Origin: Sporichthya polymorpha DSM 43042
GTDB lineage: Bacteria; Actinomycetota; Actinomycetes; Sporichthyales; Sporichthyaceae
Assembly: GCF_000384115.1 (NCBI RefSeq)
Contig: NZ_KB913029.1
Coordinates: forward strand, 778,907-842,906
Reading direction: 5' to 3'
DNA length: 64,000 nucleotides
Numbering within the stretch: the stretch's first letter is position 1; each line of letters begins with the position of its first letter. This document shows positions 1-64,000 of this stretch, one piece after another. Made by a program: the position numbers and the translations under genes. Below the pieces are notes generated by a model, which had not been told where the DNA came from, searched no databases, and was given only the letters and a program-made list of their open reading frames with translations.

Positions 1-1
1 C

Positions 2-493
2 GGCTCTCCCCTGCCGCGCTCGACCGAGGACAAGCAGGTCTACGTCCTCGACATCCGCAAGCTGCTGAAGGCCGGCACCGACACCACGTGTTCGATCGAC
101 AACTACGACGAGGTCGTCCGCGGCGGCGCCGAGCCCGACTGCCCGACGCTGAGCGACACCTTCCGCGTCGAGGACAACTCCTCCGGCGGTCCGCACTGGG
201 GCGCGATGGACAACTTCGCCCTAGGCAGCGACGGGCTCTACCACGAGACGACGAACGTCAAGCGCATCGCGTTCGCCAACTCCTTCGTCGCGCGCACCAC
301 CGTCGACGGCAACCACGACCTCTGCCTGCTCAACTTCAGCAAGGGCAAGCTGAGCCTCGACAGGAGCTTCGTCGACGAGTACGAGGGCACCCCGTGCGTG
401 AAGTTCGACCGGACTTCCTGGCCCCACGGCGCCTTCGGGGACGCGAAACCCCACGCGATGGTGTTCGCCGTCCCCGACGAGTACGTGAGGTAG
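2..493 (+). CDS. SBP56-like secreted beta-propeller protein, 3' end only
   Basis: This is the C-terminal 163 residues of a gene that begins before the window. The reading frame is open from base 2 to the TAG at 491-493. Its sequence closely tracks the C-terminus of the complete protein at 28549-30444: both contain a VLDIRKLL/SLDIRKLL strand, SGGPHWGA, a NSFVART/NYFVART segment, LSLDR, a single conserved Cys before D-R/N-R, WPHG, GDAKPH and a final VFAVPD/IFVVPD. That paralogue resembles, distantly, selenium-binding protein 56/methanethiol oxidase beta-propellers, so the same tentative label is used here. It lies close to a multicopper oxidase gene on the same strand, although a toxin-antitoxin pair on the opposite strand sits between them. 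Paralogy is seen directly in the sequence. The SBP56 link is inferred from the paralogue because the diagnostic N-terminal half is missing here. Confidence 0.75.
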   Translation, partial: GSPLPRSTEDKQVYVLDIRKLLKAGTDTTCSIDNYDEVVRGGAEPDCPTLSDTFRVEDNSSGGPHWGAMDNFALGSDGLYHETTNVKRIAFANSFVARTTVDGNHDLCLLNFSKGKLSLDRSFVDEYEGTPCVKFDRTSWPHGAFGDAKPHAMVFAVPDEYVR

Positions 494-542
494 CGCGTCA
501 GCGCCCCATCAGCTGAGTGGCGTGGTGGCACCCGTTACCCGT

Positions 543-839
543 TCAGGTCCGGCACGCATCACGGCGGTGGTCGATGTCGAGCACCACCACGTGTCGGCGG
601 TCGGCGTCGATCCGGTAGCGAACGCGGTACTCACCGCGGCGCGCTCGCCACAAGCCTTCGAGGGGCGCCCGCAGCGGAGCTCCGACGATCGTCGGTCGCG
701 CGAGCAACGGACCCGAGACGAACTCCCACACGGCGAACGCCACAGTCGGCGGAAGGTCGTCCGTGAGCGCTCGGCGTGCGCCGGGTGCAAGCACGAGTCG
801 GTAGGGCGACCTTTCGCCGGAGCCCTCCGGGTCAGGCAC
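543..839 (-). CDS. RelE/ParE-family toxin
   Basis: A 98-residue basic protein with the layout of RelE/ParE mRNA-interferase-type toxins: an N-terminal Y-R-L strand, a central helix, then LEGLWRARRGEYRVRYRID and a final strand VVVLDIDHR that matches the family's typical V-x-x-I-x-H-R ending. It follows the Phd/YefM-type antitoxin and overlaps its 3' end by 8 nt, so the two are translationally coupled in the usual antitoxin-first order. The start chosen is the ATG inside the antitoxin stop region. The target (ribosome-dependent mRNA cleavage or gyrase) cannot be read from this sequence. The family call is strong, and the activity is inferred. Confidence 0.82.
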   Translation of the reverse strand: MPDPEGSGERSPYRLVLAPGARRALTDDLPPTVAFAVWEFVSGPLLARPTIVGAPLRAPLEGLWRARRGEYRVRYRIDADRRHVVVLDIDHRRDACRT

Positions 840-1122
840 CGCGGCGGTTCCCGCGGCGCTGCTTCATCAACTCGGCCACCTCGTCGCCCCCGACGCCTTG
901 ACCCGCCGCCACGTCCTGCTCGGCCTGAGCAACCCGAGCGACCGCTTCCGGATCGGACAACAACTCGATCGTTGCCTCGAGAGACTCCAGATCCTCAGCG
1001 GCCATGAGCACGACGTAGGACCGCCCGTTGCGCGTGATGTGCACGCGCTGATGCGTCCGATCCACCTCCTCGGCGATCTCGGACAGGCGCGCCTTGACCT
1101 CCGACAGAGGCAGGATGTCCAT
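832..1122 (-). CDS. Phd/YefM-family antitoxin
   Basis: A 96-residue antitoxin starting at the ATG of MDILPLSEVK. The N-terminus has the standard Phd/YefM DNA-binding fold signature: S-E-V-K-A-R-L-S-E-I, then H-x-R-V-x-I-T-R-N-G-R, then a V-L-M-A-A-E-D-L-E-S-L-E segment. The acidic C-terminal helix would wrap the RelE-like toxin encoded just downstream, with which it overlaps by 8 nt. An upstream-extended frame to 1233 exists, but those residues look non-coding. A near-perfect palindrome spanning 1124-1139 abuts the start codon and is the likely autoregulatory operator. The pair appears intact. Confidence 0.85.
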   Translation of the reverse strand: MDILPLSEVKARLSEIAEEVDRTHQRVHITRNGRSYVVLMAAEDLESLEATIELLSDPEAVARVAQAEQDVAAGQGVGGDEVAELMKQRRGNRRGA

Positions 1123-1123
1123 G

Positions 1124-1139
1124 GACCAGAATTCTAGTC
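1124..1139. promoter_or_regulatory. Candidate antitoxin operator
   Basis: GACCAGAATTCTAGTC is a 16-bp palindrome with a single mismatched pair around the AGAATTCT core. It lies immediately upstream of the antitoxin ATG and in the short gap shared with the divergent multicopper oxidase gene. It is markedly AT-rich compared with its surroundings. Autorepression by Phd/YefM antitoxins at such palindromes is established for the family. Use of this particular site is inferred. Confidence 0.45.
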
Positions 1140-1232
1140 TACATCGCCGCCACCGCAAAGCGATTGGTCTGCCGCAGCGATACCCTGAGGCGAGATGAGT
1201 TGCCGTCATTCCCACGTCGCACGCAGGGCGCA

Positions 1233-2663
1233 TTGAGCATCACGCGACGCCGGGCGCTGGTTCTCGGAGGAACGGCGGCCTCCCTCGCGGTCGGCGGTGT
1301 CGCGTGGCGGCAGCTCGGCGGTTCGGACCACCTCGCGGCGGCCGCGGTCGAGGCGCCGCTACGGCAGCCCGCCGTCCTCGACTCCCGGAACGGTCGCCTG
1401 CAGGCGACCCTCACCGCGGCCGTCGGCACGGAGCTCGCCGGACGCGCCACGCGCGGCTTCAGCTACAACGGCACGTCACCGGGACCGACCCTGCGCGTGC
1501 GGCCGGGTGACGAGATCGCGCTGCGGTTGGTCAATCAACTGCCGGACATGACGAACCTGCACACGCACGGCCTGCGGGTGTCTCCCTCAGGAGCGGCGGA
1601 CAACCCGTTCGTCGAAATCGCGCCGGGCGCGTCGTTCGACTACCGCATCCGCGTCCCGGCGGACCATCCGGTCGGCACGTTCTGGTACCACCCCCACCAC
1701 CACGGCGTCGCCGCCGATCAGATCTTCGGCGGCCTGGCCGGCGCGCTGCTCGTCGTCCCACAGCGGAAGCCGATGGACATCGACGTCGCCGAGGACCTGG
1801 TGTTGCTGGTCTGCGACACCACGCTCTCCGGGGACGGAACGCCGGTCGGCCCGTCGCACGACGACCGGGTCATCGGGCGCGAGGGCGAGTTGCTCCTCGT
1901 CAACGGGCAGGCGCGTCCGACGATCGCGGCGCAGGCCGGCACCTGGCAGCGCTGGCGGCTGATCAACACCTGCACCTCACGGGTGCTCGACATCGGCCTG
2001 TCCGACCGCGCGGTCGTTCAGGTGGCGCTCGACGGCAGCCTGCTGCCGAGTCCGCTCGAGCAGGAGTGGGTCCGCCTCAGCCCGGGCAACCGCGTCGACG
2101 TCCTCGTTCCCGCGTCGGCGGCCGGCCGCTTTCCCGTCCTCGCCCGCGGCGTCGACCGGGGCAGTCACGGCTCAGCGAAGGCGTCCACGTCGACGACCAC
2201 GCTCGCGGTGCTCGACGTGACGGGCAGCGGGGCGGCGGCACCGCGACCGACGGTGCCGACGGCGTCGGCTCCCGACCTGCCGCGCCCGACCCGCCAGCGC
2301 GTCATCACGATGACGATGGGCCGCGGCCGGTCCTCGGACATCGCCTTCGGTTTCGACGACAAGCTCTACGACCCGCAGCGGATCGACCAGGAGGTCACCG
2401 CCGGCACCACCGAGGAGTGGTTGCTGAACAACGCGGGCCCGCTCGCGCACCCGTTCCATCTCCACGTCTGGCCGTTCCAGGTCGTGGCGACCAACGACAA
2501 CCAGCCCCTCGTTCCCGTGCTGCAGGACGTCGTCCTCGTCCCGCCGTGGAGCTGGGTCCGCATCCGCATCCGGTTCGACGGTCAGCAGGGCAAGACCGTC
2601 TACCACTGCCACATCGTCGACCACAGCGACGCCGGGATGATGGGCACGATCCAGGTCGGCTGA
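1233..2663 (+). CDS. Tat-exported multicopper oxidase
   Basis: A laccase/bilirubin-oxidase-type enzyme that couples one-electron substrate oxidation to reduction of O2 to water. All four copper-ligand blocks are present: HTHG near residue 108, WYHPHHHG near 153, HPFHLHVW near 406, and HCHIVDHSDAGMM near 458-470, which holds the type-1 Cys, His and Met ligands. The N-terminus carries a twin-arginine signal, TRRRALVLGG followed by an Ala/Val-rich stretch, so the protein should fold in the cytoplasm and be exported. TTG 1233 is preferred because it sits just before the signal and is preceded by a GCAGGG element. An in-frame TTG at 1164 would lengthen it to 499 residues. It diverges from the toxin-antitoxin pair. 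Substrate unknown. The SBP56-like gene just upstream on the same strand may be a functional partner (inference). Confidence 0.9.
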   Translation: MSITRRRALVLGGTAASLAVGGVAWRQLGGSDHLAAAAVEAPLRQPAVLDSRNGRLQATLTAAVGTELAGRATRGFSYNGTSPGPTLRVRPGDEIALRLVNQLPDMTNLHTHGLRVSPSGAADNPFVEIAPGASFDYRIRVPADHPVGTFWYHPHHHGVAADQIFGGLAGALLVVPQRKPMDIDVAEDLVLLVCDTTLSGDGTPVGPSHDDRVIGREGELLLVNGQARPTIAAQAGTWQRWRLINTCTSRVLDIGLSDRAVVQVALDGSLLPSPLEQEWVRLSPGNRVDVLVPASAAGRFPVLARGVDRGSHGSAKASTSTTTLAVLDVTGSGAAAPRPTVPTASAPDLPRPTRQRVITMTMGRGRSSDIAFGFDDKLYDPQRIDQEVTAGTTEEWLLNNAGPLAHPFHLHVWPFQVVATNDNQPLVPVLQDVVLVPPWSWVRIRIRFDGQQGKTVYHCHIVDHSDAGMMGTIQVG

Positions 2664-2666
2664 GGG

Positions 2667-3851
2667 TCAGTCCCGGAGCAGATCGAGGGTGCCGAGGTCG
2701 AGCGCAGCGGTCGTGACGCGGCGGACCGTCTCCAGCATGACGTCCTGCGGGTGGGGTGAGGGCATGAGCTTGCTGAGGCCGAGGGTGCCGAGCCACATCA
2801 ACATGCCGTGGGTCATCTGCCGGCTGTAGAGACCGAATGCCTCCTCCGGCGAGGGCGGAGTGATGCCCGCCTTGGCGAGGTACTCACCGTGGAGCGTCAC
2901 CAGGTCGCGCTCCCACTCCCGGCGGTCCTCCGGAGGAAGATGGGTCGCCAGCGCGTACGCGACGTCGCGGGCCCATCCGCCGGTGGTCAGGCAGGCGAAG
3001 TCGAACAGTCCCATCCGTCCGTCACGGGCCACGTACCAGTTGCTGGGGTGGACGTCGGTGTGCAGCAACGTCTGCGGGCCCTCGACGTTGAGCGCCATCG
3101 CGCGCATCAGCGCCGGATGGATCTCGTCCCGCCGGGCGTAGATCTCGGGCGGGATGACGTCGCGGCCGCGTTCCACCCCGACGGCCATGCGCTTCTTCGC
3201 GGGCAGCGTCGCGTTCAGGCGCTCGATGTACTCGACGGAGTTGCGGATCCAGCCGCCGAACCGCCGGCGGATCGGCGCGTTCCAGTACCGGGCGTGGATC
3301 GTCGCCAGAACCTCGACCAGGCTCTCCGCCTGCGCGCGGCTGAGCTGACGGGTCATCACCGTTCCGAAGACCGCACCCCGGGTTTTCCCGATGTCCTCGA
3401 GGATGAAGAAGCCACGTTCGGTCAGCGGGTCGTAGGCCGTGTAGTACCCGTGCGGGGCCTCGATGTCGAGCTCCGGACGCAGGTGGGTGTAGAACGCCGA
3501 CTCGACCTCGTTGAGGTTGACCGCCGCCGAGAGCATTCGCGTGGTGAACGTAGGACAGGACTTGGTGAACAGATGCACGGGCAGCCCGGCGTCCTGCCCC
3601 GCGCGGTTGTACTGCACCGTCAACGGGCAGCGCGCGGTGGCGCCGTCGTCCCGGTCACCGAACTGAAACGACGTCACCTCGGCCCCGGGCACTCCGTCGC
3701 ACAGGGCCAGCGTCAGCCATTCGCGCGTGACGGAGTCCGGCCCCGGCGGCACCTCCCGGAGCGTGGCCGGGTGCGGCTTGGTGAGGCGTTCGGCTGCGTA
3801 GCTGCGCGCGACCTTCGCAGTCATCTGGACGAACTCCAGGCGGGGATCCAC
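2667..3851 (-). CDS. Aminoglycoside/ecdysteroid-kinase-like phosphotransferase
   Basis: An APH/CHK-like kinase of about 394 residues. The catalytic loop LLHTDVHPSNWYV (around residue 262) supplies the HxDxxxxN residues, and GLFDFA about 20 residues later supplies the metal-binding Asp. An N-terminal lobe with F-T-K-S (the ATP lysine strand) and FILEDI are also as expected. The GTG at 3851 is chosen: it lies two bases after the stop of the substrate-binding protein gene and has GAAGGG upstream. An ATG at 3824 is a credible alternative. It is the second gene of a two-gene operon with the lipoprotein, which suggests phosphorylation of an imported small molecule. The substrate is not identifiable. 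Many actinobacterial members sit in lipid or sterol catabolic neighbourhoods, but that is only context. Confidence 0.8.
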   Translation of the reverse strand: MDPRLEFVQMTAKVARSYAAERLTKPHPATLREVPPGPDSVTREWLTLALCDGVPGAEVTSFQFGDRDDGATARCPLTVQYNRAGQDAGLPVHLFTKSCPTFTTRMLSAAVNLNEVESAFYTHLRPELDIEAPHGYYTAYDPLTERGFFILEDIGKTRGAVFGTVMTRQLSRAQAESLVEVLATIHARYWNAPIRRRFGGWIRNSVEYIERLNATLPAKKRMAVGVERGRDVIPPEIYARRDEIHPALMRAMALNVEGPQTLLHTDVHPSNWYVARDGRMGLFDFACLTTGGWARDVAYALATHLPPEDRREWERDLVTLHGEYLAKAGITPPSPEEAFGLYSRQMTHGMLMWLGTLGLSKLMPSPHPQDVMLETVRRVTTAALDLGTLDLLRD

Positions 3852-3853
3852 GC

Positions 3854-5374
3854 TCAGAATCCCTTCGGAAGGCCCTTGAAGCACTCGAACCTGCTGCCCA
3901 GCGGCGCGCTGTAGCCCGTGGTCGTCAGGTTCAGCAGCGCGTAGCAGTCGTTCGGGTCCGGCGGTGCGTTCTTGTTGAAGGTGATCGGCGAGGAGAGCCC
4001 GTCGAGCTTCTCGTTCTGAATCCGCCACAGGCCGTCGAGGATGAGTTCGGTGGTCACCTCGCCGCTGCGGGCCCGATCGGCGACGTGGGAGAGCGCCTTC
4101 TCGAACAACTTGCCCGCCGCCCATCCGCTGATCAGGTTCTGGTCGAGCATCGAGCCCGCGGCGAAGCGGTTGTACGCAGCCTGGAACGCCTTGACGCCCC
4201 CGGAGTCCTGGGCGAGGTACGGGGCGTTCGGCGTGCCGAGGAAGACGCCGAGCTTGCGGAAGTTCGCGTCCTGCGCCGCCTCGGCGTTCACCGACAACGC
4301 GGACGTGGCGGTCGGCGGCGCGTAGCCCAACGAGAGGCACGAGCGCGCGAAGCGCGCGTCCCCGGAACCTTCGAGCGCGACGAAGATGGCTTCGGCGCCG
4401 GCGGCCTTCAACGCCTGGCACTCGGCGGTGTAGTCCGGTGAGGTGATCGAGGAGACCTTGCGGACGACGACCTCCAGCCCGGAGATCTTGGCCATCGCGT
4501 CGAAGTTCTGGTTGATCGTTCCGCAGATCGCCGCCTCGACGCAGTAGATGAGGCCGACCTTCTTCGTGTTGGCCTTGAGCGCCGCCTGCTTGATCGCGCC
4601 GGCGTAGGAGGCCAGCGGGCCGCCGCCCTGCGGGAAGAACCACGGGCTGGAGTACCACGGGGTCTCGATGAGGTCCCCGCCGATGATCGGCATCCTGTTC
4701 TGCTCGGCGAACCGCTTGGCGGCCGAGAACGTCGTCGGGACGTTGACGGCGATCATCGCCACGACGCCCTTGCCCTTCAACGAGCTGAGGTTCGAGCTCA
4801 CGCGAGCCGGGTCGGCGCCGTCATCCATCTGGATCACCTGCACCGGGTGGCACTGCACTCCCCCGGCGGCGTTGACCGCCCGCGACCACAGCGCGATGCC
4901 GGTGCGGACGTTGATCATCGGCGACCCGATGATCCCGGAGAACGCCCCCGTCTGACCGAGCACGATCGGCGCCAGGGACTGCTTGCACGGCGCGTTCGGC
5001 CCGGTCGGCACCGTGGCGGCGCCCGCGGAGCCCGTCGAGTTTCCTTCCGACTTCGTTCCCCCGACGGTCGACCCCGGCGCCGGGGCGGCGGCGGGTCCGC
5101 TGTTGCCGCCCGCAGCCGCCGGCGCGCCCGGCACCGGCGCGACCTCCCCACCGGCAGCCACCGGCACCTCCGCGCCCGAGCCCGCGGCCGGGCTCGACGC
5201 GTCACCGGCGGCGACCTGCGCAGAGATCGCCGAACCGTCGGCCGCCTCGATGGCTTCGGAGGACATGCGGGTGCCGCAACCGGACAACGGCACCACGGCG
5301 GCCAACAGCCCGGCGACCAGCGCACGGCGGACGGCCGATCGTCGTGCCGGCGCTTTCGAGGGGGCGGGGTTCAT
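3854..5374 (-). CDS. Substrate-binding lipoprotein of branched-chain amino-acid type (copy 1)
   Basis: A 506-residue type-I periplasmic binding protein (LivJ/amide-binding family). A lipobox, LSGC, follows a short basic and hydrophobic signal, predicting a membrane-anchored lipoprotein. It is followed by TRMSSEAIEAA and about 90 residues of Ala/Gly/Pro-rich linker. The binding domain begins at IVLGQTGAFSG and continues through a WSRAVNAAGGVQCHPV segment, as in Liv-type receptors. The ATG at 5374 is supported by GGAG seven bases upstream. The frame extends to 5407 but without a better site. No permease or ATPase genes are nearby. Two further paralogues (36052-37527, 42604-44115) share the TRxSxEAI signature after the lipobox. 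It is probably controlled by the divergent TetR regulator through the palindrome at 5427-5455. Confidence 0.88.
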   Translation of the reverse strand: MNPAPSKAPARRSAVRRALVAGLLAAVVPLSGCGTRMSSEAIEAADGSAISAQVAAGDASSPAAGSGAEVPVAAGGEVAPVPGAPAAAGGNSGPAAAPAPGSTVGGTKSEGNSTGSAGAATVPTGPNAPCKQSLAPIVLGQTGAFSGIIGSPMINVRTGIALWSRAVNAAGGVQCHPVQVIQMDDGADPARVSSNLSSLKGKGVVAMIAVNVPTTFSAAKRFAEQNRMPIIGGDLIETPWYSSPWFFPQGGGPLASYAGAIKQAALKANTKKVGLIYCVEAAICGTINQNFDAMAKISGLEVVVRKVSSITSPDYTAECQALKAAGAEAIFVALEGSGDARFARSCLSLGYAPPTATSALSVNAEAAQDANFRKLGVFLGTPNAPYLAQDSGGVKAFQAAYNRFAAGSMLDQNLISGWAAGKLFEKALSHVADRARSGEVTTELILDGLWRIQNEKLDGLSSPITFNKNAPPDPNDCYALLNLTTTGYSAPLGSRFECFKGLPKGF

Positions 5375-5426
5375 CAAGAGGCTCCGAGCTCGGTTTACAC
5401 CTGACATGTGACACTAAACCGGCTCG

Positions 5427-5455
5427 TGTCAGGCGTCAACGCAAGACGCCTGACA
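5427..5455. promoter_or_regulatory. Palindromic TetR-type operator
   Basis: A perfect inverted repeat, TGTCAGGCGTC, seven bases, then GACGCCTGACA. It lies in the 109-bp gap between the divergent lipoprotein (start 5374) and TetR (start 5484) genes. Additional TGACA half-site-like repeats occur at 5402-5406 and 5409-5413. Position and symmetry fit a TetR operator controlling both genes. Confidence 0.7.
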
Positions 5456-5483
5456 TCTGACGGGATCTGTTAGCCTCCCGCCC

Positions 5484-6116
5484 ATGCCAGCATCCGTGGC
5501 CGCCGAGTCCGCTCCCGTACGGCGCCGCGTTCTCGACGCGGCGCGCGACTGCTTCAAGCGCTTCGGGGTCGTGCGCACCCGCATCGAGGACATCGCGCAG
5601 GCCGCCGGCATCAGCCGCCCGCTGCTCTACCAGTACTTCGACGGACGCCAGGGTCTGATCGCCGCCCTGGCCGAGGACGAGATCGAGCGCATCATCGAGG
5701 AGAACCGCAAGCGTCTCCCGGTCGGCGCCGGCTTTGCGGAAACCGTGGTCGAGGGCTCGCTCGCCGCGATCGACATCGGACGCAGCGAGACCCTGCTGGC
5801 CGACCTGTTCGAGGCCAGCACGCTCGACGATCTGCCGAGCCTGCTCCTCGACCCGACCCGGCCTCCGTACGCCGCAGTGTCCGGCCTGTGGAAGCCCGTC
5901 TTCGACCGCGCCCGCGAGACCGGCGAGCTGCGGAGCGACCTCTCCGACGCCGACCTCATCGAGTGGCTGGCCTCGGTCCACTACGCCTTCCTGCTCCGCA
6001 GCGACGTCGACCCGAAGCGCCAGCGCGAGCTCTTCGAGCTCTTCCTCGTCCCCGCTCTCCTTAACGGCGCACCGCCACCCGCGCCCCCCAAACGCAGCAG
6101 GCGCAAGTCTTCCTGA
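5484..6116 (+). CDS. TetR/AcrR-family transcriptional regulator
   Basis: A 210-residue repressor. The N-terminal helix-turn-helix covers residues ~10-58: RRRVLDAARDCFKRFGVVRTRIEDIAQ, then AAGISRPLLYQYFDGRQGLI, the canonical TetR recognition helix. The remaining helices form an unassigned ligand-binding domain. It is divergent from the substrate-binding lipoprotein/phosphotransferase operon, and a perfect 11+11-bp palindrome lies between them, so it most likely represses that operon and itself until an unknown ligand binds. The C-terminal tail is basic (KRSRRKSS). Confidence 0.92.
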   Translation: MPASVAAESAPVRRRVLDAARDCFKRFGVVRTRIEDIAQAAGISRPLLYQYFDGRQGLIAALAEDEIERIIEENRKRLPVGAGFAETVVEGSLAAIDIGRSETLLADLFEASTLDDLPSLLLDPTRPPYAAVSGLWKPVFDRARETGELRSDLSDADLIEWLASVHYAFLLRSDVDPKRQRELFELFLVPALLNGAPPPAPPKRSRRKSS

Positions 6117-6164
6117 GCAGTTGCCCTGTTTCGAGCGGCACGCAGGGCTACTCCTGCAATCTGG

Positions 6165-6370
6165 AACTGCTCGGCGGCTGCTGCGCGGCGAACCGGCGGC
6201 GGCCCGGGTGGTGACTCTCCTGAACGCCGGTGAAGCTGCGCTCACGTCTGTCGGCGTCGCCGAAGTACTGGACCACTTGATCCGGGTTGCCGGCGCGGAC
6301 GAGGAGGAGGCCCGCTCTCGACGTCGCTCAGCTCGGACTGCTCAAGGGCATCGACGTTTCCGCGAGCCTC
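6165..6370 (+). pseudogene. Decayed PIN-domain (VapC-like) toxin remnant
   Basis: The frame from about 6165 reads RRLLRGEPAAARVVTLLNAGEAALTSVGVAEVLDHLIRVAGADEEEA (given here as consecutive short blocks: RRLLRGEPAAARVV, TLLNAGEAALTSVGV, AEVLDHLIRVAGADEEEA). This matches the family pattern of PIN toxins, in which LLRGEP is followed by an alpha helix, a S-x-V-x-x-A-E-V block and GADPEEA. The catalytic N-terminal aspartate segment is garbled. After DEEEA the continuing match (LDVAQLGLLKGIDV) is in a different frame. It therefore looks like a frameshifted relic, not an active gene. Frame boundaries are approximate. Confidence 0.45.
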
Positions 6371-6518
6371 AGGCGGGATTCGTCCGCCGTTGCGCCCGGA
6401 CGGACCGCACTTCCTCGACGGCTGCGGCCATCGCGTCGTCGTCGGTGGGCAAGTCGCCCGATGCGGCGACGCGATCCAATAGTTCGATCAGCTCGCGCTG
6501 AGGCGCGTCCGGCTCCAT
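6369..6518 (-). CDS. Small acidic protein, possible orphan
   Basis: A 49-residue acidic, helix-prone peptide (MEPDAPQRELIELLDRV..., with a DDDAMAAAVEEVRSVRAQRR end) starting at the ATG at 6518. It lies just downstream of the frameshifted membrane protein and antisense to the decayed PIN toxin's 3' end. I do not recognise a family. Its length and charge would fit a small antitoxin-like or regulatory peptide, but nothing shows this. It may also be chance coding. Confidence 0.3.
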   Translation of the reverse strand: MEPDAPQRELIELLDRVAASGDLPTDDDAMAAAVEEVRSVRAQRRTNPA

Positions 6519-6571
6519 CACGCCATCGTGGCGTCGCGACCCAGGTCCGGCAATCGGGAAAGCCCGACGGA

Positions 6572-7422
6572 TCAGTAGTCGCCGGGGACAGCGGTTCTGC
6601 GGATCGCCGCCACCCCTTCTTCGTCTCGCTTGTGGGCGGCGTCGACAGTAAGTCCGCTCGGCCCGAAGCGGGCGACGAACAGGCGCGGGCCACGTTCGGC
6701 GGTGAGCACGATCTGTTCCTCCGCGCGACCGCCGCACGACTTGCTCGGATACTCTTGCGCTTGAGCGGGTGCCACGGGCCCCCGGTGGGCGTCAGGCACG
6801 ACCACCGCGGATCCGCCGCCGGCTCGTTCGCCGAGTACCAGGCCGGCACACCGCCCGGTGGGTCGGTGCGCGTCCACCCCTGGCGGACGAGTTGGTCCAC
6901 CACAGAGGCCGGGCGGGCCGTGCTGCTCCACGCGGCGCCGACGGATCCGGTCCGGCGGTCGTCACAGTCGGGGCCGATGTCCAGGTAGCCGCGCAGAAAT
7001 CCTTCCGGGATGTCGTCGATGATGGCGTCCTCGATGTAGTCGTTGCCGCCCCACCGGTCGTTGCAGGCGTTGTGTCCGTAGATCGGATCGCCGTACTCCT
7101 CGAGGTACCAGCCGGCAGCCAGCAGAGCTCCGAGCATGAAACTCAGGACGACCGCCCCTCCGGCGCAGGCCACCCCGAGCAGAGCGACTCGCTGGCCCCA
7201 GGTGCGCTTCGGCCTCCCCCACCAGCGGTGCCCTGGGGGCGCAGGCGGCCACGAGGGGTCCGGTCGCCAACCCCAGGGCGGCACCCACCCCGGTGGCGGT
7301 TCCGGCCAGCCCGGAGCAGGGATGAAGCGCTTCTCACCCCAAAGGCCCAGGACCGAAGTATCGGCCGCGACCGACTGCTTCTGATCGTCGGTTTCTGCGT
7401 CGCCATCGCCGGCGGCGAGCAT
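6572..7422 (-). CDS. Membrane protein with Pro/Trp-rich cytoplasmic region, frameshifted
   Basis: The N-terminal frame (start ATG 7422) has an acidic head and then a repeat-like Pro/Trp segment: PGWPEPPPGWVPPWG and PAPPGHRWWG, of the kind seen in actinobacterial membrane proteins. One transmembrane helix (VALLGVACAGGAVVLSFMLG) follows, then an extracytoplasmic domain with paired cysteines and WTRTDPPGGVPAWY. Near 6755 the sensible reading jumps frame by one base: before it, GPWHPLKRK; after it, EYPSKSCGGRAEEQIVLT and LFVARFGPSG, ending in GDY at 6572. So the gene is either broken or carries a sequence error. Without the shift the frame runs on to 6328 with non-protein-like composition. A strong hairpin (7441-7480) lies just upstream of the chosen start. 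Function unknown. Confidence 0.55.
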
Positions 7423-7440
7423 CGCAGAAAGGCGCCTAAC

Positions 7441-7480
7441 GTCCGGGAAAATGGTTGCTCCGGCGACCACTTTCCCGGAC
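7441..7480. repeat. Long hairpin upstream of the membrane-protein gene
   Basis: GTCCGGGAAAATGGTTGC, a four-base loop, then an 18-base partner whose reverse complement differs at two positions. The outer 10 bp (GTCCGGGAAA/TTTCCCGGAC) are perfect. It sits 18 bases upstream of the ATG at 7422. It may be a cruciform operator or a leader hairpin. If the protein actually starts farther upstream, it would be inside the coding region. Confidence 0.6.
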
Positions 7481-7699
7481 GCAACGCCCGGCGGTGGAGA
7501 TGCCATCTCCGCTGCCCCGGGAGTTGAACCGTTCGTCGGCCAAACTCGGCCGCTCGGCGCAGGTGGGCGACCGGTTGGCGACCGCACCGGCTGTCCACAA
7601 CACGGGGGCTTCCGGCCGAGGTACTTCCACCCCGCTGCGAAATAGGGTCAGAACGCCCAAACCCGTACTTTTCTCACGCCCGCCCGAATCGGAGGCATC

Positions 7700-8260
7700 A
7701 TGGCTGCTGCGGAAACGCCCCATCACCCCGACGAACCGGAAGGCGCACCCGGCCGGCGCGCCGTCCTGCGGGGAATCTCGGCGATGGGTCTCGCCGCGTT
7801 CACCGTCCCGATGGCCCTGAGCTCGAACGCCGTCGCGACGACCGAGGCCGAGACCGCTCCCCTCCCGAAGCCCGACCCCAAGAAGAAGGGGAAGAAGAAG
7901 GGCGCGGCGAAGGGCAAGAAGAAGGGCGCCGCCAAGGGCGGCAAGCTCGTCAAGGACGGCGACACCCCCATCGCCTCCACCGAGGACATCCCCGTGAACA
8001 GCGGGGCTCTCTTCGAGGCGGACGAGTACATCATCACCCAGCCGAAGGCCGGCCAGTTCCTGGGCTACGACTCCCTCTGCACCCACGAGGGCTGCCCCGT
8101 CGACGCCTTCGACACCCCCGGCGAGATGAACTGCTCGTGCCACGGCGCGAAGTTCGACATCAAGAGCGGCAAGGTCCTCGACGGTCCGGCCAAGAAGCCG
8201 CTGCCGAAGAAGCCGATCATCGTCGAGGGCGGCCAGATCTACAAGGCGAAGAAGGCCTGA
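7700..8260 (+). CDS. Tat-exported Rieske [2Fe-2S] protein
   Basis: A 186-residue exported iron-sulfur protein. Residues 19-46 form a twin-arginine signal (GRRAVLRGISAMG plus a hydrophobic stretch). Then comes an unusual Lys/Gly/Ala-rich linker (roughly residues 58-85, repeats of KKKGKKKGAAKG), followed by the Rieske domain. Cluster ligands are visible as CTH (C127, H129) and CSCH (C145, H148), with the extra cysteines C132 and C147 that form the stabilising disulfide in high-potential Rieske proteins. It stands alone with its own terminator, not beside cytochrome b genes, so it is probably a stand-alone exported electron carrier. The partner is unknown. Confidence 0.9.
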   Translation: MAAAETPHHPDEPEGAPGRRAVLRGISAMGLAAFTVPMALSSNAVATTEAETAPLPKPDPKKKGKKKGAAKGKKKGAAKGGKLVKDGDTPIASTEDIPVNSGALFEADEYIITQPKAGQFLGYDSLCTHEGCPVDAFDTPGEMNCSCHGAKFDIKSGKVLDGPAKKPLPKKPIIVEGGQIYKAKKA

Positions 8261-8286
8261 CGCACCCTCACGCCCCCTGTCGTACC

Positions 8287-8319
8287 AAGGACCTCCCGGC
8301 CGGTCGCCGGGAGGTCCTT
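8287..8319 (+). terminator. Terminator after the Rieske gene
   Basis: A perfect 14-bp stem, AAGGACCTCCCGGC / GCCGGGAGGTCCTT, with a 5-base loop, 26 bases after the Rieske stop. There is a short T-rich end only. Confidence 0.75.
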
Positions 8320-8374
8320 GCGTTGCACGGCTCGGACGCTGGCGCCGGGCGGGCCGATCGGAAAGACTCGGGCC

Positions 8375-9532
8375 GTGCTCGAAGAAAGCTCCGTGTCGGA
8401 GATCCTGGTCACCGTCCGGTCGTTCATCCGGAACGACGTGGTTCCGCTCGAGGCGGAGATCGACGCCAACGACGACGTCCCCGCCCACCTGCGGAAGGCG
8501 GTGAAGGAGCTCGGGCTCTACGGGTTCGCGCTGCCGGAGGAGCACGGAGGGCTCGGGCTGTCGATGTACGACGAGGTCCGGCTCGTCATGGAGCTCGGGT
8601 ACACGACGCCGGCGCTGCGGTCGCTGTTCGGGACCAACAACGGGATCGCCGGGCACACCCTGATGGCCGGGGGTTCACCCGAGCAACAGGCGGAGTGGCT
8701 GCCGAAGATCGCGAGCGGGGACGTCGTCGCCTCCTTCGCACTCACCGAGGCCGAGGCCGGGTCCGACCCGTCGCGGCTGGGCACCTCGGCCCGCCGCGAG
8801 GGCAACGACTGGGTGCTCAACGGAACCAAGCGGTTCATCACCAACGCGCCGGGTGCCGACGTCTTCATGGTTTACGCGCGCACCGACCCGGACGCCGCTC
8901 CGGCCCGCGGCATCTCGACCTTCCTCGTCCCGAAGGACAGTCCGGGCCTGACCGTCGGGCCCAAGGACGCGAAGATGGGTCAGTTCGGCGCCTGGACCGC
9001 CGACGTCTACCTCGACGACGTCCGCGTCCCGCACGCCAACCTCATCGGCGGCGACGCGGGTCTGCACCGCGGCTACCTCACCGCCATGCAGTGCCTCGCC
9101 CACGGCCGGGTGCACATCGCCGCGGTCTGCGTCGGCCTCGCCGAGCGGCTCGTCGACGAGACCGTCGGCTACGCCGCGACCCGCGAGCAGGGCGGGCAGC
9201 TCATCGGCGAGTATCAGCTCATCCAGGGCCTGATCGCCGACTCGGTCACCGAGTACCGCGCCGCGCGCAGCCTCGTTCTCGACGTCGCGCGCGACTTCGA
9301 CTCCGGCGCCGACCGCCGCCTCGGCCCGTCCGCCGCGAAGTACTTCGCCTCCGAGGCCGTCGGCCGCATCGCCGACCGCGCCGTCCAGGTCCACGGCGGG
9401 TCCGGGTACATGCGCGGCATCGCCGTCGAGCGTTTCTACCGCGACGTCCGCCTGTTCCGGATCTACGAGGGCACCAGCCAGATCCAGCAGGTCATCATCG
9501 CGAAGCAGGCGTTGCGCGACCGGATGACGTAG
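8375..9532 (+). CDS. Acyl-CoA dehydrogenase
   Basis: A flavoprotein of about 385 residues catalysing alpha,beta-dehydrogenation of an acyl-CoA thioester. Family hallmarks are present: FALTEAEAGSDPS (substrate/FAD-binding signature), FITNAPGADVFMVYA, a SxxA-K-YFASEAVGRIADRAVQVHGGSGYMRG block near the C-terminus, and RIYEGTSQIQQVIIAKQAL. The active-site base cannot be placed without alignment. GTG 8375 is chosen because the longer frame begins inside the preceding terminator hairpin and because a GGAAAG element precedes GTG. It is not in an obvious operon with electron-transfer flavoprotein genes. Substrate unknown. Confidence 0.9.
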   Translation: MLEESSVSEILVTVRSFIRNDVVPLEAEIDANDDVPAHLRKAVKELGLYGFALPEEHGGLGLSMYDEVRLVMELGYTTPALRSLFGTNNGIAGHTLMAGGSPEQQAEWLPKIASGDVVASFALTEAEAGSDPSRLGTSARREGNDWVLNGTKRFITNAPGADVFMVYARTDPDAAPARGISTFLVPKDSPGLTVGPKDAKMGQFGAWTADVYLDDVRVPHANLIGGDAGLHRGYLTAMQCLAHGRVHIAAVCVGLAERLVDETVGYAATREQGGQLIGEYQLIQGLIADSVTEYRAARSLVLDVARDFDSGADRRLGPSAAKYFASEAVGRIADRAVQVHGGSGYMRGIAVERFYRDVRLFRIYEGTSQIQQVIIAKQALRDRMT

Positions 9533-9534
9533 CG

Positions 9535-10329
9535 TCAGTTCGCTGCGGAGACGACCAGCGCGCTCATCCTCCCGGCGACCGGACCGGGCCCGTAGCGTTC
9601 TGCCAGGAAGGCCTCCACCGCTCGGGTGGTCGACTCCAGGTCGCCGCGCGCCTCGATCTCGAACCGAAGCGGTGTGCCGCGGCAGTAGCCGGTCGCGAGG
9701 TCGAGCGCACTGTCGGCACGACACACCGCGTCGACGGTCTCGACCTCGGCGGAGCGGAGGCCCGCCGCCGCGAGGTCGGCCCGGATGCGGTCGGCGTCCG
9801 AGTAACCGTGGGGCACGCGGGCGAGGAAGGTGGGCGGGTCGTCCGGGAAGCACCCGGCAAGCGCGTCGATCACCGCGGCCTCCACCTCGTGGGCGGCGAG
9901 CGGACCCCAGGAGTTGAACAGGAACCGACCACCCGGGCGCAGGACGCGCGCGATCTGGCCGTACGCCCCGGGCCGGTCCGGGAAGAACATGACGCCGAAC
10001 TGACAGGCGACGAGATCGAACTCGTCGTCCTCGAAGGGCAGATCCATCGCGTCCGCCGCGCGCCAGGTGGCGGCCGGGACACGCGCGGACCCGACCTCGA
10101 CCATCGCGGTGTTCAGGTCGGTGGCCACCACCTCCGTGCCCGGCAAGGCGGTCAGGGCCTGCGTGAGCGCTCCGGTGCCCGCGGCCAGTTCGAGGACCCG
10201 CCGCGGCCGGTGCCGCGCCACCCGCGCTGCAAGGTCGTCGGCGAACGGCCGGAACACCGCGGGCACCAGGTACCGGTCGTACGCCGCGGACATGTCCGCG
10301 GCCCAGACCCGGCTCCGGTCCTCGCTCAT
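9535..10329 (-). CDS. Class I SAM-dependent methyltransferase
   Basis: A 264-residue protein of the UbiE/methyltransferase-11 type. Motif I is VLELAAGTGALTQAL (SAM binding, residues ~44-58). The acidic residue that contacts the SAM ribose is in VVATDLNTAM. FDLVACQFGVMFFPD is motif IV, and ARVLRPGGRFLF is the post-II motif. The start overlaps nothing and is an ATG two bases before the stop of the AarF gene, so it is probably transcribed after it. Substrate unknown. An adjacent ABC1 kinase suggests quinone or lipid metabolism, but only by association. Confidence 0.85.
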   Translation of the reverse strand: MSEDRSRVWAADMSAAYDRYLVPAVFRPFADDLAARVARHRPRRVLELAAGTGALTQALTALPGTEVVATDLNTAMVEVGSARVPAATWRAADAMDLPFEDDEFDLVACQFGVMFFPDRPGAYGQIARVLRPGGRFLFNSWGPLAAHEVEAAVIDALAGCFPDDPPTFLARVPHGYSDADRIRADLAAAGLRSAEVETVDAVCRADSALDLATGYCRGTPLRFEIEARGDLESTTRAVEAFLAERYGPGPVAGRMSALVVSAAN

Positions 10330-10330
10330 C

Positions 10331-11851
10331 TCAACTCTGGTTCCGGTAGCTCACCCACAGGGCGGCGGCGCCGAGGCCGAGGATCAGACGGCGCATCTTC
10401 TTCGCCCGGGCGTCCTCGCGGTCCTGGGCGATCAGGAGCGCGTCGTCGCGGGTGCGGAGGACGAACTGCCCGTCGAAGACGGACTGGGCGAGGTACCGGG
10501 CCTGCTCGGGCAGCGAGTACGCGGCGATGAAGGTCTCGTTGGCCAGGCGCATGAGCTCGCCGCCGGCGGCCATGCTCTTGGCCTGGTCGCGAAGGACGTC
10601 GGCCATCACCTCGCGGAACACCTCGACGGGCGTGAGCTCCGGGGCGATCGCGCGCAGCGTGCCCTCGAGGTTCGCCGACGCCTTGCCGAACAACGCGACG
10701 GCCGGGTTCACCGCGATGCCACGCTTGGAGCAGAAGACCAGGAACTGGTTGAACGTCGCGCCGAACTCGGCGTTGTCGAGGGAGAGGTTGACCACCGACG
10801 GGACCCAACGCCCCATGTCGTTGAGGAAGCCGGGGACGTCGGACCTCGTCGTCAGCGTCGACATCTCGACGACGGCGCGACCGGCGGCCTGCCCGTCGTT
10901 CAACGCCATCGCGAGCATGAACCGCGTGTAGCCCAGCGCGGTCCGGCGGTCGATCCGGCCGATCATCCCGAAGTCGATGAGGGTCGCCGGCTCCCCGACC
11001 GCGACGAAGATGTTGCCCGGATGCGGGTCGGCGTGGAACACCCCGTCGACGAGAAAGCCCCGGAACAGCAACTCGGACGCGTCCCGCGCGATCGCGCGGC
11101 GCTCCTCGCCCGAGAACTGCGTCAGGTCCGCCGAACGGATCGAACGACCCGGCGCACGGGTCATGATCAGGACTTCCTTCGTCACCTCCACCACGTCCGG
11201 CACCGTCAGGTGCTTGTAGTCGCGGGTGTACTTCTGGAAGGCCTCGATGTTGGCCGCCTCGACGGTGAAGTCGATCTCCGGGCGCATCGCGACGAAGATG
11301 CTCTCGAGCATCGCCTCCGGTTGGAACAGCTCGGCCTGGACCGGGAAACGCCGCATCACGAGCCGGACGGCCTGCGCGAGGATCTCCATGTCGAGGCGCG
11401 CCTGCGCCGCGACGTGCGGGCGCAGCACCTTGACGACGACCTCGCGGCCGTCGTGCAGCGTCCCCGCGTAGACCTGCGCCATCGACGCGGCACCCAGCGG
11501 ACGCTCGGTCTCGATCGTCGCGAACCGGGCGCGCCAGTCCGGCCCGAGGTTCTTCACCAGGACGTGCTCGAACTCGTCGAACGGACGGACCATCACTTCT
11601 TCGTGGAGGTCCTGCAGCGCCTCGATGATCGTCGCCGACACCATGTCCGGCCGGGTGGAGAGGACCTGGCCCATCTTGATGTACAGCGGGCCCAGACCCT
11701 CCAACGCTTCGCGCAGCGCCCGGGCCCGCTCGCGCTCGGCCGCCAGCGGGTCGACGTCCGTCCGGCGAATCCGCCGCGCCTGCCGCGTCGCCTCGCTCGT
11801 CAGCAGCTCACCGAGGATCCGCGCGACCTCGGTGACGCGCTGGCGCTTCAC
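10331..11851 (-). CDS. ABC1/AarF (UbiB-like) atypical kinase
   Basis: A 506-residue ABC1-family protein. Visible signatures are the KxGQ motif (LYIKMGQVLSTRPD, near residue 57), the Ala-rich nucleotide loop LGAASMAQVYAG, VVKVLRPHV with the ATP lysine, the catalytic loop FHADPHPGNIFV (near 271) and LIDFGMIG. A C-terminal hydrophobic helix may anchor it. Family members support isoprenoid-quinone biosynthesis or lipid homeostasis. The GTG start overlaps the upstream DUF4334 stop (GTGA), indicating translational coupling, and the methyltransferase follows directly, so the three genes form one operon. Confidence 0.88.
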   Translation of the reverse strand: MKRQRVTEVARILGELLTSEATRQARRIRRTDVDPLAAERERARALREALEGLGPLYIKMGQVLSTRPDMVSATIIEALQDLHEEVMVRPFDEFEHVLVKNLGPDWRARFATIETERPLGAASMAQVYAGTLHDGREVVVKVLRPHVAAQARLDMEILAQAVRLVMRRFPVQAELFQPEAMLESIFVAMRPEIDFTVEAANIEAFQKYTRDYKHLTVPDVVEVTKEVLIMTRAPGRSIRSADLTQFSGEERRAIARDASELLFRGFLVDGVFHADPHPGNIFVAVGEPATLIDFGMIGRIDRRTALGYTRFMLAMALNDGQAAGRAVVEMSTLTTRSDVPGFLNDMGRWVPSVVNLSLDNAEFGATFNQFLVFCSKRGIAVNPAVALFGKASANLEGTLRAIAPELTPVEVFREVMADVLRDQAKSMAAGGELMRLANETFIAAYSLPEQARYLAQSVFDGQFVLRTRDDALLIAQDREDARAKKMRRLILGLGAAALWVSYRNQS

Positions 11852-12390
11852 GCCGACTCCCGGGCCAGGACGAAGAAGTACGGCTCCGGCATCCCGCGCC
11901 GGTCCATGACGCCGAGCAAGGTCGTCTCGTCGACCCGGCGGAAGACGTCGATGATCGGCAGGTGGTCGTAAACCATCGCGGCGGTGACGACCCCGCGATG
12001 CTCGAGGTTCCGCAGCCGTGCGCGGTGGCGCCGCGTCCGCAGGCCCGGCCGCAGGACGCCGAGCACCCCGCGCCCCTTCGCCACCAGCGACGGCGGCACC
12101 TTGTCCGCGAGCCCGACCGGGACGCGCCGTGGGTCGACGGCGAACACCGAGTCCGGGTCGCCCCCGATCGCGAACAGCAGCGGGTGCACCGACTCGGCGT
12201 CGTCGAACTGCTTGCCGTACCAGCCGGACGCCTCGAGGATCCCGTCCATCGGGTGGCCGGTCGGCAGTTCGCGGCCGCGCCACCGGCCCCGCAGGTCCTC
12301 GGCCCGGACCGCGGGCAGCGAGTCGAACAGTTCCCACGCCTGCGCCGCGGTGGCGCCGGACTCCAGCTTCTGCAGATCGGCGATCGACAC
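11848..12390 (-). CDS. GXWXG/DUF4334 domain protein
   Basis: A 180-residue protein with the two-part arrangement of this family: an N-terminal GXWXG block (LRGRWRGRELPTGHPMDG, then SGWYGKQFDD) and a C-terminal DUF4334 part containing LRNLEHRGVVTAAMVYDHLPIIDVF and the final ...GMPEPYFFVLARE strand. The GTG at 12390 is chosen, with GGGGAG upstream. The stop overlaps the next gene's start by four bases. The family's biochemical role is unknown. It is often described as lipid-associated in actinobacteria, which is not shown here. Confidence 0.8.
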   Translation of the reverse strand: MSIADLQKLESGATAAQAWELFDSLPAVRAEDLRGRWRGRELPTGHPMDGILEASGWYGKQFDDAESVHPLLFAIGGDPDSVFAVDPRRVPVGLADKVPPSLVAKGRGVLGVLRPGLRTRRHRARLRNLEHRGVVTAAMVYDHLPIIDVFRRVDETTLLGVMDRRGMPEPYFFVLARESA

Positions 12391-12489
12391 GGCGGAGCTC
12401 CCCGGGGTTGGCGGACCTTCTCCGAGGATCCTCGCGCACCCGCCTGTGATACGGGTATCGGGACCGGCCGCTTCGAACGAAGGACGCCC

Positions 12490-13257
12490 ATGACCGACCC
12501 CGCCGTCGCCGCCGCCGCACGGGCTGCGGCACACCCGATCCAGCGGATCGGTTCGGTGTGGATGCTGCACCCCGAGCAGTTCGAGGCCAGCACGAAGGCC
12601 GGCTACGAGCACCCCTACGCCGGCTACCTCGCGGGGCGCGCCGGACTGCTCGGCGACACGAGCGCGACGGTCGTCGACGCGGTCCTCGGCATCCTCGGCC
12701 CGGGGCTCGCCGCGAAGTTCTGGCCGCTGGCGGTACGCCCACACGGGGCCCGCGGCGGCGCCGAGCTGTACTTCGCCCAGGCAGCGGACTGGGGCCGGTC
12801 ACGCTTCGCCGACGCCCCTGGTACGGCCCGGTTCGTCGAACTGGGCGAGAAGGTCCTCGCCGGGGCTCCGACGACGGGACTTCCGCTCTTCGCCGTCCAG
12901 GTGACGCTGCCCCGTGCGTCCGATGCCCCGGGCCGGGCCCTGCAGGTGGCCGTCCTGCTGCGCGAGTTGCGTTTCGGGCTGCACCTGGCCGCGATGACCG
13001 CCGTCGGCCTGCCGATGCTCGAGGCGCACCTGCTGAACCAGGGCGCGGAGTACGCCAGGATGCTCGGCTGGTCCGAGCCGTTCCCGCCCGCCGACGGCTA
13101 CCAGGAACGCAAGCGCGCGGCCGAGGACCTGACCGACGCCCGCGAGGCCGAGATCTGGGCGAAGGCGCTTCCGGTCGCCGAGGCCGAGGAACTCGCCGCC
13201 CTTGCCACCGCCCTCTACGAGCCCCTGCGGGCCGAGGACCCCCTGCTCAGCCCGTGA
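12490..13257 (+). CDS. SCO6745-family protein
   Basis: A 255-residue protein resembling the actinobacterial SCO6745 family: ...HPIQRIGSVWMLHPEQFE, then YAGYLAGRAGLLGD and a predominantly helical, Ala/Leu-rich remainder with a GLHLAAMTAVGLPMLEAHLL helix. An AAGGA ribosome-binding site lies six bases before the ATG. It diverges from the DUF4334/AarF operon. No catalytic motif is recognisable, and the family has no firm function. The family assignment is from general similarity of the N-terminal pattern. Confidence 0.6.
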   Translation: MTDPAVAAAARAAAHPIQRIGSVWMLHPEQFEASTKAGYEHPYAGYLAGRAGLLGDTSATVVDAVLGILGPGLAAKFWPLAVRPHGARGGAELYFAQAADWGRSRFADAPGTARFVELGEKVLAGAPTTGLPLFAVQVTLPRASDAPGRALQVAVLLRELRFGLHLAAMTAVGLPMLEAHLLNQGAEYARMLGWSEPFPPADGYQERKRAAEDLTDAREAEIWAKALPVAEAEELAALATALYEPLRAEDPLLSP

Positions 13258-13272
13258 CGGCACCCCGCCGGC

Positions 13273-13518
13273 TCACGCCGTCGCGGGCCGCCCCAGCGCC
13301 AGACGGACGAGGCCGAGGACGGCGACCACCGCCCAGACGACGTTGAGCAGGAGGAAGCCGTAGTTGCCGCTCGTCGCGGCCACGGTCGCGAGGATCGAGC
13401 TCCCCAGCGCGTTCGCGAGCAGATACCACGGGCTCCCGGTCGAGAGCCCGAACCGCTGGTTGCCGATGAACCCGGCCAGCACCAGGAACGCCCCCACGAG
13501 TTGCACGATCTGCGCCAT
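13273..13518 (-). CDS. CBU_0592-like small membrane protein
   Basis: An 81-residue protein with three hydrophobic helices (IVQLVGAFLVLAGFIG; YLLANALGSSILATVAA; FLLLNVVWAVVAVLGLVRL). The LLLNxVWAVVAVxGLxRL ending is typical of CBU_0592-like domains. Function unknown. It is on the same strand as the giant kinase gene upstream (stop at 13548), so it may be read through from it. Confidence 0.75.
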   Translation of the reverse strand: MAQIVQLVGAFLVLAGFIGNQRFGLSTGSPWYLLANALGSSILATVAATSGNYGFLLLNVVWAVVAVLGLVRLALGRPATA

Positions 13519-13547
13519 GGGCGCACATCTTCCCCGGAAGCGGCCGA

Positions 13548-16500
13548 CTACTGCACGGGCCCCAGCACCTCGGTGAGGACGTCGCGGAGCTCGTCGAGCC
13601 GGACGGGTTTGGCGAGGTAGGCGTCCATGCCGGCCGCGGTGCAGGCGTCGCGCTCGGCGGCGAGGGCGCCGGCGGTCATGGCGACGATGCGGGGCGGTCC
13701 GTCCGGGAACGTCATGCGCCGGATGGTGCGCGTGGCCTCCAGCCCGTCCATCTCCGGCATCTGGACGTCCATCAGGACCAGGTCGTAGGCCTGGGCCTCC
13801 AGCGCCGCGACCGCTTCGAGGCCGTTGCCGGCCACGTCGACCGCGTCGTGCCCCAGGTTCTTCAGCTGCAACCGGGCGACCTTCTGGTTGATCGCGTTGT
13901 CCTCGACGAGCAGGATGCGCAGCGCGCCCGCCGAGACCGGTTCGGCGCCGACCGGCGGAGACTGCGCCGGGATGCCCCGCGTCGGCTCGAGCACCCGCAG
14001 CAGCGTGTCCGCGAGCGCCCGCAGCCGCACGGGCTTGGTGACGGTGGCGGCGAAGAGCCGCCGGTCCCCACCGGCGAGCCCGTCCCCGATGGAGGTGATC
14101 GCCACCAGCGGCGCCCCGCCCCGACGGAGCGCTTGCGCCTCCGGGGGCGCGATGCCCTGGTCGACGATCGCGACGTCCCACCTGCCCTCGGCCGTCGTGC
14201 GGCACTTCAGGCCCCACGCCGTCAGCTGGTCGACCAGCGCGGAGCGGAGGAGGCCCTCGGGCAGGGCGACGAGTACCGACCGGGACCGCAGGGCCGCCGC
14301 GTGGTCGAGCGAAGACGTCGACGCCCGCCCCACCCGCACCCGGACCGTGAACGCCGAACCCACCCCGGGCTCGCTGCGCACGGAGATCTCGCCGCCCATG
14401 GCGGTCGCGAGCCGGCGACTGATCGCCAGGCCCAACCCGGTCCCGCCGTACAGCCGCGTCGTCGAGGCGTCGACCTGGCTGAAGGGGGCGAACAGGCGCT
14501 CGATCGCGTCGGCCGGAATGCCGATCCCGGTGTCCGAGACCGCGATCTCCAGGGTCAGGTCGTCCGGGTCGGAGTCCGGCACCGCGCGCACGTGGACGGC
14601 GACGGAGCCCGAGACGGTGAACTTCACCGCGTTCGAGAGCAGGTTGGCCACGACCTGGCGCAGCCGCGTGACGTCGCCGAGGACGACGGCCGGGCACGAC
14701 CCGTCGGCCGTGCTGACGAGCTCCAGGCCCTTGAGCGAGGCCGTGTTCGCGACCAGCTCCACCGCGCTGTCGAGCAGGTCGACGACGTCGAACGGCGCCC
14801 GCTCGATGTGCAGCTCGCCGGCCTGGATCTTCGAGTAGTCGAGGATGTCGTTGATGATGTCGAGCAGCGCCTCACCGCTCGTCCGCACCGACGAGGCGAG
14901 GTCGCGCTGCTCGTCGGAGAGCGGCGATCCGAGCAACAGCCCGGTGAACCCGATGACCGCGTTCAGCGGCGTCCGGATCTCGTGGCTCATCGTCGCGAGG
15001 AAGGTCGACGACGCCGCCGCGGCGGCGAGAGCGGCGTCACGGGCGGCGGCGACCTCGGCCACAGCCTCCGCGAGTTCGGCGGCCCGCTCCTCGACCCGCT
15101 GCTCCAGAGTGCGTGTCAGATCCTGAATCTCCGCGAAGCCTTCGGCGTTCTCCAGCGCCGCGCCGGCGAGGGTCGCGATGAACTCGGCGAGTTGCGCCTC
15201 GTTCTCCCCGAACAGACCACCGACGCGACGGTGCTCGGTGTAGACGCAGGCGACCGGGCGGCCGTGCACGTGGATCGGGGCGCACAGCACGGAGCGGATG
15301 CCGGAGAGTACGAGACTCTCGCTGGCGTCGGCGGCGGTCTCGTCGTCCGGAACGATGGGCCGGCCCTCGGCGAGCGCACGCCGGGCGACGGCTCGGCTGA
15401 ACTCCCCCGGCGCGTGACCCGCGACGGCGACGAGATCCCCGTCGGGCCCGTCGAGCGCCTCCAGCACCAGGCAGTGCTCGCCGCGAAGCAGGGTGGCCGC
15501 GGCGTCGCGCACCGCGGAATACACGGCACCACGCGACAGGGCGGAGGCGATCGACCGCCCGGACTCCAGGATCGCGTCGAAGCGGTCGACGAGCGACGGC
15601 GTGACCGCGTCGGTCTCGGGCTCGCGCCACTCCTGCTCGCCGAGGACCGCGCGGGCGGTCTGCAGGTCGAGTCCGACGTCGCGCCGGTCGAGGTTCGGCT
15701 CGAGTGCGGCGAGCGCGACGACGGACTGCGCGTGCTCGTGACGCATCCTCAGTTGATCGGCAACGGCGAGGCTGCGCTGCAGGAACCGACGCGCCTTCCG
15801 CGAGCGTCCCCGCATCGCGGCGATCAGGCCGGCCTCGCGCAGAGCGTGCGGGAGGTTGTTGCGGTAGGACCGGCCGAGCCGGCGGGACCGGCGGGCCTCG
15901 CGAGCCGCCGCGCGCAGCACGGCGCGCCGGCGAGCGGGCAGGGTCGCCGGCAGGGTCTCGGCCTGCAGGCGCAGCGCGGTGGTGAGCCACGGCCAGACCG
16001 GGGCCACGTACTCCTGTCGCAGTCCGGCGGACCGAACCATGCCGGCTGCCTCGGTGAGCACGGCGGCGGCCGCAGCGGGCGAACCCTCGGCCAACAGGCG
16101 CACGCCCTGGGCCTGGAGCACCTCGGCGCTGGTGTGCACGTCGTGGGTCGGACGGCTCAGTTCGGCCTCGATCAACTCGACCGGGGCGTGACCGCCGCTG
16201 GCCTTCGACCAGGCACCGAGCGCGATGCCGCGCGCCTGCGCGTCACCGATCTCCGCGCCCGAGGCGTAGACCGCGCGCGCGGCCTCCGCCGCGCCGCGCA
16301 GGTCGCCGAGCCGGTAGAGGGAGAACGCGATGTGCCAGCGCGCGGTGTTGGCCTCCCACCGGTCGCCGGTCCGGTCGAGCAGGCGAACCCCTTCGCGGCA
16401 GCGCGCGATGCACTCCTCGAACCGGGAAGCGCTGTAGAGCAGGGCACCCAGGAAGTGAAGTGACTGACCCTCACCCCAGATGTCACCGAGGTCGCGGCGG

Positions 16501-19295
16501 ATCTGCAGGGACCGCTCGCTGTAGCGGATGCCGCGCTCGAACCACGGGATCAGCGTCATCACCGGGGCGTGCTCGGAGTACGCCTGCGCGAGCTCGGCGG
16601 ACGGCGGGTACCGCTCGGCGAGGTTCATGCCGCGCAGGTGGGTCCACAACGTCGGCAGCGAACCGCGCGAGAACCAGTACGTGTGCGCGAGCCGACTGTG
16701 GATCCGGATCGCGACGAACTCCTCCTCGGGTCCCACCGCCCGGCGGCCAACGAAGAAGCGCGGCAGCAGCGTGTGGAGCAGCTGCACGAGCAGCTCCTGC
16801 ATCGCGGCGAGCAAGAAGCCGAACCGGCCGTTCGGGACGCGGTGGCCGAGCGAACGCAGGGCGCTCTCCAGCGCCGTGTTCGCGACCTCCAGTTCGCCAC
16901 GTTTGAACGCCAGCTCGCCGAGCTTGCCCTGCAGGCGCGCGGTCGAGATGGCGTCGCCGGCGAGGTCCCGGGCCGTCTCGTAGTGGTGCCGGGCGAGGTC
17001 GTAGAGCCCGCGCAGCATCAGCACGTCTCCGAGGCCCTCGGCGATCGCGAGCCGGGTCGCCACGTCCGCGCCCGGCGCACCGCGCTCGGCGATCTCGTAC
17101 TGCTGCTGGGCCGCCGACAGGGCGTGGCGCCGGCGGGCGCCCTCAGCCGCCAGCAACGCGTGCGGCAGCGCCCGCTCCGGCTCGCCGGCCGCGTCGAAGT
17201 GGAAGGCGAGGTCGAAGGTGTTGTCCGGGTCGCGCGCCTCCAGCCGTTCCGCGGCGAGGCGGTGCAGGCGGCGGCGCTCCGCCGGAGGAAGCAGCTCGAG
17301 GAACGTCTCCCGCAGCTTGTCGTGGACGAACGCGCACCGGTCGGCCCGGATCCAGATCATGTGCCGGCGGCGCGTCTCCTCCAGCCCCGTGAAGGCGGCG
17401 GCCGGCTGCTGACCGGCGAGCTCGGCGGCGAACTCGGGGTCAAACTCCTTGCCGAGCACGGCCCCGACCGACAGCAGCTCGCGCGCCGCCGGCGGGAGCA
17501 GGCCGATCCGGCGCGAGAGGAAGGCCGCCGCGCGCTGGGACGCCCGGACGTCGGCGAGCGCGACCGCGTCGGTCCCCCAGCCACCGTCCTCGCGGAACAG
17601 CGCGCCGGACTCGACGAGACCGCGCAGGACCGCGGCCGCCATGAACGGGATGCCGTCCGAGAGCCGGACGAGGATGTCCGTGGCCTCCCGCGGCAGCGGG
17701 CCCGCCATGGACTCCGCGAGTTCGACGACCTGCTCCGCGCCGAGGGGCGCGAGCTCGAGTCGCTCGGCGGTCGTGAGCCGGCGCAGCGGGTGCGCGGCCT
17801 CGACCTCCTCGGTCCGGAACGCGACGACGACCAGCGTGTGCCGCGGCGCCGCCCCGGCCTGCTGGTGCCAGTGCAGCAGCAGCTTGAGACTGAGGTCGTC
17901 GGCCCACTGCCCGTCGTCGAGCAGCAGGACCGCCGGGCGGTCCGGCATCCCGATCGCCTCGAGCAGGGCCGCAATCGCCTCGATCGTGCGGATCTCGGCG
18001 AACGCCTCCGGCCCGAGCGGCTCGGCGCTGCGACCGAAGATCTCCTCCAGATCGGGCAGCGCGGCACTGAGCGCCTCCCGGCGGTCGCCCAGGCGCTCAC
18101 GCAATGCCTCGGCCACGGTCGCATCCGCGCGGGTCTGGGCCAGCACCTCGGCGGCCATCGCGCGGAGCACCTCGAAGGGACGCTGGGCGGCCTGGTCGAC
18201 GCCCTGCCCCCGGTAGATCCGGGCACCGCCGGCCGTGGCGCGCGAGGCGAACTCCTCCAGCAGGCGGCTCTTGCCGCCGCCGGACTCCGCCTCGACGAGA
18301 ACGACCCCGCCGTGACCGATCTGAGCCTGCGTCACCTGGGAAAGCAAGGCAGTCATCTCGGCGTCGCGGTGCACGAAGGCCGGCTCGGCGAGCGTGCGTC
18401 TGCGGTCCCGGGCGCCGACGACGATGCGGGGCTCGGGCTCACCGCGGCCGAGCGCGGCGACGATGCTCGACACGTCGGCCAGCGCGGCGTCGGCGGACTG
18501 GTACCGGTCGTCGGGATCCGGTGTCAGCAGCCGGCCGAGCACCTGGTTGACGGCGCGGGGCACCTCGCCGACGAGGGCACCGAAGTCCGCCACTGACGTC
18601 GACAAGTGCCGGCGCAGAACCTCGCCGAGCGTGGTGCCGGAGAACAGCGGACGTCCCGCGAGGCATTCGTAGAGCACGACGCCGGCGGAGTACAGGTCGG
18701 AGCGCTCGTCGGGGCTGCGCTCGATCAGGCCGGCCTGCTCGGGCGACATGTAGCGGACCGTCCCGACCGGGACGTCGCGGATCTCCGGGTGCAGCCACTC
18801 GGTGCGGGCGAGACCCAGGTCGATGAGGGTCGCGCGGACGAGCGGGGACTCCTCGCCGACGATGATGTTCGAGGGCTTCACGTCGCGGTGCAGGACGCCC
18901 TGGTCGTGCGCGTCCCGCAGGGCGGAGAGCACGGCGCGGGCGACGGTCAGCGCGTCGTCGAGCGACAGCGGCCCGGTGGCCAGTCGCTCCTCCAGGCTGA
19001 CGCCCGGGATCAGCGGGGTGACCAGGCAGGCGAGCTCGTCGTCGCGGTCGAAGTCGAGCAGCGGGGCGACCCACTCGCTGCGCAGGTGCCGCAGGACCGC
19101 GGCTTCGTGCTCCAGGCGCAGCCGGGCCGCCGGCAGCAGGCGCGGGACTGCGGCCGTCTTGACCACGACCCGCATCCCGGTCCGCACGTCCTCGGCGAGG
19201 ACCGTGCGTACCGGATGTCCGTCCTTCAGCGCACCGAGGACCCGATAGCGGCCGAGCAACAGGTCCGGGAGTGCGGGGTCGGCGTCTGCCGTCAT
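13548..19295 (-). CDS. Giant hybrid signalling protein: Ser/Thr kinase, AAA ATPase, GAF, histidine kinase, receiver
   Basis: A 1,915-residue single polypeptide. Residues ~15-285: eukaryotic-type kinase, with VVKT as the ATP lysine strand, LHRDVKPSNIIV as catalytic loop, LIDLGLAR in place of DFG, and YMSPEQAG; the glycine loop is weak. Residues ~305-680: AAA/NB-ARC-like ATPase with Walker A ESGGGKS and Walker B VLLLDDGQWAD. Residues ~700-1250: helical, TPR-like. Residues ~1270-1400: GAF domain. Then a coiled segment and a histidine kinase with H-box MSHEIRTPLN (near 1438), N-box NLLSNAVKFT, G1 VSDTGIGIP and G2 GGTGLGLAISRR. A degenerate receiver follows, then an intact C-terminal receiver with acidic pair ED, phosphoacceptor LMDVQMPEMDG (near 1843) and KPV. 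No transmembrane helix is seen, so it is cytoplasmic. Similar trifunctional proteins exist in cyanobacteria and myxobacteria. Signal and output are unknown. Confidence 0.93.
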   Translation of the reverse strand: MTADADPALPDLLLGRYRVLGALKDGHPVRTVLAEDVRTGMRVVVKTAAVPRLLPAARLRLEHEAAVLRHLRSEWVAPLLDFDRDDELACLVTPLIPGVSLEERLATGPLSLDDALTVARAVLSALRDAHDQGVLHRDVKPSNIIVGEESPLVRATLIDLGLARTEWLHPEIRDVPVGTVRYMSPEQAGLIERSPDERSDLYSAGVVLYECLAGRPLFSGTTLGEVLRRHLSTSVADFGALVGEVPRAVNQVLGRLLTPDPDDRYQSADAALADVSSIVAALGRGEPEPRIVVGARDRRRTLAEPAFVHRDAEMTALLSQVTQAQIGHGGVVLVEAESGGGKSRLLEEFASRATAGGARIYRGQGVDQAAQRPFEVLRAMAAEVLAQTRADATVAEALRERLGDRREALSAALPDLEEIFGRSAEPLGPEAFAEIRTIEAIAALLEAIGMPDRPAVLLLDDGQWADDLSLKLLLHWHQQAGAAPRHTLVVVAFRTEEVEAAHPLRRLTTAERLELAPLGAEQVVELAESMAGPLPREATDILVRLSDGIPFMAAAVLRGLVESGALFREDGGWGTDAVALADVRASQRAAAFLSRRIGLLPPAARELLSVGAVLGKEFDPEFAAELAGQQPAAAFTGLEETRRRHMIWIRADRCAFVHDKLRETFLELLPPAERRRLHRLAAERLEARDPDNTFDLAFHFDAAGEPERALPHALLAAEGARRRHALSAAQQQYEIAERGAPGADVATRLAIAEGLGDVLMLRGLYDLARHHYETARDLAGDAISTARLQGKLGELAFKRGELEVANTALESALRSLGHRVPNGRFGFLLAAMQELLVQLLHTLLPRFFVGRRAVGPEEEFVAIRIHSRLAHTYWFSRGSLPTLWTHLRGMNLAERYPPSAELAQAYSEHAPVMTLIPWFERGIRYSERSLQIRRDLGDIWGEGQSLHFLGALLYSASRFEECIARCREGVRLLDRTGDRWEANTARWHIAFSLYRLGDLRGAAEAARAVYASGAEIGDAQARGIALGAWSKASGGHAPVELIEAELSRPTHDVHTSAEVLQAQGVRLLAEGSPAAAAAVLTEAAGMVRSAGLRQEYVAPVWPWLTTALRLQAETLPATLPARRRAVLRAAAREARRSRRLGRSYRNNLPHALREAGLIAAMRGRSRKARRFLQRSLAVADQLRMRHEHAQSVVALAALEPNLDRRDVGLDLQTARAVLGEQEWREPETDAVTPSLVDRFDAILESGRSIASALSRGAVYSAVRDAAATLLRGEHCLVLEALDGPDGDLVAVAGHAPGEFSRAVARRALAEGRPIVPDDETAADASESLVLSGIRSVLCAPIHVHGRPVACVYTEHRRVGGLFGENEAQLAEFIATLAGAALENAEGFAEIQDLTRTLEQRVEERAAELAEAVAEVAAARDAALAAAAASSTFLATMSHEIRTPLNAVIGFTGLLLGSPLSDEQRDLASSVRTSGEALLDIINDILDYSKIQAGELHIERAPFDVVDLLDSAVELVANTASLKGLELVSTADGSCPAVVLGDVTRLRQVVANLLSNAVKFTVSGSVAVHVRAVPDSDPDDLTLEIAVSDTGIGIPADAIERLFAPFSQVDASTTRLYGGTGLGLAISRRLATAMGGEISVRSEPGVGSAFTVRVRVGRASTSSLDHAAALRSRSVLVALPEGLLRSALVDQLTAWGLKCRTTAEGRWDVAIVDQGIAPPEAQALRRGGAPLVAITSIGDGLAGGDRRLFAATVTKPVRLRALADTLLRVLEPTRGIPAQSPPVGAEPVSAGALRILLVEDNAINQKVARLQLKNLGHDAVDVAGNGLEAVAALEAQAYDLVLMDVQMPEMDGLEATRTIRRMTFPDGPPRIVAMTAGALAAERDACTAAGMDAYLAKPVRLDELRDVLTEVLGPVQ

Positions 19296-19374
19296 CGAGC
19301 ACCCCCAAAGCTCTCCCCTGACGGAGGGAACTTCGGTGTGGCACGTCTCGCACTTGAGGGCCTTAAGTCCCGCC

Positions 19375-19418
19375 TGTCCGGAACCGAGTGGGGCGCCGAC
19401 CGACGACCTTTCCGGACA
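19375..19418. promoter_or_regulatory. Inverted repeat in divergent promoter region
   Basis: TGTCCGGAA, 26 bases, TTCCGGACA: a perfect 9-bp inverted repeat between the giant kinase (start 19295) and the D,D-carboxypeptidase (start 19572). The same TGTCCGG/CCGGACA core recurs in several other intergenic regions of the window, so it may be a regulator site. The rest of this 276-bp gap shows nothing else clear. Confidence 0.4.
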
Positions 19419-19571
19419 CAACGGGACGACCCGCCACCGGGCGGCGCCCGATCAGGTCAAAGGCCCACCGCGGCGGGATCTTCGCCGTTAAATTCGACGC
19501 ACGGAGGCATGCACCCGCGCCCGCCTCCGCTGGGGGGCCGCACTCTGCGGCGAGGCAAGGAGCAGGGGCGG

Positions 19572-20774
19572 ATGCGTTCTCGACGTGGGCGGCTGGGTGT
19601 CGCCGGGCTCGGACTGGTTCTCGCCGCGCTGCTGCCGGCGACGGTGCCGTCGACGGCGGCCGCCGACACGGGCTCGGTGATCGGCGGTCCGCGGATGGCC
19701 GAGCAGGGCTTCGTCGTCCCCTCCGGTGCGACGGCGCTGCCGAACATCTCCTCGGCGGCCTGGGTCGTCGCCGACGCGGACACCGGCCAGGTGCTCGCGG
19801 CGCGCGACCCGCACCGCAAGCTGCGTCCCGCCAGCACGCTCAAGACGCTGCTCGCCCTGACGATGGCGCCCCGGCTGAACAACACCGACCTCTACGTCGC
19901 CGACTGGGAGGACGCGAACCAGGAGGGCACGCGCATCGGCCTGTGGCCCGGCCACACGTACAAGGTCGGGGACCTCTGGTACGCCCTGATGCTCAAGTCG
20001 GGCAACGACGCGGCGACCGCGCTCGCGAAGGCCGGCGCCGGCAGTCTCCAGCAGGGCATCGCGATGATGCAGGCCGAGGCCCGGCGCCTGCAGGCCAACG
20101 ACACCACCGTCGTCAACCCGAGCGGCCTCGACGCGGACGGCCAGTTCTCCTCCGCCTACGACCTCGCCCTCTGGGGCCGCGCCGCCCTGCAGCGCGGTGA
20201 CCTCCGCAGGTACATGACCACCGTCCGGCACTCGTTCAACGCCGTCTCCGTCCCGGCCGACTCGAAGTACAAGGACGAGGCGATGTACGCCCGCACCGAG
20301 AACCGGCTCGTGCAGAACGAGTACCCGGGCGCGATCGGCGTGAAGATGGGCTACACGACCAAGGCGCAGAACACGATGATCGCCGCGGCCGAGCGCGACG
20401 GACGCCGGATCGTCGCCAGCCTGATGTTCACGCCCCAGGGCCGCATCACCCCCGACGCCGCCGCGCTGCTGGAGTGGGGCTTCGCCAACTCCGGCCGTGT
20501 CGAGCCGGTCGGCCAGCTCGTCGAGCCGCTGTCCAAGGCGGTCGTCAGCGAGGCCGACCTCGCGCCCGTCGTCGGCGTCAGTACCAACGACATCCGGCCG
20601 ACCTCGGTCGCCAACGCGTCGGACTCCGACGACCTGCTGGTCGGCGGCTTCTCAGCCAAGACCTCGGCGATGACCGGCGGCCTGCTCGCCGTGGCGGCCG
20701 CGTTGGGCGTGCTGGCGCTCAAGGTGGCCAAGCGTCGCCGCCGCTTCGCCGCGGCCGGCGTCTACCGGTACTGA
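19572..20774 (+). CDS. D-alanyl-D-alanine carboxypeptidase (PBP5-like)
   Basis: A 400-residue exported peptidoglycan carboxypeptidase. A signal peptide (RSRRGRLGVAG... to AAADTG) leads into a peptidase S11 domain. The catalytic S88-x-x-K91 lies in PASTLKTL, and S143-G-N lies in LKSGNDAA. The third motif, normally KTG, reads K258-M-G in GVKMGYTT, a substitution at a position usually Thr or Ser. A C-terminal transmembrane helix (TGGLLAVAAALGVLALKV) with a basic tail anchors it. Start ATG 19572 has AAGGAG upstream. It trims the terminal D-Ala of pentapeptides, limiting cross-linking. The Met variant may alter beta-lactam or substrate handling (inference). Confidence 0.9.
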   Translation: MRSRRGRLGVAGLGLVLAALLPATVPSTAAADTGSVIGGPRMAEQGFVVPSGATALPNISSAAWVVADADTGQVLAARDPHRKLRPASTLKTLLALTMAPRLNNTDLYVADWEDANQEGTRIGLWPGHTYKVGDLWYALMLKSGNDAATALAKAGAGSLQQGIAMMQAEARRLQANDTTVVNPSGLDADGQFSSAYDLALWGRAALQRGDLRRYMTTVRHSFNAVSVPADSKYKDEAMYARTENRLVQNEYPGAIGVKMGYTTKAQNTMIAAAERDGRRIVASLMFTPQGRITPDAAALLEWGFANSGRVEPVGQLVEPLSKAVVSEADLAPVVGVSTNDIRPTSVANASDSDDLLVGGFSAKTSAMTGGLLAVAAALGVLALKVAKRRRRFAAAGVYRY

Positions 20775-21013
20775 CCGAAGTGGGGCGGGACGGCTCCGTT
20801 CGGGATGTCCTCCGTCGCTGACCTCCCGGCCGCGCGGACCGCGTGGGTGCATGGTGACGGTCGGCGGCCGCGCGTCCTGCTCGCGTGTCCTTCGGCCACG
20901 CGGGTCGGCTTGACGCTCCTTGAGGACACCCCGAACTCCGCCGCCCCGCCGGGCCCCGGCGGACCTGCGGGTCCAGCTCAACGGCGCGCGGCACCCCCTG
21001 ACGATCCGTCAGG
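20775..21013. other. Intergenic gap without recognisable content
   Basis: Between the convergent carboxypeptidase and HNH genes. I see no convincing terminator hairpin, repeat or small gene. Confidence 0.4.
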
Positions 21014-22360
21014 TCAGAACGGGACCGGCGCGGTCAGGTCCTTGATGAAGTCCGGTAGTTCAGCGTCGGGGTCATCCGCACCGGGATAGGTGATGAACCT
21101 CAGCCCTGTCGGGGTGGTCCAGATGAACCGGCCCCGGTCCTGTTCCAGATGCCAGCCGGGCATCTGTTTGACCTGATGGTGGAACCGGCACAGGCAGCCG
21201 AGGTTCCAGTAACGCGTCCAGCCCTGGACGACCTTGCCCTTGACCTTCGTGAACGGGATCGAATGGTCGATGTCGCACTGGCGGGCCGGGCGCCGGCAGC
21301 CGGGGAATCTACAATGCTTGTCCCGGTTCCGCACCGCGGTCTTCATCTTCGCCGTGGGCGCGTAGTTGTCGGCGTGCAGGTCGAGCAGCTCGATTGCCTC
21401 GGCCGACAGGGCGGAGGAGGCCCGGATCTCCGGCTCGGTCGGGTCGAGCCCGAGCGCCTCACCGAGGATGGCCTGGATCGTGTCGAGCTCCTGGGCGGCG
21501 ATGGTGCGCTCGTCCCGGCGGGCGATCACCAGCGGCGCTTCGGCGGCCTGCTCTTTCTGGACCGCCCGGTCGTGGTGGACGCGCTCCTTGAGCGCTTTGA
21601 AGATGCGCTTCGCTTCGTCCTCGGGCATGAACAGGCACAGAGTGGCCATGCCGTCGTACTCCGGGCGGACGTAGACGCAGCGTTCCTCGCGGGCCCGCTG
21701 CTCCCGCTTGCGGACCGCGTCCTCATCGATGGCCTTGACCTCGCGGCGGACCCGGTCCCGGAACGAGCGCCCGCCCCGTTCCTTCGCCTCGGGCAGCACC
21801 GCGTCCTCAAGCCGGGACGCCTGGGCGACATCCAAATCGGCGCCCTCGTCCACGATGGCCTGCACCTGGACCCGGTTGACCTCGCCGCGTTCGAGGGCGG
21901 CAAAGGTCTTTCGGTAGCGGCGGGTCAACTCCATCGCCACGTGGCACAGGTTCTGCACCGCCGCCGGGGAGAGCTTGAGCAGGCACCCGAGTTCGGCCTC
22001 GACCGAACGGCGCAGATACTCGGGGTCGTAGTCGGCATCCGGGTCGCGCAGCTTGCGCAGCGCCAGGTTCGACACCGCCCGGCACTTCGCCCCGTACGCG
22101 GCGTTCTCCAGCCGGTCGGCGTCCGCGACCTCCCAGACCAGCTCGGCGTCGGAACGGGCCGCGGTCATGTCGATCGGCGCATCCACCGGCAGGACCGGGC
22201 CGTTCGCGTGGGCGGACCAGAACGCATCCCGCCGCGCCTCGTACGCGCAGTAGTCCAGGTAGGAGGCGTAGTCCGGATGCCCGGGCGCGGGCGGGCGGTC
22301 ACCCGGCTCCCACGGGAGCTCACACCCCGCGGTCTCGCGCTCAACCAACCCGACCGGCAC
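21014..22360 (-). CDS. DUF222/HNH endonuclease (13E12-repeat type), SOS-box controlled
   Basis: A 448-residue protein with an N-terminal DUF222 helical region (residues ~60-300) and a C-terminal HNH nuclease domain. In the latter CRFPGCRRPA holds the zinc cysteines, CDIDHSIPF holds the catalytic DH pair, and NLGCLCRFHHQVKQ supplies the Asn/His part of the motif. The family is multicopy in actinobacteria and includes the mycobacterial 13E12 repeat genes. A perfect SOS box lies 18 bp upstream of the ATG, so LexA repression and DNA-damage induction are expected. The cellular role of these nucleases is unresolved. Confidence 0.9.
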   Translation of the reverse strand: MPVGLVERETAGCELPWEPGDRPPAPGHPDYASYLDYCAYEARRDAFWSAHANGPVLPVDAPIDMTAARSDAELVWEVADADRLENAAYGAKCRAVSNLALRKLRDPDADYDPEYLRRSVEAELGCLLKLSPAAVQNLCHVAMELTRRYRKTFAALERGEVNRVQVQAIVDEGADLDVAQASRLEDAVLPEAKERGGRSFRDRVRREVKAIDEDAVRKREQRAREERCVYVRPEYDGMATLCLFMPEDEAKRIFKALKERVHHDRAVQKEQAAEAPLVIARRDERTIAAQELDTIQAILGEALGLDPTEPEIRASSALSAEAIELLDLHADNYAPTAKMKTAVRNRDKHCRFPGCRRPARQCDIDHSIPFTKVKGKVVQGWTRYWNLGCLCRFHHQVKQMPGWHLEQDRGRFIWTTPTGLRFITYPGADDPDAELPDFIKDLTAPVPF

Positions 22361-22377
22361 GAAACCTCCAACCCAGT

Positions 22378-22393
22378 TCGAACGTATGTTCGA
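22378..22393. promoter_or_regulatory. LexA-binding SOS box
   Basis: TCGAACGTATGTTCGA fits the actinobacterial SOS box TCGAAC-N4-GTTCGA exactly. It lies 18 bp before the HNH gene start, in a relatively AT-rich stretch. Similar boxes are known upstream of 13E12-family genes in mycobacteria. Confidence 0.88.
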
Positions 22394-22442
22394 GTATAGG
22401 ACCAGGCGCCGACAAGCACAAGACCGTCGAAGGCAGCCTTAA

Positions 22443-22484
22443 CGTCAGCGGGATCGCGCGCTATAACGCGCGATCCCGCTGACG
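22443..22484. repeat. Perfect 18-bp stem hairpin between divergent genes
   Basis: CGTCAGCGGGATCGCGCG, six-base loop CTATAA, then the exact reverse complement. It lies between the HNH gene and the acetyltransferase, which point away from each other, so it is not at a gene 3' end. It may be the end of a mobile element, an operator or a cruciform. Confidence 0.7.
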
Positions 22485-22564
22485 CTAGAAGTGCCGCGAC
22501 GGTGTCATCGTGGAGCTCCGCACGTTCGTCAACGGCTGAGCAACCGATCGAGACGAGGAACCCT

Positions 22565-22870
22565 GTGACCACCCAGGTACGCGACAATCCTGCCGAGAAC
22601 CGGTACGAGATCCGGCGGGACGGGCAGCTGCTCGGCCACGCGGCGTACCAGAAGACGGCGGAGCTGATCGTCTTCACCCACACCGAGATCGACCCCGCGC
22701 TCGAAGGTCAGGGCATCGGCGGCCAGCTGGTGCGCGCGGCACTCGACCACGTCCGGACGCTCGGGCTCCAGGTGCTCCCGATCTGCCCGTTCGTCCAGGG
22801 CTGGATGGGGCGGCACCCGGAGTACCGGGACCTCGACTACCGCCGGCCGGCGAGCAAGGTCAGCGACTGA
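22565..22870 (+). CDS. Small GNAT-family N-acetyltransferase
   Basis: A 101-residue minimal acetyltransferase of the YjdJ/GTN1-like group. YEIRRDGQLLGHAAY forms the first strands, THTEIDPALEGQGIGGQLVRAALDHVR is the acetyl-CoA pyrophosphate-binding motif A (E-G-Q-G-I-G), and VLPICPFVQGWMGRHPEYRDL is the typical C-terminus with the conserved Cys. The GTG start is supported by GAGGAA six bases upstream. An ATG-less longer frame has no ribosome-binding site. It ends in a strong bidirectional terminator. Substrate unknown. Confidence 0.85.
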   Translation: MTTQVRDNPAENRYEIRRDGQLLGHAAYQKTAELIVFTHTEIDPALEGQGIGGQLVRAALDHVRTLGLQVLPICPFVQGWMGRHPEYRDLDYRRPASKVSD

Positions 22871-22877
22871 CGACCCG

Positions 22878-22912
22878 CCACGGCCCCCTCCGGGTACCGG
22901 AGGGGGCCGTGG
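22878..22912. terminator. Bidirectional terminator
   Basis: CCACGGCCCCCTCCGG, loop GTA, then the exact complement: a 16-bp stem between the convergent acetyltransferase and hydroxylase small subunit A. Confidence 0.8.
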
Positions 22913-22935
22913 GTGCGCGATACGGGGCGGCGTCG

Positions 22936-23412
22936 CTACATCCTGGCGGCCGCGTACTTCACGGCGTCACGGATACGCGGGTACGTACCGCAGCGGCAGA
23001 CGTTGCGCAGGGTGTCGAGGTCGGCCTCGGAGATCTTGCGGCCGGACTTCTTAACCCGCTGAATCAGCGCCGTCGCGGCCATGATCTGGCCGGGCTGGCA
23101 GTAACCGCACTGAGCGACGTCGTACTTGATCCAGGCCTCCTGCACCGGGTGCAGGCTGCCCTTCACCGTCTTGGCCAGACCCTCGATCGTGGTGATGCGG
23201 TCCGAGGACTTGATGTCCGAGACCGGCACCGAACACGGGTTGAAGTGCTTGCCGTTCAGGTGCGAGGTACACGCCTGGCAGACCCGGATGCCGCACCCGT
23301 ACTTGGGTCCGGTGACACCGAGCAGGTCGCGGAGCACCCACAGCATGCGGACGTTGCTCTCGGCGTCCACGCTGACCTTCTTGCCGTTCAGGATGAACGT
23401 GTGCTTACTCAT
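22936..23412 (-). CDS. Molybdenum hydroxylase small subunit, [2Fe-2S] (cassette A)
   Basis: A 158-residue CoxS/IorA-type electron-transfer subunit. The plant-type ferredoxin cluster is bound by C40, C45, C48 and C60 (GCGIRVCQACTSH...PC). The second helical domain binds another cluster through C102, C105 (CGYCQPGQ), C139 and C141 (NVCRCGTYPRI). It passes electrons from the molybdopterin centre of the large subunit encoded just upstream. It has no signal of its own, so it should be co-exported with the Tat-bearing large subunit. It is nearly identical in layout to the cassette C small subunit (39393-39869). An AAGGAGGAG ribosome-binding site is present. Confidence 0.92.
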   Translation of the reverse strand: MSKHTFILNGKKVSVDAESNVRMLWVLRDLLGVTGPKYGCGIRVCQACTSHLNGKHFNPCSVPVSDIKSSDRITTIEGLAKTVKGSLHPVQEAWIKYDVAQCGYCQPGQIMAATALIQRVKKSGRKISEADLDTLRNVCRCGTYPRIRDAVKYAAARM

Positions 23413-23439
23413 GAAGTCTCCTCCTTCCGGGTAATCAGG

Positions 23440-25824
23440 TCAGCGCGCGAAGCGGCGGCCGTTGACGGGTGACTGCGGGATCGGTGGCACCTTGGGCTTC
23501 GCCACGAATCCCAGCGGCTCGTTGAAGTTGACCGGGTTGATCGTCGGGAGCTTGCCCACCGCCCGGCCGTAGGCGATCGCCGCGGCGGCCTGGCCGGCGG
23601 CCACACCGGTCTCGCCGGCGCCACCACCGATCTCACGGCTGTCCGGCATGACGTGGCACTCGAACACGTACGGGACGTTCCACTGCCGGGTGTACCGGTA
23701 GTTGTCCCACGAGCCCTCGAGCGGCAGGCCGTCCTCGATGTGCAGACTCGCCGTCAGGGCCTGGGCGATGCCGTCCATGCAACCGCCCATCATCATCGCC
23801 TGGAAGTTGCGCGGGTTGATGACCCGTCCCGCGTCGACGGCCATGATCGCCTTCGTGACACGCGGACCGGTGTAGGCCTCGCGGATCTTCCGGTTCACCA
23901 TGGCGGGCCGGGCGTCGAGCTCCATGAAGCACGCGACCTTGCACTGGTACTCACTGTGGAGCGCGATCGCCTGCGCGGTGCCCTTCGGCATCGTGCGGCC
24001 CCAGTTGCCGGCCTCGGCGGCCTTGTCGAGAACCGCACGCCAGCCGTCGTTCGCCGCGAAGGAGCGACGGAACTCGTAGTCGTCCATGCCGAACGCGTCG
24101 GCCATCTTCGACACGTGGAGCTCACGCGCCGTCCCGGTGTCGGGCGAGTACACGTTTCGCACCGCGGACGTCGGGAGCGTGTCGTAGGCGAAGATCTCGT
24201 TGAGGAACACCGCGGTCGGGCCGAAGTGGTACGGCACGTCGGTGACGAGCTGGTAGAAGCCCATCGACACCGAGAGGTTGCCGGCCTCCTTGTTGCCGGA
24301 GAAGCCCAGACGCGGGTCCTGCGCGGTCGCCGAACCGGAGATGATCTCGCCGAGTCCGTGCGTCCAGTCGCACGCCGAGGACGCGCTCGACATCGTGAAG
24401 CTCGTGACGCTGTTGCCGTTCTTCGTGGCGCGCACGCGGTTCACCATCATCGGGTGCATACGCCCGTGGCGGTTGTCGTCCGTGCGGTGCCACATCAGCT
24501 TGACGGGCTTGCCGAAGGTCTTCGACGCCTCGACGGCCTCGTAGGACGCGTCCGAGAACAGGTGGCGACCGAACGAGCCACCGCCCGGCGGGCAGTGCAC
24601 GGTCACGGCGTCCTCGGGCAGGTCCAGCATCAGCGCGATCCGCTGCAGCGTGACGATCGGCATCTTGTTCGTGCCCCACACCTCGGCGGAGTCCTTGCGG
24701 ACGTCGGCGATGGCGCAGTTCGTCTCGAGCGGCGAACCACTGCGGTAGTGGAACGTGTAGTCCTCGTCGATGACCTCGTCGGTCGGCGCCGCGGGCGGCA
24801 CGGGCAGGAGGACGGACGCGACCTTCGCGGCCAGCGACTCGTTGTTCTCCTTGTCGACGGTCCCGGCGCCCCAGGTGACCTTGAGCGCGCGGATCGCGTC
24901 AATGCACTGACCGAAGGTGCGCGCACGCACGGCGACGCCACGGGAGATCGCCGCGACGTCGGTGACGCCCGGCATCCCCTTCACGCGCTCGAGGTTGTCG
25001 ATCGACTGCACGGTGCCGTTGATCGTCGGCGGCCGGCACAGCATCGTCGGAAGTGCGTTCGGGACCGCGAGGTCCATCGCGAACTTCTTCTTGCCGGTGA
25101 CCATGTCGACGGCGTCGACGCGGCCCACGCTCTTCCCGACGTACTTGCCGGGCTTGCCCTTGAGCTTGACGTCCAGCGGCTTCGTGACCTTCGAGGCCGC
25201 GAGCTCCGCCAGCGAGCCGTAGGTGGCCCGCTGACCGTCGGGGCCGTGGACGGCGCCGTCGCGGGTCTCGACCGCGGAGACGGGGACTCCCCACTTCTCC
25301 GCCGCCGCCGAGGACAGCGCCGTGCGAGCCGTCGCCGCCATCGTGCGCATCGGCATCCACAGCGAGAAGTGCGAGGTGGAACCACCGGTCAGCTGGTTGA
25401 AGACGAGCTCGGGACGGGCGTCGGAGAGGTAGACCTCCACGTCGTCCATCGACATGTCGAGCTCGTCGGCGATGACCTGCGCGAACGAGGTCGTGATGCC
25501 CTGACCGACCTCCTGGCGAGGCAGCGCGAAGCGCGCCTTGCCCTTGGGCGTCAGCTCGATCTTCAGGTGGTGGTTGGTCGGGAGGCACGAGTCCCGGTAC
25601 GCGTCCAGGAAGTCGTAGTTGGCCGAGAACGTGGGGTTACTCGGGATCGGGGAGGCACCGGCCGCGTGGGCCGTCGACGCTGTGCCTTCCCATGCCATGT
25701 CGGCAGTGACAGCCAGCGTGGTGCCGGCCAGCACGTACCCGACGAATTGGCGCCGCGAGGTGCCCGAAGGCTGTGCGGCAGGCGGTGCAAGCGTGGTCGG
25801 GTCGGGGCTGGGTGTTGGTGACAT
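23440..25824 (-). CDS. Tat-exported molybdopterin-binding hydroxylase large subunit (cassette A)
   Basis: A 794-residue protein of the xanthine dehydrogenase family, IorB-like single-chain type. The Tat signal is SRRQFVGYVLAGTTLAV (R24-R25), ending near AHAAG. Moco-domain hallmarks are PPGGGSFGRHLF, GLGEIISG, PTSAVRNVYSPD, AVDAGRVINP and, near residue 737, GGGAGETG, which carries the catalytic Glu. The PMEP-like loop reads GSPLETN. No FAD subunit accompanies it, so the electron acceptor is probably a membrane or extracytoplasmic carrier. The hydroxylated substrate is unknown, and isoquinoline, aldehyde or N-heterocycle types are all possible. The ATG follows the conserved leader hairpin (25834-25862). 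Confidence 0.92.
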   Translation of the reverse strand: MSPTPSPDPTTLAPPAAQPSGTSRRQFVGYVLAGTTLAVTADMAWEGTASTAHAAGASPIPSNPTFSANYDFLDAYRDSCLPTNHHLKIELTPKGKARFALPRQEVGQGITTSFAQVIADELDMSMDDVEVYLSDARPELVFNQLTGGSTSHFSLWMPMRTMAATARTALSSAAAEKWGVPVSAVETRDGAVHGPDGQRATYGSLAELAASKVTKPLDVKLKGKPGKYVGKSVGRVDAVDMVTGKKKFAMDLAVPNALPTMLCRPPTINGTVQSIDNLERVKGMPGVTDVAAISRGVAVRARTFGQCIDAIRALKVTWGAGTVDKENNESLAAKVASVLLPVPPAAPTDEVIDEDYTFHYRSGSPLETNCAIADVRKDSAEVWGTNKMPIVTLQRIALMLDLPEDAVTVHCPPGGGSFGRHLFSDASYEAVEASKTFGKPVKLMWHRTDDNRHGRMHPMMVNRVRATKNGNSVTSFTMSSASSACDWTHGLGEIISGSATAQDPRLGFSGNKEAGNLSVSMGFYQLVTDVPYHFGPTAVFLNEIFAYDTLPTSAVRNVYSPDTGTARELHVSKMADAFGMDDYEFRRSFAANDGWRAVLDKAAEAGNWGRTMPKGTAQAIALHSEYQCKVACFMELDARPAMVNRKIREAYTGPRVTKAIMAVDAGRVINPRNFQAMMMGGCMDGIAQALTASLHIEDGLPLEGSWDNYRYTRQWNVPYVFECHVMPDSREIGGGAGETGVAAGQAAAAIAYGRAVGKLPTINPVNFNEPLGFVAKPKVPPIPQSPVNGRRFAR

Positions 25825-25833
25825 GAACTGTTT

Positions 25834-25862
25834 TCCCTTCACGCCGGCTCGGGGGAACCGGC
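25834..25862 (-). promoter_or_regulatory. Conserved leader hairpin, cassette A
   Basis: In the mRNA sense: GCCGG, then a C-rich loop (TTCCCCCGAG), CCGGC, then GTGAAGGGA, nine bases before the ATG. It is almost identical to the leaders of cassettes B and C. GAAGGGA is the ribosome-binding site. The loop's TTCCC could pair with GGGAA of that site. It is a candidate translational control element. Confidence 0.6.
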
Positions 25863-26410
25863 TTTCGGGCCGTCGCGGACACGGCGGAAGTTCTGCTCCC
25901 GCCGGGCGACGGGATGGACAACGTGCGGCAGCCTCTTCGCGCAAAGCCTGGGGCGGGCGTCCCGGTCCTGGACGGGTGATCTGGCTGCGCACGGACACGG
26001 GACCTGGTTCGGCCTTCGCTTCCCGTCGAGTGTTCACCGGATCACACGCGAAGATCGCCCGATTTGCCCGTCCGTCGACGAGCGGTCATAGCTTTACGTC
26101 TAATGGTTTTGTGCGTCACGTCATAATCTGACGGAATATCAGATAGGTTTGGGTCGCGAGTTCCGCGGTATCGCGCGAGTCGAATGGCCGCGGGCCCCAG
26201 GCTGCATCGCCATCACCGACGTGGTCCCACCGCGAAATGCCGCAGGAGGGGTCTTGCGGCGGATTTATATCGTGTTACGATGTATACACAACAGCACATC
26301 TCCTCGGGTGCCGGGGGCGGTCATGGACCGCCGACACCCCAGGCCTCCCCCGGCCGAACGCGGGCAGCACGAAGTGCCGCTGCCAGGCGGTCGAGAAGCG
26401 GGGAAGAGGG
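25863..26410. promoter_or_regulatory. Long upstream region of cassette A with palindromes
   Basis: No gene is recognised in these 548 bases. They are AT-richer than the surroundings from 26090 to 26300. Two small palindromes stand out: ATCTGA-7-TCAGAT at 26126-26144 and ATCGT-GTT-ACGAT at 26269-26281. A leftward promoter-like pair, TTGTGT (26291-26286) and TATAAA (26269-26264), has a 16-bp spacer that contains the second palindrome. It would drive cassette A with a leader of over 400 bases. Confidence 0.35.
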
Positions 26411-26650
26411 TCAGCTCGTGAGGTCCAGAGCCCCGAGCTCAAGCAGTGTGGCCGCCTCCTCGGCGCAGGCGCCACACGTATCCAAGTGTCTTCGCATCAC
26501 GACGTCCTCGTACGCGGGATCCGCGGCGACCTGCTCGACGTACGCGCAGATCTGATCGAAGCACTCGTCGCACGACAAGTAGGGGTCCGCGTCGGCCGTG
26601 AGTCCGGCAACGACCTCGGCGAGCGACCGTGGTGGGGGCGGAGCGTTCAT
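26411..26650 (-). CDS. Zinc-binding anti-sigma factor candidate (ZAS type)
   Basis: A 79-residue soluble protein with two metal-binding clusters: C27-x2-C30 and C35 in the middle, and H55-x3-C59-x2-C62 (HLDTCGAC). The latter is the exact HxxxCxxC pattern of zinc-associated anti-sigma factors such as RsrA and ChrR. No membrane segment is seen. Its ATG overlaps the stop of the sigma factor gene by four bases, the usual order for a sigma/anti-sigma pair. The likely role is to bind and inhibit that sigma factor, possibly with redox or metal sensing. Binding is inferred from motif and operon position. Confidence 0.75.
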   Translation of the reverse strand: MNAPPPPRSLAEVVAGLTADADPYLSCDECFDQICAYVEQVAADPAYEDVVMRRHLDTCGACAEEAATLLELGALDLTS

Positions 26651-27402
26651 GCGGTACTCCGGTCGGTGATGGCATCCAGGTGCCCGCAGTCGGCAAGAGC
26701 GGCTCGCAACCGCCGACGGGCGTCGTGCAGGGTCTTGTAGAGCGCGTTGCGGGTGGTGCCCAACCGATCGGCCAGGACGTCGATCGGAACCTCGTCGATG
26801 ACGAGTGCGATCGCGATGCGCCGCTGATGCGGCGTCAGCGCGGTGCGGATCGCCTTCTCCACGGCCCGGGCCAGCTCTGTCGCCTCGGCCAGCTCGGACG
26901 GGGAAGCACTGTGGTCGACCATCCCCACCAGGTCGACGGAGTCGGAGAGCGAGATCTCCTTGTGTCGCCAGGCCTGCTTCCGCACCTCGACCCCGGCCTG
27001 GTAGACCGCGAACTTGTAGGCCCAGGTCGAGAAACGGCTCCGGCCCTCGAAGGTGTCCAGCCGCCGCAGCACGGAGACCGTCGCCTCGTCGGCGGCCTGC
27101 ATCGCCAGATCGGTGAGCTCCTCGGGGCCGGCGTGCGGAAGCATGCCGCGGAGCCGATACACCTGGTGCCGGCTCGCCCGCAGGAGGAGCTCATGGAGTC
27201 GACGCAGGGCGGCATCGCCGTCCGGACCGTCCGCGGTCAGATCGGCTATCCACTTCTCGTCCGACGGGGCGGCGTCGGAGTTTTCCACTACGACCGTTTC
27301 TTCGAGCTGCTCGGGGAGAGATACAGCAGGTATCCACGTTGGTGTCGCCTGGTCCCGAAGTCTTACCCCGAAATTTCGGGCCGTGACCAGGCTCGCGCTC
27401 AC
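26647..27402 (-). CDS. ECF-type sigma-70 family RNA polymerase sigma factor
   Basis: 251 residues from a GTG that overlaps the upstream gene's stop (GTGA). Region 2 is visible as LTDLAMQAADEATVSVLRRLDTFEGRSRFSTWAYKFAVYQ (cited here as short blocks: DEATVSVLRRLDTF, SRFSTWAYKFAVYQAG), the core-binding and -10 recognition helices. Region 4 is LTPHQRRIAIALVID, then IDVLADRLGTTRNALYKTLHDARRRLR, the -35-recognising helix-turn-helix. A longish N-terminal extension (~80 residues) precedes region 2, and a later internal start is possible. It is followed by the ZAS-type protein and preceded by an SBP56-like gene and a membrane-anchored protein in one tight operon. It could direct the neighbouring hydroxylase operons (inference). 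Confidence 0.88.
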   Translation of the reverse strand: MSASLVTARNFGVRLRDQATPTWIPAVSLPEQLEETVVVENSDAAPSDEKWIADLTADGPDGDAALRRLHELLLRASRHQVYRLRGMLPHAGPEELTDLAMQAADEATVSVLRRLDTFEGRSRFSTWAYKFAVYQAGVEVRKQAWRHKEISLSDSVDLVGMVDHSASPSELAEATELARAVEKAIRTALTPHQRRIAIALVIDEVPIDVLADRLGTTRNALYKTLHDARRRLRAALADCGHLDAITDRSTA

Positions 27403-28547
27403 CGGCTCGCCGAACCCTCGGTGGTGAGGGGCTTGCTCACCGTGGTCAGCCGCCCGTTCGGCACCCAGCCGCCGGTGCCGATGCCGCCGCCCCGGTGGGA
27501 CAGGTCGACACCCATCAGGCTGAACCCGGCCAGCGCGGCGTACAGGCGCGGCGGGCCGGCGGGGGCGGGCCGGCCGGTCGCGGCGAGCCACGTCGTGAAC
27601 CCGGCCGGTGACGCCAGCTTGCGCAGCGCGTACTTGTCGAGCTCGGCGATGTACTCCGCCGCCGGGCCCGCGGTGGTGTCGTAGTTCAGCACGACGACCG
27701 CGCCCGAGCTGTAGCCGAGCAACGTGCCGTTGCCGAGCCAGGGCGCGAGGTAGACCCCGGAGCGGGCGGGTTTCCGCGCCTGCGTCGCCAGCGCCCGCTC
27801 CGCGGCCGACCAGTCCCCGACGACGACGCGGGCGTCGAGCGGATGGCGGACGCCGTCCACGGGGAGGTTCAGCCGCGCCGCCTCGCGGCGCACGAGACGC
27901 TCGGCCGCGTCCGCCCGGGGCGAGTCGCCGCCCACGAGCCGGACGCCGGGGACGCCGCGGTCCGCGATCGAGCGCAGCATCCCGCGCAGCGCGGTCCGGT
28001 CGGCCGCCGTCAGCGCCTGGTTCGGGCAGCGGCTGGGGGGTACCGCGCCGGCCAGGGCCGCGCCGACGACGGCCGACAGGCATTCGGGGCCGGCGGCGGT
28101 GGTGATCGCCGGCAGGGTGGGGACCGTCGCGTCGGGATGCACGTCGAGCGCCGCGCGCCGTCCGGAGTGCTCGACCCACAGCGTCGTCGGGCCGGCCGGC
28201 AGGTCGACGAGCGCCCAGGCGCCCGGGGCACCGGCCCGACGTTGCGCCGCGACGAGCGCGTCGCCCACGCCGACCAGGTAACCCTCGCCGTCGACCCACA
28301 CGAGGTTCGGCCCCGGCCGGTGCGGGACGACGACGACCTGCGCCGTGCGCCCGTCGACCGACACCTGCTCGACGACGGGCTGCCCGCCGGCGGCCTGGGG
28401 CGGCATCGGCGGTCCCGCGCCGACGCCGCCCGCGAACACCCCGGTGACGACGACGCCGGTCGCCACCGCGGCCACCACGGCGACGAGTCCGATCGTCACT
28501 CGCCCGGCGCGCGACAGCACGCGCCGAACTCCGGGGTGGGCCGCCAT
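27399..28547 (-). CDS. Membrane-anchored extracytoplasmic protein of unknown function
   Basis: A 382-residue protein with one N-terminal transmembrane helix (VTIGLVAVVAAVATGVVVTGVFAGG) after a basic start, then a large exported domain. That domain has two cysteines (PECLSAV, SRCPNQAL), an Ala/Arg-rich helical middle and a C-terminal Gly-rich part ending in ...LTTVSKPLTTEGSASR. I recognise no family. It sits between the SBP56-like gene (one-base gap) and the sigma factor gene (four-base overlap). A role as a signal relay or membrane partner for the sigma/anti-sigma pair, or as an accessory to the SBP56-like protein, is possible but not shown. Confidence 0.7.
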   Translation of the reverse strand: MAAHPGVRRVLSRAGRVTIGLVAVVAAVATGVVVTGVFAGGVGAGPPMPPQAAGGQPVVEQVSVDGRTAQVVVVPHRPGPNLVWVDGEGYLVGVGDALVAAQRRAGAPGAWALVDLPAGPTTLWVEHSGRRAALDVHPDATVPTLPAITTAAGPECLSAVVGAALAGAVPPSRCPNQALTAADRTALRGMLRSIADRGVPGVRLVGGDSPRADAAERLVRREAARLNLPVDGVRHPLDARVVVGDWSAAERALATQARKPARSGVYLAPWLGNGTLLGYSSGAVVVLNYDTTAGPAAEYIAELDKYALRKLASPAGFTTWLAATGRPAPAGPPRLYAALAGFSLMGVDLSHRGGGIGTGGWVPNGRLTTVSKPLTTEGSASR

Positions 28548-28548
28548 G

Positions 28549-30444
28549 TCAGTCGCGGAACGCCGCGTCGGGCACCACGAAGATCATCGAGTGCGGCTTC
28601 GCGTCACCCCAGGGGCCGTGGGGCCACCAGACGCGGTTGAAGTCGACGCACGGTGCGCCGGTGTGTTCGTCCTTGAAGTCGCGGTCCAGTGAGAGCCGGT
28701 GCTGGTCGTCGATCGTCACCAGGCAGACCTTGTGGTCACCGTCCCAGCCGGTGCGGGCGACGAAGTAGTTCGAGTACGCCAGCCGGCGCGGGTCACGCGT
28801 CTCGGAGAACTTCCCGTCCGGGCCCTGGACGAAGTGGTCCAGCGCGCCCCAGTGCGGACCGCCGCTCGTCGGGTCGTCGACGGGCAGCACCGAGTGCACG
28901 GTGGGGCAGTCCTTCTCGGCGCCGCCGTTGAACGCCTCGGCCTCGGTGTCGATCTCGCACTTGTAGTCACTGCCCGCAGCGAGCAGCTTGCGGATGTCGA
29001 GCGAGAGAACGATGCCCGGCGTGCCCGGGTCGGAGGTGTTCGCGGTGTGGGCGCGGCGGCCCATCGTCACCGTGTAGAGGAACCGGTCGTCGGGCGAGGT
29101 CTGCAGCCAGCCGCTGCCCTCGCACCCGCTGTCGGCGAAGCCGTGGTGCCCGGCACCGCTGCCGGCCATGCCGGCCTTCGCGCGCTCGTTCATGGCGCGG
29201 TAGACGGCGGCCTGGTCGTAGACCTCGCGCCACTTCGGATCCTTCACGGTGATGTCGGGCGTGTAGTAGATCGCCCCGGCGCACATCGAGGAGGCGAAGG
29301 CGCCCTTGTGGCCCGGCCGGTTCGTGACCGTGACCTCCATGAAGCCCATGTTCTCGGCGTCCGAGGGCTTGGTCTTCCGCGGTCCGTCCGGCAGCCGCGA
29401 GACCGACACGACCTTCGGGTTCTTCCGGTCGCTGATGTCCCAGATCCGCACCGTGCGGCGGACCATGTTCACGTCGACCGGCGGCAGCGCCGGCAGCGGG
29501 TCCTCGATGATCACCGACGGCTGTGCGAAGTCACCGGTGATCATCCGGTTCAGGTCCTCGCGGAGCTGGATGCCGTGCGGGTTCGCGCACGAGCGCGGCT
29601 CGACCGGCGGCGTCATGGCGCACTCGTGCGGCACCGGCTCCATCCCGGGGGTCGCGGCGGGTGACTCGGAGATCGTCCGTCCGTTCCGGTCCAGCAGCAC
29701 GACCGAACCCGGGGCACCGCCGAAGCCGTTGCCCATCCGCGTCTCACCGTTGGTGTAGGTACAGGGACCGGGCAGGTTCGGGCCGCCCATCCACGTGCCG
29801 TAGGCCGTGCCGTCGCTCATCGTCCAGAACGCGTCGGGCACGGAGCCGCAGGGCGTGTCCGTCGGCAGGTTGACGCCGCGCAGCGTCAGCACCGGCAGGT
29901 TCGTGGCGTCGAGCGCGAACGCGACGTCGCTGTACAGGCCGCCGGCGAAGATGGTGTCGCCGCGGTGCCACTCGTACTGCATGTGGTGCGGCTCGTTCTC
30001 CGCGAGCGGGACCGTGACGGTGTTGACGACCTTGCCGTAGGTCGGCGCGCCCTTCTGCACGTCGATCACCGCGAGGAAGTCCGGCCCGACCGCGGGGGTG
30101 TGCGGACGGCCGAGCGAATCCATCGCCTCGCCGGCCGCGCCCGGCAGGTTGTGGAGCTTGCCGCCGGCCCCGGACTCGAGGTCGGCGGCGTTGACGTCGC
30201 CGGCCCAGACGACGAGGTACTCGTGCGCTGCCGCCGCGTCCCGGTCCACCCCGGGGAAGTTTCTGAGGTGGTTGGTGATCGTGAAGTCCTGGCCGTCGTC
30301 CGAGGTCCACGTCGAGGTGATCGTGGTGACCGGCGCCGCGGCCACCGGCGTGGGGGCGGCGACCGCGACGACGGAGCAGGCGAGAGCCAGCACCGAGAAG
30401 AGGCAGGTGGAGGGCCGGGGACGTGGCGAGGGCAGCAACCGCAT
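28549..30444 (-). CDS. Secreted SBP56/methanethiol-oxidase-like beta-propeller protein
   Basis: A 631-residue exported protein with a Sec signal ending near VAAAPVTT. It resembles, at a distance, selenium-binding protein 56: FLAVIDVQKGAPTYGKVVNTV and ENEPHHMQYEW correspond to the family's VDVDPxSPxYxxVIHxLxMPNxxDELHHSGW region. VLLDRNGRTI, RIWDISDRKNPKVVSV and SPDDRFLYTVTMG are further propeller blades. The HH pair could be copper-binding as in methanethiol oxidases. Multiple cysteines suggest disulfides outside the cytoplasm. It leads the operon with the membrane protein, sigma factor and ZAS protein, and diverges from hydroxylase cassette B. A truncated paralogue opens the window next to a multicopper oxidase. 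Enzymatic activity is inferred only. Confidence 0.7.
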   Translation of the reverse strand: MRLLPSPRPRPSTCLFSVLALACSVVAVAAPTPVAAAPVTTITSTWTSDDGQDFTITNHLRNFPGVDRDAAAAHEYLVVWAGDVNAADLESGAGGKLHNLPGAAGEAMDSLGRPHTPAVGPDFLAVIDVQKGAPTYGKVVNTVTVPLAENEPHHMQYEWHRGDTIFAGGLYSDVAFALDATNLPVLTLRGVNLPTDTPCGSVPDAFWTMSDGTAYGTWMGGPNLPGPCTYTNGETRMGNGFGGAPGSVVLLDRNGRTISESPAATPGMEPVPHECAMTPPVEPRSCANPHGIQLREDLNRMITGDFAQPSVIIEDPLPALPPVDVNMVRRTVRIWDISDRKNPKVVSVSRLPDGPRKTKPSDAENMGFMEVTVTNRPGHKGAFASSMCAGAIYYTPDITVKDPKWREVYDQAAVYRAMNERAKAGMAGSGAGHHGFADSGCEGSGWLQTSPDDRFLYTVTMGRRAHTANTSDPGTPGIVLSLDIRKLLAAGSDYKCEIDTEAEAFNGGAEKDCPTVHSVLPVDDPTSGGPHWGALDHFVQGPDGKFSETRDPRRLAYSNYFVARTGWDGDHKVCLVTIDDQHRLSLDRDFKDEHTGAPCVDFNRVWWPHGPWGDAKPHSMIFVVPDAAFRD

Positions 30445-30833
30445 GGGGATGTTGTCCGTTTCTCTTCCGCGCGACGACTCTTCGCTCCTCTGGCGGAAGG
30501 AGGCGACTCACCCTCGTCAGTGCCGTCACGACCTTTGGTTCTTACCGGACGAACCCTGACGTGCCGTCACAGAACTTGGTGCGATCGGACAAGTTGAACT
30601 GACCGGACATTTTCTCAGTAAGACCCTCGTGGTCCGCGTCACTTACTCCGATGTGCACACATTCCGCCCGCTGTGTACAACACCGCCCCACGCCAGGGCC
30701 TCCGCAGTTCTGGCACCCATCCGCCATGGGCGCAGGTGGTGAGTACTCCCACCCGCCATGCTCTTCAGCCGAAGGGCATTGACCTGAAGTTGATCGTGAA
30801 CGCCCCCGCCCGCTGACGATCGACGCCTCTTGA
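30445..30833. promoter_or_regulatory. Divergent promoter region of the SBP56-like/sigma operon and cassette B
   Basis: 389 bases without a gene, AT-richer than average. A CCGGACA element occurs at 30603-30609. Two TGTGNACA-like stretches (TGTGCACACA near 30652 and TGTGTACAACA near 30672) might be operator half-sites. I cannot place a confident -10/-35 pair. Confidence 0.35.
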
Positions 30834-30863
30834 GCCGGTCTCCCCCGAGCCGGCGCGAAAGGA
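30834..30863 (+). promoter_or_regulatory. Conserved leader hairpin, cassette B
   Basis: GCCGG, the loop TCTCCCCCGAG, CCGGC and then GCGAAAGGA, nine bases before the cassette B ATG. It differs from the cassette C leader at only two positions (C for T and A for G near the ribosome-binding site), although the genes themselves have diverged far more. Confidence 0.6.
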
Positions 30864-30872
30864 AGCACGCTC

Positions 30873-33248
30873 ATGACGCAAACTGCAGACGCTTTCGGCA
30901 CTACCGGGCCTGAGGAGACCGCGAACGGCCTGAGCCGTCGACGCTTCGTCGGCTATGTCATGGCCGGGACAACGCTGACCGTGGCTGGTCAGTACGTGGT
31001 CGACTCGCGCCCGGCCACCGCGGCCGGCGGGGCCACCCCCATCCTGAGCAACGACCTGCCGTCGGACCACTACGACTTCATGGACCTCATGCGCGACCAG
31101 ACCCGCGCCGTGACGCCACTGCTCACGCTCGAGGTCTCTGAGGACGGCCGGGTCCGCTTCGACATGCCGCGCTGCGAGGTCGGACAGGGTGTCGAGACCG
31201 GGGTCGCGCAGATCATCGCCGACCAGATGGAGATCCCGTACGAGCAGGTCGACATCACCCAGTCCAAGGCCCGGGCGGACCTGTTCGCCGCCCAGCTCAC
31301 CGGCGGGTCCTCGTCGCTGTACTCGCTGTGGGAGCCGCTGCGTGAGCTCAGCGAGCTCGCGCGGCAGCGCCTCGTCGGCGCTGCGGCCCAGAAGTGGAAC
31401 GTCTCGCCCGACGTCCTGCGCACCAAGGACGGCTTCGTCTTCGGCCCCGACGGCCAGCGGGCGCCCTACGGCTCCCTCGCCATCGGCTCGCCCCAGAACG
31501 AGCTCGTCGGTGCGCTGCTCGACGCCGCGATCGGCCCGCCCAAGGGCGGCGTGATCGGCAAGTCGGTGCCGCGCAAGGACATCAAGGCCATCGTCACCGG
31601 CGCCAAGAAGTTCGCGATGGACCTGGACATCCCGAACGCGCTCCCGACGATGCTCGCGCGGCCCCCGACATTCAACGGCCGGGTCGGCAAGATCAACAAT
31701 CTGGAGCAGATCAAGGGGATGCCGGGCGTCACCGACGTCGCGGTCATCGAGTCCACGCACCGTTCCTCGGCCGTGGCCATCCGCGCGAAGACGTTCGGTC
31801 AGTGCGTCGACGCGATTCGCGCGCTCAAGGTCGACTGGGAGGTCGGCGACACCGGCAAGGTGAACTCCGAGGGCCTGATGGCCGAGGTCCAGAAGGTGCG
31901 GCTCCCGATGGAGCCGGCACTGCCCGGGTCCGAGGTGATCGAGGGCGAGTACACCTTCCAGTTCCGCAGCAACTCTCCGCTCGAGACGAACAGCGCGGTC
32001 GCCGACGTGACCGACGACAAGTGCGAGGTGTGGGCGGCCTCGAAGATCCCCGGCACCCCGCTGGGCATGCTTTCCGAGGAGCTGGGCCTGCCCCTCGACA
32101 AGGTCGTCATCAACGTCGTGTACGCGGGCGGTTCGTTCGGCCGCAAGCTGCACGGCGACCACATCCTGGAAGCGGCGCGGGCGTCGAAGGCGTTCGGCAA
32201 GCCGGTCCGCCTGATGTGGCACCGCACCGATGACATCCGCCACGGTCGTCAGCACCCCGGAGCGATCTCGCACGTGCGGGCCACCAAGGTCGGCAACAGC
32301 GTCACCAGCTTCACCCAGTGGCACGCGTCGGGGGCCTGCGACTTCACCCACAGTCTCGGCGACGTCATCTCCGGGCGCGCGGTGAAGAAGGAGCCCGGTC
32401 GCTATGCGGGCAATACCGGCGTCACCGACTACTTCTACCAGGTCGTCACCTCGGTCCCGTACAACTTCGGGCCGACCAAGACCGCCCTCACCGAGGCGTT
32501 CCAGTACGACTACCTGCCCACATCCGCGGTGCGCAACGTGTACTCCCCGGACGTCGCGGTGGCCCGTGAGCTCCTCGTCGAGGACCTCGCCGAGTCGTTC
32601 GGCATGGACGGGTACGAGTTCCGCCGTGCGTTCGCGAAGAGCGAGCACATGAAGGCCGCGCTCGACGCGGTCGCCGAGCGCGGCAACTGGGGCCGGAAGA
32701 TGCCGGCCGGCATGGCCCAGGCCATCGCCATCCACAGCGAGTACAAGTGCAACCTCGCGTGCCTGATGGAGATCGACAACCGGCCGGAGACGACACGTCG
32801 GCGGACCCGCCGCGGCTGGCCGGGCCCGCGCATCACCAAGGCGATCTTCGCCGGCGCGATGGGCGTCCCGGTCAACCCGGACCAGTGCAAGGCCCAGTTC
32901 ATGGGCGGCATGATCGACGGCATCGCGGCCGCCTTCACCGAGGCCCTGCACTGGGAGGAAGGCCTCCCGATCGAGGGCGGCTGGGACGACTACATGTTCA
33001 CCCGGCAGTGGATGTCGCCTCTCGAGTTCGAGGCCATCGTCATCGACGACGGCAGCCTGGTGCCCTCGGGCACCGGCGAGACCGGCAACGGCGCCGGCTA
33101 CGCCGCTGCGGCCATCGCGCTGCAGAAGGTCCTCGGCCGCAAGATCACCGAGCTCCCGGTCTACTTCCGGGACACCCCGAGCCAGTTCACGCACATTCCC
33201 AAGTCACCGTCGGTGCCGCAGAGCCCGACGCGCGTCCTGCCCAGCTGA
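30873..33248 (+). CDS. Tat-exported molybdopterin-binding hydroxylase large subunit (cassette B)
   Basis: A 791-residue IorB-like protein. The Tat signal is SRRRFVGYVMAGTTLTV. Moco domain features are VVYAGGSFGRKLHG, SLGDVISG, PTSAVRNVYSPD, MGVPVNPDQ and GTGETGNGAGYAAAAIA, with the catalytic Glu near residue 735. The substrate loop reads NSPLETN. It is the most divergent of the three large subunits: MRDQTRAVTPLLTLEV replaces the YRDxCLPTNHxLKIE block of A and C, and the stretch RRRTRRGWPGPR carries an extra basic run. It is followed at 27 bases by its [2Fe-2S] subunit. As with the others, no FAD subunit and no maturation factor genes are present. Substrate unknown. Confidence 0.92.
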   Translation: MTQTADAFGTTGPEETANGLSRRRFVGYVMAGTTLTVAGQYVVDSRPATAAGGATPILSNDLPSDHYDFMDLMRDQTRAVTPLLTLEVSEDGRVRFDMPRCEVGQGVETGVAQIIADQMEIPYEQVDITQSKARADLFAAQLTGGSSSLYSLWEPLRELSELARQRLVGAAAQKWNVSPDVLRTKDGFVFGPDGQRAPYGSLAIGSPQNELVGALLDAAIGPPKGGVIGKSVPRKDIKAIVTGAKKFAMDLDIPNALPTMLARPPTFNGRVGKINNLEQIKGMPGVTDVAVIESTHRSSAVAIRAKTFGQCVDAIRALKVDWEVGDTGKVNSEGLMAEVQKVRLPMEPALPGSEVIEGEYTFQFRSNSPLETNSAVADVTDDKCEVWAASKIPGTPLGMLSEELGLPLDKVVINVVYAGGSFGRKLHGDHILEAARASKAFGKPVRLMWHRTDDIRHGRQHPGAISHVRATKVGNSVTSFTQWHASGACDFTHSLGDVISGRAVKKEPGRYAGNTGVTDYFYQVVTSVPYNFGPTKTALTEAFQYDYLPTSAVRNVYSPDVAVARELLVEDLAESFGMDGYEFRRAFAKSEHMKAALDAVAERGNWGRKMPAGMAQAIAIHSEYKCNLACLMEIDNRPETTRRRTRRGWPGPRITKAIFAGAMGVPVNPDQCKAQFMGGMIDGIAAAFTEALHWEEGLPIEGGWDDYMFTRQWMSPLEFEAIVIDDGSLVPSGTGETGNGAGYAAAAIALQKVLGRKITELPVYFRDTPSQFTHIPKSPSVPQSPTRVLPS

Positions 33249-33275
33249 CCTTCGAGCGAAAGAAAGGAGTTTCCC

Positions 33276-33767
33276 GTGTCCAAGCACTCGTTCATCCTGA
33301 ACGGCAAGAAGGTCAGCGTTGACATCGAGGACGACGTCCGCCTGCTGTGGGTTCTGCGTGACGTCCTCAAGGTCCGCGGCCCCAAGTACGGCTGCGGCAT
33401 CAATCAGTGCAAGGCCTGCACGTCGCACATCAACGGCAAGGCCTTCACGCCCTGCTCGGTGTCGGTGAAGTACATCAAGCCGACCGACCGGATCACGACC
33501 ATCGAGGGTCTGGCCGACACGGCCGGCAAGAAGAAGGGCCCGAACGGACTGCACCCCGTGCAGGAGGCGTGGATCAAGAACTCGGTCCCGCAGTGCGGGT
33601 ACTGCCAGCCCGGTCAGATCATGGCGGCCGTCGACCTCATCGAGAAGGCCAAGAAGAAGGGTCGGAAGGTCACCGACGCCGACCTGGACAACCTGCGCAA
33701 CGTCTGTCGATGCAACACGTACCCGCGTATCCGGGAGGCCATCAAGGAGGCCTCACGAAACATGTAA
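33276..33767 (+). CDS. Molybdenum hydroxylase small subunit, [2Fe-2S] (cassette B)
   Basis: 163 residues, GTG start with AAAGGAG upstream. The two [2Fe-2S] sites are as in cassette A: GCGINQCKACTSHI...PC and CGYCQPGQ...NVCRCNTYPRI. Compared with A and C it carries a six-residue insertion (ADTAGKKKGPNG region) before the second domain, and Lys-rich exchanges. It has no signal peptide, so it should be exported bound to the Tat-bearing large subunit. A strong terminator follows about 75 bases downstream. Confidence 0.92.
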   Translation: MSKHSFILNGKKVSVDIEDDVRLLWVLRDVLKVRGPKYGCGINQCKACTSHINGKAFTPCSVSVKYIKPTDRITTIEGLADTAGKKKGPNGLHPVQEAWIKNSVPQCGYCQPGQIMAAVDLIEKAKKKGRKVTDADLDNLRNVCRCNTYPRIREAIKEASRNM

Positions 33768-33775
33768 GAGCCCCC

Positions 33776-33793
33776 GCTGGGTGTTGGTGACAT
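33776..33793 (-). repeat. 18-bp copy of the cassette A start region
   Basis: GCTGGGTGTTGGTGACAT is identical to 25807-25824, the first codons (ATG TCA CCA ACA CCC AGC) of hydroxylase large subunit A. Here it lies just after the cassette B small subunit and leads nowhere. It may be a recombination scar or chance. Confidence 0.4.
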
Positions 33794-33843
33794 CAATCAG
33801 TGGGTAGTCGCGCTCCGGGCGGTTGCGCGACATCGGGGAAACA

Positions 33844-33882
33844 CGAGGGCCCGTCCGGCCGAAAGAGCCGGACGGGCCCTCG
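33844..33882 (+). terminator. Terminator of cassette B
   Basis: A perfect 16-bp stem, CGAGGGCCCGTCCGGC with its complement, around a seven-base loop. Confidence 0.8.
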
Positions 33883-33956
33883 CTCCGCACACAGACATCG
33901 GGTTAGCCTCCTTCCGAAGCTCTCTCGAGGCAGCGCCAGACGAAGGGCCAAACAAC

Positions 33957-34991
33957 ATGAGAGCAGCAGCGATCGGCGGAACGCTCGCGGTCGTGCTCGG
34001 CGGAACGGGCGTCCCGGCCGCCGGAGCAAGCGTCGCCGGCGAGTGCAGTTCACCCACCGCTCTCGGGGTCGTCACCTGCACATATGACGACCCGTCAGCC
34101 ACTGACTACCTCCTGCGCGTCCCGGCCGGCGTGCGCGACGTGCGCATCACCGCGCACGGTGCGGCCGGCGGTGCCGGCGGCGTCCTGCGTTCGGACGTCG
34201 CCCCCGCACCGGGCGGGCCGGGCGGCATGGTCGCCGCGACCTTCCCGGTCCGCGCCGGCGACCAGCTCCACGTCCGGGTCGGTGGCCACGGCACGAACGC
34301 CAACGGCATGAAGCCCGGTGCGGCCGGCCGCTACGGCGGCGCCCACGGCGGCGCGGGCGCCCCGGCCGGCGGCGGAGGCGGCGGCGCCTCGAGCGTCCTG
34401 CTCAACGGCACCGGCCACGACGCGCGCCTCCTGGTCGCCGGCGGCGGTGGTGGCGGCGGCGGCACGCTGACGACGTTCGCCGCGGACGCCCGCGGCGGTG
34501 GTGGCGGCGGCGAGCGCGGCGAGGACGGCGGCGGCGACTTCTTCGGTCCCGGCGGCATCGGCGCCGTCGGCCCGAGCGGCGGCGCGGCCGTCGACACGGT
34601 CGCGGGCCAGGACGGCCACGACGGGTTCGACGAGCAGTACGGCGGAGGCGGCGGCGCCGGCGGTTACGGCACGTCGAACTCCATCAAGCACTCCGGCAAC
34701 TGGGCCGGCGGCACCGTCGGCGCCGGTGGTGGTGGCGGCGGCTACGCCGGCGGGGGTGGCGGCTCGGCCGGCGCGACCGCCGGCGGCGGCGGGGGCGGAG
34801 GCAGCGGCTACATCTCCGCGTGGCGCCTCCCCGACCTGGCCTCCGTGCAGTTGCTCATGGGGCAGGGCTCGACCAACGACGGCCTGGTGGTCATCACCTA
34901 CCAGCTGCCGGCCAAGCAGCCCGGCAAGTCCGGCGCCGGCGCCCCGGTCGCACACACGACCGCGGCCACGGTCACCTCGCGCCAGGGTTAA
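33957..34991 (+). CDS. Secreted glycine-rich repeat protein
   Basis: A 344-residue protein with a signal peptide ending around AAGASVAG, an N-terminal beta-rich part with two cysteines (GECSS...TCTY) and VRDVRITAHGAAGG. A long Gly-rich region follows with many GGGGG runs (residues ~100-285) and a C-terminal beta segment (SGYISAWRLPDL, DGLVVITYQLP). This matches the glycine-rich domain seen in bacterial surface proteins and ALK-type receptors, thought to form a stacked structure. It ends with a Ser/Thr/Ala-rich tail without a sortase motif. It has its own terminator and lies between hydroxylase cassettes, so it may be a surface matrix component. No enzymatic motif is seen. Confidence 0.75.
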   Translation: MRAAAIGGTLAVVLGGTGVPAAGASVAGECSSPTALGVVTCTYDDPSATDYLLRVPAGVRDVRITAHGAAGGAGGVLRSDVAPAPGGPGGMVAATFPVRAGDQLHVRVGGHGTNANGMKPGAAGRYGGAHGGAGAPAGGGGGGASSVLLNGTGHDARLLVAGGGGGGGGTLTTFAADARGGGGGGERGEDGGGDFFGPGGIGAVGPSGGAAVDTVAGQDGHDGFDEQYGGGGGAGGYGTSNSIKHSGNWAGGTVGAGGGGGGYAGGGGGSAGATAGGGGGGGSGYISAWRLPDLASVQLLMGQGSTNDGLVVITYQLPAKQPGKSGAGAPVAHTTAATVTSRQG

Positions 34992-34996
34992 CGACC

Positions 34997-35027
34997 GAAG
35001 ACCTCCCGCTTCCGGCGGGAGGTCTTC
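34997..35027 (+). terminator. Terminator after glycine-rich gene
   Basis: GAAGACCTCCCGC, loop TTCCG, then the exact complement (13 bp), six bases after the stop. Confidence 0.75.
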
Positions 35028-35076
35028 AGTTCGTTCGACAGGTCGAGCTCGTGCGGTCGAGCTGCGACCGTGGGGG

Positions 35077-35355
35077 CTACTTGCCGCCCGGGGTGTCTCC
35101 ACCGGCAAAGTCACCGGCGTTGCCACCGGTCACGCCGTTGCCGTAGTAGCCGGAGGCGCCACAGGTGGTGAAGCCGTCCAGCGGGCTCCCCGTGCAGGGG
35201 AACGGCGGGGCGGCACCCGGGGTGCTGGCGCTCGCGGCGGCAGGAGTCGCCAGGACCGCGACCGCCGCGGCGCCGGCCGACACAGCAGTACGCAGCGCGA
35301 TGGCGCGGGTGCGGTTGGGCTTGCGGTGACGACCACCGCTCGAGGTGTTGTGCAT
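35077..35355 (-). CDS. Small secreted Cys-motif protein 1
   Basis: 92 residues, starting at MHNTSSGG with GGGAG seven bases upstream. A basic N-terminus and an Ala/Val-rich signal (AVSAGAAAVAVLATPAAASAS) are followed by a short mature peptide of about 45 residues: PFPCTGSPLDGFTTCGASGYYGNG and a Gly/Thr-rich end. The motif C-T-G-x-P-L-D-x-x-T-T-C with Y-x-x-G is shared with the neighbouring gene at 35564-35905. I recognise no described family. The two cysteines could form one disulfide. Confidence 0.65.
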   Translation of the reverse strand: MHNTSSGGRHRKPNRTRAIALRTAVSAGAAAVAVLATPAAASASTPGAAPPFPCTGSPLDGFTTCGASGYYGNGVTGGNAGDFAGGDTPGGK

Positions 35356-35490
35356 GGGGACGCTCCCAATCGTTAAACCGGTCCGGCGGGGCAAATCCGG
35401 ACAAGGTGGGCAGCTCGCAGGTTAACGGCTGAGCGGGCCCCCCGAAAGGCGTCCAACCAAAGTTGTGTGACAGCACCAACAAAAGTCTTA

Positions 35491-35528
35491 CCCCTGAGTG
35501 GCGGTCAGTTCTGACCGCCAATCAGGGG
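35491..35528 (-). terminator. Terminator/nested inverted repeat between the two small secreted genes
   Basis: CCCCTGAGTGGCGGTCAG, a two-base turn, and a partner complementary except at one pair, 36 bases after the stop of the 35564-35905 gene. On the plus strand it ends in TTTTTG. The symmetry continues imperfectly outward (about 35462-35552), with TTGTGTGACAG and its counterpart CTGTCCCACAA. Confidence 0.7.
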
Positions 35529-35563
35529 TTTTTGTTCTGTCCCACAAAGGTGCGAGCGTGGAC

Positions 35564-35905
35564 TCAGGCGGACGGCCCACCTTCGCCGCCGCCGCCGCTC
35601 TCGCCGCCACTGTTGCCGCCGAGCGACGGGGTGTCGCCGCCGACGCCGTCACCGCGGTCGCCACCCTTGTTGTAGTGGCCGCCGCCGGCGCAGGTCGTCT
35701 GCGCGTCGAGCGGCGCGCCGGTGCACGGGATCGGGAGCGGGAACAGCGGGACCGGGTCGACGAAGGCGACCTGGGTGCTGCTCGACTCGGCGCCGCTGTC
35801 GGCCGCCGTGACCAGGCCGGTCGCCGCGAGGATCGCGGCCGCGCCGGTGGCCGCGAGCCGGGTCGCGAGGGATCGAGTTCGGATGTGCGTGGGGGCGGTT
35901 CGCAT
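35564..35905 (-). CDS. Small secreted Cys-motif protein 2
   Basis: 113 residues with a signal peptide (TRLAATGAAAILAATGLVTAADS) and a mature part containing PIPCTGAPLDAQTTCAGGGHYNKGG, the same C-T-G-x-P-L-D-x-x-T-T-C-x-x-x-G-x-Y pattern as the adjacent protein at 35077. A Gly/Ser/Asp-rich tail follows. The two genes are tandem paralogues separated by a hairpin terminator, each with its own ribosome-binding site. Function unknown. Confidence 0.65.
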   Translation of the reverse strand: MRTAPTHIRTRSLATRLAATGAAAILAATGLVTAADSGAESSSTQVAFVDPVPLFPLPIPCTGAPLDAQTTCAGGGHYNKGGDRGDGVGGDTPSLGGNSGGESGGGGEGGPSA

Positions 35906-36051
35906 TCACAACTCCTCTGGGTCTCGCCCGCCCGGGGAAAAGCGGACGAAGCTGGACGAATGCTGCATGCTTCGTGCGGTCTGGCTGCCCGCCCCGATTC
36001 CGCACAAACAGAGGTCCGCGTCACGCCCGCCCCGCCGCCGCTGAGGGTGGA

Positions 36052-37527
36052 TCAGAAGCAGACGTACTTGTTGCCCCGCGGGGCCTCCCAGCCGCGCTCG
36101 GTGAGCAGGGCGTAGTAGACGCAGTTGTGCTCGCGGGCCGCCTTCTGGCCGGGCGAGAAGGTGATCGGCGGGGCGAGGCCGTCGAGGGTCTCGTTCTTCA
36201 CCCTGCCCAGCCCGGTCAGGACGTCCGCGGAGGTGATCGGCCCGGCTCGGGCGGCGTCCCCGAGGTTCCCGATCGCCGCGGCGAACAGCTTCGCGGCGGC
36301 CCACGAGGCGAGGGAGACGGCGTCGCGCGGCGTCCCCGGCGCGTACCGCTCGAGGATCGCGGCGTACTCCTTCTGGCCCGCGTTCTCGGTCAGCATCCAG
36401 GGCGCGTTGGGCGTCGAGACCGAGAGGGTGTTCTGCCGCATCCCGGGGTCGGTCGCCTGCGCCGCGCTGACGAGCATCGCGCCGGAGATGAGCTGCGGAC
36501 GGAAGCCGAGGGCGGCGCACGAGCGCACGACCCGCGTGATCGTGGACCCGTCGACGCACATCCCGAACGACTGCACGCCGGCGTTCTTGGCGTTCTGGCA
36601 CTGGGCCGTGAAGTCGGTCTGCGTGAGCGAGACCGGCGAGCTGTAGACGAGTTCGGCGCCCATCTGCTCGGCGTACTTCGACACGACATCCTGCACTCCG
36701 GCGCAGAGCGGCGTCTCGACGCAGTAGAGCATCCCGATCTTGGTGAACCCCGCGTCGACGGCCTGGCGCAGCGCGCCGGCGACGGCCCCGTTGAGGCCGG
36801 CGCCCTGGGGGAACAGCAGCGGGTGGGAGTACCAGTCCGGCATGACGGAGTCGCCGCCGACGACGGGGAGCTGGTACCGCTCGATGGCCGACCGCATCGC
36901 CGGGATCGACAACGGCGCCCACAGCGACACCAGCGCCTGCACCTTGCGCTGCGTGGCGAGGGTGCCGACCGCGGCCGCGCCGCGGCTGGGATCCATGCCG
37001 TCGTCCATCACGTAGGCCGTGACGGGGTGACAGGCGAGCCCGCCGGTGGCGTTGACGTGCTTGACCCAGAGGGCGAGCGCGGTGCGCCCGCTGGCCGTGA
37101 TCGGCCCCATGACCCCGCTGAAGCTGCCGATCTGGCCGATCGCCAGCGGAGCTTCCCGACCCGTGCAGGCCGCCGGCCGGGCCGCGGTCGGCGCGGAGCC
37201 CCGCGCCTCCGCCGGCACCGCGCCCTCGACGCGAGCCGGAGCGGCCGCCGGCGCCGCGGCCGCACCGTCACCCGGAACCGACCCGCCCGGCACCGACCCG
37301 CCCGGTGCCGGCGCGGCCGCCGGCCCGGCCGGGTCACCGGCCGACGGCACGACCGGGGCGGAGCGGGCCGCGCGCAGCTGCTCCAGCGTCCCGGGCGCGA
37401 GTTCGACCGCGCCGGTCTCGACCCCGGCGCGCACCTCGTCCGAGCTCATCCGCGTCCCGCACCCGGACACGAGCAGCCCAACAGCAGCCGCGATCGCGGG
37501 CACGGCGAGGCGGAGCCGGGCGGACAT
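36052..37527 (-). CDS. Substrate-binding lipoprotein of branched-chain amino-acid type (copy 2)
   Basis: A 491-residue paralogue of the protein at 3854-5374. Lipobox LVSGC, then TRMSSDEV, then an Ala/Pro/Gly-rich linker with GGSVPGGSVPGDG repeats, then the Liv-type domain from LAIGQIGSFSGVMGP through WVKHVNATGGLACHPV, CVETPLCAGV and TDFTAQCQNAKNAG. Cysteines in the domain match copy 1 (CVEAAICG, YTAECQALKAAG), so these two are closest relatives. No transporter genes adjoin. ATG 37527 is used. The frame extends to 37563. Ligand unknown. Confidence 0.88.
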   Translation of the reverse strand: MSARLRLAVPAIAAAVGLLVSGCGTRMSSDEVRAGVETGAVELAPGTLEQLRAARSAPVVPSAGDPAGPAAAPAPGGSVPGGSVPGDGAAAAPAAAPARVEGAVPAEARGSAPTAARPAACTGREAPLAIGQIGSFSGVMGPITASGRTALALWVKHVNATGGLACHPVTAYVMDDGMDPSRGAAAVGTLATQRKVQALVSLWAPLSIPAMRSAIERYQLPVVGGDSVMPDWYSHPLLFPQGAGLNGAVAGALRQAVDAGFTKIGMLYCVETPLCAGVQDVVSKYAEQMGAELVYSSPVSLTQTDFTAQCQNAKNAGVQSFGMCVDGSTITRVVRSCAALGFRPQLISGAMLVSAAQATDPGMRQNTLSVSTPNAPWMLTENAGQKEYAAILERYAPGTPRDAVSLASWAAAKLFAAAIGNLGDAARAGPITSADVLTGLGRVKNETLDGLAPPITFSPGQKAAREHNCVYYALLTERGWEAPRGNKYVCF

Positions 37528-37611
37528 GGCGCCGAGTATCACCCGGGCCGGTCCGCGCACCAACCCCCGACCTGACGGACGATGGGGCGTTTGGCCGGGA
37601 CCACAAAGAAA

Positions 37612-38583
37612 TCAGGGGACGAGGACGTATCGCCCCGTCGCGGACCGGTCGGCGAAGCCCCGGAGAACTGACGCCGTGTCAGCCAGCGGGACGGCCGTCG
37701 GACGCCCCGGGTGGAGCTCGCCGCGGCCGATGCGGTCGAGGACGTCGGCGAGCAGCGCCGCGTTCTCCTCGACCGTCGCGACCTCGCGGGCCCAGTCGCC
37801 CCAGTCGACGCCGACGACCGTGCGGTTGCGCAGCAGCACCAAGTTGGCCGGCAGGCGCGGGATCTCGCCCGAGGCGAAGCCCAGGACGCAGAAGCGGCCG
37901 GAGGCGCGCAATGCCCGGAGCGCCGATTCGGCCGCGGCCCCGCCGACCGGGTCGAGAACGACGTCGGCACCGCCGCCCGTCGCGGCGCGGATGCCGTCCT
38001 TGAGGTCGGTGTAGTCGATCGCGGTCTCGGCGCCGGCGGCGGTGGCCGCCGCGCGCTTGTCCTCCGACGACGCGACGGCGACGACCCGCGCGCCGAGGCT
38101 GCGGGCGACGTCGACGGCGGCGAGGCCGATCGCCCCGCCCGCACCGAGCACCACGACCCACTCCCCCGGCGCGATCGTCACGCGCCGCGTCACCGCGTAG
38201 ACGAGCGTCCCGTAGCTCTCCAGGACGCTCGCGGCGACCTCGGCGTCGACCCCGTCCGGCCGCGGCACCACCGCCGCCGCGGGGACCACGACGTGCGAGG
38301 AGTACGCCCCGGCGGTGAAGCCCGACCCGGCGATCGGCGTCCCGACCGCGACGGAGTCGACCCCGGACCCGACCGCCGCGATCGTGCCGGCGAACGACGT
38401 GCCCGGTGTGAACGGCAGTGGCGGCTTCACCTGGTAGAGCCCGCGCACGATCAGTCCGTCGGCGAAGCTCACCCCCGCCGCGGCGACCTCGACGAGCACC
38501 TCGCCCGGCCCGGGTTCCGGCGTCGGTTCCTCGACGAGCGCGAGGGCGTCCAGGTCGAACGAGGTGCAGACGATGCGCTTCAT
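37612..38583 (-). CDS. MDR-family quinone oxidoreductase-like dehydrogenase
   Basis: A 323-residue zinc-independent medium-chain dehydrogenase/reductase (quinone oxidoreductase group). PGPGEVLVEVAAAGVSFAD and PFTPGTSFAGTIAAVGSGV form the GroES-like domain. VVVLGAGGAIGLAAVDVARSLGARVVAVA is the NADP-binding Rossmann fold (cited blocks: VVLGAGGAIGLAAVD, SLGARVVAVASS), with a Ser-Ser pair at the end of the second strand. GADVVLDPVGG follows. The structural-zinc cysteines are absent. It is divergent from a TetR regulator that probably controls it. Substrate unknown. Confidence 0.88.
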   Translation of the reverse strand: MKRIVCTSFDLDALALVEEPTPEPGPGEVLVEVAAAGVSFADGLIVRGLYQVKPPLPFTPGTSFAGTIAAVGSGVDSVAVGTPIAGSGFTAGAYSSHVVVPAAAVVPRPDGVDAEVAASVLESYGTLVYAVTRRVTIAPGEWVVVLGAGGAIGLAAVDVARSLGARVVAVASSEDKRAAATAAGAETAIDYTDLKDGIRAATGGGADVVLDPVGGAAAESALRALRASGRFCVLGFASGEIPRLPANLVLLRNRTVVGVDWGDWAREVATVEENAALLADVLDRIGRGELHPGRPTAVPLADTASVLRGFADRSATGRYVLVP

Positions 38584-38729
38584 GGGCACCCATTCTGGCG
38601 GCCCGCTCCGGTGCGCAACCGCCGGTCGATCGCGCGGACCATCCGCGATTTCTGCCGGCGTCCCTGTATTGGATGTCACATAACTGCTATTTTCGGACTC
38701 AGCCCGCCACCAAGTCCCGGAGCGTTGAG

Positions 38730-39317
38730 ATGGGCCGAGCGTCGCGTGCGGTCGCCGACCAGCACCACCGACAACTCATCGAAGCCGCGGCCCGCCTGTT
38801 CCGGGAGCGCGACCTCGGAGCCGTCAGCGTGCCCGACGTCATGGGTGAGATCGGCCTGACGCGCGGCGGCTTCTACAAGCACTTCGAGTCCAAGGACGCC
38901 CTCGTCGCGGCCGCGGTCAAACAGGCCTTCGCCGAGCACCTGGAGCGCCTCGATGCGTTCTCCGAGGCCCACGACCACGACCCGATCGCGACCCGGCAGG
39001 CCTTCGTCGACTTCTGCCTGTCGTTCGCCCACCGCGACAACCCCGGCGACGGGTGCCCCAGCGCGTTCGCGAGCGGCATCTCCCGGACCGAGCCCGGCAG
39101 CGCGCCCCGCAGTGCCTACACCGAGGGCATGCGGACGCTGCTGGACGTCCTGGCGGAGCGCACCGCGACCGACGAGGCCGACGCTGCCGTCCAGCGCGAG
39201 CGGATCATCTGCGACTTCTCGATCCTCGTGGGCGCCCTCCTGCTCGCCCGCGCCACCGCCGGCGACGCCCTGTCCGAGGAGTTCCTCGCGGCCGCCCGCG
39301 ACCGCCTCAACCAGTAA
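38730..39317 (+). CDS. TetR/AcrR-family transcriptional regulator
   Basis: A 195-residue regulator with HTH at residues ~14-60: LIEAAARLFRERDLGAVSVPDVM, then GLTRGGFYKHFESKDALVAAAV. The GFYKHFxSKDxL recognition helix and the C-terminal CPSAFASGI region resemble regulators of oxidoreductases that sense electrophiles. It is divergent from the quinone oxidoreductase-like gene with 146 bp between, and likely represses it. ATG 38730 has GGAG eight bases upstream. Confidence 0.9.
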   Translation: MGRASRAVADQHHRQLIEAAARLFRERDLGAVSVPDVMGEIGLTRGGFYKHFESKDALVAAAVKQAFAEHLERLDAFSEAHDHDPIATRQAFVDFCLSFAHRDNPGDGCPSAFASGISRTEPGSAPRSAYTEGMRTLLDVLAERTATDEADAAVQRERIICDFSILVGALLLARATAGDALSEEFLAAARDRLNQ

Positions 39318-39330
39318 CCCGCAAACGAAG

Positions 39331-39365
39331 CGGCCCCCCACCCGAGCAACTCGGGTGGGGGGCCG
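39331..39365. terminator. Bidirectional terminator
   Basis: CGGCCCCCCACCCGAG, loop CAA, exact complement: a 16-bp stem between the convergent TetR and cassette C small subunit genes. Confidence 0.82.
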
Positions 39366-39392
39366 TCCACGGTGCACGCTCCCGCGGAGCTC

Positions 39393-39869
39393 CTACATCT
39401 TGCTGGCGGCGTACTTGATCGCCTCGCGGATGCGGGGGTAGGTGCCGCAGCGGCAGACGTTGCGCAGGGTGTCGAGGTCGGCCTCGGAGATCTTGCGGCC
39501 GGACTTCTTCACGCGGTTGATCAGCGCCGTCGCGGCCATGATCTGGCCGGGCTGGCAGTAACCGCACTGGGCGACGTCGTACTTGATCCAGGCTTCCTGG
39601 ACCGGGTGCAGCTTGCCCTTGGCGGTCTTGGCCAGACCCTCGATAGTCGTGATCCGGTCCGAGGAACGGATGTCCGACACCGGGACCGAGCAGGGGTTGA
39701 AGTGCTTGCCGTTCAGGTGAGACGTGCAGGCCTGGCAGACACGGATGCCACAGCCGTACTTCGGGCCGGTGACGCCGAGGACGTCACGCAGAACCCACAG
39801 CATGCGGACGTTGTTCTCGATGTCGACGCTGACCTTCTTGCCGTTCAGGACGAACGAGTGCTTGGGCAC
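39393..39869 (-). CDS. Molybdenum hydroxylase small subunit, [2Fe-2S] (cassette C)
   Basis: 158 residues, GTG start, AAAGGGA upstream. It has the same two-cluster layout as cassette A (YGCGIRVCQACTSH...PC; CGYCQPGQ; NVCRCGTYPRI). It differs from the A subunit at only a minority of positions, for example AVKYAAARM there and AIKYAASKM here at the end. A and C are recent duplicates relative to B. No signal peptide, so export with its large subunit is expected. Confidence 0.92.
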   Translation of the reverse strand: MPKHSFVLNGKKVSVDIENNVRMLWVLRDVLGVTGPKYGCGIRVCQACTSHLNGKHFNPCSVPVSDIRSSDRITTIEGLAKTAKGKLHPVQEAWIKYDVAQCGYCQPGQIMAATALINRVKKSGRKISEADLDTLRNVCRCGTYPRIREAIKYAASKM

Positions 39870-39908
39870 GGGATTTCCCTTTCTGAGTACCCGTTAGGAC
39901 GGAGTTGG

Positions 39909-42284
39909 TCAGCGCGCGAAGCGACGGCCGTTGACGGGCGACTGCGGAATGGGCGGGACGGTCGGCTTGACGACGAAGCCCAGCGGCTCCCGGAAGTTGA
40001 CCGGGATCTCGGTGATGTCCTTGCCGGTGGCCTTGGCGTAGGCACAGGCCGCCGCACCCTGCGCGGCCGCGACGCCGGCCTCGCCGACGCCACCGCCGAT
40101 CTCACGGTTGGCCTCCATGACGTGCGCCTCGAAGACGTACGGGACGTTCCACTGCCGGGTGTACCGGTAGTTGTCCCACGAGGCCTCCTGGACGGTCCCG
40201 TCCTTAATGTGGCAGGCCGCGGTGAGGGCCTGCGCGATGCCGTCCATGGCACCACCCATGAGCTGCGCCTTGATGTTGCGCGGGTTGATCGGGTTGCCGA
40301 CGTCGATCGCCATGAACGCCTTGGTGATGCGCGGACCGGTGTAGGCCTCACGGATCTTGCGGTTGACCATCGCCGGGCGGCAGTCGATCTCCATCAGCGT
40401 CGCCACGTAGGCCTGGTACTCCTCGTGGAACGCGATGGCCTGCGCCGTGCCCTCGGGCATGGTGCGACCCCAGTTGCCCATCTCGGCAACCTTGTCGAGG
40501 ACCGCACGCATGCGGTCGTTCTTGAGGAACGCGCGACGGAACTCGTAACCGTCCATGCCGAAGTTGTCAGCGAGCTTGTCGACGAACAGCTCACGGGAAA
40601 CCGCGACGTCCGGCGAGTACACGTTGCGGACCGCGGAGGTCGGCAGCGTGTCGTACGAGAAGACCTCGTTGAGGTACAGCGCGGTCGGGCCGAAGTTGTA
40701 CGGCACGGTCGTCACGAGCTGGTAGAAGGCCACGGCCACCGAGAGGTTGCCGAGCTCCTTGTTGCCCGTGAAGCCCAGACGCGGGTCCTGGGCCGCGGCG
40801 GACCCGGAGATGATCTCGCCGAGACCGTGGGTCCAGTCGCACGCGCTCGAGGCGCTGCTCATCGCGAAGCTGGTGATGCTGCCACCCTGCTTCGTCGCGC
40901 GAACGCGGTTGACCATCATCGGGTGCATGCGGCCGTGGCGGGCGTCGTCGGCGCGGTGCCACATCAGCTTGACCGGCTTGCCGAACAGCGCCGAGGCCTC
41001 GACGGCCTCGTAGATCGCGTCGGAGAACAGCTTGCGGCCGAACGACCCACCGGCCGGCGGGCAGTGCAGCGTGACGTTGTCCTCGGGGAGGTTCAGCATC
41101 ATCGCGATGCGCTGGAGCGTCACGATCGGCATGTTCGCCGCGCCCCAGACCTCGGCCCGGTCCGTGCGCACGTCCGCCACCGCGGTGTTGGGCTCCATCG
41201 GAGAACCCGAGCGGTAGTGGCAGACGTAGTCCTCCTGGATCACCTCGTCGGTCGGGAGGGTCGGCGCCAGCGGAAGCAGGACCGAGGTGACCTTCTCGGT
41301 GAGGGTGTCGTTGTTCTCGTTGTCGACGGTGCCACCACCCCAGGTGACCTTCAGTGCGCGAATGGCGTCGATGCACTGACCGAACGTGCGGGCACGGACC
41401 GCAACACCGCGCGAGATCGCGCCGACGTCCGTGACGCCCGGCATCGCCTTGACCTTCTCGAGGTTCTCGATCGACTGCACGGTGCCGTTGATCGTCGGCG
41501 GCCGGCAGATCATCGTCGGCAGGGCGTTCGGCACCGGCAGGTCGCCGGCGAACTTCTTCGCACCGGTGACCATGTCGAGCGCGTCGACGCGGCCGACGTC
41601 CTTGCCCACGTACTTGCCCGACGTGCTCTTGAGCTTGACGTCGAGCGGCTTCGTGATCGTCGAGGCCGCGAGCGCCGAGAGCGCGCCGTAGGTGGCCTTC
41701 TGACCGTCCGGGCCGTAGACGGCACCGTCGCGGGTCGTGACCGCGGAGACCGGGACGCCCCACTTCTCGGCGGCGGCCACGGCGAGAGCGGTGCGCGCCG
41801 TGGCGGCCATCGTCTTGATGGGCATCCACAGCGAGAAGTGCGCCGTCGAACCACCCGTCAGCTGGTTGAAGATCAGCTCCGGGCGGGCGTCGGCGAGGGT
41901 GACCTTCACGTCCTCGATGCGCATGTCGAGCTCGTCGGCGATGACCTGCGCGAACGAGGTGGTGATGCCCTGACCGGCCTCCTGGCGCGGGAGGGCGAAG
42001 ACCGCCTTGCCCTGCGACGTGATCTCGATCTTCAGGTTGTGGTTGGTCGGGAGGCAGGCGTCGCGGTACGCGTCGAGGAAGTCGTACGCGTCCGAGAGCG
42101 TCGGGTTGCTCGGGATGGGGGTGGCGCCCGCAGCGCGAGCAGCGCTCGGAGTGAGCGTCAGATCGGCAGTGACAGCCAGCGTCGTGCCGGCGAGCACGTA
42201 CCCGACGAACTGACGGCGGGTGGTGCCGGTCGGGGCGATCGCGTCGATCGCAGAAGCCACATCCGGGCGGGGAGATGCAGACAT
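39909..42284 (-). CDS. Tat-exported molybdopterin-binding hydroxylase large subunit (cassette C)
   Basis: A 791-residue IorB-like protein with Tat signal TRRQFVGYVLAGTTLAV (R23-R24) cleaved near RAAGATP. The Moco-domain features PPAGGSFGRKLF, GLGEIISG, PTSAVRNVYSPD, AIDVGNPINP and GGVGEAGVAAAQ are present. The substrate loop here is GSPMEPN, the form common in related enzymes, whereas A and B have PLETN, so the active-site entrance differs. The catalytic Glu sits in GEAG instead of GETG. It has its own promoter (42471-42499) and the conserved leader hairpin before the ATG. Confidence 0.92.
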   Translation of the reverse strand: MSASPRPDVASAIDAIAPTGTTRRQFVGYVLAGTTLAVTADLTLTPSAARAAGATPIPSNPTLSDAYDFLDAYRDACLPTNHNLKIEITSQGKAVFALPRQEAGQGITTSFAQVIADELDMRIEDVKVTLADARPELIFNQLTGGSTAHFSLWMPIKTMAATARTALAVAAAEKWGVPVSAVTTRDGAVYGPDGQKATYGALSALAASTITKPLDVKLKSTSGKYVGKDVGRVDALDMVTGAKKFAGDLPVPNALPTMICRPPTINGTVQSIENLEKVKAMPGVTDVGAISRGVAVRARTFGQCIDAIRALKVTWGGGTVDNENNDTLTEKVTSVLLPLAPTLPTDEVIQEDYVCHYRSGSPMEPNTAVADVRTDRAEVWGAANMPIVTLQRIAMMLNLPEDNVTLHCPPAGGSFGRKLFSDAIYEAVEASALFGKPVKLMWHRADDARHGRMHPMMVNRVRATKQGGSITSFAMSSASSACDWTHGLGEIISGSAAAQDPRLGFTGNKELGNLSVAVAFYQLVTTVPYNFGPTALYLNEVFSYDTLPTSAVRNVYSPDVAVSRELFVDKLADNFGMDGYEFRRAFLKNDRMRAVLDKVAEMGNWGRTMPEGTAQAIAFHEEYQAYVATLMEIDCRPAMVNRKIREAYTGPRITKAFMAIDVGNPINPRNIKAQLMGGAMDGIAQALTAACHIKDGTVQEASWDNYRYTRQWNVPYVFEAHVMEANREIGGGVGEAGVAAAQGAAACAYAKATGKDITEIPVNFREPLGFVVKPTVPPIPQSPVNGRRFAR

Positions 42285-42292
42285 GGAACCGT

Positions 42293-42322
42293 TCCCTTCA
42301 CGCCGGCTCGGGGGAGACCGGC
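42293..42322 (-). promoter_or_regulatory. Conserved leader hairpin, cassette C
   Basis: In the mRNA sense: GCCGG, loop TCTCCCCCGAG, CCGGC, then GTGAAGGGA, eight bases before the ATG. It is the same element as at 25834-25862 and 30834-30863. Confidence 0.6.
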
Positions 42323-42470
42323 ATCGGGTTTCGTCGCGGGGCAGGGGGCAGTGCCCCTCGTCGCCCTCGACGACGAGATGGAGGGGGCGTGCGCCCGAGA
42401 GCTCGGCGACCGGAGGACGTCACTCCGGCCGGCGCAGCGCGCACTCGGGCTGTTTTAAGATGCGCTCTGT

Positions 42471-42499
42471 AATCTAATGCACAGGTCCGCCCCGGACAA
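42471..42499 (-). promoter_or_regulatory. Candidate sigma-70-type promoter of cassette C
   Basis: Leftward -35 TTGTCC (42499-42494), 17-bp spacer, -10 TAGATT (42476-42471), in an AT-rich pocket. Transcription would start near 42464, giving a leader of about 180 bases that contains the conserved hairpin at its 3' end. Confidence 0.5.
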
Positions 42500-42548
42500 G
42501 ACTTTAGATGACGAATGACCGCTATTTGGTGTTCCCGCCAAACACCCA

Positions 42549-42581
42549 GCGGCCCCCCACCCCGGCAGGGTGAGGGGCCGC
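42549..42581 (-). terminator. Terminator of the substrate-binding lipoprotein 3 gene
   Basis: GCGGCCCCCCACCC, loop CGGCA, partner GGGTGAGGGGCCGC: a 14-bp stem with one mismatch, 22 bases after the stop at 42604. Confidence 0.7.
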
Positions 42582-42603
42582 GGAGAGAGCGGGTCCGACG
42601 AGC

Positions 42604-44115
42604 TCAGCCGCTGGCTCCCGGCAGCGTCCCGGTGCAGCGCAGGGCCTTCCCCGGGAAGCGGGAGTACTTCGCGTTCTTGATCACGACGACGCCGTAGCAG
42701 AGCTGCCGCTTCATCGGCTGACCCTTGACCATCGTGATCGGGAACGTCATCCCGTCGAGGTTGTCGTTCTTCACCGCGTACACGCCGGCCTCGACGTCGG
42801 CGGTCGTCACCTGGCCGGCCGGGAAGTTCTTCCCGATCGACTCGAAGAACCGGCCGAGGATCCAGCCGTTCGTGTTGCCGCCGGTCGGTGGCGCGCCCGG
42901 CGCGTACTGCGCGAACGCCTGGGTCACCTTCGCGATGCCGGGCACGGACGTGTCCGTCCAGGGCGCCATCTTCGAGGCGATGATCATGCCGTCCGCATTG
43001 GGGTCAGTCGGCAGACTGGAGAGCGCGAGCAGGTCGGCGGTGCCGAAGATCGGGCGGTAGTTCTGCCGCGCGCAGTCGCCGGCGAACCGACGGAGGCTGG
43101 CGGTGTCGAGCGCGAGCATGATGACCTCGGCGCCGCCCTGTTTCGCCGACAGGCACTGCGCGGTGTAGTCCGGTTGCGTCAGCGACGGGCGGCCGCGCGC
43201 GACGAGTTCGAACCCGACGGCCTTGAGCGCCTCGGGGTTCGACCAGCGCTGGTCGAAGTTGTCGCACAGACCGAAGTCGCTGCAGGCGAACTCGGCGAAC
43301 TTCTTCTTGCCCAGCGGACGCGCGACGTCGCCGAGCGCGAGCAGGATCGAGTCCGCGTTGACCTTGCCGGTCGGGGTCGCCGTCAGCACGTAGGGGTTGT
43401 TGTAGGCGGTCTCCAACCCACCCTCGGTTCCGAGCGTGAAGATCTTCTTCGAGTCCAGGTACTTGTTGTTGCCGTTGGGCGAGAAGCCGAGCGTCGCGTA
43501 GAGGAACGCAACCGCGCCCTTCTGCTCGACGAACTGCTGCTCGATCGAGTTGAACCGCGCGGGGTCGCCGCCGTCGTCGCCGACAAGGACCTCGACCGGG
43601 TGGCCGGCGACGCCGCCGCGGGCGTTGATCCACTGCATCCACACGCGGATGCCGGTGATGGTGTCCTTCACCAGCGCACCCACCGGGCCGGTGAACGTGC
43701 CCACAGCGCCGACGCGGATGACCGGACCGGTGGCGGGACCGGACGACTTGCCGCTGCTGCCGCTCGCCTTGCTGCCGCCCGACGCTGCGGTCTGCGCGTT
43801 GGACTTGGTGCCGCCCGCGGTGTTCGCCACCGCGGTCGTGGCGTTCGTCGTCGTGGCGGGACCGGTGTCGACCGCCGCGGGGTTCGCGGCCGCGGCCGGG
43901 TCGACGGCACCGGGCACAGCAGCGACCGCGCCGGTGGCGTCGGGAACGACGGCGGCGGCCGCGTCGGGGTTGGCGACCTGGACGGCCTGGCCGACGCCGG
44001 CGGCACGTTCGATCGCCTCGTCGCTGACACGGGTTCCTCCACACCCCGTCAGCAGAACGGCGAACGCGGTGATCGACGCCGCGACGGCGCTGCTCCGATG
44101 GCGGTGGCTGGGCAT
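42604..44115 (-). CDS. Substrate-binding lipoprotein of branched-chain amino-acid type (copy 3)
   Basis: A 503-residue Liv-type binding protein. Lipobox LLTGC, then GGTRVSDEAIERAAG (the same post-lipobox signature as copies 1 and 2), a ~100-residue Ala/Thr/Ser/Gly linker, then RVGAVGTFTGPVGALV and WMQWINARGGVAGHPV. It is more distant from copies 1 and 2 than they are from each other. GAGGAG lies eight bases before the ATG, and a short hairpin (CCGAACCG with its complement, 44134-44160) precedes it. No ABC permease or ATPase is adjacent. Ligand unknown. Confidence 0.88.
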   Translation of the reverse strand: MPSHRHRSSAVAASITAFAVLLTGCGGTRVSDEAIERAAGVGQAVQVANPDAAAAVVPDATGAVAAVPGAVDPAAAANPAAVDTGPATTTNATTAVANTAGGTKSNAQTAASGGSKASGSSGKSSGPATGPVIRVGAVGTFTGPVGALVKDTITGIRVWMQWINARGGVAGHPVEVLVGDDGGDPARFNSIEQQFVEQKGAVAFLYATLGFSPNGNNKYLDSKKIFTLGTEGGLETAYNNPYVLTATPTGKVNADSILLALGDVARPLGKKKFAEFACSDFGLCDNFDQRWSNPEALKAVGFELVARGRPSLTQPDYTAQCLSAKQGGAEVIMLALDTASLRRFAGDCARQNYRPIFGTADLLALSSLPTDPNADGMIIASKMAPWTDTSVPGIAKVTQAFAQYAPGAPPTGGNTNGWILGRFFESIGKNFPAGQVTTADVEAGVYAVKNDNLDGMTFPITMVKGQPMKRQLCYGVVVIKNAKYSRFPGKALRCTGTLPGASG

Positions 44116-44306
44116 GCCGAGTCCTCCTCGCGACCGAACCGGGGCCGGGGGGCGGTTCGGCTAATCGTGACAACGAGGGGCGTTTGTCAGGAAAACGCCC
44201 GGACATATCTCACCCGCGTCGAGCCGTCCCGTAAAGAGGTCGCGAGCACAAAAGTTGGTGATGCGACCGATTTTTCGGCTGCGCCGAACTCAACAGCGCC
44301 CGGATG

Positions 44307-45002
44307 TCAGCGCGCGTGGCGCCAGTAGCCGATCGCTCCGAAGCGGTCGTTGCCGAGACGCCACTCGTCGCGGAGGAACTTGCGGGCGGTGCGGGTGGCC
44401 TTGGACTCCCCCGCGACGTAGACGTATCCCGGACCCTCGGGGCGCGGCAGCTCACGGACGAGGTCGCCGAGCGTGCTGGACGCGGCGAGGTCGGCGTTGT
44501 GGACCCAGCGGACGTCGACCGCACCGGCACCACCGGCGATCGGGACCTCGTCGCCCGGGTCGGGGACCTCGAGGACGACCTGCGTCGGGAGCGCGCTCTC
44601 GGCACAGATCCGCGCGAACGCCGGCAGGGCGGTGATGTCACCGAGGAGGATCTGCCAGGCCGCGTCGTCCGGACGCTTGAACCAGCTGTTGTGCTCGGTG
44701 ATGCGCAGCGTCTCCCCGACCGTGGCGCGCTCCGCCCAGCCGGATCCCCGACCGCCGGGGTGCAGGACGATGCCGAGAGCCATCCGCTGCGGCCCGACCT
44801 CGGCGAGCGAGTACCACCGCCCCGGCTCGGGCAGGTGCCGGCGCGGGGTGTCGGGCGTCGGGAACTCGAACACGCACGCCTCGTCGGGGACGCCGAGCGA
44901 GCGGAAGTCCGCGAGGCCCGCGCCGCCGAGCTCCACGCGGACCAGGCTCGGCGACTGCCGCGTCACCGCGGTCACCTCAGCGGTGTACGACTGCTTGCTC
45001 AC
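44307..45002 (-). CDS. Siderophore-interacting protein (FAD-dependent ferric-siderophore reductase)
   Basis: 231 residues. The N-terminal FAD-binding barrel contains RVELGGAGLADF and the RRHLPEPGRWYSL block (the family's R-x-Y-T/S FAD motif). The C-terminal SIP domain has LLGDITALPAFARICAE, the conserved LxGDxTALPAI motif, and YVYVAGESKATRTARKFLRDEWRL with a GYWRHAR end (A-G-E and G-Y-W as in the family). It would reduce ferric-siderophores in the cytoplasm using NAD(P)H. It stands alone. No iron box was recognised upstream. Confidence 0.92.
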   Translation of the reverse strand: MSKQSYTAEVTAVTRQSPSLVRVELGGAGLADFRSLGVPDEACVFEFPTPDTPRRHLPEPGRWYSLAEVGPQRMALGIVLHPGGRGSGWAERATVGETLRITEHNSWFKRPDDAAWQILLGDITALPAFARICAESALPTQVVLEVPDPGDEVPIAGGAGAVDVRWVHNADLAASSTLGDLVRELPRPEGPGYVYVAGESKATRTARKFLRDEWRLGNDRFGAIGYWRHAR

Positions 45003-45056
45003 GCGCCCTGTCCCCCGCGGTCCTTCCGACGACCGCGAAACTCTACGTGGGTGACG

Positions 45057-45569
45057 TCAGCAGGAGGCGGAGACCTCGGCGTTGGAGCGGACGATCGTCG
45101 CGGTCTCGTGGAGGGTCCGGTCGGCCGGGGCGATCGCGGGGCCGGCGGTGTCGGCGACGGTGTCGAGGGTGTCGGCGACCGCATTCACGCCCTGGTTCGC
45201 AAACTCGTTGCCGGCCGCGAACGGGGCGATGCCCGCGCGCAGCTGCTCGACGTAGCCCGGGGCGTCGGCGCGGAGCTGCTGGACGCCGTCGGCCGCGCCC
45301 GAGAGCGCCTGGGACTGGGCGGCGTCGAACGGCGGCGGCAGCGGCTGCGACAGCGGGACGAGCAGGACGCCGAAGGCGATCGACGGGCCGGCGGCCGCGG
45401 CGGTGCCGACCGTGTCGAGCGCGGACGAGAGCCCGGTGACGCGGGCCGCGGGGCACTCGGCGGTGTCCCCGGCGTCGGCCTTCGCGATCGTGGGCAGCGC
45501 GACCGCCGCACACACCACGGCACCGGCCACGACGGCGGCGGTACGACCAGCCCGCACGGCGATCTTCAT
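45057..45569 (-). CDS. Secreted protein of unknown function
   Basis: 170 residues with a clear signal peptide (VRAGRTAAVVAGAVVCAAVALPTIAKADAG, cut near KADA). The mature part is Ala-rich and helical with cysteines only near its two ends (AECPAAR and the C-terminal SASC), which could form a disulfide. It alternates hydrophobic and acidic helices (AVADTLDTVADTAGPA). No family recognised. It has its own ribosome-binding site and lies between the siderophore-interacting protein and an MFS gene. Confidence 0.65.
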   Translation of the reverse strand: MKIAVRAGRTAAVVAGAVVCAAVALPTIAKADAGDTAECPAARVTGLSSALDTVGTAAAAGPSIAFGVLLVPLSQPLPPPFDAAQSQALSGAADGVQQLRADAPGYVEQLRAGIAPFAAGNEFANQGVNAVADTLDTVADTAGPAIAPADRTLHETATIVRSNAEVSASC

Positions 45570-45742
45570 CTGGCGCTCTCCTTGCTCCGAGGGTTCACCT
45601 ACAACCCGTAGTTATCGCTCAGTGGACCGCACGCGGGCGTGATCGTTCTCCGGGTTGCCTTGCCTTTGGGTAACCCCTGGAAATCGCGGTCGGACAACCG
45701 CGGGCAAACCGGACAGAGCTCCGGCTCGGCGTGACGGCCGGC

Positions 45743-47020
45743 TCAGACCGCGGCGGGCAGGTGCTTGGCCCAGTGGGCGGCGCAGACCACGGCACAGCCG
45801 GCGGCGAGGACGGCGACGGCGGTGAGCATCGCCGGGTACCCGAACCAGTGCGCGAGCCCGGCAAGGACGGCCGGGAGCAGGAAGCCGACGTAGCAGAGCG
45901 CGTAGTAGACCCCGGTCAGACCGGCGAGCTCGTCGGGCCGCGCGATGCGCTGCACCTCCAGCAGACCGGACACGACCGCGATGCCGTACGCGGCGCCGAG
46001 CAGCAGCGCGACCGGCGCGGCGAGCCAGGGCGACCCGGTCGCTGCCGTGACGGCTGCGAGCGCGACGCCGACAGTCATCAGCGCCATCGACACGACGATC
46101 GCGCGGGCCGAGCCGGCGTCGTCGAGTCGACGGGCGACGGGCTGGACGAGCACGCCCGTCCCGAGCGTCCCGACGGCGAGGGCGGCCGCGAACAACAGCG
46201 CCCACTCCCCGACCGCACCCTCGACCTGCTGGGGCACGATCGCGTACGCGACGGCGGCGGAGCCGAACACCCACGGCGCCATCGGCAGCACGACGCGGAC
46301 GAAGCGGCGGTGCCGCGCCGCCGGCACGCGCAGGTCGGCCAGGCGCAGGGGCTCGGCGCTGCGCGCCCGCGTCTCCGCCCAGGGCGCCGTGGTGAGCAGC
46401 ACGATCGCGGGCACGCACAGCAGCGCGTGCGTCAGGAACGGCCACGTCAGCGCGGGCGTCGCGTACTGCGCGAGCAGACCGGCCGAGGCCGGCCCGAGCC
46501 CGAGTCCGGCGGTCAGCCAGAGCGCGGACCGGCGCGCACCGGCGCCGGAGCGGTTCCCCGACCGCGTCGCGAGTTCGCTGACCCACGTCGTGCCCACCGA
46601 CATCGCGATGCCGACGGCGACGCCGCTGAGCATCCGGCCGCCGACCACGCCGGCGTAGCCGCCCTGGACACCGAGCGAGAGCAGGAGCGTGCCGACGAGC
46701 GCGGACCACAGACCGGCCAGCAGCACCGGACGGCGGCCGAGCCGGTTCGACAGCGCCGAGGCCACGAGCAGGCCCGGGATCAGACCGAAGACGTACGCAC
46801 CGAGGAAGACGTCGACGTCGAGCTGGGTGAACCCGCCGAGCTCCTTGTAGACCGACAGCAGCGGCGTGAACTGGTTGCCGCCCCAGCCGATGACGAACAT
46901 CGCCGCGGCGACGCGGCGCCACGCGTGGGGGTGCGGGTCCGCCACCGGGTCCGCCACCAGGGTCGCGACATCGGTCGCGGCATCGGCCGCCGGCGGACGG
47001 AGTGAGGCGTCGACGCTCAC
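45743..47020 (-). CDS. MFS transporter
   Basis: A 425-residue, 12-helix major facilitator. GGNQFTPLLSVYKE in helix 1, SNRLGRRPVLLAG as the loop 2-3 signature and VGGRMLSGVAVGIAMSVGTTWVSEL as helix 4 are typical of sugar/aromatic-type or drug:H+ antiporters. Its GTG overlaps the stop of the upstream GntR gene (GTGA), so the two form an operon, and the regulator most likely controls it via the palindromes at 47722-47745. Substrate unknown. Confidence 0.88.
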   Translation of the reverse strand: MSVDASLRPPAADAATDVATLVADPVADPHPHAWRRVAAAMFVIGWGGNQFTPLLSVYKELGGFTQLDVDVFLGAYVFGLIPGLLVASALSNRLGRRPVLLAGLWSALVGTLLLSLGVQGGYAGVVGGRMLSGVAVGIAMSVGTTWVSELATRSGNRSGAGARRSALWLTAGLGLGPASAGLLAQYATPALTWPFLTHALLCVPAIVLLTTAPWAETRARSAEPLRLADLRVPAARHRRFVRVVLPMAPWVFGSAAVAYAIVPQQVEGAVGEWALLFAAALAVGTLGTGVLVQPVARRLDDAGSARAIVVSMALMTVGVALAAVTAATGSPWLAAPVALLLGAAYGIAVVSGLLEVQRIARPDELAGLTGVYYALCYVGFLLPAVLAGLAHWFGYPAMLTAVAVLAAGCAVVCAAHWAKHLPAAV

Positions 47021-47703
47021 GCGTCCTCCCGCACGGCGAAGATCGGCTGCGTCCCGGCCTGGCCGAGCACACTCTGATGGGTCGTCAGGAAGTGCCGGGC
47101 GAGCAGCGTCTCGAAGGCTGCGACCTCGGCGTCGACGACCAGCCCGGCCAGTTGCCGGTGCTCGTCGGCGAGGACGGGCAGGCGATCGGTGCGCGCGCCG
47201 ACGGCGCCGATCGTCATGCGCTGCTGACGGTCGGCGAGCGAGGCATAGACGCGGTCGGCGATCAGGTTGCCCGAGGCGGTCACGATGGCGCGGTGGAAGT
47301 CGGCGTCGGCGGCCGCGAAGGCGGCGAGGTCGCCGGCGGCGGCGATGCGGTCCTGCTCGGCGAGCAGTTCGGCGGCGGCCGCACGGAAGGCCTCGCGCAC
47401 CGCGGGGTCCGCGTGCGCCAGGCGGCGGGCCGCCGAGACCTCGAGGGCGTGGCGGATCTCGAGGACGTCCGCCGCCTCCCCCGGACGGACCGGGACGACG
47501 ATCGCGCCACGCCGGGGGGCGAGCTCGAGCAGGTCCTCGGCCTCGAGCTTGCGGAACGCCTCGTGCACCGGCGTCCGGCTGACCCCGAGCCGCGCGGCGA
47601 CCTCCACCTCGCTGAGCAGGGTGCCACCGGCGAGGGTCCCGTCGAGGATCTGCTGCCGGATTCGGTCGTAGACGCGCTGGGCCGCGGGCGCTGCCGAAGT
47701 CAT
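47017..47703 (-). CDS. GntR-family regulator (FCD/FadR subgroup)
   Basis: 228 residues from ATG 47703 (an ATG at 47715 is possible). The N-terminal winged helix reads RVYDRIRQQILDGTL, then LLSEVEVAARLGVSRTPVHEAFRKLEAEDLLEL, the canonical GntR sequence (cited blocks: LLSEVEVAARLGVSRTPV; EAFRKLEAEDLLEL). The C-terminal FCD helical ligand-binding domain has an R-H-x-L-E-V motif, a D-x-x-F-H-R-A-I motif and a late H-R/H-F set that binds a metal-coordinated carboxylate. It is followed by an overlapping MFS gene. Two tandem TTGCATGCAA sites lie 19 bases upstream of the start. Confidence 0.92.
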   Translation of the reverse strand: MTSAAPAAQRVYDRIRQQILDGTLAGGTLLSEVEVAARLGVSRTPVHEAFRKLEAEDLLELAPRRGAIVVPVRPGEAADVLEIRHALEVSAARRLAHADPAVREAFRAAAAELLAEQDRIAAAGDLAAFAAADADFHRAIVTASGNLIADRVYASLADRQQRMTIGAVGARTDRLPVLADEHRQLAGLVVDAEVAAFETLLARHFLTTHQSVLGQAGTQPIFAVREDA

Positions 47704-47721
47704 GCCGAGCAGCATAACCCG

Positions 47722-47745
47722 CTTGCATGCAAGCTTGCATGCAAG
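47722..47745. promoter_or_regulatory. Double GntR operator
   Basis: Two directly abutting copies of the 12-bp perfect palindrome CTTGCATGCAAG. The core TTGCATGCAA resembles operator patterns of FCD-type GntR regulators. It sits just upstream of the gntR-MFS operon and 37 bp before the divergent DUF4404 gene. Confidence 0.85.
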
Positions 47746-47781
47746 ATGTCTCACACGGGATCAGCCCCCTAGGCTGGGCCC

Positions 47782-48057
47782 GTGAATCCCTTCCGGCGCC
47801 TGCTCGACGAACTGGACGAGATCCTCGACCGCCACGACGCGGACGAGGCCACCGACAACGGGGAGTCCCTCTCCGAGCTTCGCGCCGAGGTCGCGGACCA
47901 CCTGGCCTCCGAGCGACCGGCGGACGAGGACCCCGAGAAGCACTCGCGGATCGTCGAGATTCTCGAGGACGCCGAGGACCGCTGGCAGGCCCAGCACCCG
48001 CGACTCGCCCAGGCGATCAGCCAGACGCTGCGGTCGCTGTCGGACGCGGGTCTCTGA
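47782..48057 (+). CDS. DUF4404-like small protein
   Basis: 91 residues, acidic and all-helical: LRRLLDELDEILD-like N-terminus (FRRLLDELDEILDRHDADE), then ESLSELRAEVADHLASE, ending in WQAQHPRLAQAISQTLRSLSDAGL, which corresponds to the family's HPxLAxAIxxVxxxLxxMGI end. It overlaps the convergent MFS gene by 41 bases at the 3' ends. Function unknown. Confidence 0.7.
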   Translation: MNPFRRLLDELDEILDRHDADEATDNGESLSELRAEVADHLASERPADEDPEKHSRIVEILEDAEDRWQAQHPRLAQAISQTLRSLSDAGL

Positions 48058-49594
48058 CCTCGCCGCTCGCCACGCCGTCGTCCGTCGTCACGGTCTCCCG
48101 GCCCGGGTAGCGCGCGAGGAAGTACACCGTCGCGAGGGCGGAGAACGCGGCGACGGTGCCCATCGCGGCGAGCCAGCCGGTGTCGACGCCGTCGAGGACG
48201 GCCGTCAGATAGGTCGGCGCTTCCGTCCCGGCCTGGCCGGCGGCGGCGAACCCGGCCGCCGGGGAGTCCTGCGCCAGCGCGGCGAGCGGGTCGGCCGCGG
48301 GGTCGAGCGCGGAGGAGATCTCGTGCCGGTAGCCGATGTTGAACGCGGTCCCGGTGAACGCGACGCCGAAGACCGCGCCGAGCTCGCGGGTCAGGTTGTT
48401 CACCGCCGAGGCGACGCCCTGCTTCGCCGCGGGCAGGCGGCAGGTGATCTCCTCGGTGACCGGGCCGCCGCCGAGCCCGATCGCCCCGAGCACGGCCAGA
48501 CCGATCGCGAGACCCCAGTAGCCGTGCCACACGGCGAGCACGCCCGACAGGCTCGCGCCGATCGCGCCCGCCAGCAGCGAGGCCGCCACCACTGCACGCG
48601 TGCCGTACCGCGCCGCGAGCCGCGGGCCCAGGACCGCCAGCGGAATCATCGTCGCGCCGAACGGGAGCAGGCCCAGCGCCGCGCGCAGCGCGGAGAACTC
48701 CAGCGCGAACGCGAGGTACTGGAACGACAGGAACGCCATCGCGTAGATGCCGAAGAACACGGCCCAGATCGCGACCGCGGCGGGCGCGACGCCCTCCTCG
48801 CGGAACAGCCGCAGGTCGAGCAGCGGGCGGGAGCGACTCAGCTCCCACCGCACGAACGCCGCCAGCGCGACGGCCGCGAGGGCGAGCCGGCCGAGCGTCC
48901 CCGGATCGGTCCAGCCGTGGGACGGCCCCTCAGTGACGCCGAGCACCAGCGCCGCGATGCCCACCACCGACAGGACGACGCCCACCGGGTCCAGCGGTTG
49001 CCGGACGGGGTCGCGCGTCTCCGGCACCGCGACCACCGCGAGCAGCGCGAACACCACCGCGAGCACGCCGAGCACCACGTAGCCCGCGCGCCAGGTGTCG
49101 GTGACGGTGATCAGCACCCCGCCGATCAGCGTCCCGACCATGCCGCCCATCGGGACGGCCGCGGCCCAGATCCCGACCGCGGTGCTGCGCCGGGCCGGAG
49201 CCACGGCGACCGTGATCGTCGCGAGCGTCGCGGGGAACGCGACCCCCGCCCCGAGCGCGGAGAAGAACAGCGCGGAGATCATCGCGCCGGGCGAGTCCGC
49301 CCGGGCGACGAGGAACATCCCCGCCGCGAGCACCGCCGTGCCGGCCACCAGCGCCTTCTTGCGGCCGAGGCGGTCGCCGAGGACGCCCGCGGGGAGCAGG
49401 ATCGCCGCGACCACGAGCGGGTACACGTCCCCGATCCACTGCAGGTCGGCCTGGTCGGCCCGCAGCGCCGCCGCGATCTGCGGGGCGCCGGAGAAGGTGA
49501 CCCCAAGGGTGAGGAACACGCTGGTCGCGGCGCCGCAGGTGGCGATCAGCATTCCGATCAGGCGCACCCGGCCCTCGACGTACTGCTGCGACAC
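48017..49594 (-). CDS. MFS transporter, DHA2 (14-helix) drug-efflux type
   Basis: 525 residues with about 14 hydrophobic segments. The order QWIGDVYPLVVAAILLPAGVLGDRLGRKKAL (cited as WIGDVYPLVVAAILLPAG and GDRLGRKKAL) is the DHA2 helix 2 and motif A region, and GIWAAAVPMGGMVGTLIGGVL is the antiporter motif C. An LNNLTREL-like (VNNLTRELGAVFGVAFTG) segment in helix 11 is also typical. It probably exports drugs or metabolites by proton antiport. Its 3' end overlaps the DUF4404 gene. Confidence 0.9.
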   Translation of the reverse strand: MSQQYVEGRVRLIGMLIATCGAATSVFLTLGVTFSGAPQIAAALRADQADLQWIGDVYPLVVAAILLPAGVLGDRLGRKKALVAGTAVLAAGMFLVARADSPGAMISALFFSALGAGVAFPATLATITVAVAPARRSTAVGIWAAAVPMGGMVGTLIGGVLITVTDTWRAGYVVLGVLAVVFALLAVVAVPETRDPVRQPLDPVGVVLSVVGIAALVLGVTEGPSHGWTDPGTLGRLALAAVALAAFVRWELSRSRPLLDLRLFREEGVAPAAVAIWAVFFGIYAMAFLSFQYLAFALEFSALRAALGLLPFGATMIPLAVLGPRLAARYGTRAVVAASLLAGAIGASLSGVLAVWHGYWGLAIGLAVLGAIGLGGGPVTEEITCRLPAAKQGVASAVNNLTRELGAVFGVAFTGTAFNIGYRHEISSALDPAADPLAALAQDSPAAGFAAAGQAGTEAPTYLTAVLDGVDTGWLAAMGTVAAFSALATVYFLARYPGRETVTTDDGVASGEVRDPRPTATAASG

Positions 49595-49727
49595 GGGCCG
49601 GCCTCTCCGTCGCAGTAACCAAACGCGGTCAGGTTATCGCGGCCGCGATCCGCGGGATACCCGGACGTGAGAGACCGGACTAAGGTCGGAATCACCCTTC
49701 TGACGAGGGGATCGGAGGACCGGCGAG

Positions 49728-50249
49728 ATGGCCAAGGACGACGCGACGCTGGTCGCGGAGACGGTCGCCGCCGTGCAGGACGCGGCGAGCCTGGACGACG
49801 CGCTCCACGGGGTGGTCCGGCTCCTCCGGCCCCGGTTCGACCTCTGGCACGCGAGTTTCTGCGCGCAGCCGTCCGAGGAGCCCTCGATCCGGATCCTGGC
49901 GTCCTGGTCGCTCGCGGAGAGCGTCTTCGACCCCGGGACCGAGATCAACGCGACGATCTCGGAGATCATCCTGCGCGTCCTCGATGAGCTGCGCGAGGGC
50001 AACCCGACCGCGTTCCTCGTCGGCGAGGACCGGGAGTCCATCGTCGACCACCTGCTGGAGAAGCAGGGCGTGTCCTCGGTCGTGACCGTCCCGATCCACT
50101 ACGACGGGCAGTTGCTGCTGTTCCTCGCGCTCGGCGCCAGCACCGGCGAGGCGTTCCACACCGCCGGCCGCCGGTTCTTCACCGAGCTCTCGCTCGGTAT
50201 CGGCGAGACCGTCGTGCGCCTCGTCAGCCCGTCTGCTCCCGGCCGTTGA
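49728..50249 (+). CDS. Stand-alone GAF-domain protein
   Basis: 173 residues forming a single GAF-like sensor domain. DDALHGVVRLLRPRFDLWHASFCAQ is the first helix and strand, SIRILASWSLAESVFDPGTEI is the central sheet, and SSVVTVPIHYDGQLLLFLALGAS is the final strands (V-T-V-P-I is typical). No kinase, cyclase or DNA-binding part follows, so it is likely a single-domain sensor acting with a partner. ATG 49728 is preceded by GGCGAG. Its end overlaps the convergent protease gene by 26 bases. Confidence 0.75.
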   Translation: MAKDDATLVAETVAAVQDAASLDDALHGVVRLLRPRFDLWHASFCAQPSEEPSIRILASWSLAESVFDPGTEINATISEIILRVLDELREGNPTAFLVGEDRESIVDHLLEKQGVSSVVTVPIHYDGQLLLFLALGASTGEAFHTAGRRFFTELSLGIGETVVRLVSPSAPGR

Positions 50250-52092
50250 CGGTGAACGTGTAGGGCGCGTTCTCGTCGGACTCGGTCTCGGTGTCGACCG
50301 GGTCGTCGTGGCTGATCACCGCGACGAGCAGCGGGTAGGCCTTGAACGCGGCGAGGTCCTTGGCGCTGAACGAGGCGTCGAAACCGTCGACCGAGCGGAC
50401 GAGGACGCGGTGCTTCTTGGCGTCGATGCCGACGAGGCTGACGTGCCAGTTCGCGACGGTGCCGGCGCCCTCCTCCGGCGGACCGAAGAGGATCTCGTCG
50501 AGCAGCGCGACCGGGTCGCCCTCGCTCGACGACGTCTCCTGCGCACCCGGGAGCATCTTCGCGCCGGTGAAGCCGAACGAGCTCGGCAGCGCGTCCTTGC
50601 CCTTGCGCAGCACGAGGTAGTCCGCGCCGTTCGGCGCCGCGCCCGGCTTCGCGTACGACGCCGGGTTGTCGAGGTTCACGGTGGCGTTCAGGCTCTTGCT
50701 GGTCACGCGCTCCTTGGCGATGCCGCGGACCTGCGCGTCCTTGCGGTCGACGAACCGGTCGACGAGGTTCATCAACTGGTAGTCGTGCACGACGTCCATG
50801 ACCTTCGTCCCCGACGCGACCTGATCGAGCTGCCGCTGCACGCTGACGAGCCCCTGCGCCTCGGAGTCCCGGTGCAGCCCGGCCAGGATGTCCACGCCGT
50901 ACCGGTCGTAGAGGAAGAGCATGAACGACCAGCCGTTGCCGTAGTCGGCGAGGATCTCCGAGCCCTCGCCCTCGTCACCCCACTTGGTCAGCGAGTTCTG
51001 CGGACCACCGCACGCCTGCGGATTCGGGTTGCCGCGGGCCTTCACGATCGACCAGCCCTGGAAGCAGTGCAGCGCGCCCTGCGACCCGGCCTGATCCACC
51101 GTCAGAGTCGCGTCGGCATAACCGACAAGCGTCTCGGTGAACTCGGACAGGCCCTCGTTGACCCAGGTGTGCTCGAGCGCGTCCTGGTAGTAGTGCAGCA
51201 GGTGCTGCCACTCGTGCGCGAACGTGCCCTCGTAGGACCGCGGCCGCGCGGGACGCGACTTGCACAGGTCGTCGTCCGGCTCGTCCTTCGGGTTCACGCC
51301 CGTGCGGTGCAGCCAGTCGAAGGCGTCGATCGTCATGATGTTGCGGTCGGTGAGCTCGTTCAGCAGCGGCATGAAGAACCCGGCGATGTAGGACCGGTTC
51401 TCCGGGAACTCGTAGAAGTTCGGGTCCCGCACGTTGTCGACGAGCGTCACGGTGTTGTCGCCGTCGCCGGCGAAGTTCACGCCGGCCGCGGACAGGCCCG
51501 GGACCGTGTTGATCCCCGCCCGGTCCCGCGGCGTGGAGAAGGCCGCCGTCTCCTTCGGGTAGATGTTGTTGTCGAACTCCGAGACCAGGCCCTTGAGCTG
51601 CGCGTCGGTGATCTCGACCGAGCCCGGGACGTCGTTCCGGCAGTCGCCCTCGGGGAAGCGGATGCCCTGGGAGACGTTGTCCTGCCCCGAGGCCACCCAC
51701 ACCTCGACGTGGTTGCCGACGGCCCGCAGCGTGTACTGCTTGAGGTACACCCCGATCGGCCCGCCCTTGGCGGCGTCGAGCGCCGGCCACAGCAGCGTGG
51801 TCCCGACCGGCGGGGTCTTCTCCCCCGGGATCGAGGGTCGCGCCGCGCGCAGCTTCGCAAGCGTGTCCAGGTCGATCGTCGTCGTCCCGAGCATCTCCTG
51901 GAGCTGGGGCGAGAGCACGAGGCTCGTCACCTCGGGCAGGTGCAGGGTGTCCGGGGCGCTACCGGCGCGCGTCGCGGACTCAGCGGGCGAGTCCGCGGCG
52001 CGCGCGGTGGTCGATACCCCCGTCGTGACGGCAGCCAGGAGGCCGAGCACCCCGGCCGCCGCGACGACCGCTCTCGGCGTCTTCACCCTCAT
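50224..52092 (-). CDS. Secreted zinc metalloprotease (gluzincin)
   Basis: 622 residues with a signal peptide (RAVVAAAGVLGLLAAVTTGVSTTARA). The zinc site is FAHEWQHLLHYY (HExxH near residue 293), followed about 18 residues later by WVNEGLSEFTE, the N-E-G-x-x-E block that supplies the third ligand, as in M1/M6/M30-like gluzincins. YGNGWSFMLFLYDRYG downstream is also a typical helix. A large N-terminal region with a GDCRND cysteine and a C-terminal beta region follow. It is probably an extracellular protease. Beside it lies a secreted TIMP/NTR-like gene on the same strand. Confidence 0.8.
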   Translation of the reverse strand: MRVKTPRAVVAAAGVLGLLAAVTTGVSTTARAADSPAESATRAGSAPDTLHLPEVTSLVLSPQLQEMLGTTTIDLDTLAKLRAARPSIPGEKTPPVGTTLLWPALDAAKGGPIGVYLKQYTLRAVGNHVEVWVASGQDNVSQGIRFPEGDCRNDVPGSVEITDAQLKGLVSEFDNNIYPKETAAFSTPRDRAGINTVPGLSAAGVNFAGDGDNTVTLVDNVRDPNFYEFPENRSYIAGFFMPLLNELTDRNIMTIDAFDWLHRTGVNPKDEPDDDLCKSRPARPRSYEGTFAHEWQHLLHYYQDALEHTWVNEGLSEFTETLVGYADATLTVDQAGSQGALHCFQGWSIVKARGNPNPQACGGPQNSLTKWGDEGEGSEILADYGNGWSFMLFLYDRYGVDILAGLHRDSEAQGLVSVQRQLDQVASGTKVMDVVHDYQLMNLVDRFVDRKDAQVRGIAKERVTSKSLNATVNLDNPASYAKPGAAPNGADYLVLRKGKDALPSSFGFTGAKMLPGAQETSSSEGDPVALLDEILFGPPEEGAGTVANWHVSLVGIDAKKHRVLVRSVDGFDASFSAKDLAAFKAYPLLVAVISHDDPVDTETESDENAPYTFTVNGREQTG

Positions 52093-52193
52093 GCACCGCT
52101 CCTACCCAGGCGACCGCCCGAGATGGACGGATTTGCGCGGAGCGTAGGTGCGATTCCTATGAGCTCTCTATGAGCCCGCTGGGCGCGGGGCCC

Positions 52194-52877
52194 TCAGCGG
52201 CGTGGTGCGTCGTCCGAGCCGAGCCCGAGGGCGTCCAGCAGGCCGCTCAGCAGGTCGCCGAGCGTCTCCCCGAGCAGCCGGTTCAGCGTCAGCCCCTCCC
52301 GCGACCCGGGGTCGACGGAGTCGTCGGAGCCCGCTTCCTTCGGCGGTGCGGGCGTCGGTTCCGGGGCGGGCGCCGGGGCCGGCTGTTCCGCCGGCAGCGC
52401 GCGGGTGCCGCCGCAGGGGTGGGCGATCAGGTCGTCGGGGTTGAGCGAGTACTTCTTCTGCTCGACGCGGGACGGCCGCTCGGCGAACACCAGGTAGGGG
52501 CCGGGGCCGGCGAGGCCGAGGTCGCAGGGGCGGTCGGGGAGTTCGACGACGTACTGCGGGTCCTGTACCGAGCCCTTGTGGACCGTCCCCGGCGCGAACT
52601 GGTGGACGAGGCCGGACTCGACGACGTTGCCGTTCGCGTCCGTGCTCGCCGAGCTCGTCGAGCCCTCCAGCGTTCCCTCGAACACGACGTCGGCGCGCTG
52701 TCGCTGGTCCCCGTCGGACCGCTGCTCGCCGCAGCTGCACGCGGCAGTCCCGGCCGAACCGCTCGCGGTGCTCGCCGCCGCCGGGACGGTGGCCGTCCCG
52801 GCAACCAGGCCCGCCACCAGCACGGACGTCAACAGCCCGCCGCTCCCGACCCGCCGGATCGCTCCCCCGTTTCGCAT
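52194..52877 (-). CDS. Secreted protein with TIMP/NTR-like Cys domain
   Basis: 227 residues. The signal peptide ends around VPAAAST. The mature N-terminus starts with AACSCGEQ (C47, C49), followed by ADVVFEGTLEG, VHKGS, a CDLGLAG and GPYLVFAE, then HPCGGTR. This pattern, a Cys-x-Cys near the N-terminus, a DxVFxGxV strand, a WKG/HKG turn and a YLVFA strand, is that of bacterial TIMP/netrin-like OB-fold domains. A Pro/Ala/Glu linker and an amphipathic Leu-rich C-terminal helix (NRLLGETLGDLLSGLLDALGL) follow. Eukaryotic TIMPs inhibit metalloproteases. The neighbouring gene is a secreted metalloprotease, so a regulator/inhibitor pair is possible (inference). Confidence 0.6.
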   Translation of the reverse strand: MRNGGAIRRVGSGGLLTSVLVAGLVAGTATVPAAASTASGSAGTAACSCGEQRSDGDQRQRADVVFEGTLEGSTSSASTDANGNVVESGLVHQFAPGTVHKGSVQDPQYVVELPDRPCDLGLAGPGPYLVFAERPSRVEQKKYSLNPDDLIAHPCGGTRALPAEQPAPAPAPEPTPAPPKEAGSDDSVDPGSREGLTLNRLLGETLGDLLSGLLDALGLGSDDAPRR

Positions 52878-52968
52878 GGTTCCAGCGTGACCCAGCCGCC
52901 CGGAGCGACCCGCGCGCCACGCCGGACATAGCGGACATCCCGCCCTCTGACAGCAAACCGGGTTGCGA

Positions 52969-52989
52969 TGACATCATCGTGATGTCATG
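52969..52989. promoter_or_regulatory. Perfect palindromic operator before the RHH gene
   Basis: ATGACATCA, TCG, TGATGTCAT: nine-base arms, eight bases before the ATG at 52998. It is the likely autoregulatory site of the ribbon-helix-helix protein encoded directly downstream. Confidence 0.75.
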
Positions 52990-52997
52990 CTGGCGCC

Positions 52998-53480
52998 ATG
53001 CAGCTGCCACCCTTCACCGACGGCGTGCGGGCCCAGCTCCTCGCCGCGGCCGCGCTCGGGGACGAACGCACCCAGCAGACGGCCCAGGCCCTGGCCACCG
53101 CGGCCGACCCGGCCGTGCGGCTCGCGGTCCTGGAGGCGGTCTCCGCCGCCGCGGACGAGATCACCGCCGCTCTGCTCGACGTCCCCGGCGCGCCGGGGGT
53201 GTCGGTGCGGCTCGAAGCGGACGAGGTCCGCATCGACGTCCGGACCGGGCCCCCGGCGGAGCCGGCCCCGCCCGCGCCGGACGAGGGCGAGAACGACGCC
53301 CGGATCTCGCTGCGGCTCCCGGAGTCACTGAAGGACCGGATCGACACCGCCGCCCGCGCCGCCGGGGTCTCGGTGAACACCTGGCTGCTCCGCGCGGCCA
53401 CCTCCGCGCTCGGCCCCGGCCGCACCGCCCACACCACCAGCAGCGGACCCGGCCGGATCTCCGGCTGGATCAACGGCTGA
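52998..53480 (+). CDS. HicB-like ribbon-helix-helix regulator
   Basis: 160 residues. The N-terminal helical part (RAQLLAAAALGDERTQQTAQALATAAD, and ALLDVPGAPGVSVRLEADEVRIDV) leads to an acidic Pro-rich linker. The C-terminal RHH DNA-binding domain (residues ~100-140) is ARISLRLPESLKDRIDTAARAAGVSVNTWL (cited as ARISLRLPESLKDRIDTAA and GVSVNTWLLRAATSAL), the Arc/HicB fold. It is followed after 47 bases by a DUF4097 gene, a pairing seen elsewhere in actinobacteria. No HicA toxin is present, so it is better viewed as a transcriptional regulator of the DUF4097 protein. Confidence 0.85.
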   Translation: MQLPPFTDGVRAQLLAAAALGDERTQQTAQALATAADPAVRLAVLEAVSAAADEITAALLDVPGAPGVSVRLEADEVRIDVRTGPPAEPAPPAPDEGENDARISLRLPESLKDRIDTAARAAGVSVNTWLLRAATSALGPGRTAHTTSSGPGRISGWING

Positions 53481-53527
53481 CCCGCCCACACAAGCTCACG
53501 CACGCACCCGCCCTGGAGGCGATCCGC

Positions 53528-54157
53528 ATGACCCCGCAGACCTACGCGTGGCCCGTCGACGGCCCGCTCCACCTGTCCGTCCGCCTCGGCCACGGCAGCC
53601 TCACGATCGACGCCCGCGAGGACGTGACCGAAGCCGTCGTCACCCTCACGCCGGTCGACGCCGACGGGCTCGACCGGTTCACGGTCGACCTGCGCGGCCG
53701 GACGCTCGTCGTCCACGCCCCGCGGAACTCCGGCTGGCGCCGCGGCCGGGGCGCGGTGGACGTGACGATCGTCGTTCCGGCCGGGACCACCGCCAAGCTG
53801 GCCACGGCCACCGCGGACATCTCGGTGACCGGCCGCCTCGCCGACGCCGACGTCGCGGCCGGCACCGCGGTCGTCGACGTCGCCACCGTGACGGGGAACC
53901 TGCGCGCCCGCGTCGGGGCGGGGTCCACGAGCGTCGGGACCGCGCACGGCGACGTCGACCTGGCCGCGGGCTCGGGCACGCTGACCGTCGGCATTCCTGA
54001 GGGTGTGTCAGTTCGGCTCGACGTCCGGACCGGGTCCGGCGTCCTGCGCTCGGACCTGCCCGTCGAGGACGGCCCGAAGGCGGGCTCGCGCGCCGTTTCG
54101 TTGCGCGCCCGCATCGGCCGCGGCGACGTGCACCTGGTCCGGGCGCCCGCCGCCTGA
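53528..54157 (+). CDS. DUF4097 beta-helix-like protein
   Basis: 209 residues, GGAGG eight bases before the ATG. Short repeating beta strands characterise DUF4097/DUF4098 putative adhesin-like folds: LSVRLGHGSLTIDAREDVTEAVVTLT, ISVTGRLADADVAAGTAVVDVATVTGNLRARVGAG, TAHGDVDLAAGSGTLTVGIPEG and the final GRGDVHLVRAPAA. No signal peptide or membrane segment is seen, so it is cytoplasmic here, not an adhesin. It is paired with the upstream RHH regulator, presumably in one operon. Biochemical role unknown. Confidence 0.82.
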   Translation: MTPQTYAWPVDGPLHLSVRLGHGSLTIDAREDVTEAVVTLTPVDADGLDRFTVDLRGRTLVVHAPRNSGWRRGRGAVDVTIVVPAGTTAKLATATADISVTGRLADADVAAGTAVVDVATVTGNLRARVGAGSTSVGTAHGDVDLAAGSGTLTVGIPEGVSVRLDVRTGSGVLRSDLPVEDGPKAGSRAVSLRARIGRGDVHLVRAPAA

Positions 54158-54184
54158 GCGTCGAGCGAACCCCGGACCGGGCGG

Positions 54185-54625
54185 CTAGCTCTCGAGCGCG
54201 GCGTCGAGAGAGATCTCGACGCCGGTGAGGGCCTTGCTCACCGGGCACGCCGCCTTGGCCTCGTTGGCGACCTTTTCGAAGCCGTCGGCGTCGAGCCCGT
54301 CGACCTCACCGCGGACCGTGAGCCGGATGCCGGTGAGACGGAAGCCGCCGGCGGGGTCGGGGCCGAGGTCGACATCGGCCTGGACGTCGAGCGCCTGCGG
54401 GGTGCCGCCGGCCCGGCCGATCAGCGCGGAGAGCTGCATCGCGTAGCAGGCGGAGTGCGCCGCCGCGATCAGCTCCTCGGGGCTGGTCGTGCCGTCCGCG
54501 TCGTCCGCGGCGCGCTTGGGGAACGAGACGTCGTAGGTCCCGACCTTCGAGCTGGTCAGCTCGACCTTGCCACTGCCCTGCTCGAGGGTCCCGGTCCAGG
54601 CGGTGCGTGCGGTGCGCGTGGGCAT
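54185..54625 (-). CDS. OsmC-family peroxiredoxin
   Basis: 146 residues. The OsmC signature is visible: TAWTGTLEQGSGKVEL, TSPEELIAAAHSACYAMQLS (with the peroxidatic Cys in H-S-A-C) and KAACPVSKALTGVEISLDAAL (with the second catalytic Cys). It reduces organic hydroperoxides by a thiol mechanism. ATG 54625 has GGAGA five bases before it. A long inverted repeat (54659-54706) lies between this start and the upstream AIM24 gene. Confidence 0.92.
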   Translation of the reverse strand: MPTRTARTAWTGTLEQGSGKVELTSSKVGTYDVSFPKRAADDADGTTSPEELIAAAHSACYAMQLSALIGRAGGTPQALDVQADVDLGPDPAGGFRLTGIRLTVRGEVDGLDADGFEKVANEAKAACPVSKALTGVEISLDAALES

Positions 54626-54658
54626 CTCGTCTCCCGTGGTGTGGGTGCCGAACCATTC

Positions 54659-54706
54659 TTGCGTCCGACGATGTGGCTGCAATAGCGACCACATGTTCGG
54701 ACGCAA
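54659..54706. repeat. Inverted repeat between AIM24 and osmC genes
   Basis: TTGCGTCCGACGATGTGG, 12 bases, then a partner matching at 16 of 18 positions. It starts five bases after the AIM24 stop and ends 34 bases before the OsmC start, so it could be a terminator or an osmC operator. Confidence 0.5.
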
Positions 54707-54711
54707 CGAGC

Positions 54712-55380
54712 TCAGTGGTTGTGGGGGACGACGAACGGGCCCTCGGAGGACTGGACGACGACGAAGCCCTGCCCCTCGAACGCGAGCTGGAAGGCCTCGC
54801 CGGAGCCGCGGCCGATCAGGGCCGAGGCGCCGGCGGTGCGGACGAGTCGGGTCGAGAGCGAGGACGACCAGGCGACCGCGGACTGCAGGTCGGCGAACGT
54901 GGGCGCCTGCGACGCGTCGAGCACGACCGGTGTCCCGAACGAGGAGAGCGCGATGCGCCCGACGCCGGTGAAGACCATGTTGAACACGCCGCCCGCGAGC
55001 ATCGACGCGCCCTCGACGCGGCGGATGTCCCACGTCAGGTTCGGGTCGAACGCGAGGACGTTGGCGCCGTTGACGGTGAGGGAGTCGCCCTCGAGGTCGA
55101 CGAGATAGAGGTCGTAGGCGTTCTGGGCGAGGAACAGGTCGCCCTGGCCGCGGCAGCGCATCAGCGGGACGCCCTCGCCGGTGGCGACCTTCTTGATCAG
55201 CTTCTTCATGCCGCCGGCGCCCTCGTAGGCGAACTCGATCGCGCCCTGGTACGCGACCATCGCGCCCTGGCGGGCGAGCAGCTCGCCGTTGAGCTTCACC
55301 TTGAGCAGCTTCGGGTTCTGCAGCGACATGTAGTCGCTGGTCTCGAGCTCGACGTTGGCGCTGAACAGATGACTCCGCAT
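54712..55380 (-). CDS. AIM24-family protein
   Basis: 222 residues, ATG 55380 with AAGGGTGA six bases upstream. A double beta-helix (TRAP-like) fold is indicated by QNPKLLKVKLNGELLARQGAMVAYQGAI, VPLMRCRGQGDLFLAQNAYDLYLVDLEGDSLTVNGANVLAFDPNL and a GEAFQLAFEGQGFVVVQSSEGP ending. The family is named after yeast mitochondrial AIM24. Bacterial members are of unknown function and are often described as membrane- or stress-related. Nothing in the context narrows it. Confidence 0.88.
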   Translation of the reverse strand: MRSHLFSANVELETSDYMSLQNPKLLKVKLNGELLARQGAMVAYQGAIEFAYEGAGGMKKLIKKVATGEGVPLMRCRGQGDLFLAQNAYDLYLVDLEGDSLTVNGANVLAFDPNLTWDIRRVEGASMLAGGVFNMVFTGVGRIALSSFGTPVVLDASQAPTFADLQSAVAWSSSLSTRLVRTAGASALIGRGSGEAFQLAFEGQGFVVVQSSEGPFVVPHNH

Positions 55381-55405
55381 GGGCGTCACCCTTGCACACC
55401 GACCG

Positions 55406-56086
55406 TCAGTCCTCCGCGGGGGCGCGGCGGATCGAGGCGCCCAGGACGGCGGCCTGGGTCCGGCTGTCGAGGCCGAGTTTGGCGAGCAGATGGGAGACGT
55501 GGTTCTTCACGGTCTTCTCGGCGAGGAAGAGCTCCGCCGCGATCTGTCGGTTGGTCTTGCCGTCGGTGATGAGGCCGAGGATCTCGCGCTCGCGCGGGGA
55601 GAGCAGGCGCAGGTTCGCGCGGGTCGCGTCGTCGCCGCGCAGCAGCGCGAGCAGGCGCTCGGTCGCCATCGGGTCCAGCAGCGAGTCCCCCGCCCCGACG
55701 CGGCGCACCGCCTCGACGAGCTCGCGCCCGCGTAGATCGTTGAGCAGGTAGCCCGCGGCGCCCGCCATCACCGCGGCGAGGATCGCGTCGTCGGCCGGCG
55801 TGCCGGTGAGGATGATGCTGCGCGTCTGCGGCAGGGCGGCCCGCAGCTCGCGGCAGAGGTCGATGCCACTGCGGTCCGGCAGCCGCGCGTCGAGGATCGC
55901 GACGTCCGGCTTGAGGAGGGGCATCCGCACCAGGGCCTCCGCCGCGGTGACGGCCTCGCCGACCAGCCGAAGGTCCGAGGTCGCCTCCAGCACCTTCTCG
56001 ATGCCGCGCCGGATCAACTCGTGAGCGTCGACCACGAACACCGTCAGGGCGGGGCGCACCGCGTCCGCGCTCAGAACCCGCACCAT
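55406..56086 (-). CDS. DosR-like NarL/LuxR response regulator with altered receiver pocket
   Basis: 226 residues. Receiver: phosphoacceptor D66 (VAILDARLPDRSGIDLCREL) and T94 (ILTG) are present. The second acidic residue is replaced (D20-A21 where DosR has DD), and the conserved Lys is Asn (N116 in GYLLNDLRG; DosR has VVKD). Output: LSPREREILGLITDGKTNRQIAAELFLAEKTVKNHVSHLLAKLGLDSRTQAAV is LuxR-type and aligns closely with mycobacterial DosR (cited blocks: FLAEKTVKNHVSHLLAKLG; RTQAAV). VGAGDSLLDP is also shared. The start overlaps the upstream Acg-like gene by 16 bases. No DosS/DosT kinase is nearby. The pocket changes suggest atypical or phosphorylation-independent control (inference). Confidence 0.85.
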   Translation of the reverse strand: MVRVLSADAVRPALTVFVVDAHELIRRGIEKVLEATSDLRLVGEAVTAAEALVRMPLLKPDVAILDARLPDRSGIDLCRELRAALPQTRSIILTGTPADDAILAAVMAGAAGYLLNDLRGRELVEAVRRVGAGDSLLDPMATERLLALLRGDDATRANLRLLSPREREILGLITDGKTNRQIAAELFLAEKTVKNHVSHLLAKLGLDSRTQAAVLGASIRRAPAED

Positions 56087-56775
56087 TCGTCGGAGGTGAC
56101 CGCGGCTCCCCCGGCGGCCTTCGCCTCACGCGCCAACAGCCACACCTCGACCTGCGCGCCGAGGAACCGGCCGAGGGTCGGGGTCGATCCCGGGCGCGAC
56201 CGCAGGTGCGCGATCCACCCGCAACGTTCGGCGAGCCGTTCGATCCCCGCCCAGCACTGGCCGAGGGCGATCCAGTCCGCGGGGTCGTCACCCCGTGCGC
56301 GCAGGACCAGACCGACGTGCGTGGGCAGCGGCATCGGCGCGACGCGCACGCCGACGCCCTCACTCGCCGCACCCCGTTCGCAGGCGGCGACGAGTTCACG
56401 GGCGCTGCGGCGTCCCGACCGACCGGCCCCGAGCAACCGCGGCCGCGCCGGCCACGCGATCTCGCCGGGGTCCGTGCCCAGCGCGCGGGGGTGCAGCGTC
56501 ACCGTCGCCCACGCCGTCGCGTCCTCGGGCGGCCGCACCGCGACCTCCACCCGCAGTCCCCGTTCCTCCGCGCCCACCCGGAGGTCGAACAACGCCGCGC
56601 CGGCTTCGAGGAACTGCGCCGGGTCCTCCGACCGCTCCGGTCCACGCAGCGTCACCAGCCGACCGGTCACCTCGAGGCACAGCGAATTCGCGCCACGGTC
56701 GGCAAAACGCCGCCGCGCCCGCGCGACCGCGGCCGCGACGAATGTCGGAAACATCGGACCCCCCGGATCCCCCAT
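56071..56775 (-). CDS. Acg-like (DosR-regulon nitroreductase family) protein, short form
   Basis: 234 residues. FLEAGAALFDLRVGAEERGLRVEV matches the family segment of mycobacterial Acg/Rv3131-type proteins (G-A-V-L-D-x-x-R-V). LVLRARGDDPADWIALGQCWAGIERLAERCGWIAHLRS and the closing LGRFLGAQVEVWLLA match the second nitroreductase-like half. It is shorter than typical members (~330 residues) and lacks the usual H-N-x-Q-P-W entry motif, so it is probably not a full nitroreductase. It is co-transcribed with the DosR-like regulator and has a Dos-box-like palindrome 61 bases upstream. Family assignment is by pattern and context, not proven. Confidence 0.55.
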   Translation of the reverse strand: MGDPGGPMFPTFVAAAVARARRRFADRGANSLCLEVTGRLVTLRGPERSEDPAQFLEAGAALFDLRVGAEERGLRVEVAVRPPEDATAWATVTLHPRALGTDPGEIAWPARPRLLGAGRSGRRSARELVAACERGAASEGVGVRVAPMPLPTHVGLVLRARGDDPADWIALGQCWAGIERLAERCGWIAHLRSRPGSTPTLGRFLGAQVEVWLLAREAKAAGGAAVTSDEWCGF

Positions 56776-56835
56776 GCCGGACAGCGTTCCCCCACGAACC
56801 GGCCAGTCCTAGGGGTTTTTCGTCCCAGGACGTGT

Positions 56836-56849
56836 GGGACCAAAGTCCC
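56836..56849. promoter_or_regulatory. Dos-box-like operator
   Basis: GGGACCAAAGTCCC, flanked by TGT and GGT, corresponds to the mycobacterial DosR motif core GGGACT-N-N-N-GTCCC. It lies 61 bp upstream of the Acg-like gene, which is co-transcribed with a DosR-like regulator, suggesting autoregulation. Confidence 0.75.
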
Positions 56850-56895
56850 GGTTCGTGCCGGCAACGACCACTGTCTCCGGGGTGAGAAGTTTCGG

Positions 56896-56909
56896 CCTGT
56901 CCGGACAGG
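56896..56909. promoter_or_regulatory. Perfect TGTCCGGACA palindrome
   Basis: CCTGTCCGGACAGG, 14-bp perfect palindrome immediately after the ligase stop and about 47 bp from the Dos-box-like site. It shares the TGTCCGG/CCGGACA core found in other intergenic regions of the window. Confidence 0.4.
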
Positions 56910-56910
56910 T

Positions 56911-57906
56911 TCAGCGCGTGACGTCGCGCGCGTCCTTGTCGTGGCGCAGACCGAGGTACCGGGGGTGGCGCAACTTGCCGTCGCGGGTCCACTCGGTGAA
57001 GCCGACCTGCGCGACGAGGACCGGGTCCACCCACCGCGCGTCCTTCGACCGCGGGGCGTCGACGAACGGGGACTCCGGCAGCGCAAGGTCGTCGAGTGCG
57101 GCCCGCAACGCGAGCAGCGTCTTCTGGTCGAAGCCTGTACCGACCTTGCCGGCGTAGCGAAGATCGTCGCCGTCGTAGTAGCCGACGAGCAGCGCACCGA
57201 AGCCGGTGCGCCCCGCCGCCGCCGAGACCGTGAACCCGCCGACGACGAACTCCTGCTCCCGGACGCACTTGAGCTTCAGCCAGTGCGAGGACCGGCGCCC
57301 CGCTTCGTACCGGGCTCCAGCCCGCTTCGCGATCAGCCCCTCCCAGCCACCGGCGCAGGCCTCCCGGAGGAACTCGACGCCGTCACCCTCGCGGTGCTCG
57401 CTGAACCGCAGCGGGTCGACGTACGTGACGACCTCGGCCAGCACCTGCTTGCGCGTACGCAACGGAAGCTGCGTCAGATCCTGGCCGGAGTGGACGAGGA
57501 CGTCGAAGAGGAAGTAGTGGACCGGCACCCCGACCGCCAGCGACCGCCGGACGTCGTTGATGCCGAGGCGCTGCTGGAGCAGGCCGAAGCTGGTGGAGTC
57601 CCCGTCGAACACGACGACCTCGCCGTCGACGACCAGGCCGGGCGGCGCGGCGACGTTCAGGGCCGCGACCACCTCCGGGAACGTCGCGCTGTTGTCGCGC
57701 TGGATCCGGGAGTAGAGCCGGGTGTTCTGGTCCCCCCGGACCGCGAGGATCCGGACGCCGTCGAGCTTGCGCTCGTACAGCCACCCGTCGCCGGTCGCGG
57801 GCCGGTCCGCGGGAGAGGCGAGCATCGGCGTGACGAAACCCGGCTTCGCCGGGCGCAGGAGCTTGCGCTCCGCCGGCGTCAGCAGGCGTTCGAGCAGGTC
57901 GTCCAT
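56911..57906 (-). CDS. ATP-dependent DNA ligase (LigC/LigD ligase type)
   Basis: 331 residues. The adenylation motif is YERKLDGVR (K47 nucleophile). VVDGEVVVFD is motif III, WEGLIAKR motif IV and HWLKLKC motif V. The OB domain follows with YYDGDDLRYAGKVGTGF. It seals nicks and double-strand breaks in bacterial non-homologous end joining. It is 21 bases downstream of the LigD polymerase gene, so the modules of a LigD are split into two polypeptides here. No Ku gene is in the window. Confidence 0.92.
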   Translation of the reverse strand: MDDLLERLLTPAERKLLRPAKPGFVTPMLASPADRPATGDGWLYERKLDGVRILAVRGDQNTRLYSRIQRDNSATFPEVVAALNVAAPPGLVVDGEVVVFDGDSTSFGLLQQRLGINDVRRSLAVGVPVHYFLFDVLVHSGQDLTQLPLRTRKQVLAEVVTYVDPLRFSEHREGDGVEFLREACAGGWEGLIAKRAGARYEAGRRSSHWLKLKCVREQEFVVGGFTVSAAAGRTGFGALLVGYYDGDDLRYAGKVGTGFDQKTLLALRAALDDLALPESPFVDAPRSKDARWVDPVLVAQVGFTEWTRDGKLRHPRYLGLRHDKDARDVTR

Positions 57907-57927
57907 CGCGCTCAGGCTAACGGGCAG

Positions 57928-59556
57928 TCAGGTCAGCTTCGGCAGCTGCTGCCGGACCCCGAGCAGGGCGCGGAACGGGTCGCCGCGTTCGGCGAGGCGG
58001 TCGCCCACGGTCCGGATCGTGAAGGTGTCCGAGCGGAGTTTCTCGTCCTCGAGTTCGTCCCACTCGATCGGGACCGACACCGGAGCGCCCGCCGACGGCC
58101 GCGGGCTGTACGGCGCGACGAGTGTCTTGTTGATCGCGTTCTGGGTGTAGTCGAGGCGTGCGAGCCCGTTGCGGTCGCTCTTCTCCCACTTCCAGGACAC
58201 GAGTTCCGGGACGACGGCACCGACGGAGCGCGAGACCTTCTCCACCCAGGCGCGGGTCTCGTCGAACGACGGGCCGGGTTCGATCGGGATCCAGATCTGA
58301 ATTCCTCGACTCCCCGTCAGTTTCGGCCGCGCGATCACGTCCAGGTGCTCGAGCGCGGTCCGGTGCAGCCGGGCGAGGGTGAGCAGCTCGTCCCAGCTGG
58401 TCCTCGGCCCCGGGTCGAGGTCGATCAGCGCGTACGTGGGCTCGTGCATCGCCTCGGTGCGCGAGGTCCAGGGGTGCCACTCCAGTGCGCCGAAGTTCGC
58501 CGCCCAGATCAGCGCCGCCGGCTCGTCGACGACGAGGTAGGTCGTGGTCTCCCCCGGGTCGGCCTCGGGGTTGTCCCAGCGGGCGATCCATTCCGGGGCG
58601 TGCTGCGGGAGTTGCTTGTGCCAGAAGCCCTTCTTCTCCGTCCCGTCCGGATAGCGGTGCAGGTTGAGCGCCCGGCCCTGCAGGTACGGCAGCGCGACCG
58701 GCGCGATCGTCGCCGCGTAGCGCAGGAACTCCCGCTTCGTGATCGGCTTCCCGCCCTTGCGACCCGGGAACAGCACCTTGTCGAGGTTGGTGACCTTGAG
58801 CCGCCGGCCGAAGATCTCCCACGACCCGGACCTGCCGAACTCGTCCAGCGCGGCGAGCTCGTCCTCGCTCGGCCCCGGCACCGGTTCCGGGCGCAGCACC
58901 TCGGCGGCCTCCGCCGCGGGCCGGTCCGAGTGCCACGCCTTGTCGGGCGCGACCGCCACCTCGTCGTTGGTCCGGCCGGACAGCACCGAGTGCGGATGCT
59001 CCTCGGGGTCCCAGCCCTGAACGGCGTGGTCGTCCTTCTTGTGGAGCAGGAGCCAGTTCTCCTTGCCGTTCCTCGACCCGTCCTGTTCGCGGCGCACGAG
59101 CACGAACCGCCCGCGGAGCTTCTCGCCGAACACCTCGGCATGGAGCTCGCCGTTGGCGACGGCCGCGGCGGGGTCGTCGGTGCCGTGGGGCTCCCACTCG
59201 CCGGTGTCCCAGACGATGACGTCGCCCCCGCCGTACTCGCCGGAGGGGATGACGCCCTCGAAGTCGATGTACTCGATCGGGTGGTCCTCGACGTGGACCG
59301 CCATCCGCCGGGCGGAGGGGTCGAGCGTCGGGCCCTTCGGGACGGCCCAGCTGGCGAGCGCCCCGTCGATCTCGAAGCGGACGTCGTAGTGCAGCCGCCG
59401 CGCCCGGTGCCGCTGGACGACGAACCGCGGCCGCGCCCCCGGCTCCGGGCTCTGTCCACCCGCCGGTTCGGGTGTCTTCTCGAAGTCCCGCTTCCGCCGG
59501 TACTCGGTGAGCGAGTCGTCGCGCTCGACGGACACGGACTCGGAGACCATCGCCAT
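57928..59556 (-). CDS. LigD-like phosphoesterase plus primase/polymerase
   Basis: 542 residues. The N-terminal 3'-phosphoesterase domain (residues ~40-180) shows RFVVQRHRARRLHYDVRFEIDG, GPTLDPSARRMAVHVEDHPIEYIDFEGVIPSGEYGGGDVIVWD (cited as HVEDHPIEYIDFEGVIP and GEYGGGDVIVWD) with the catalytic His/Asp residues. The archaeo-eukaryotic primase-like polymerase follows (~255-540): TNLDKVLFPG, ALIDLDPGP (catalytic aspartates), GSRGIQIWIPI and KWEKSDRNGLARLDYTQN. It fills and trims DNA ends in NHEJ, with the adjacent ligase as partner. The order PE then Pol is the reverse of Pseudomonas-type LigD. Confidence 0.92.
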   Translation of the reverse strand: MAMVSESVSVERDDSLTEYRRKRDFEKTPEPAGGQSPEPGARPRFVVQRHRARRLHYDVRFEIDGALASWAVPKGPTLDPSARRMAVHVEDHPIEYIDFEGVIPSGEYGGGDVIVWDTGEWEPHGTDDPAAAVANGELHAEVFGEKLRGRFVLVRREQDGSRNGKENWLLLHKKDDHAVQGWDPEEHPHSVLSGRTNDEVAVAPDKAWHSDRPAAEAAEVLRPEPVPGPSEDELAALDEFGRSGSWEIFGRRLKVTNLDKVLFPGRKGGKPITKREFLRYAATIAPVALPYLQGRALNLHRYPDGTEKKGFWHKQLPQHAPEWIARWDNPEADPGETTTYLVVDEPAALIWAANFGALEWHPWTSRTEAMHEPTYALIDLDPGPRTSWDELLTLARLHRTALEHLDVIARPKLTGSRGIQIWIPIEPGPSFDETRAWVEKVSRSVGAVVPELVSWKWEKSDRNGLARLDYTQNAINKTLVAPYSPRPSAGAPVSVPIEWDELEDEKLRSDTFTIRTVGDRLAERGDPFRALLGVRQQLPKLT

Positions 59557-59662
59557 GTCCCCTGACTTCCCCGACGAGTTCGGGGCACGCCTTCAGGTGA
59601 ATCCTGAGATGAAAAGGTAGGGCCGAGCTCAGCGGATGGGCCATACAGACGGGAGTACGCCG

Positions 59663-61849
59663 ATGTCCTCCAGCCCCACGTCGGTCTCCGTCGCCGACCT
59701 CACGGTCGACGCCGGACTGCACGAGTTCCTCACGACCGAGGTCCTGCCCCCGACCGGGGTGTCCGTGGACCAGTTCTTCGCGGGCCTCGCCGACGCGGTC
59801 CACACCCTGGGCCCGCGGAACCGGGAGCTGCTGACGGTCCGGGAGCGGCTGCAGGCCGCGATCGACGACTGGCACACCGGCCACGGCGGCCTCGGGGACC
59901 CCGCCGGGTACCGAAGCCTGCTGGAGGGCCTGGGTTACCTCGTCCCGCCCGGCCCGGACTTCACGGTCACGACCACGAACACCGACCCCGAGATCTCGGA
60001 GATCAACGGACCGCAGCTCGTCGTGCCGGTGACCAACGCCCGCTACGCGCTCAACGCCGTCAACGCGCGCTGGGGCTCGCTCTACGACGCGCTCTACGGC
60101 ACCGACGCCCTCGGCGAGGCCCCGCCGCCCGGACCGTACGACCCCGACCGGGGCAAGCACGTGATCGCCTGGGCGCGCGCGTTCCTCGACGACGTCGTCC
60201 CGCTCGCCGAGGGCTCCCACTCCGCCGCGACCGCCTACTCCGTCGCGGACGGCGCGCTGCGCGTCACCCTCGACGACGGCCGGACCGTCGGCCTGGCGAA
60301 CCCCGCCGCGTTCGCCGGCCACATCGGTGAGGCGGCCACGCCGTCCGCCGTGCTGCTGCGCAACCACGGCCTCGGGATCGAGATCAAGATCGACCGGGCG
60401 CACTCGGTCGGCGCGACCGACGCCGCGGGCGTCGCGGACGTCGTCCTGGAGTCGGCAATCACCGCGATCATGGACTTCGAGGACTCGGTCGCCTGCGTCG
60501 ACGCCGAGGACAAGGTCGAGGCCTACCGGAACTGGCTCGGCCTGATGCGCGGGTCGCTGGCCGCCCCGGTGCACAAGAACGGCCAGACGTTCACCCGCAC
60601 CGTTCATCCCGACCGCGAGTACACCGCGGCCGACGGGTCGTCGGCCCGGCTCCGCGCGCGGTCGCTGCTGCTCGCCCGGACCGTCGGCCACCTGATGACG
60701 ACCGCCGCCGTGCTCGACCGCGACGGCCGCGAAATCGGTGAGGGCATTCTCGACGCGTTCGTGGTCTCGGCCTGCGCGCTGCACGACCGGCTGCGCGACG
60801 CCGCGGACCGCAACTCCCCCGCGGGATCCATCTACCTGGTGAAGCCGAAGATGCACGGCCCGGACGAGGTCACGCTGACGTCCGACCTGTTCGCCGCGGT
60901 CGAGCGCACGCTGGCCCTGCCGACGGACACGCTGAAGATGGGGATCATGGACGAGGAGCGGCGGACCACCGTCAACCTCGCCGAGTGCATCCGCGCCGCG
61001 TCCTCGCGGGTCGTCTTCATCAACACCGGCTTCCTCGACCGCACCGGCGACGAGATCCACACCTCGATGCACGCCGGCCCGATGGTCCGGAAGAACGACA
61101 TGAAGGCGACGACCTGGATCGCCGCCTACGAGAACTGGAACGTCGACGTCGGTCTGCGCTGCGGACTGGCCGGGCGCGCCCAGATCGGCAAGGGGATGTG
61201 GGCCGCGCCGGACCGCATGGCCGACATGCTGACACAGAAGATCGGCCACCCGCAGGCGGGCGCCAACTGCGCCTGGGTGCCGTCCCCGACCGCCGCCACC
61301 CTGCACGCGACGCACTACCACCGGGTGGACGTGACGGCCCGTCAGCAGGAGCTGGCCGGACAGACCCGGGCATCGCTCGACGAGCTGCTGCAGGTCCCGC
61401 TCGCCCCCGCCGCCGACTGGAGCGGTGAGGAGCGCCGGGCCGAGCTCGACAACAACGCGCAGGGGATCCTGGGCTATGTCGTGCGCTGGGTGGACCTGGG
61501 CATCGGGTGCTCGAAGGTTCCGGACATCTCCAACGTCGGCCTGATGGAGGACCGCGCGACCTGCCGGATCTCCAGCCAGCACATCGCGAACTGGCTCCGG
61601 CACGGCGTGGTCACCGCCGAGGAGGTCGAGGACTCGCTGCGCCGGATGGCCGTCGTCGTCGACGGCCAGAACGCCGGCGACCCGCTCTACACGCCGATGG
61701 CGCCGGGCTTCGACGGCCCCGCGTTCCGGGCCGCGCACGACCTGATCTTCCGGGGCACCGAGTCCCCGTCCGGCTACACCGAACCGATCCTGCACGCCCT
61801 CCGGGCTGAGGCCAAGAAGGGCCTTTCACAGATGGGACAGCGCTCGTGA
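59663..61849 (+). CDS. glcB: Malate synthase G
   Basis: 728 residues, the usual length for the monomeric G isoform. The enzyme condenses glyoxylate with acetyl-CoA to give malate. The barrel carries [20 protein letters not shown] (Glu/Asp for Mg), the R in [50 protein letters not shown] and [21 protein letters not shown]. The GTG of GlcG overlaps its TGA. ATG 59663 has GGGAG eight bases upstream. Together with GlcD encoded on the opposite strand, it forms a glycolate/glyoxylate assimilation module. Confidence 0.96.
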
Positions 61850-62271
61850 GCATCAACCTGGAGACCGCGCGCACGATCATCGCGGCCGCGCGGACGTTCG
61901 GCGCGGACAAGGGCTTCTCGCCGCTGACCGTCGTCGTCCTGGACGCCGGTGGGAACGTCCTCGCCGTCGAGCGGGAGGACGGGTCGTCGAACAAGCGCTT
62001 CGAGATCGCCCACGGCAAGGCGTTCGGCGCGATCTCGATCGGCGTCGGCTCCCGCGCCCTGATGGCCCGCGCCGAGCAGCAGCCGTACTTCGTCTCCGCC
62101 GCCGGCGCCGCGATCGGCGGCGCGCTGATCCCCGTCCCCGGCGGGGTGCTGGTGAAGGAGGGCGGCACCACCGCCGGCGCCGTCGGCATCTCCGGCGACA
62201 CCTCCGACAACGACGAGGCCGCCGCCGTCGCCGGCATCGAGGCCGCCGGCCTCACCCCCGTCACCGGCTGA
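61846..62271 (+). CDS. glcG: GlcG/HbpS-family haem-binding-like protein
   Basis: 141 residues. The family fold is visible: [38 protein letters not shown], then [42 protein letters not shown] and a final [23 protein letters not shown]. It overlaps malate synthase G by four bases (GTGA), the classical glc operon position. GlcG's exact role in glycolate metabolism is unsettled. Some relatives bind haem or act in redox sensing. Confidence 0.88.
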
Positions 62272-62284
62272 CCCCGGCCGGCGC

Positions 62285-62315
62285 TGTCAAGAAAGGGTGA
62301 CACCCTTTCTTGACA
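62285..62315. terminator. Palindromic bidirectional terminator
   Basis: TGTCAAGAAAGGGTG, one base, then its exact reverse complement (15-bp arms), between convergent glcG and glcD. It is notably AT-rich for this genome. Confidence 0.75.
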
Positions 62316-62325
62316 GGCGGGCGGG

Positions 62326-63696
62326 TCAGTCGAGGATCGTCCCCGGGTTGAGGATGCCGAGAGGGTCGAGGGCGTTCTTGATCGCGCGGGTGACGTCGAG
62401 GACGTCGTCGCCGACCTGATCCCGGAGCCACGGGCGCTTGAGGCGGCCGACGCCGTGCTCGCCGGTGATGGTGCCGCCGAGGGCGATGGCCAGGTCCATG
62501 ATCTCGCCGAAGGCGAGGGTGGCCCGCCGCTCGCAGTCCGGGTCGGACGGGTCCACCACGATCAGCGGGTGGGTGTTGCCGTCGCCGGCGTGGGCGATCA
62601 GGGCAATGACGACGCCGCGGTCGTCGGCGATCTTCTCGATCCCGGCGACGAGGTCGGGCAGGCGCGGCACCGGGACGCCGACGTCCTCGAGCAGCAGCCG
62701 GCCCTTCCGCTCCACCGACGGGATGACGCCGCGGCGGGCGGCGACGAACATCTCGCCCTCGGTCTCGTCGTCGGTGTCGAAGCACTCGGTGCAGCCGTTG
62801 GAGTGGCAGGCGTCGAGGAGGGTGTCGATCTCGCGCCGGTCGCCCGCGTCGGACTTGGCGACGACGATCGCGGCGGCGGAGCGGTCGAGGCCCATCTTCA
62901 TGACGTCCTCGACCGCGTTGATCGAGGCGGAATCCATGTACTCGAGCATCGACGGGCGCATGGTCGAGGTGATCCTCAGGATCGCGGCGGTCGCATCGCG
63001 GGTGTCCCGGAACGTCGCGACCAGCGTGTGGGCGGGCGGCTGCGCCGGCATCAGGCGCAGCGTCACCTCGGTGATGATGCCGAGCGTCCCCTCACTGCCG
63101 ACGAAGAGTTTCGTGAGCGAGAGCCCGGCAACATCCTTGACCCGGGGCCCACCCAGGCGGATGGCCCGCCCGTCGGCGAGGACGACCTGCATGCCGAGCA
63201 CGTAGTCCGTTGTCACGCCGTACTTCACGCAGCACAGGCCGCCGGCGTTGGTGGCGACGTTGCCGCCGATCGAGCAGATCTCGAACGAGGACGGGTCCGG
63301 CGGGTACCAGAGCCCGACCTCGGCGGCGGCCTTCTTCACCTCGGCGTTGAACAGCCCCGGCTGCGCGACCGCGATCCGGGTGACGGGGTCGACGGAGATC
63401 TCGCGCATCCGCTCGGTGGAGACGACCACGCCGCGGGCGATGCCTCCCGCCCCGCCGGACAGGCCGCTGCCCGCGCCGCGGGGGACGACCGGGATCCGGT
63501 GCCGACTCGCCCAGCGCATCGTGGTCTGGACGTGCTCGGTGCACTCGGCCCGGACGGCCGCGAGGGGCGGCTCGGCGGCCGGGTCGAGGGCCCGGTCCCA
63601 GCGGTACTTGTCGAGCCCGTCGGGGTCGGTCAGGACCACGCCGTCGGGCAGAGCGGCCGTCAGTTCGGCCAGCGCCTCGGAGGAATTCGCGCCCAC
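62326..63696 (-). CDS. glcD: FAD-linked glycolate/D-lactate oxidase subunit
   Basis: 456 residues. The PCMH FAD domain shows VVPRGAGSGLSGGAGG and SIGGNVATNAGGLCCVKYG, then GGPRVKDVAGLSLTKLFVGSEGTLGIITEVTLRL (cited as VKDVAGLSLTKLFVGSEGTLG and IITEVTLRL). The C-terminal part has HAGDGNTHPLIV and GGTITGEHGVGRLKR, the cap-domain signature with catalytic His. It oxidises glycolate to glyoxylate. The GlcE/GlcF partners are not in the window. It is convergent with glcB-glcG across a shared terminator. Confidence 0.92.
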   Translation of the reverse strand: MGANSSEALAELTAALPDGVVLTDPDGLDKYRWDRALDPAAEPPLAAVRAECTEHVQTTMRWASRHRIPVVPRGAGSGLSGGAGGIARGVVVSTERMREISVDPVTRIAVAQPGLFNAEVKKAAAEVGLWYPPDPSSFEICSIGGNVATNAGGLCCVKYGVTTDYVLGMQVVLADGRAIRLGGPRVKDVAGLSLTKLFVGSEGTLGIITEVTLRLMPAQPPAHTLVATFRDTRDATAAILRITSTMRPSMLEYMDSASINAVEDVMKMGLDRSAAAIVVAKSDAGDRREIDTLLDACHSNGCTECFDTDDETEGEMFVAARRGVIPSVERKGRLLLEDVGVPVPRLPDLVAGIEKIADDRGVVIALIAHAGDGNTHPLIVVDPSDPDCERRATLAFGEIMDLAIALGGTITGEHGVGRLKRPWLRDQVGDDVLDVTRAIKNALDPLGILNPGTILD

Positions 63697-63759
63697 GGCT
63701 GCAGACTCTCACAAACAGCACAGGCGACGAAGATCGTCGAGGAGGCTAATCTCGAAGCC

Positions 63760-64000
63760 GTGGAGGCCCCCGGTTCCCGCAGGCAGGCGACGGTCCGTCA
63801 CGTCGTCGGACCGGACGACACCGCGCTCGCGCTCGGCTCCGGCAGCGTCGAGGTCCTCGCGACCCCCCGCCTGCTGGCCCTGATGGAGGCGGCGACCGTC
63901 GAGGCGGGCGCTGCCGAGCTCGCGCCCGGCCAGACCTCGGTCGGCATGCGCGTCCAGATCGAGCACATGCGGCCCAGCCCGCTCGGCGCCGAGGTGATCG
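63760..64000 (+). CDS. FlK-type thioesterase-superfamily protein, 5' part
   Basis: The first 80 residues of a gene cut by the window end. GTG 63760 has GAGGAGG about 12 bases before it. VGPDDTALALGSGSVEVLATPRLLALMEAATVEA, then LAPGQTSVGMRVQIEHMRPSPLGAEV is the N-terminal hot-dog fold of the fluoroacetyl-CoA thioesterase-like group (cited blocks: VLATPRLLALMEAATVEA; TSVGMRVQIEHMRPSPLG). The P-x-L-x-x-x-M-E helix and the H following the central strand match the family's active site region. Probably a small acyl-CoA thioesterase. Diverges from glcD. Confidence 0.75.
   Translation, partial: MEAPGSRRQATVRHVVGPDDTALALGSGSVEVLATPRLLALMEAATVEAGAAELAPGQTSVGMRVQIEHMRPSPLGAEVI

Follow-up and report, generated by a model that had tools for sequence, protein, structure and literature searches.

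Translational riboswitches of the preQ1-I type are small H-type pseudoknots in which a short hairpin is followed directly by the ribosome-binding site (SD) and which have an A-rich tail, while the 6C RNA motif of actinobacteria carries a run of C's in its hairpin loop. The Moco RNA, which has up to five paired elements, a conserved multistem junction and a GNRA tetraloop, takes the ribosome-binding site into its structure in some examples (PMC2408646). We analyzed a leader that recurs before molybdenum-hydroxylase operons in the window, a 64,000-nt stretch of Sporichthya polymorpha DSM 43042. No Rfam family matched the window at the gathering threshold or nine leader loci at E values up to 5; the Moco riboswitch (RF01055) gave no match in the window or at the nine loci under these same thresholds, bearing out the earlier note, which had recognized no known riboswitch, the Moco motif included. 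Literature searches found no work on Sporichthya and molybdopterin, and nothing related on Sporichthya and riboswitches.

A hairpin adjoining the ribosome-binding site of IorB-like genes

The window holds three operons whose large subunits (genes A, B and C) are Tat-type IorB-like molybdopterin subunits of 791–794 amino acids. Each of the three genes is preceded by GCCGG, 9–12 nt and CCGGC, a hairpin that we call P2, followed directly by the SD GAA(G/A)GGA.

22936–23412, minus strand: small [2Fe-2S] subunit, downstream of gene A
23440–25824, minus strand: gene A, large subunit of an IorB-like molybdenum hydroxylase, Tat-type N-terminus, 794 aa
25834–25840, minus strand: SD of gene A, GAAGGGA, directly 3′ of P2
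25843–25862, minus strand: P2 of leader A, GCCGG-TTC-CCCC-GAG-CCGGC
30834–30854, plus strand: P2 of leader B, GCCGG-T-CTC-CCCC-GAG-CCGGC
30857–30863, plus strand: SD of gene B, GAAAGGA
30873–33248, plus strand: gene B, IorB-like subunit, 791 aa, grouping with sister-genus genes
33276–33767, plus strand: small [2Fe-2S] subunit, downstream of gene B
39393–39869, minus strand: small [2Fe-2S] subunit, downstream of gene C
39909–42284, minus strand: gene C, IorB-like subunit, 791 aa
42293–42299, minus strand: SD of gene C, GAAGGGA
42302–42322, minus strand: P2 of leader C, GCCGG-T-CTC-CCCC-GAG-CCGGC

We located all three of the near-identical hairpin-and-SD copies that had been described, at the expected positions 8–9 bases before the ATG (gaps of 9, 9 and 8 bases for A, B and C, respectively). 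The 21-nt P2 hairpin is the same in B and C, while that of A is one loop-region base shorter. As RNA, the A form (GCCGG UUC CCCC GAG CCGGC) has eight pairs including one G-U, and the B/C form (GCCGG U CUC CCCC GAG CCGGC) has eight pairs and one bulged U.

Several neighboring features were recorded. An ECF-type sigma factor gene (26647–27300, minus strand) is the immediate upstream neighbor of gene A, shares its strand and is a possible regulator of the cluster; we rejected a shared ECF-type promoter, as the pattern matches stand at inconsistent distances. A protein encoded between operons A and B (28549–30444, minus strand) weakly matches SBP56/methanethiol oxidase, below curated cut-offs. Two Peripla_BP_6 substrate-binding proteins (36052–37563 and 42604–44115, both minus strand) are encoded near the hydroxylase operons and possibly serve substrate uptake. 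Farther upstream, about 260 nt before genes A and D (D being a fourth IorB-like gene of the same genome, described below), a shared block reads ACCGCTCGTCGA (L095 at −262, L131 at −267); it resembles ACCGCTCAGCGATG in the sister-genus leader L129 and is a possible promoter or operator element.

Distribution of the element and age of the operons

We scanned the genome (5.5 Mb, one contig) for the 21-mer in its A or B/C form, allowing up to two mismatches. A fourth exact copy of P2 was found ahead of the IorB-like gene D (G000:C1:1296692). The recurrence of P2 before IorB-like genes is not due to chance, because the sites with zero mismatches are the four IorB-like leaders A–D and every other genomic site needs two mismatches. 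Two further Sporichthya genomes contributed seven more copies, every one before an IorB-like gene, and the matches of a covariance model were exactly these 11 leaders in three Sporichthya genomes (11 of 11 before IorB-like genes). In the searched genomes, P2 is thus constant in position, sequence and spacing to the SD, and it is tied exclusively to IorB-like genes. Other matches to the stem and SD were considered as further regulon members and rejected: those read (seven of nine queried) sit within long open frames, and all except one have no nearby start codon.

Outside the genus, the covariance model found no match at an E value of 0.001 in 394 Actinomycetes genomes, a search run with strict filters that may lose weak matches. 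The leaders of 25 distant actinobacterial IorB homologues (L100–L124) were read and hold no such hairpin, and neither does a fifth, more distant IorB-like homologue of the same genome (G000:C1:1202828). In the sister genus, two of four IorB-like genes (L129 and L099) have retained the outer stem and its distance from the SD, although the loop differs. The L129 leader reads GCCGG UGU UCUCG ACA U CCGGC GCGAAGGGG; that of L099 has GCGCCGG and CCGGCGC around a 32-nt loop, then GAAGGG, so that the stem adjoins the SD. The hairpin of L128 is degenerate and that of L098 is absent. When the Sporichthya-only model was applied to six further IorB-like loci of this bacterial family (the sister-genus loci and the distant homologue of the same genome), the L129 leader came out on top (22.5 bits, E = 0.006). 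The element extends beyond the three operons, and in diverged form beyond the genus; on the 25 homologues read and the 394 genomes searched, we rejected the idea of a general element of actinobacterial IorB genes. Nearly all IorB-like genes of Sporichthya and its close relatives begin with this hairpin, which is probably a shared translation-control element.

We then compared the age of the operons with the conservation of the 30 nt that comprise P2 and the SD. In a maximum-likelihood tree, gene B falls in one group with those of the sister genus (100/100), and A/C/D and E stand outside it. Its protein is 52–54% identical to those of A/C/D, and their fourfold-degenerate sites agree at 0.55–0.58, near the level of the most distant pairs and hence near saturation. 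Operons A, B and C are not the recent duplicates that the earlier note had supposed, and B and A/C/D diverged before the two genera split. The leaders are nonetheless better conserved than the genes, as had been claimed: P2 and the SD of B match those of A/C/D at 27–28 of 30 positions (0.90–0.93), compared to 0.67–0.68 for the coding sequence and to chance-level agreement in the 80 nt upstream (0.47–0.52 against a random baseline of 0.51–0.56). Moreover, P2 and the SD of B are nearer to the paralogues (0.93) than to the sister-genus relative L129 (0.72), whereas the coding sequence reverses this order (0.67 and 0.74, respectively).

The 30 nt have therefore been either kept by selection or homogenized among paralogues within the genome: they are near-identical where the upstream DNA is at chance level and fourfold sites are near saturation, and in B they are nearer to the paralogues than to L129. 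Residual homology without function, or gene conversion among the paralogues, could be expected of one gene family in one genome and of an element confined to one bacterial family. However, operons that are not recent duplicates make plain leftover homology unlikely, the split of B from A/C/D predates that of the genera, the adjacent DNA has drifted to chance level with fourfold sites near saturation, and a conversion tract limited to the hairpin and SD would itself be odd. We consider this explanation very unlikely.

Folding, covariation and the nature of the hairpin

Each Sporichthya leader A–D contains a second hairpin, P1, upstream of P2 with 6–9 nt between them. The corresponding features of the window are as follows.

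25832–25912, minus strand: leader element A (P1, linker, P2, SD); covariance model R1, 87.0 bits (a training sequence); RNAfold z = −4.1
25906–25912 with 25870–25876, minus strand: P1 of leader A, CCGUCGC/GCGACGG; linker at 25863–25869
30758–30779, plus strand: candidate hairpin P0 of leader B, ATGCTCTTC-AGCC-GAAGGGCAT, by eye and RNAfold
30789–30824, plus strand: P1 of leader B, GTTGATCGT (30789–30797) with ACGATCGAC (30816–30824); P = 0.007 against shuffles
42291–42376, minus strand: leader element C (P1, linker, P2, SD); covariance model R1, 86.4 bits (a training sequence); RNAfold z = −3.4

As RNA, P1 reads GUUGAUCGU/ACGAUCGAC in leader B, UCGUCGU/GCGACGA in leader C (DNA TCGTCGT/GCGACGA) and CUCGUCGC/GCGACGAG in leader D, with GCGAUGAG in D2. 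A hairpin similar to the candidate P0 is present in leaders D and E and absent from A and C. By eye, leader C (42291–42376, minus strand) could form a different hairpin in place of P1, in which CTCGTCG pairs with CGACGAG close by and TCGAGGG is the loop.

RNAalifold recovered P1 and P2 unaided from 11 leaders, and one P1 pair changes between U-A and C-G. Across nine leaders, 97% of cells pair, a value that none of 500 shuffles reached and that compares to 25–49% in slid controls; in P1, one pair shows a two-sided exchange and several show wobbles. RNAfold z-scores of leaders A–D lie between −2.6 and −4.1, and leaders E, F and G show no folding excess by the same measure. Taken alone, P1 exceeds chance expectation in GC-rich sequence only moderately (P = 0.007–0.2 for A–D), and in E and the sister genus it is not significant. 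The outer stem of P2 is invariant within Sporichthya, with no compensatory change. Across genera its inner pairs change together (UUC/GAG, CUC/GAG and UGU/ACA), with the outer stem and its distance from the SD kept, in a comparison that covers few independent lineages. Predicted folding and partial covariation support the existence of P1 and the reading of P2 as an RNA hairpin.

The same observations bear on whether the conserved unit might be DNA, with the dyad GCCGG-N9-12-CCGGC located downstream of the promoter and bound by one transcription regulator common to the operons. Such an operator would suit a stem sequence that is invariant in Sporichthya and common to paralogues of one function, and the invariant outer stem keeps this explanation in contention. 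Yet its half-site spacing is not fixed (9, 10, 11, 12 and, in L099, about 32 nt), its arms contain a bulge or a G-U pair, and the element keeps a set distance from the SD and has a second hairpin beside it. Because loop lengths vary, the arms are bulged or hold G-U pairs, the inner pairs change together and the distance to the SD is fixed, we prefer an RNA hairpin to a dimer operator, which we regard as quite unlikely.

A short upstream frame, MPVSPEPA*, spans P2, ends at the SD and might couple its translation to that of the main gene. It was found in C, C2, D and D2 and in no others: A and B have no such frame, an insertion breaks it in D3, and the ATG of E and L129 simply shares the reading frame of the gene. 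We set the peptide aside as highly improbable.

Access to the ribosome-binding site and a proposed mechanism

We asked how the RNA hairpin might act on the SD. The earlier note had proposed that (T)TCCC of the loop might pair with GGGA of the SD as a pseudoknot, a proposal that the comparison across copies does not support. Watson-Crick complementarity between loop and SD is 5 bp in A, 4 bp in C and D, and 3 bp in B and E, the SD of B differs without a compensating loop change, and the C-rich loop is gone in L129 and L128. Such a pseudoknot would also need the three inner P2 pairs to be opened, and we rejected it.

RNAfold instead predicts pairs that enclose P2, between the linker's CCC (A and C) or CCU (B and D) and the SD's GGG or AGG. 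With 40 nt of coding sequence appended to the leaders, the predicted ensembles leave the G's of the SD unpaired with a probability of 0.02–0.34; in leader D, with the coding sequence included, the best single structure pairs the SD elsewhere. Masking by three linker pairs is weak, and it may be ordinary in such GC-rich DNA. Purine-rich SDs readily find partners in any stretch of pyrimidines.

The leader element is real, conserved and lineage-restricted, and it most likely regulates translation in cis. Our best reading, to which we lend roughly even credence, is that of a cis-regulatory leader RNA, restricted to this lineage, which masks the SD and answers a shared trans-factor. Assuming that the whole element is transcribed, it would be a 5′ leader RNA of about 80–85 nt (P1, a linker of 6–9 nt, P2 and the SD) that the Sporichthya operons for IorB-like molybdenum hydroxylases have in common and that part of the sister genus has in diverged form. 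Pairing of the linker's CC(C/U) with the G's of the SD, closed off by P2, would lower the ribosome's access. One trans-factor for all the paralogues, whether protein, small RNA or metabolite, would recognize the near-invariant loop or stem of P2 and relieve or strengthen this masking, so that all copies would be set together at translation. That paralogue leaders stay alike while those of sister-genus relatives diverge suggests one shared trans-acting recognizer.

A simpler possibility is a passive 5′ leader, in which P1 and P2 stabilize the mRNA's 5′ end or fix a basal translation rate and nothing is sensed. The high stability of the leader, the position of P2 beside the SD, the lack of a match to any known aptamer and the loss of the loop in the sister genus are all compatible with it. 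However, a generic stabilizer needs no near-invariant 30-nt sequence across paralogues that are saturated elsewhere, and it would not require leaders closer to paralogues than to sister-genus relatives. We judge the passive leader to be unlikely, though less so than the operator.

If the regulatory RNA reading holds, the element offers a way to learn how several paralogous Tat-type molybdenum hydroxylases are jointly controlled in an actinobacterial lineage that has received little study, and what their substrates are; it would also add to Rfam a structured leader that is absent there, and its 11 copies form a defined test set. A further and rather doubtful step is that it represents a new family-restricted class of riboregulator, either a riboswitch or the target of a protein or small RNA, that coordinates translation of the paralogous exported molybdenum hydroxylases in Sporichthyaceae.

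Compared to the described systems, the IorB leader shares single features with each. Like the Moco riboswitch, it precedes genes of Moco-using enzymes, but it consists of two hairpins in a row with no junction in the RNAalifold consensus. As in the preQ1-I type, the P2 hairpin stands directly before the SD, but there is no conserved pairing of loop and SD, no A-rich tail and no Rfam match. Its P2 loop carries a C run like that of 6C RNA, but as a single C-rich loop within an mRNA leader, for which the Rfam scan gave no match. Finally, it belongs to no known family of SD-masking leader hairpins, whether protein-, small-RNA- or temperature-controlled, and is limited to the IorB-like operons of Sporichthyaceae; as in those leaders, its hairpin and linker may pair with the SD before a shared set of genes.
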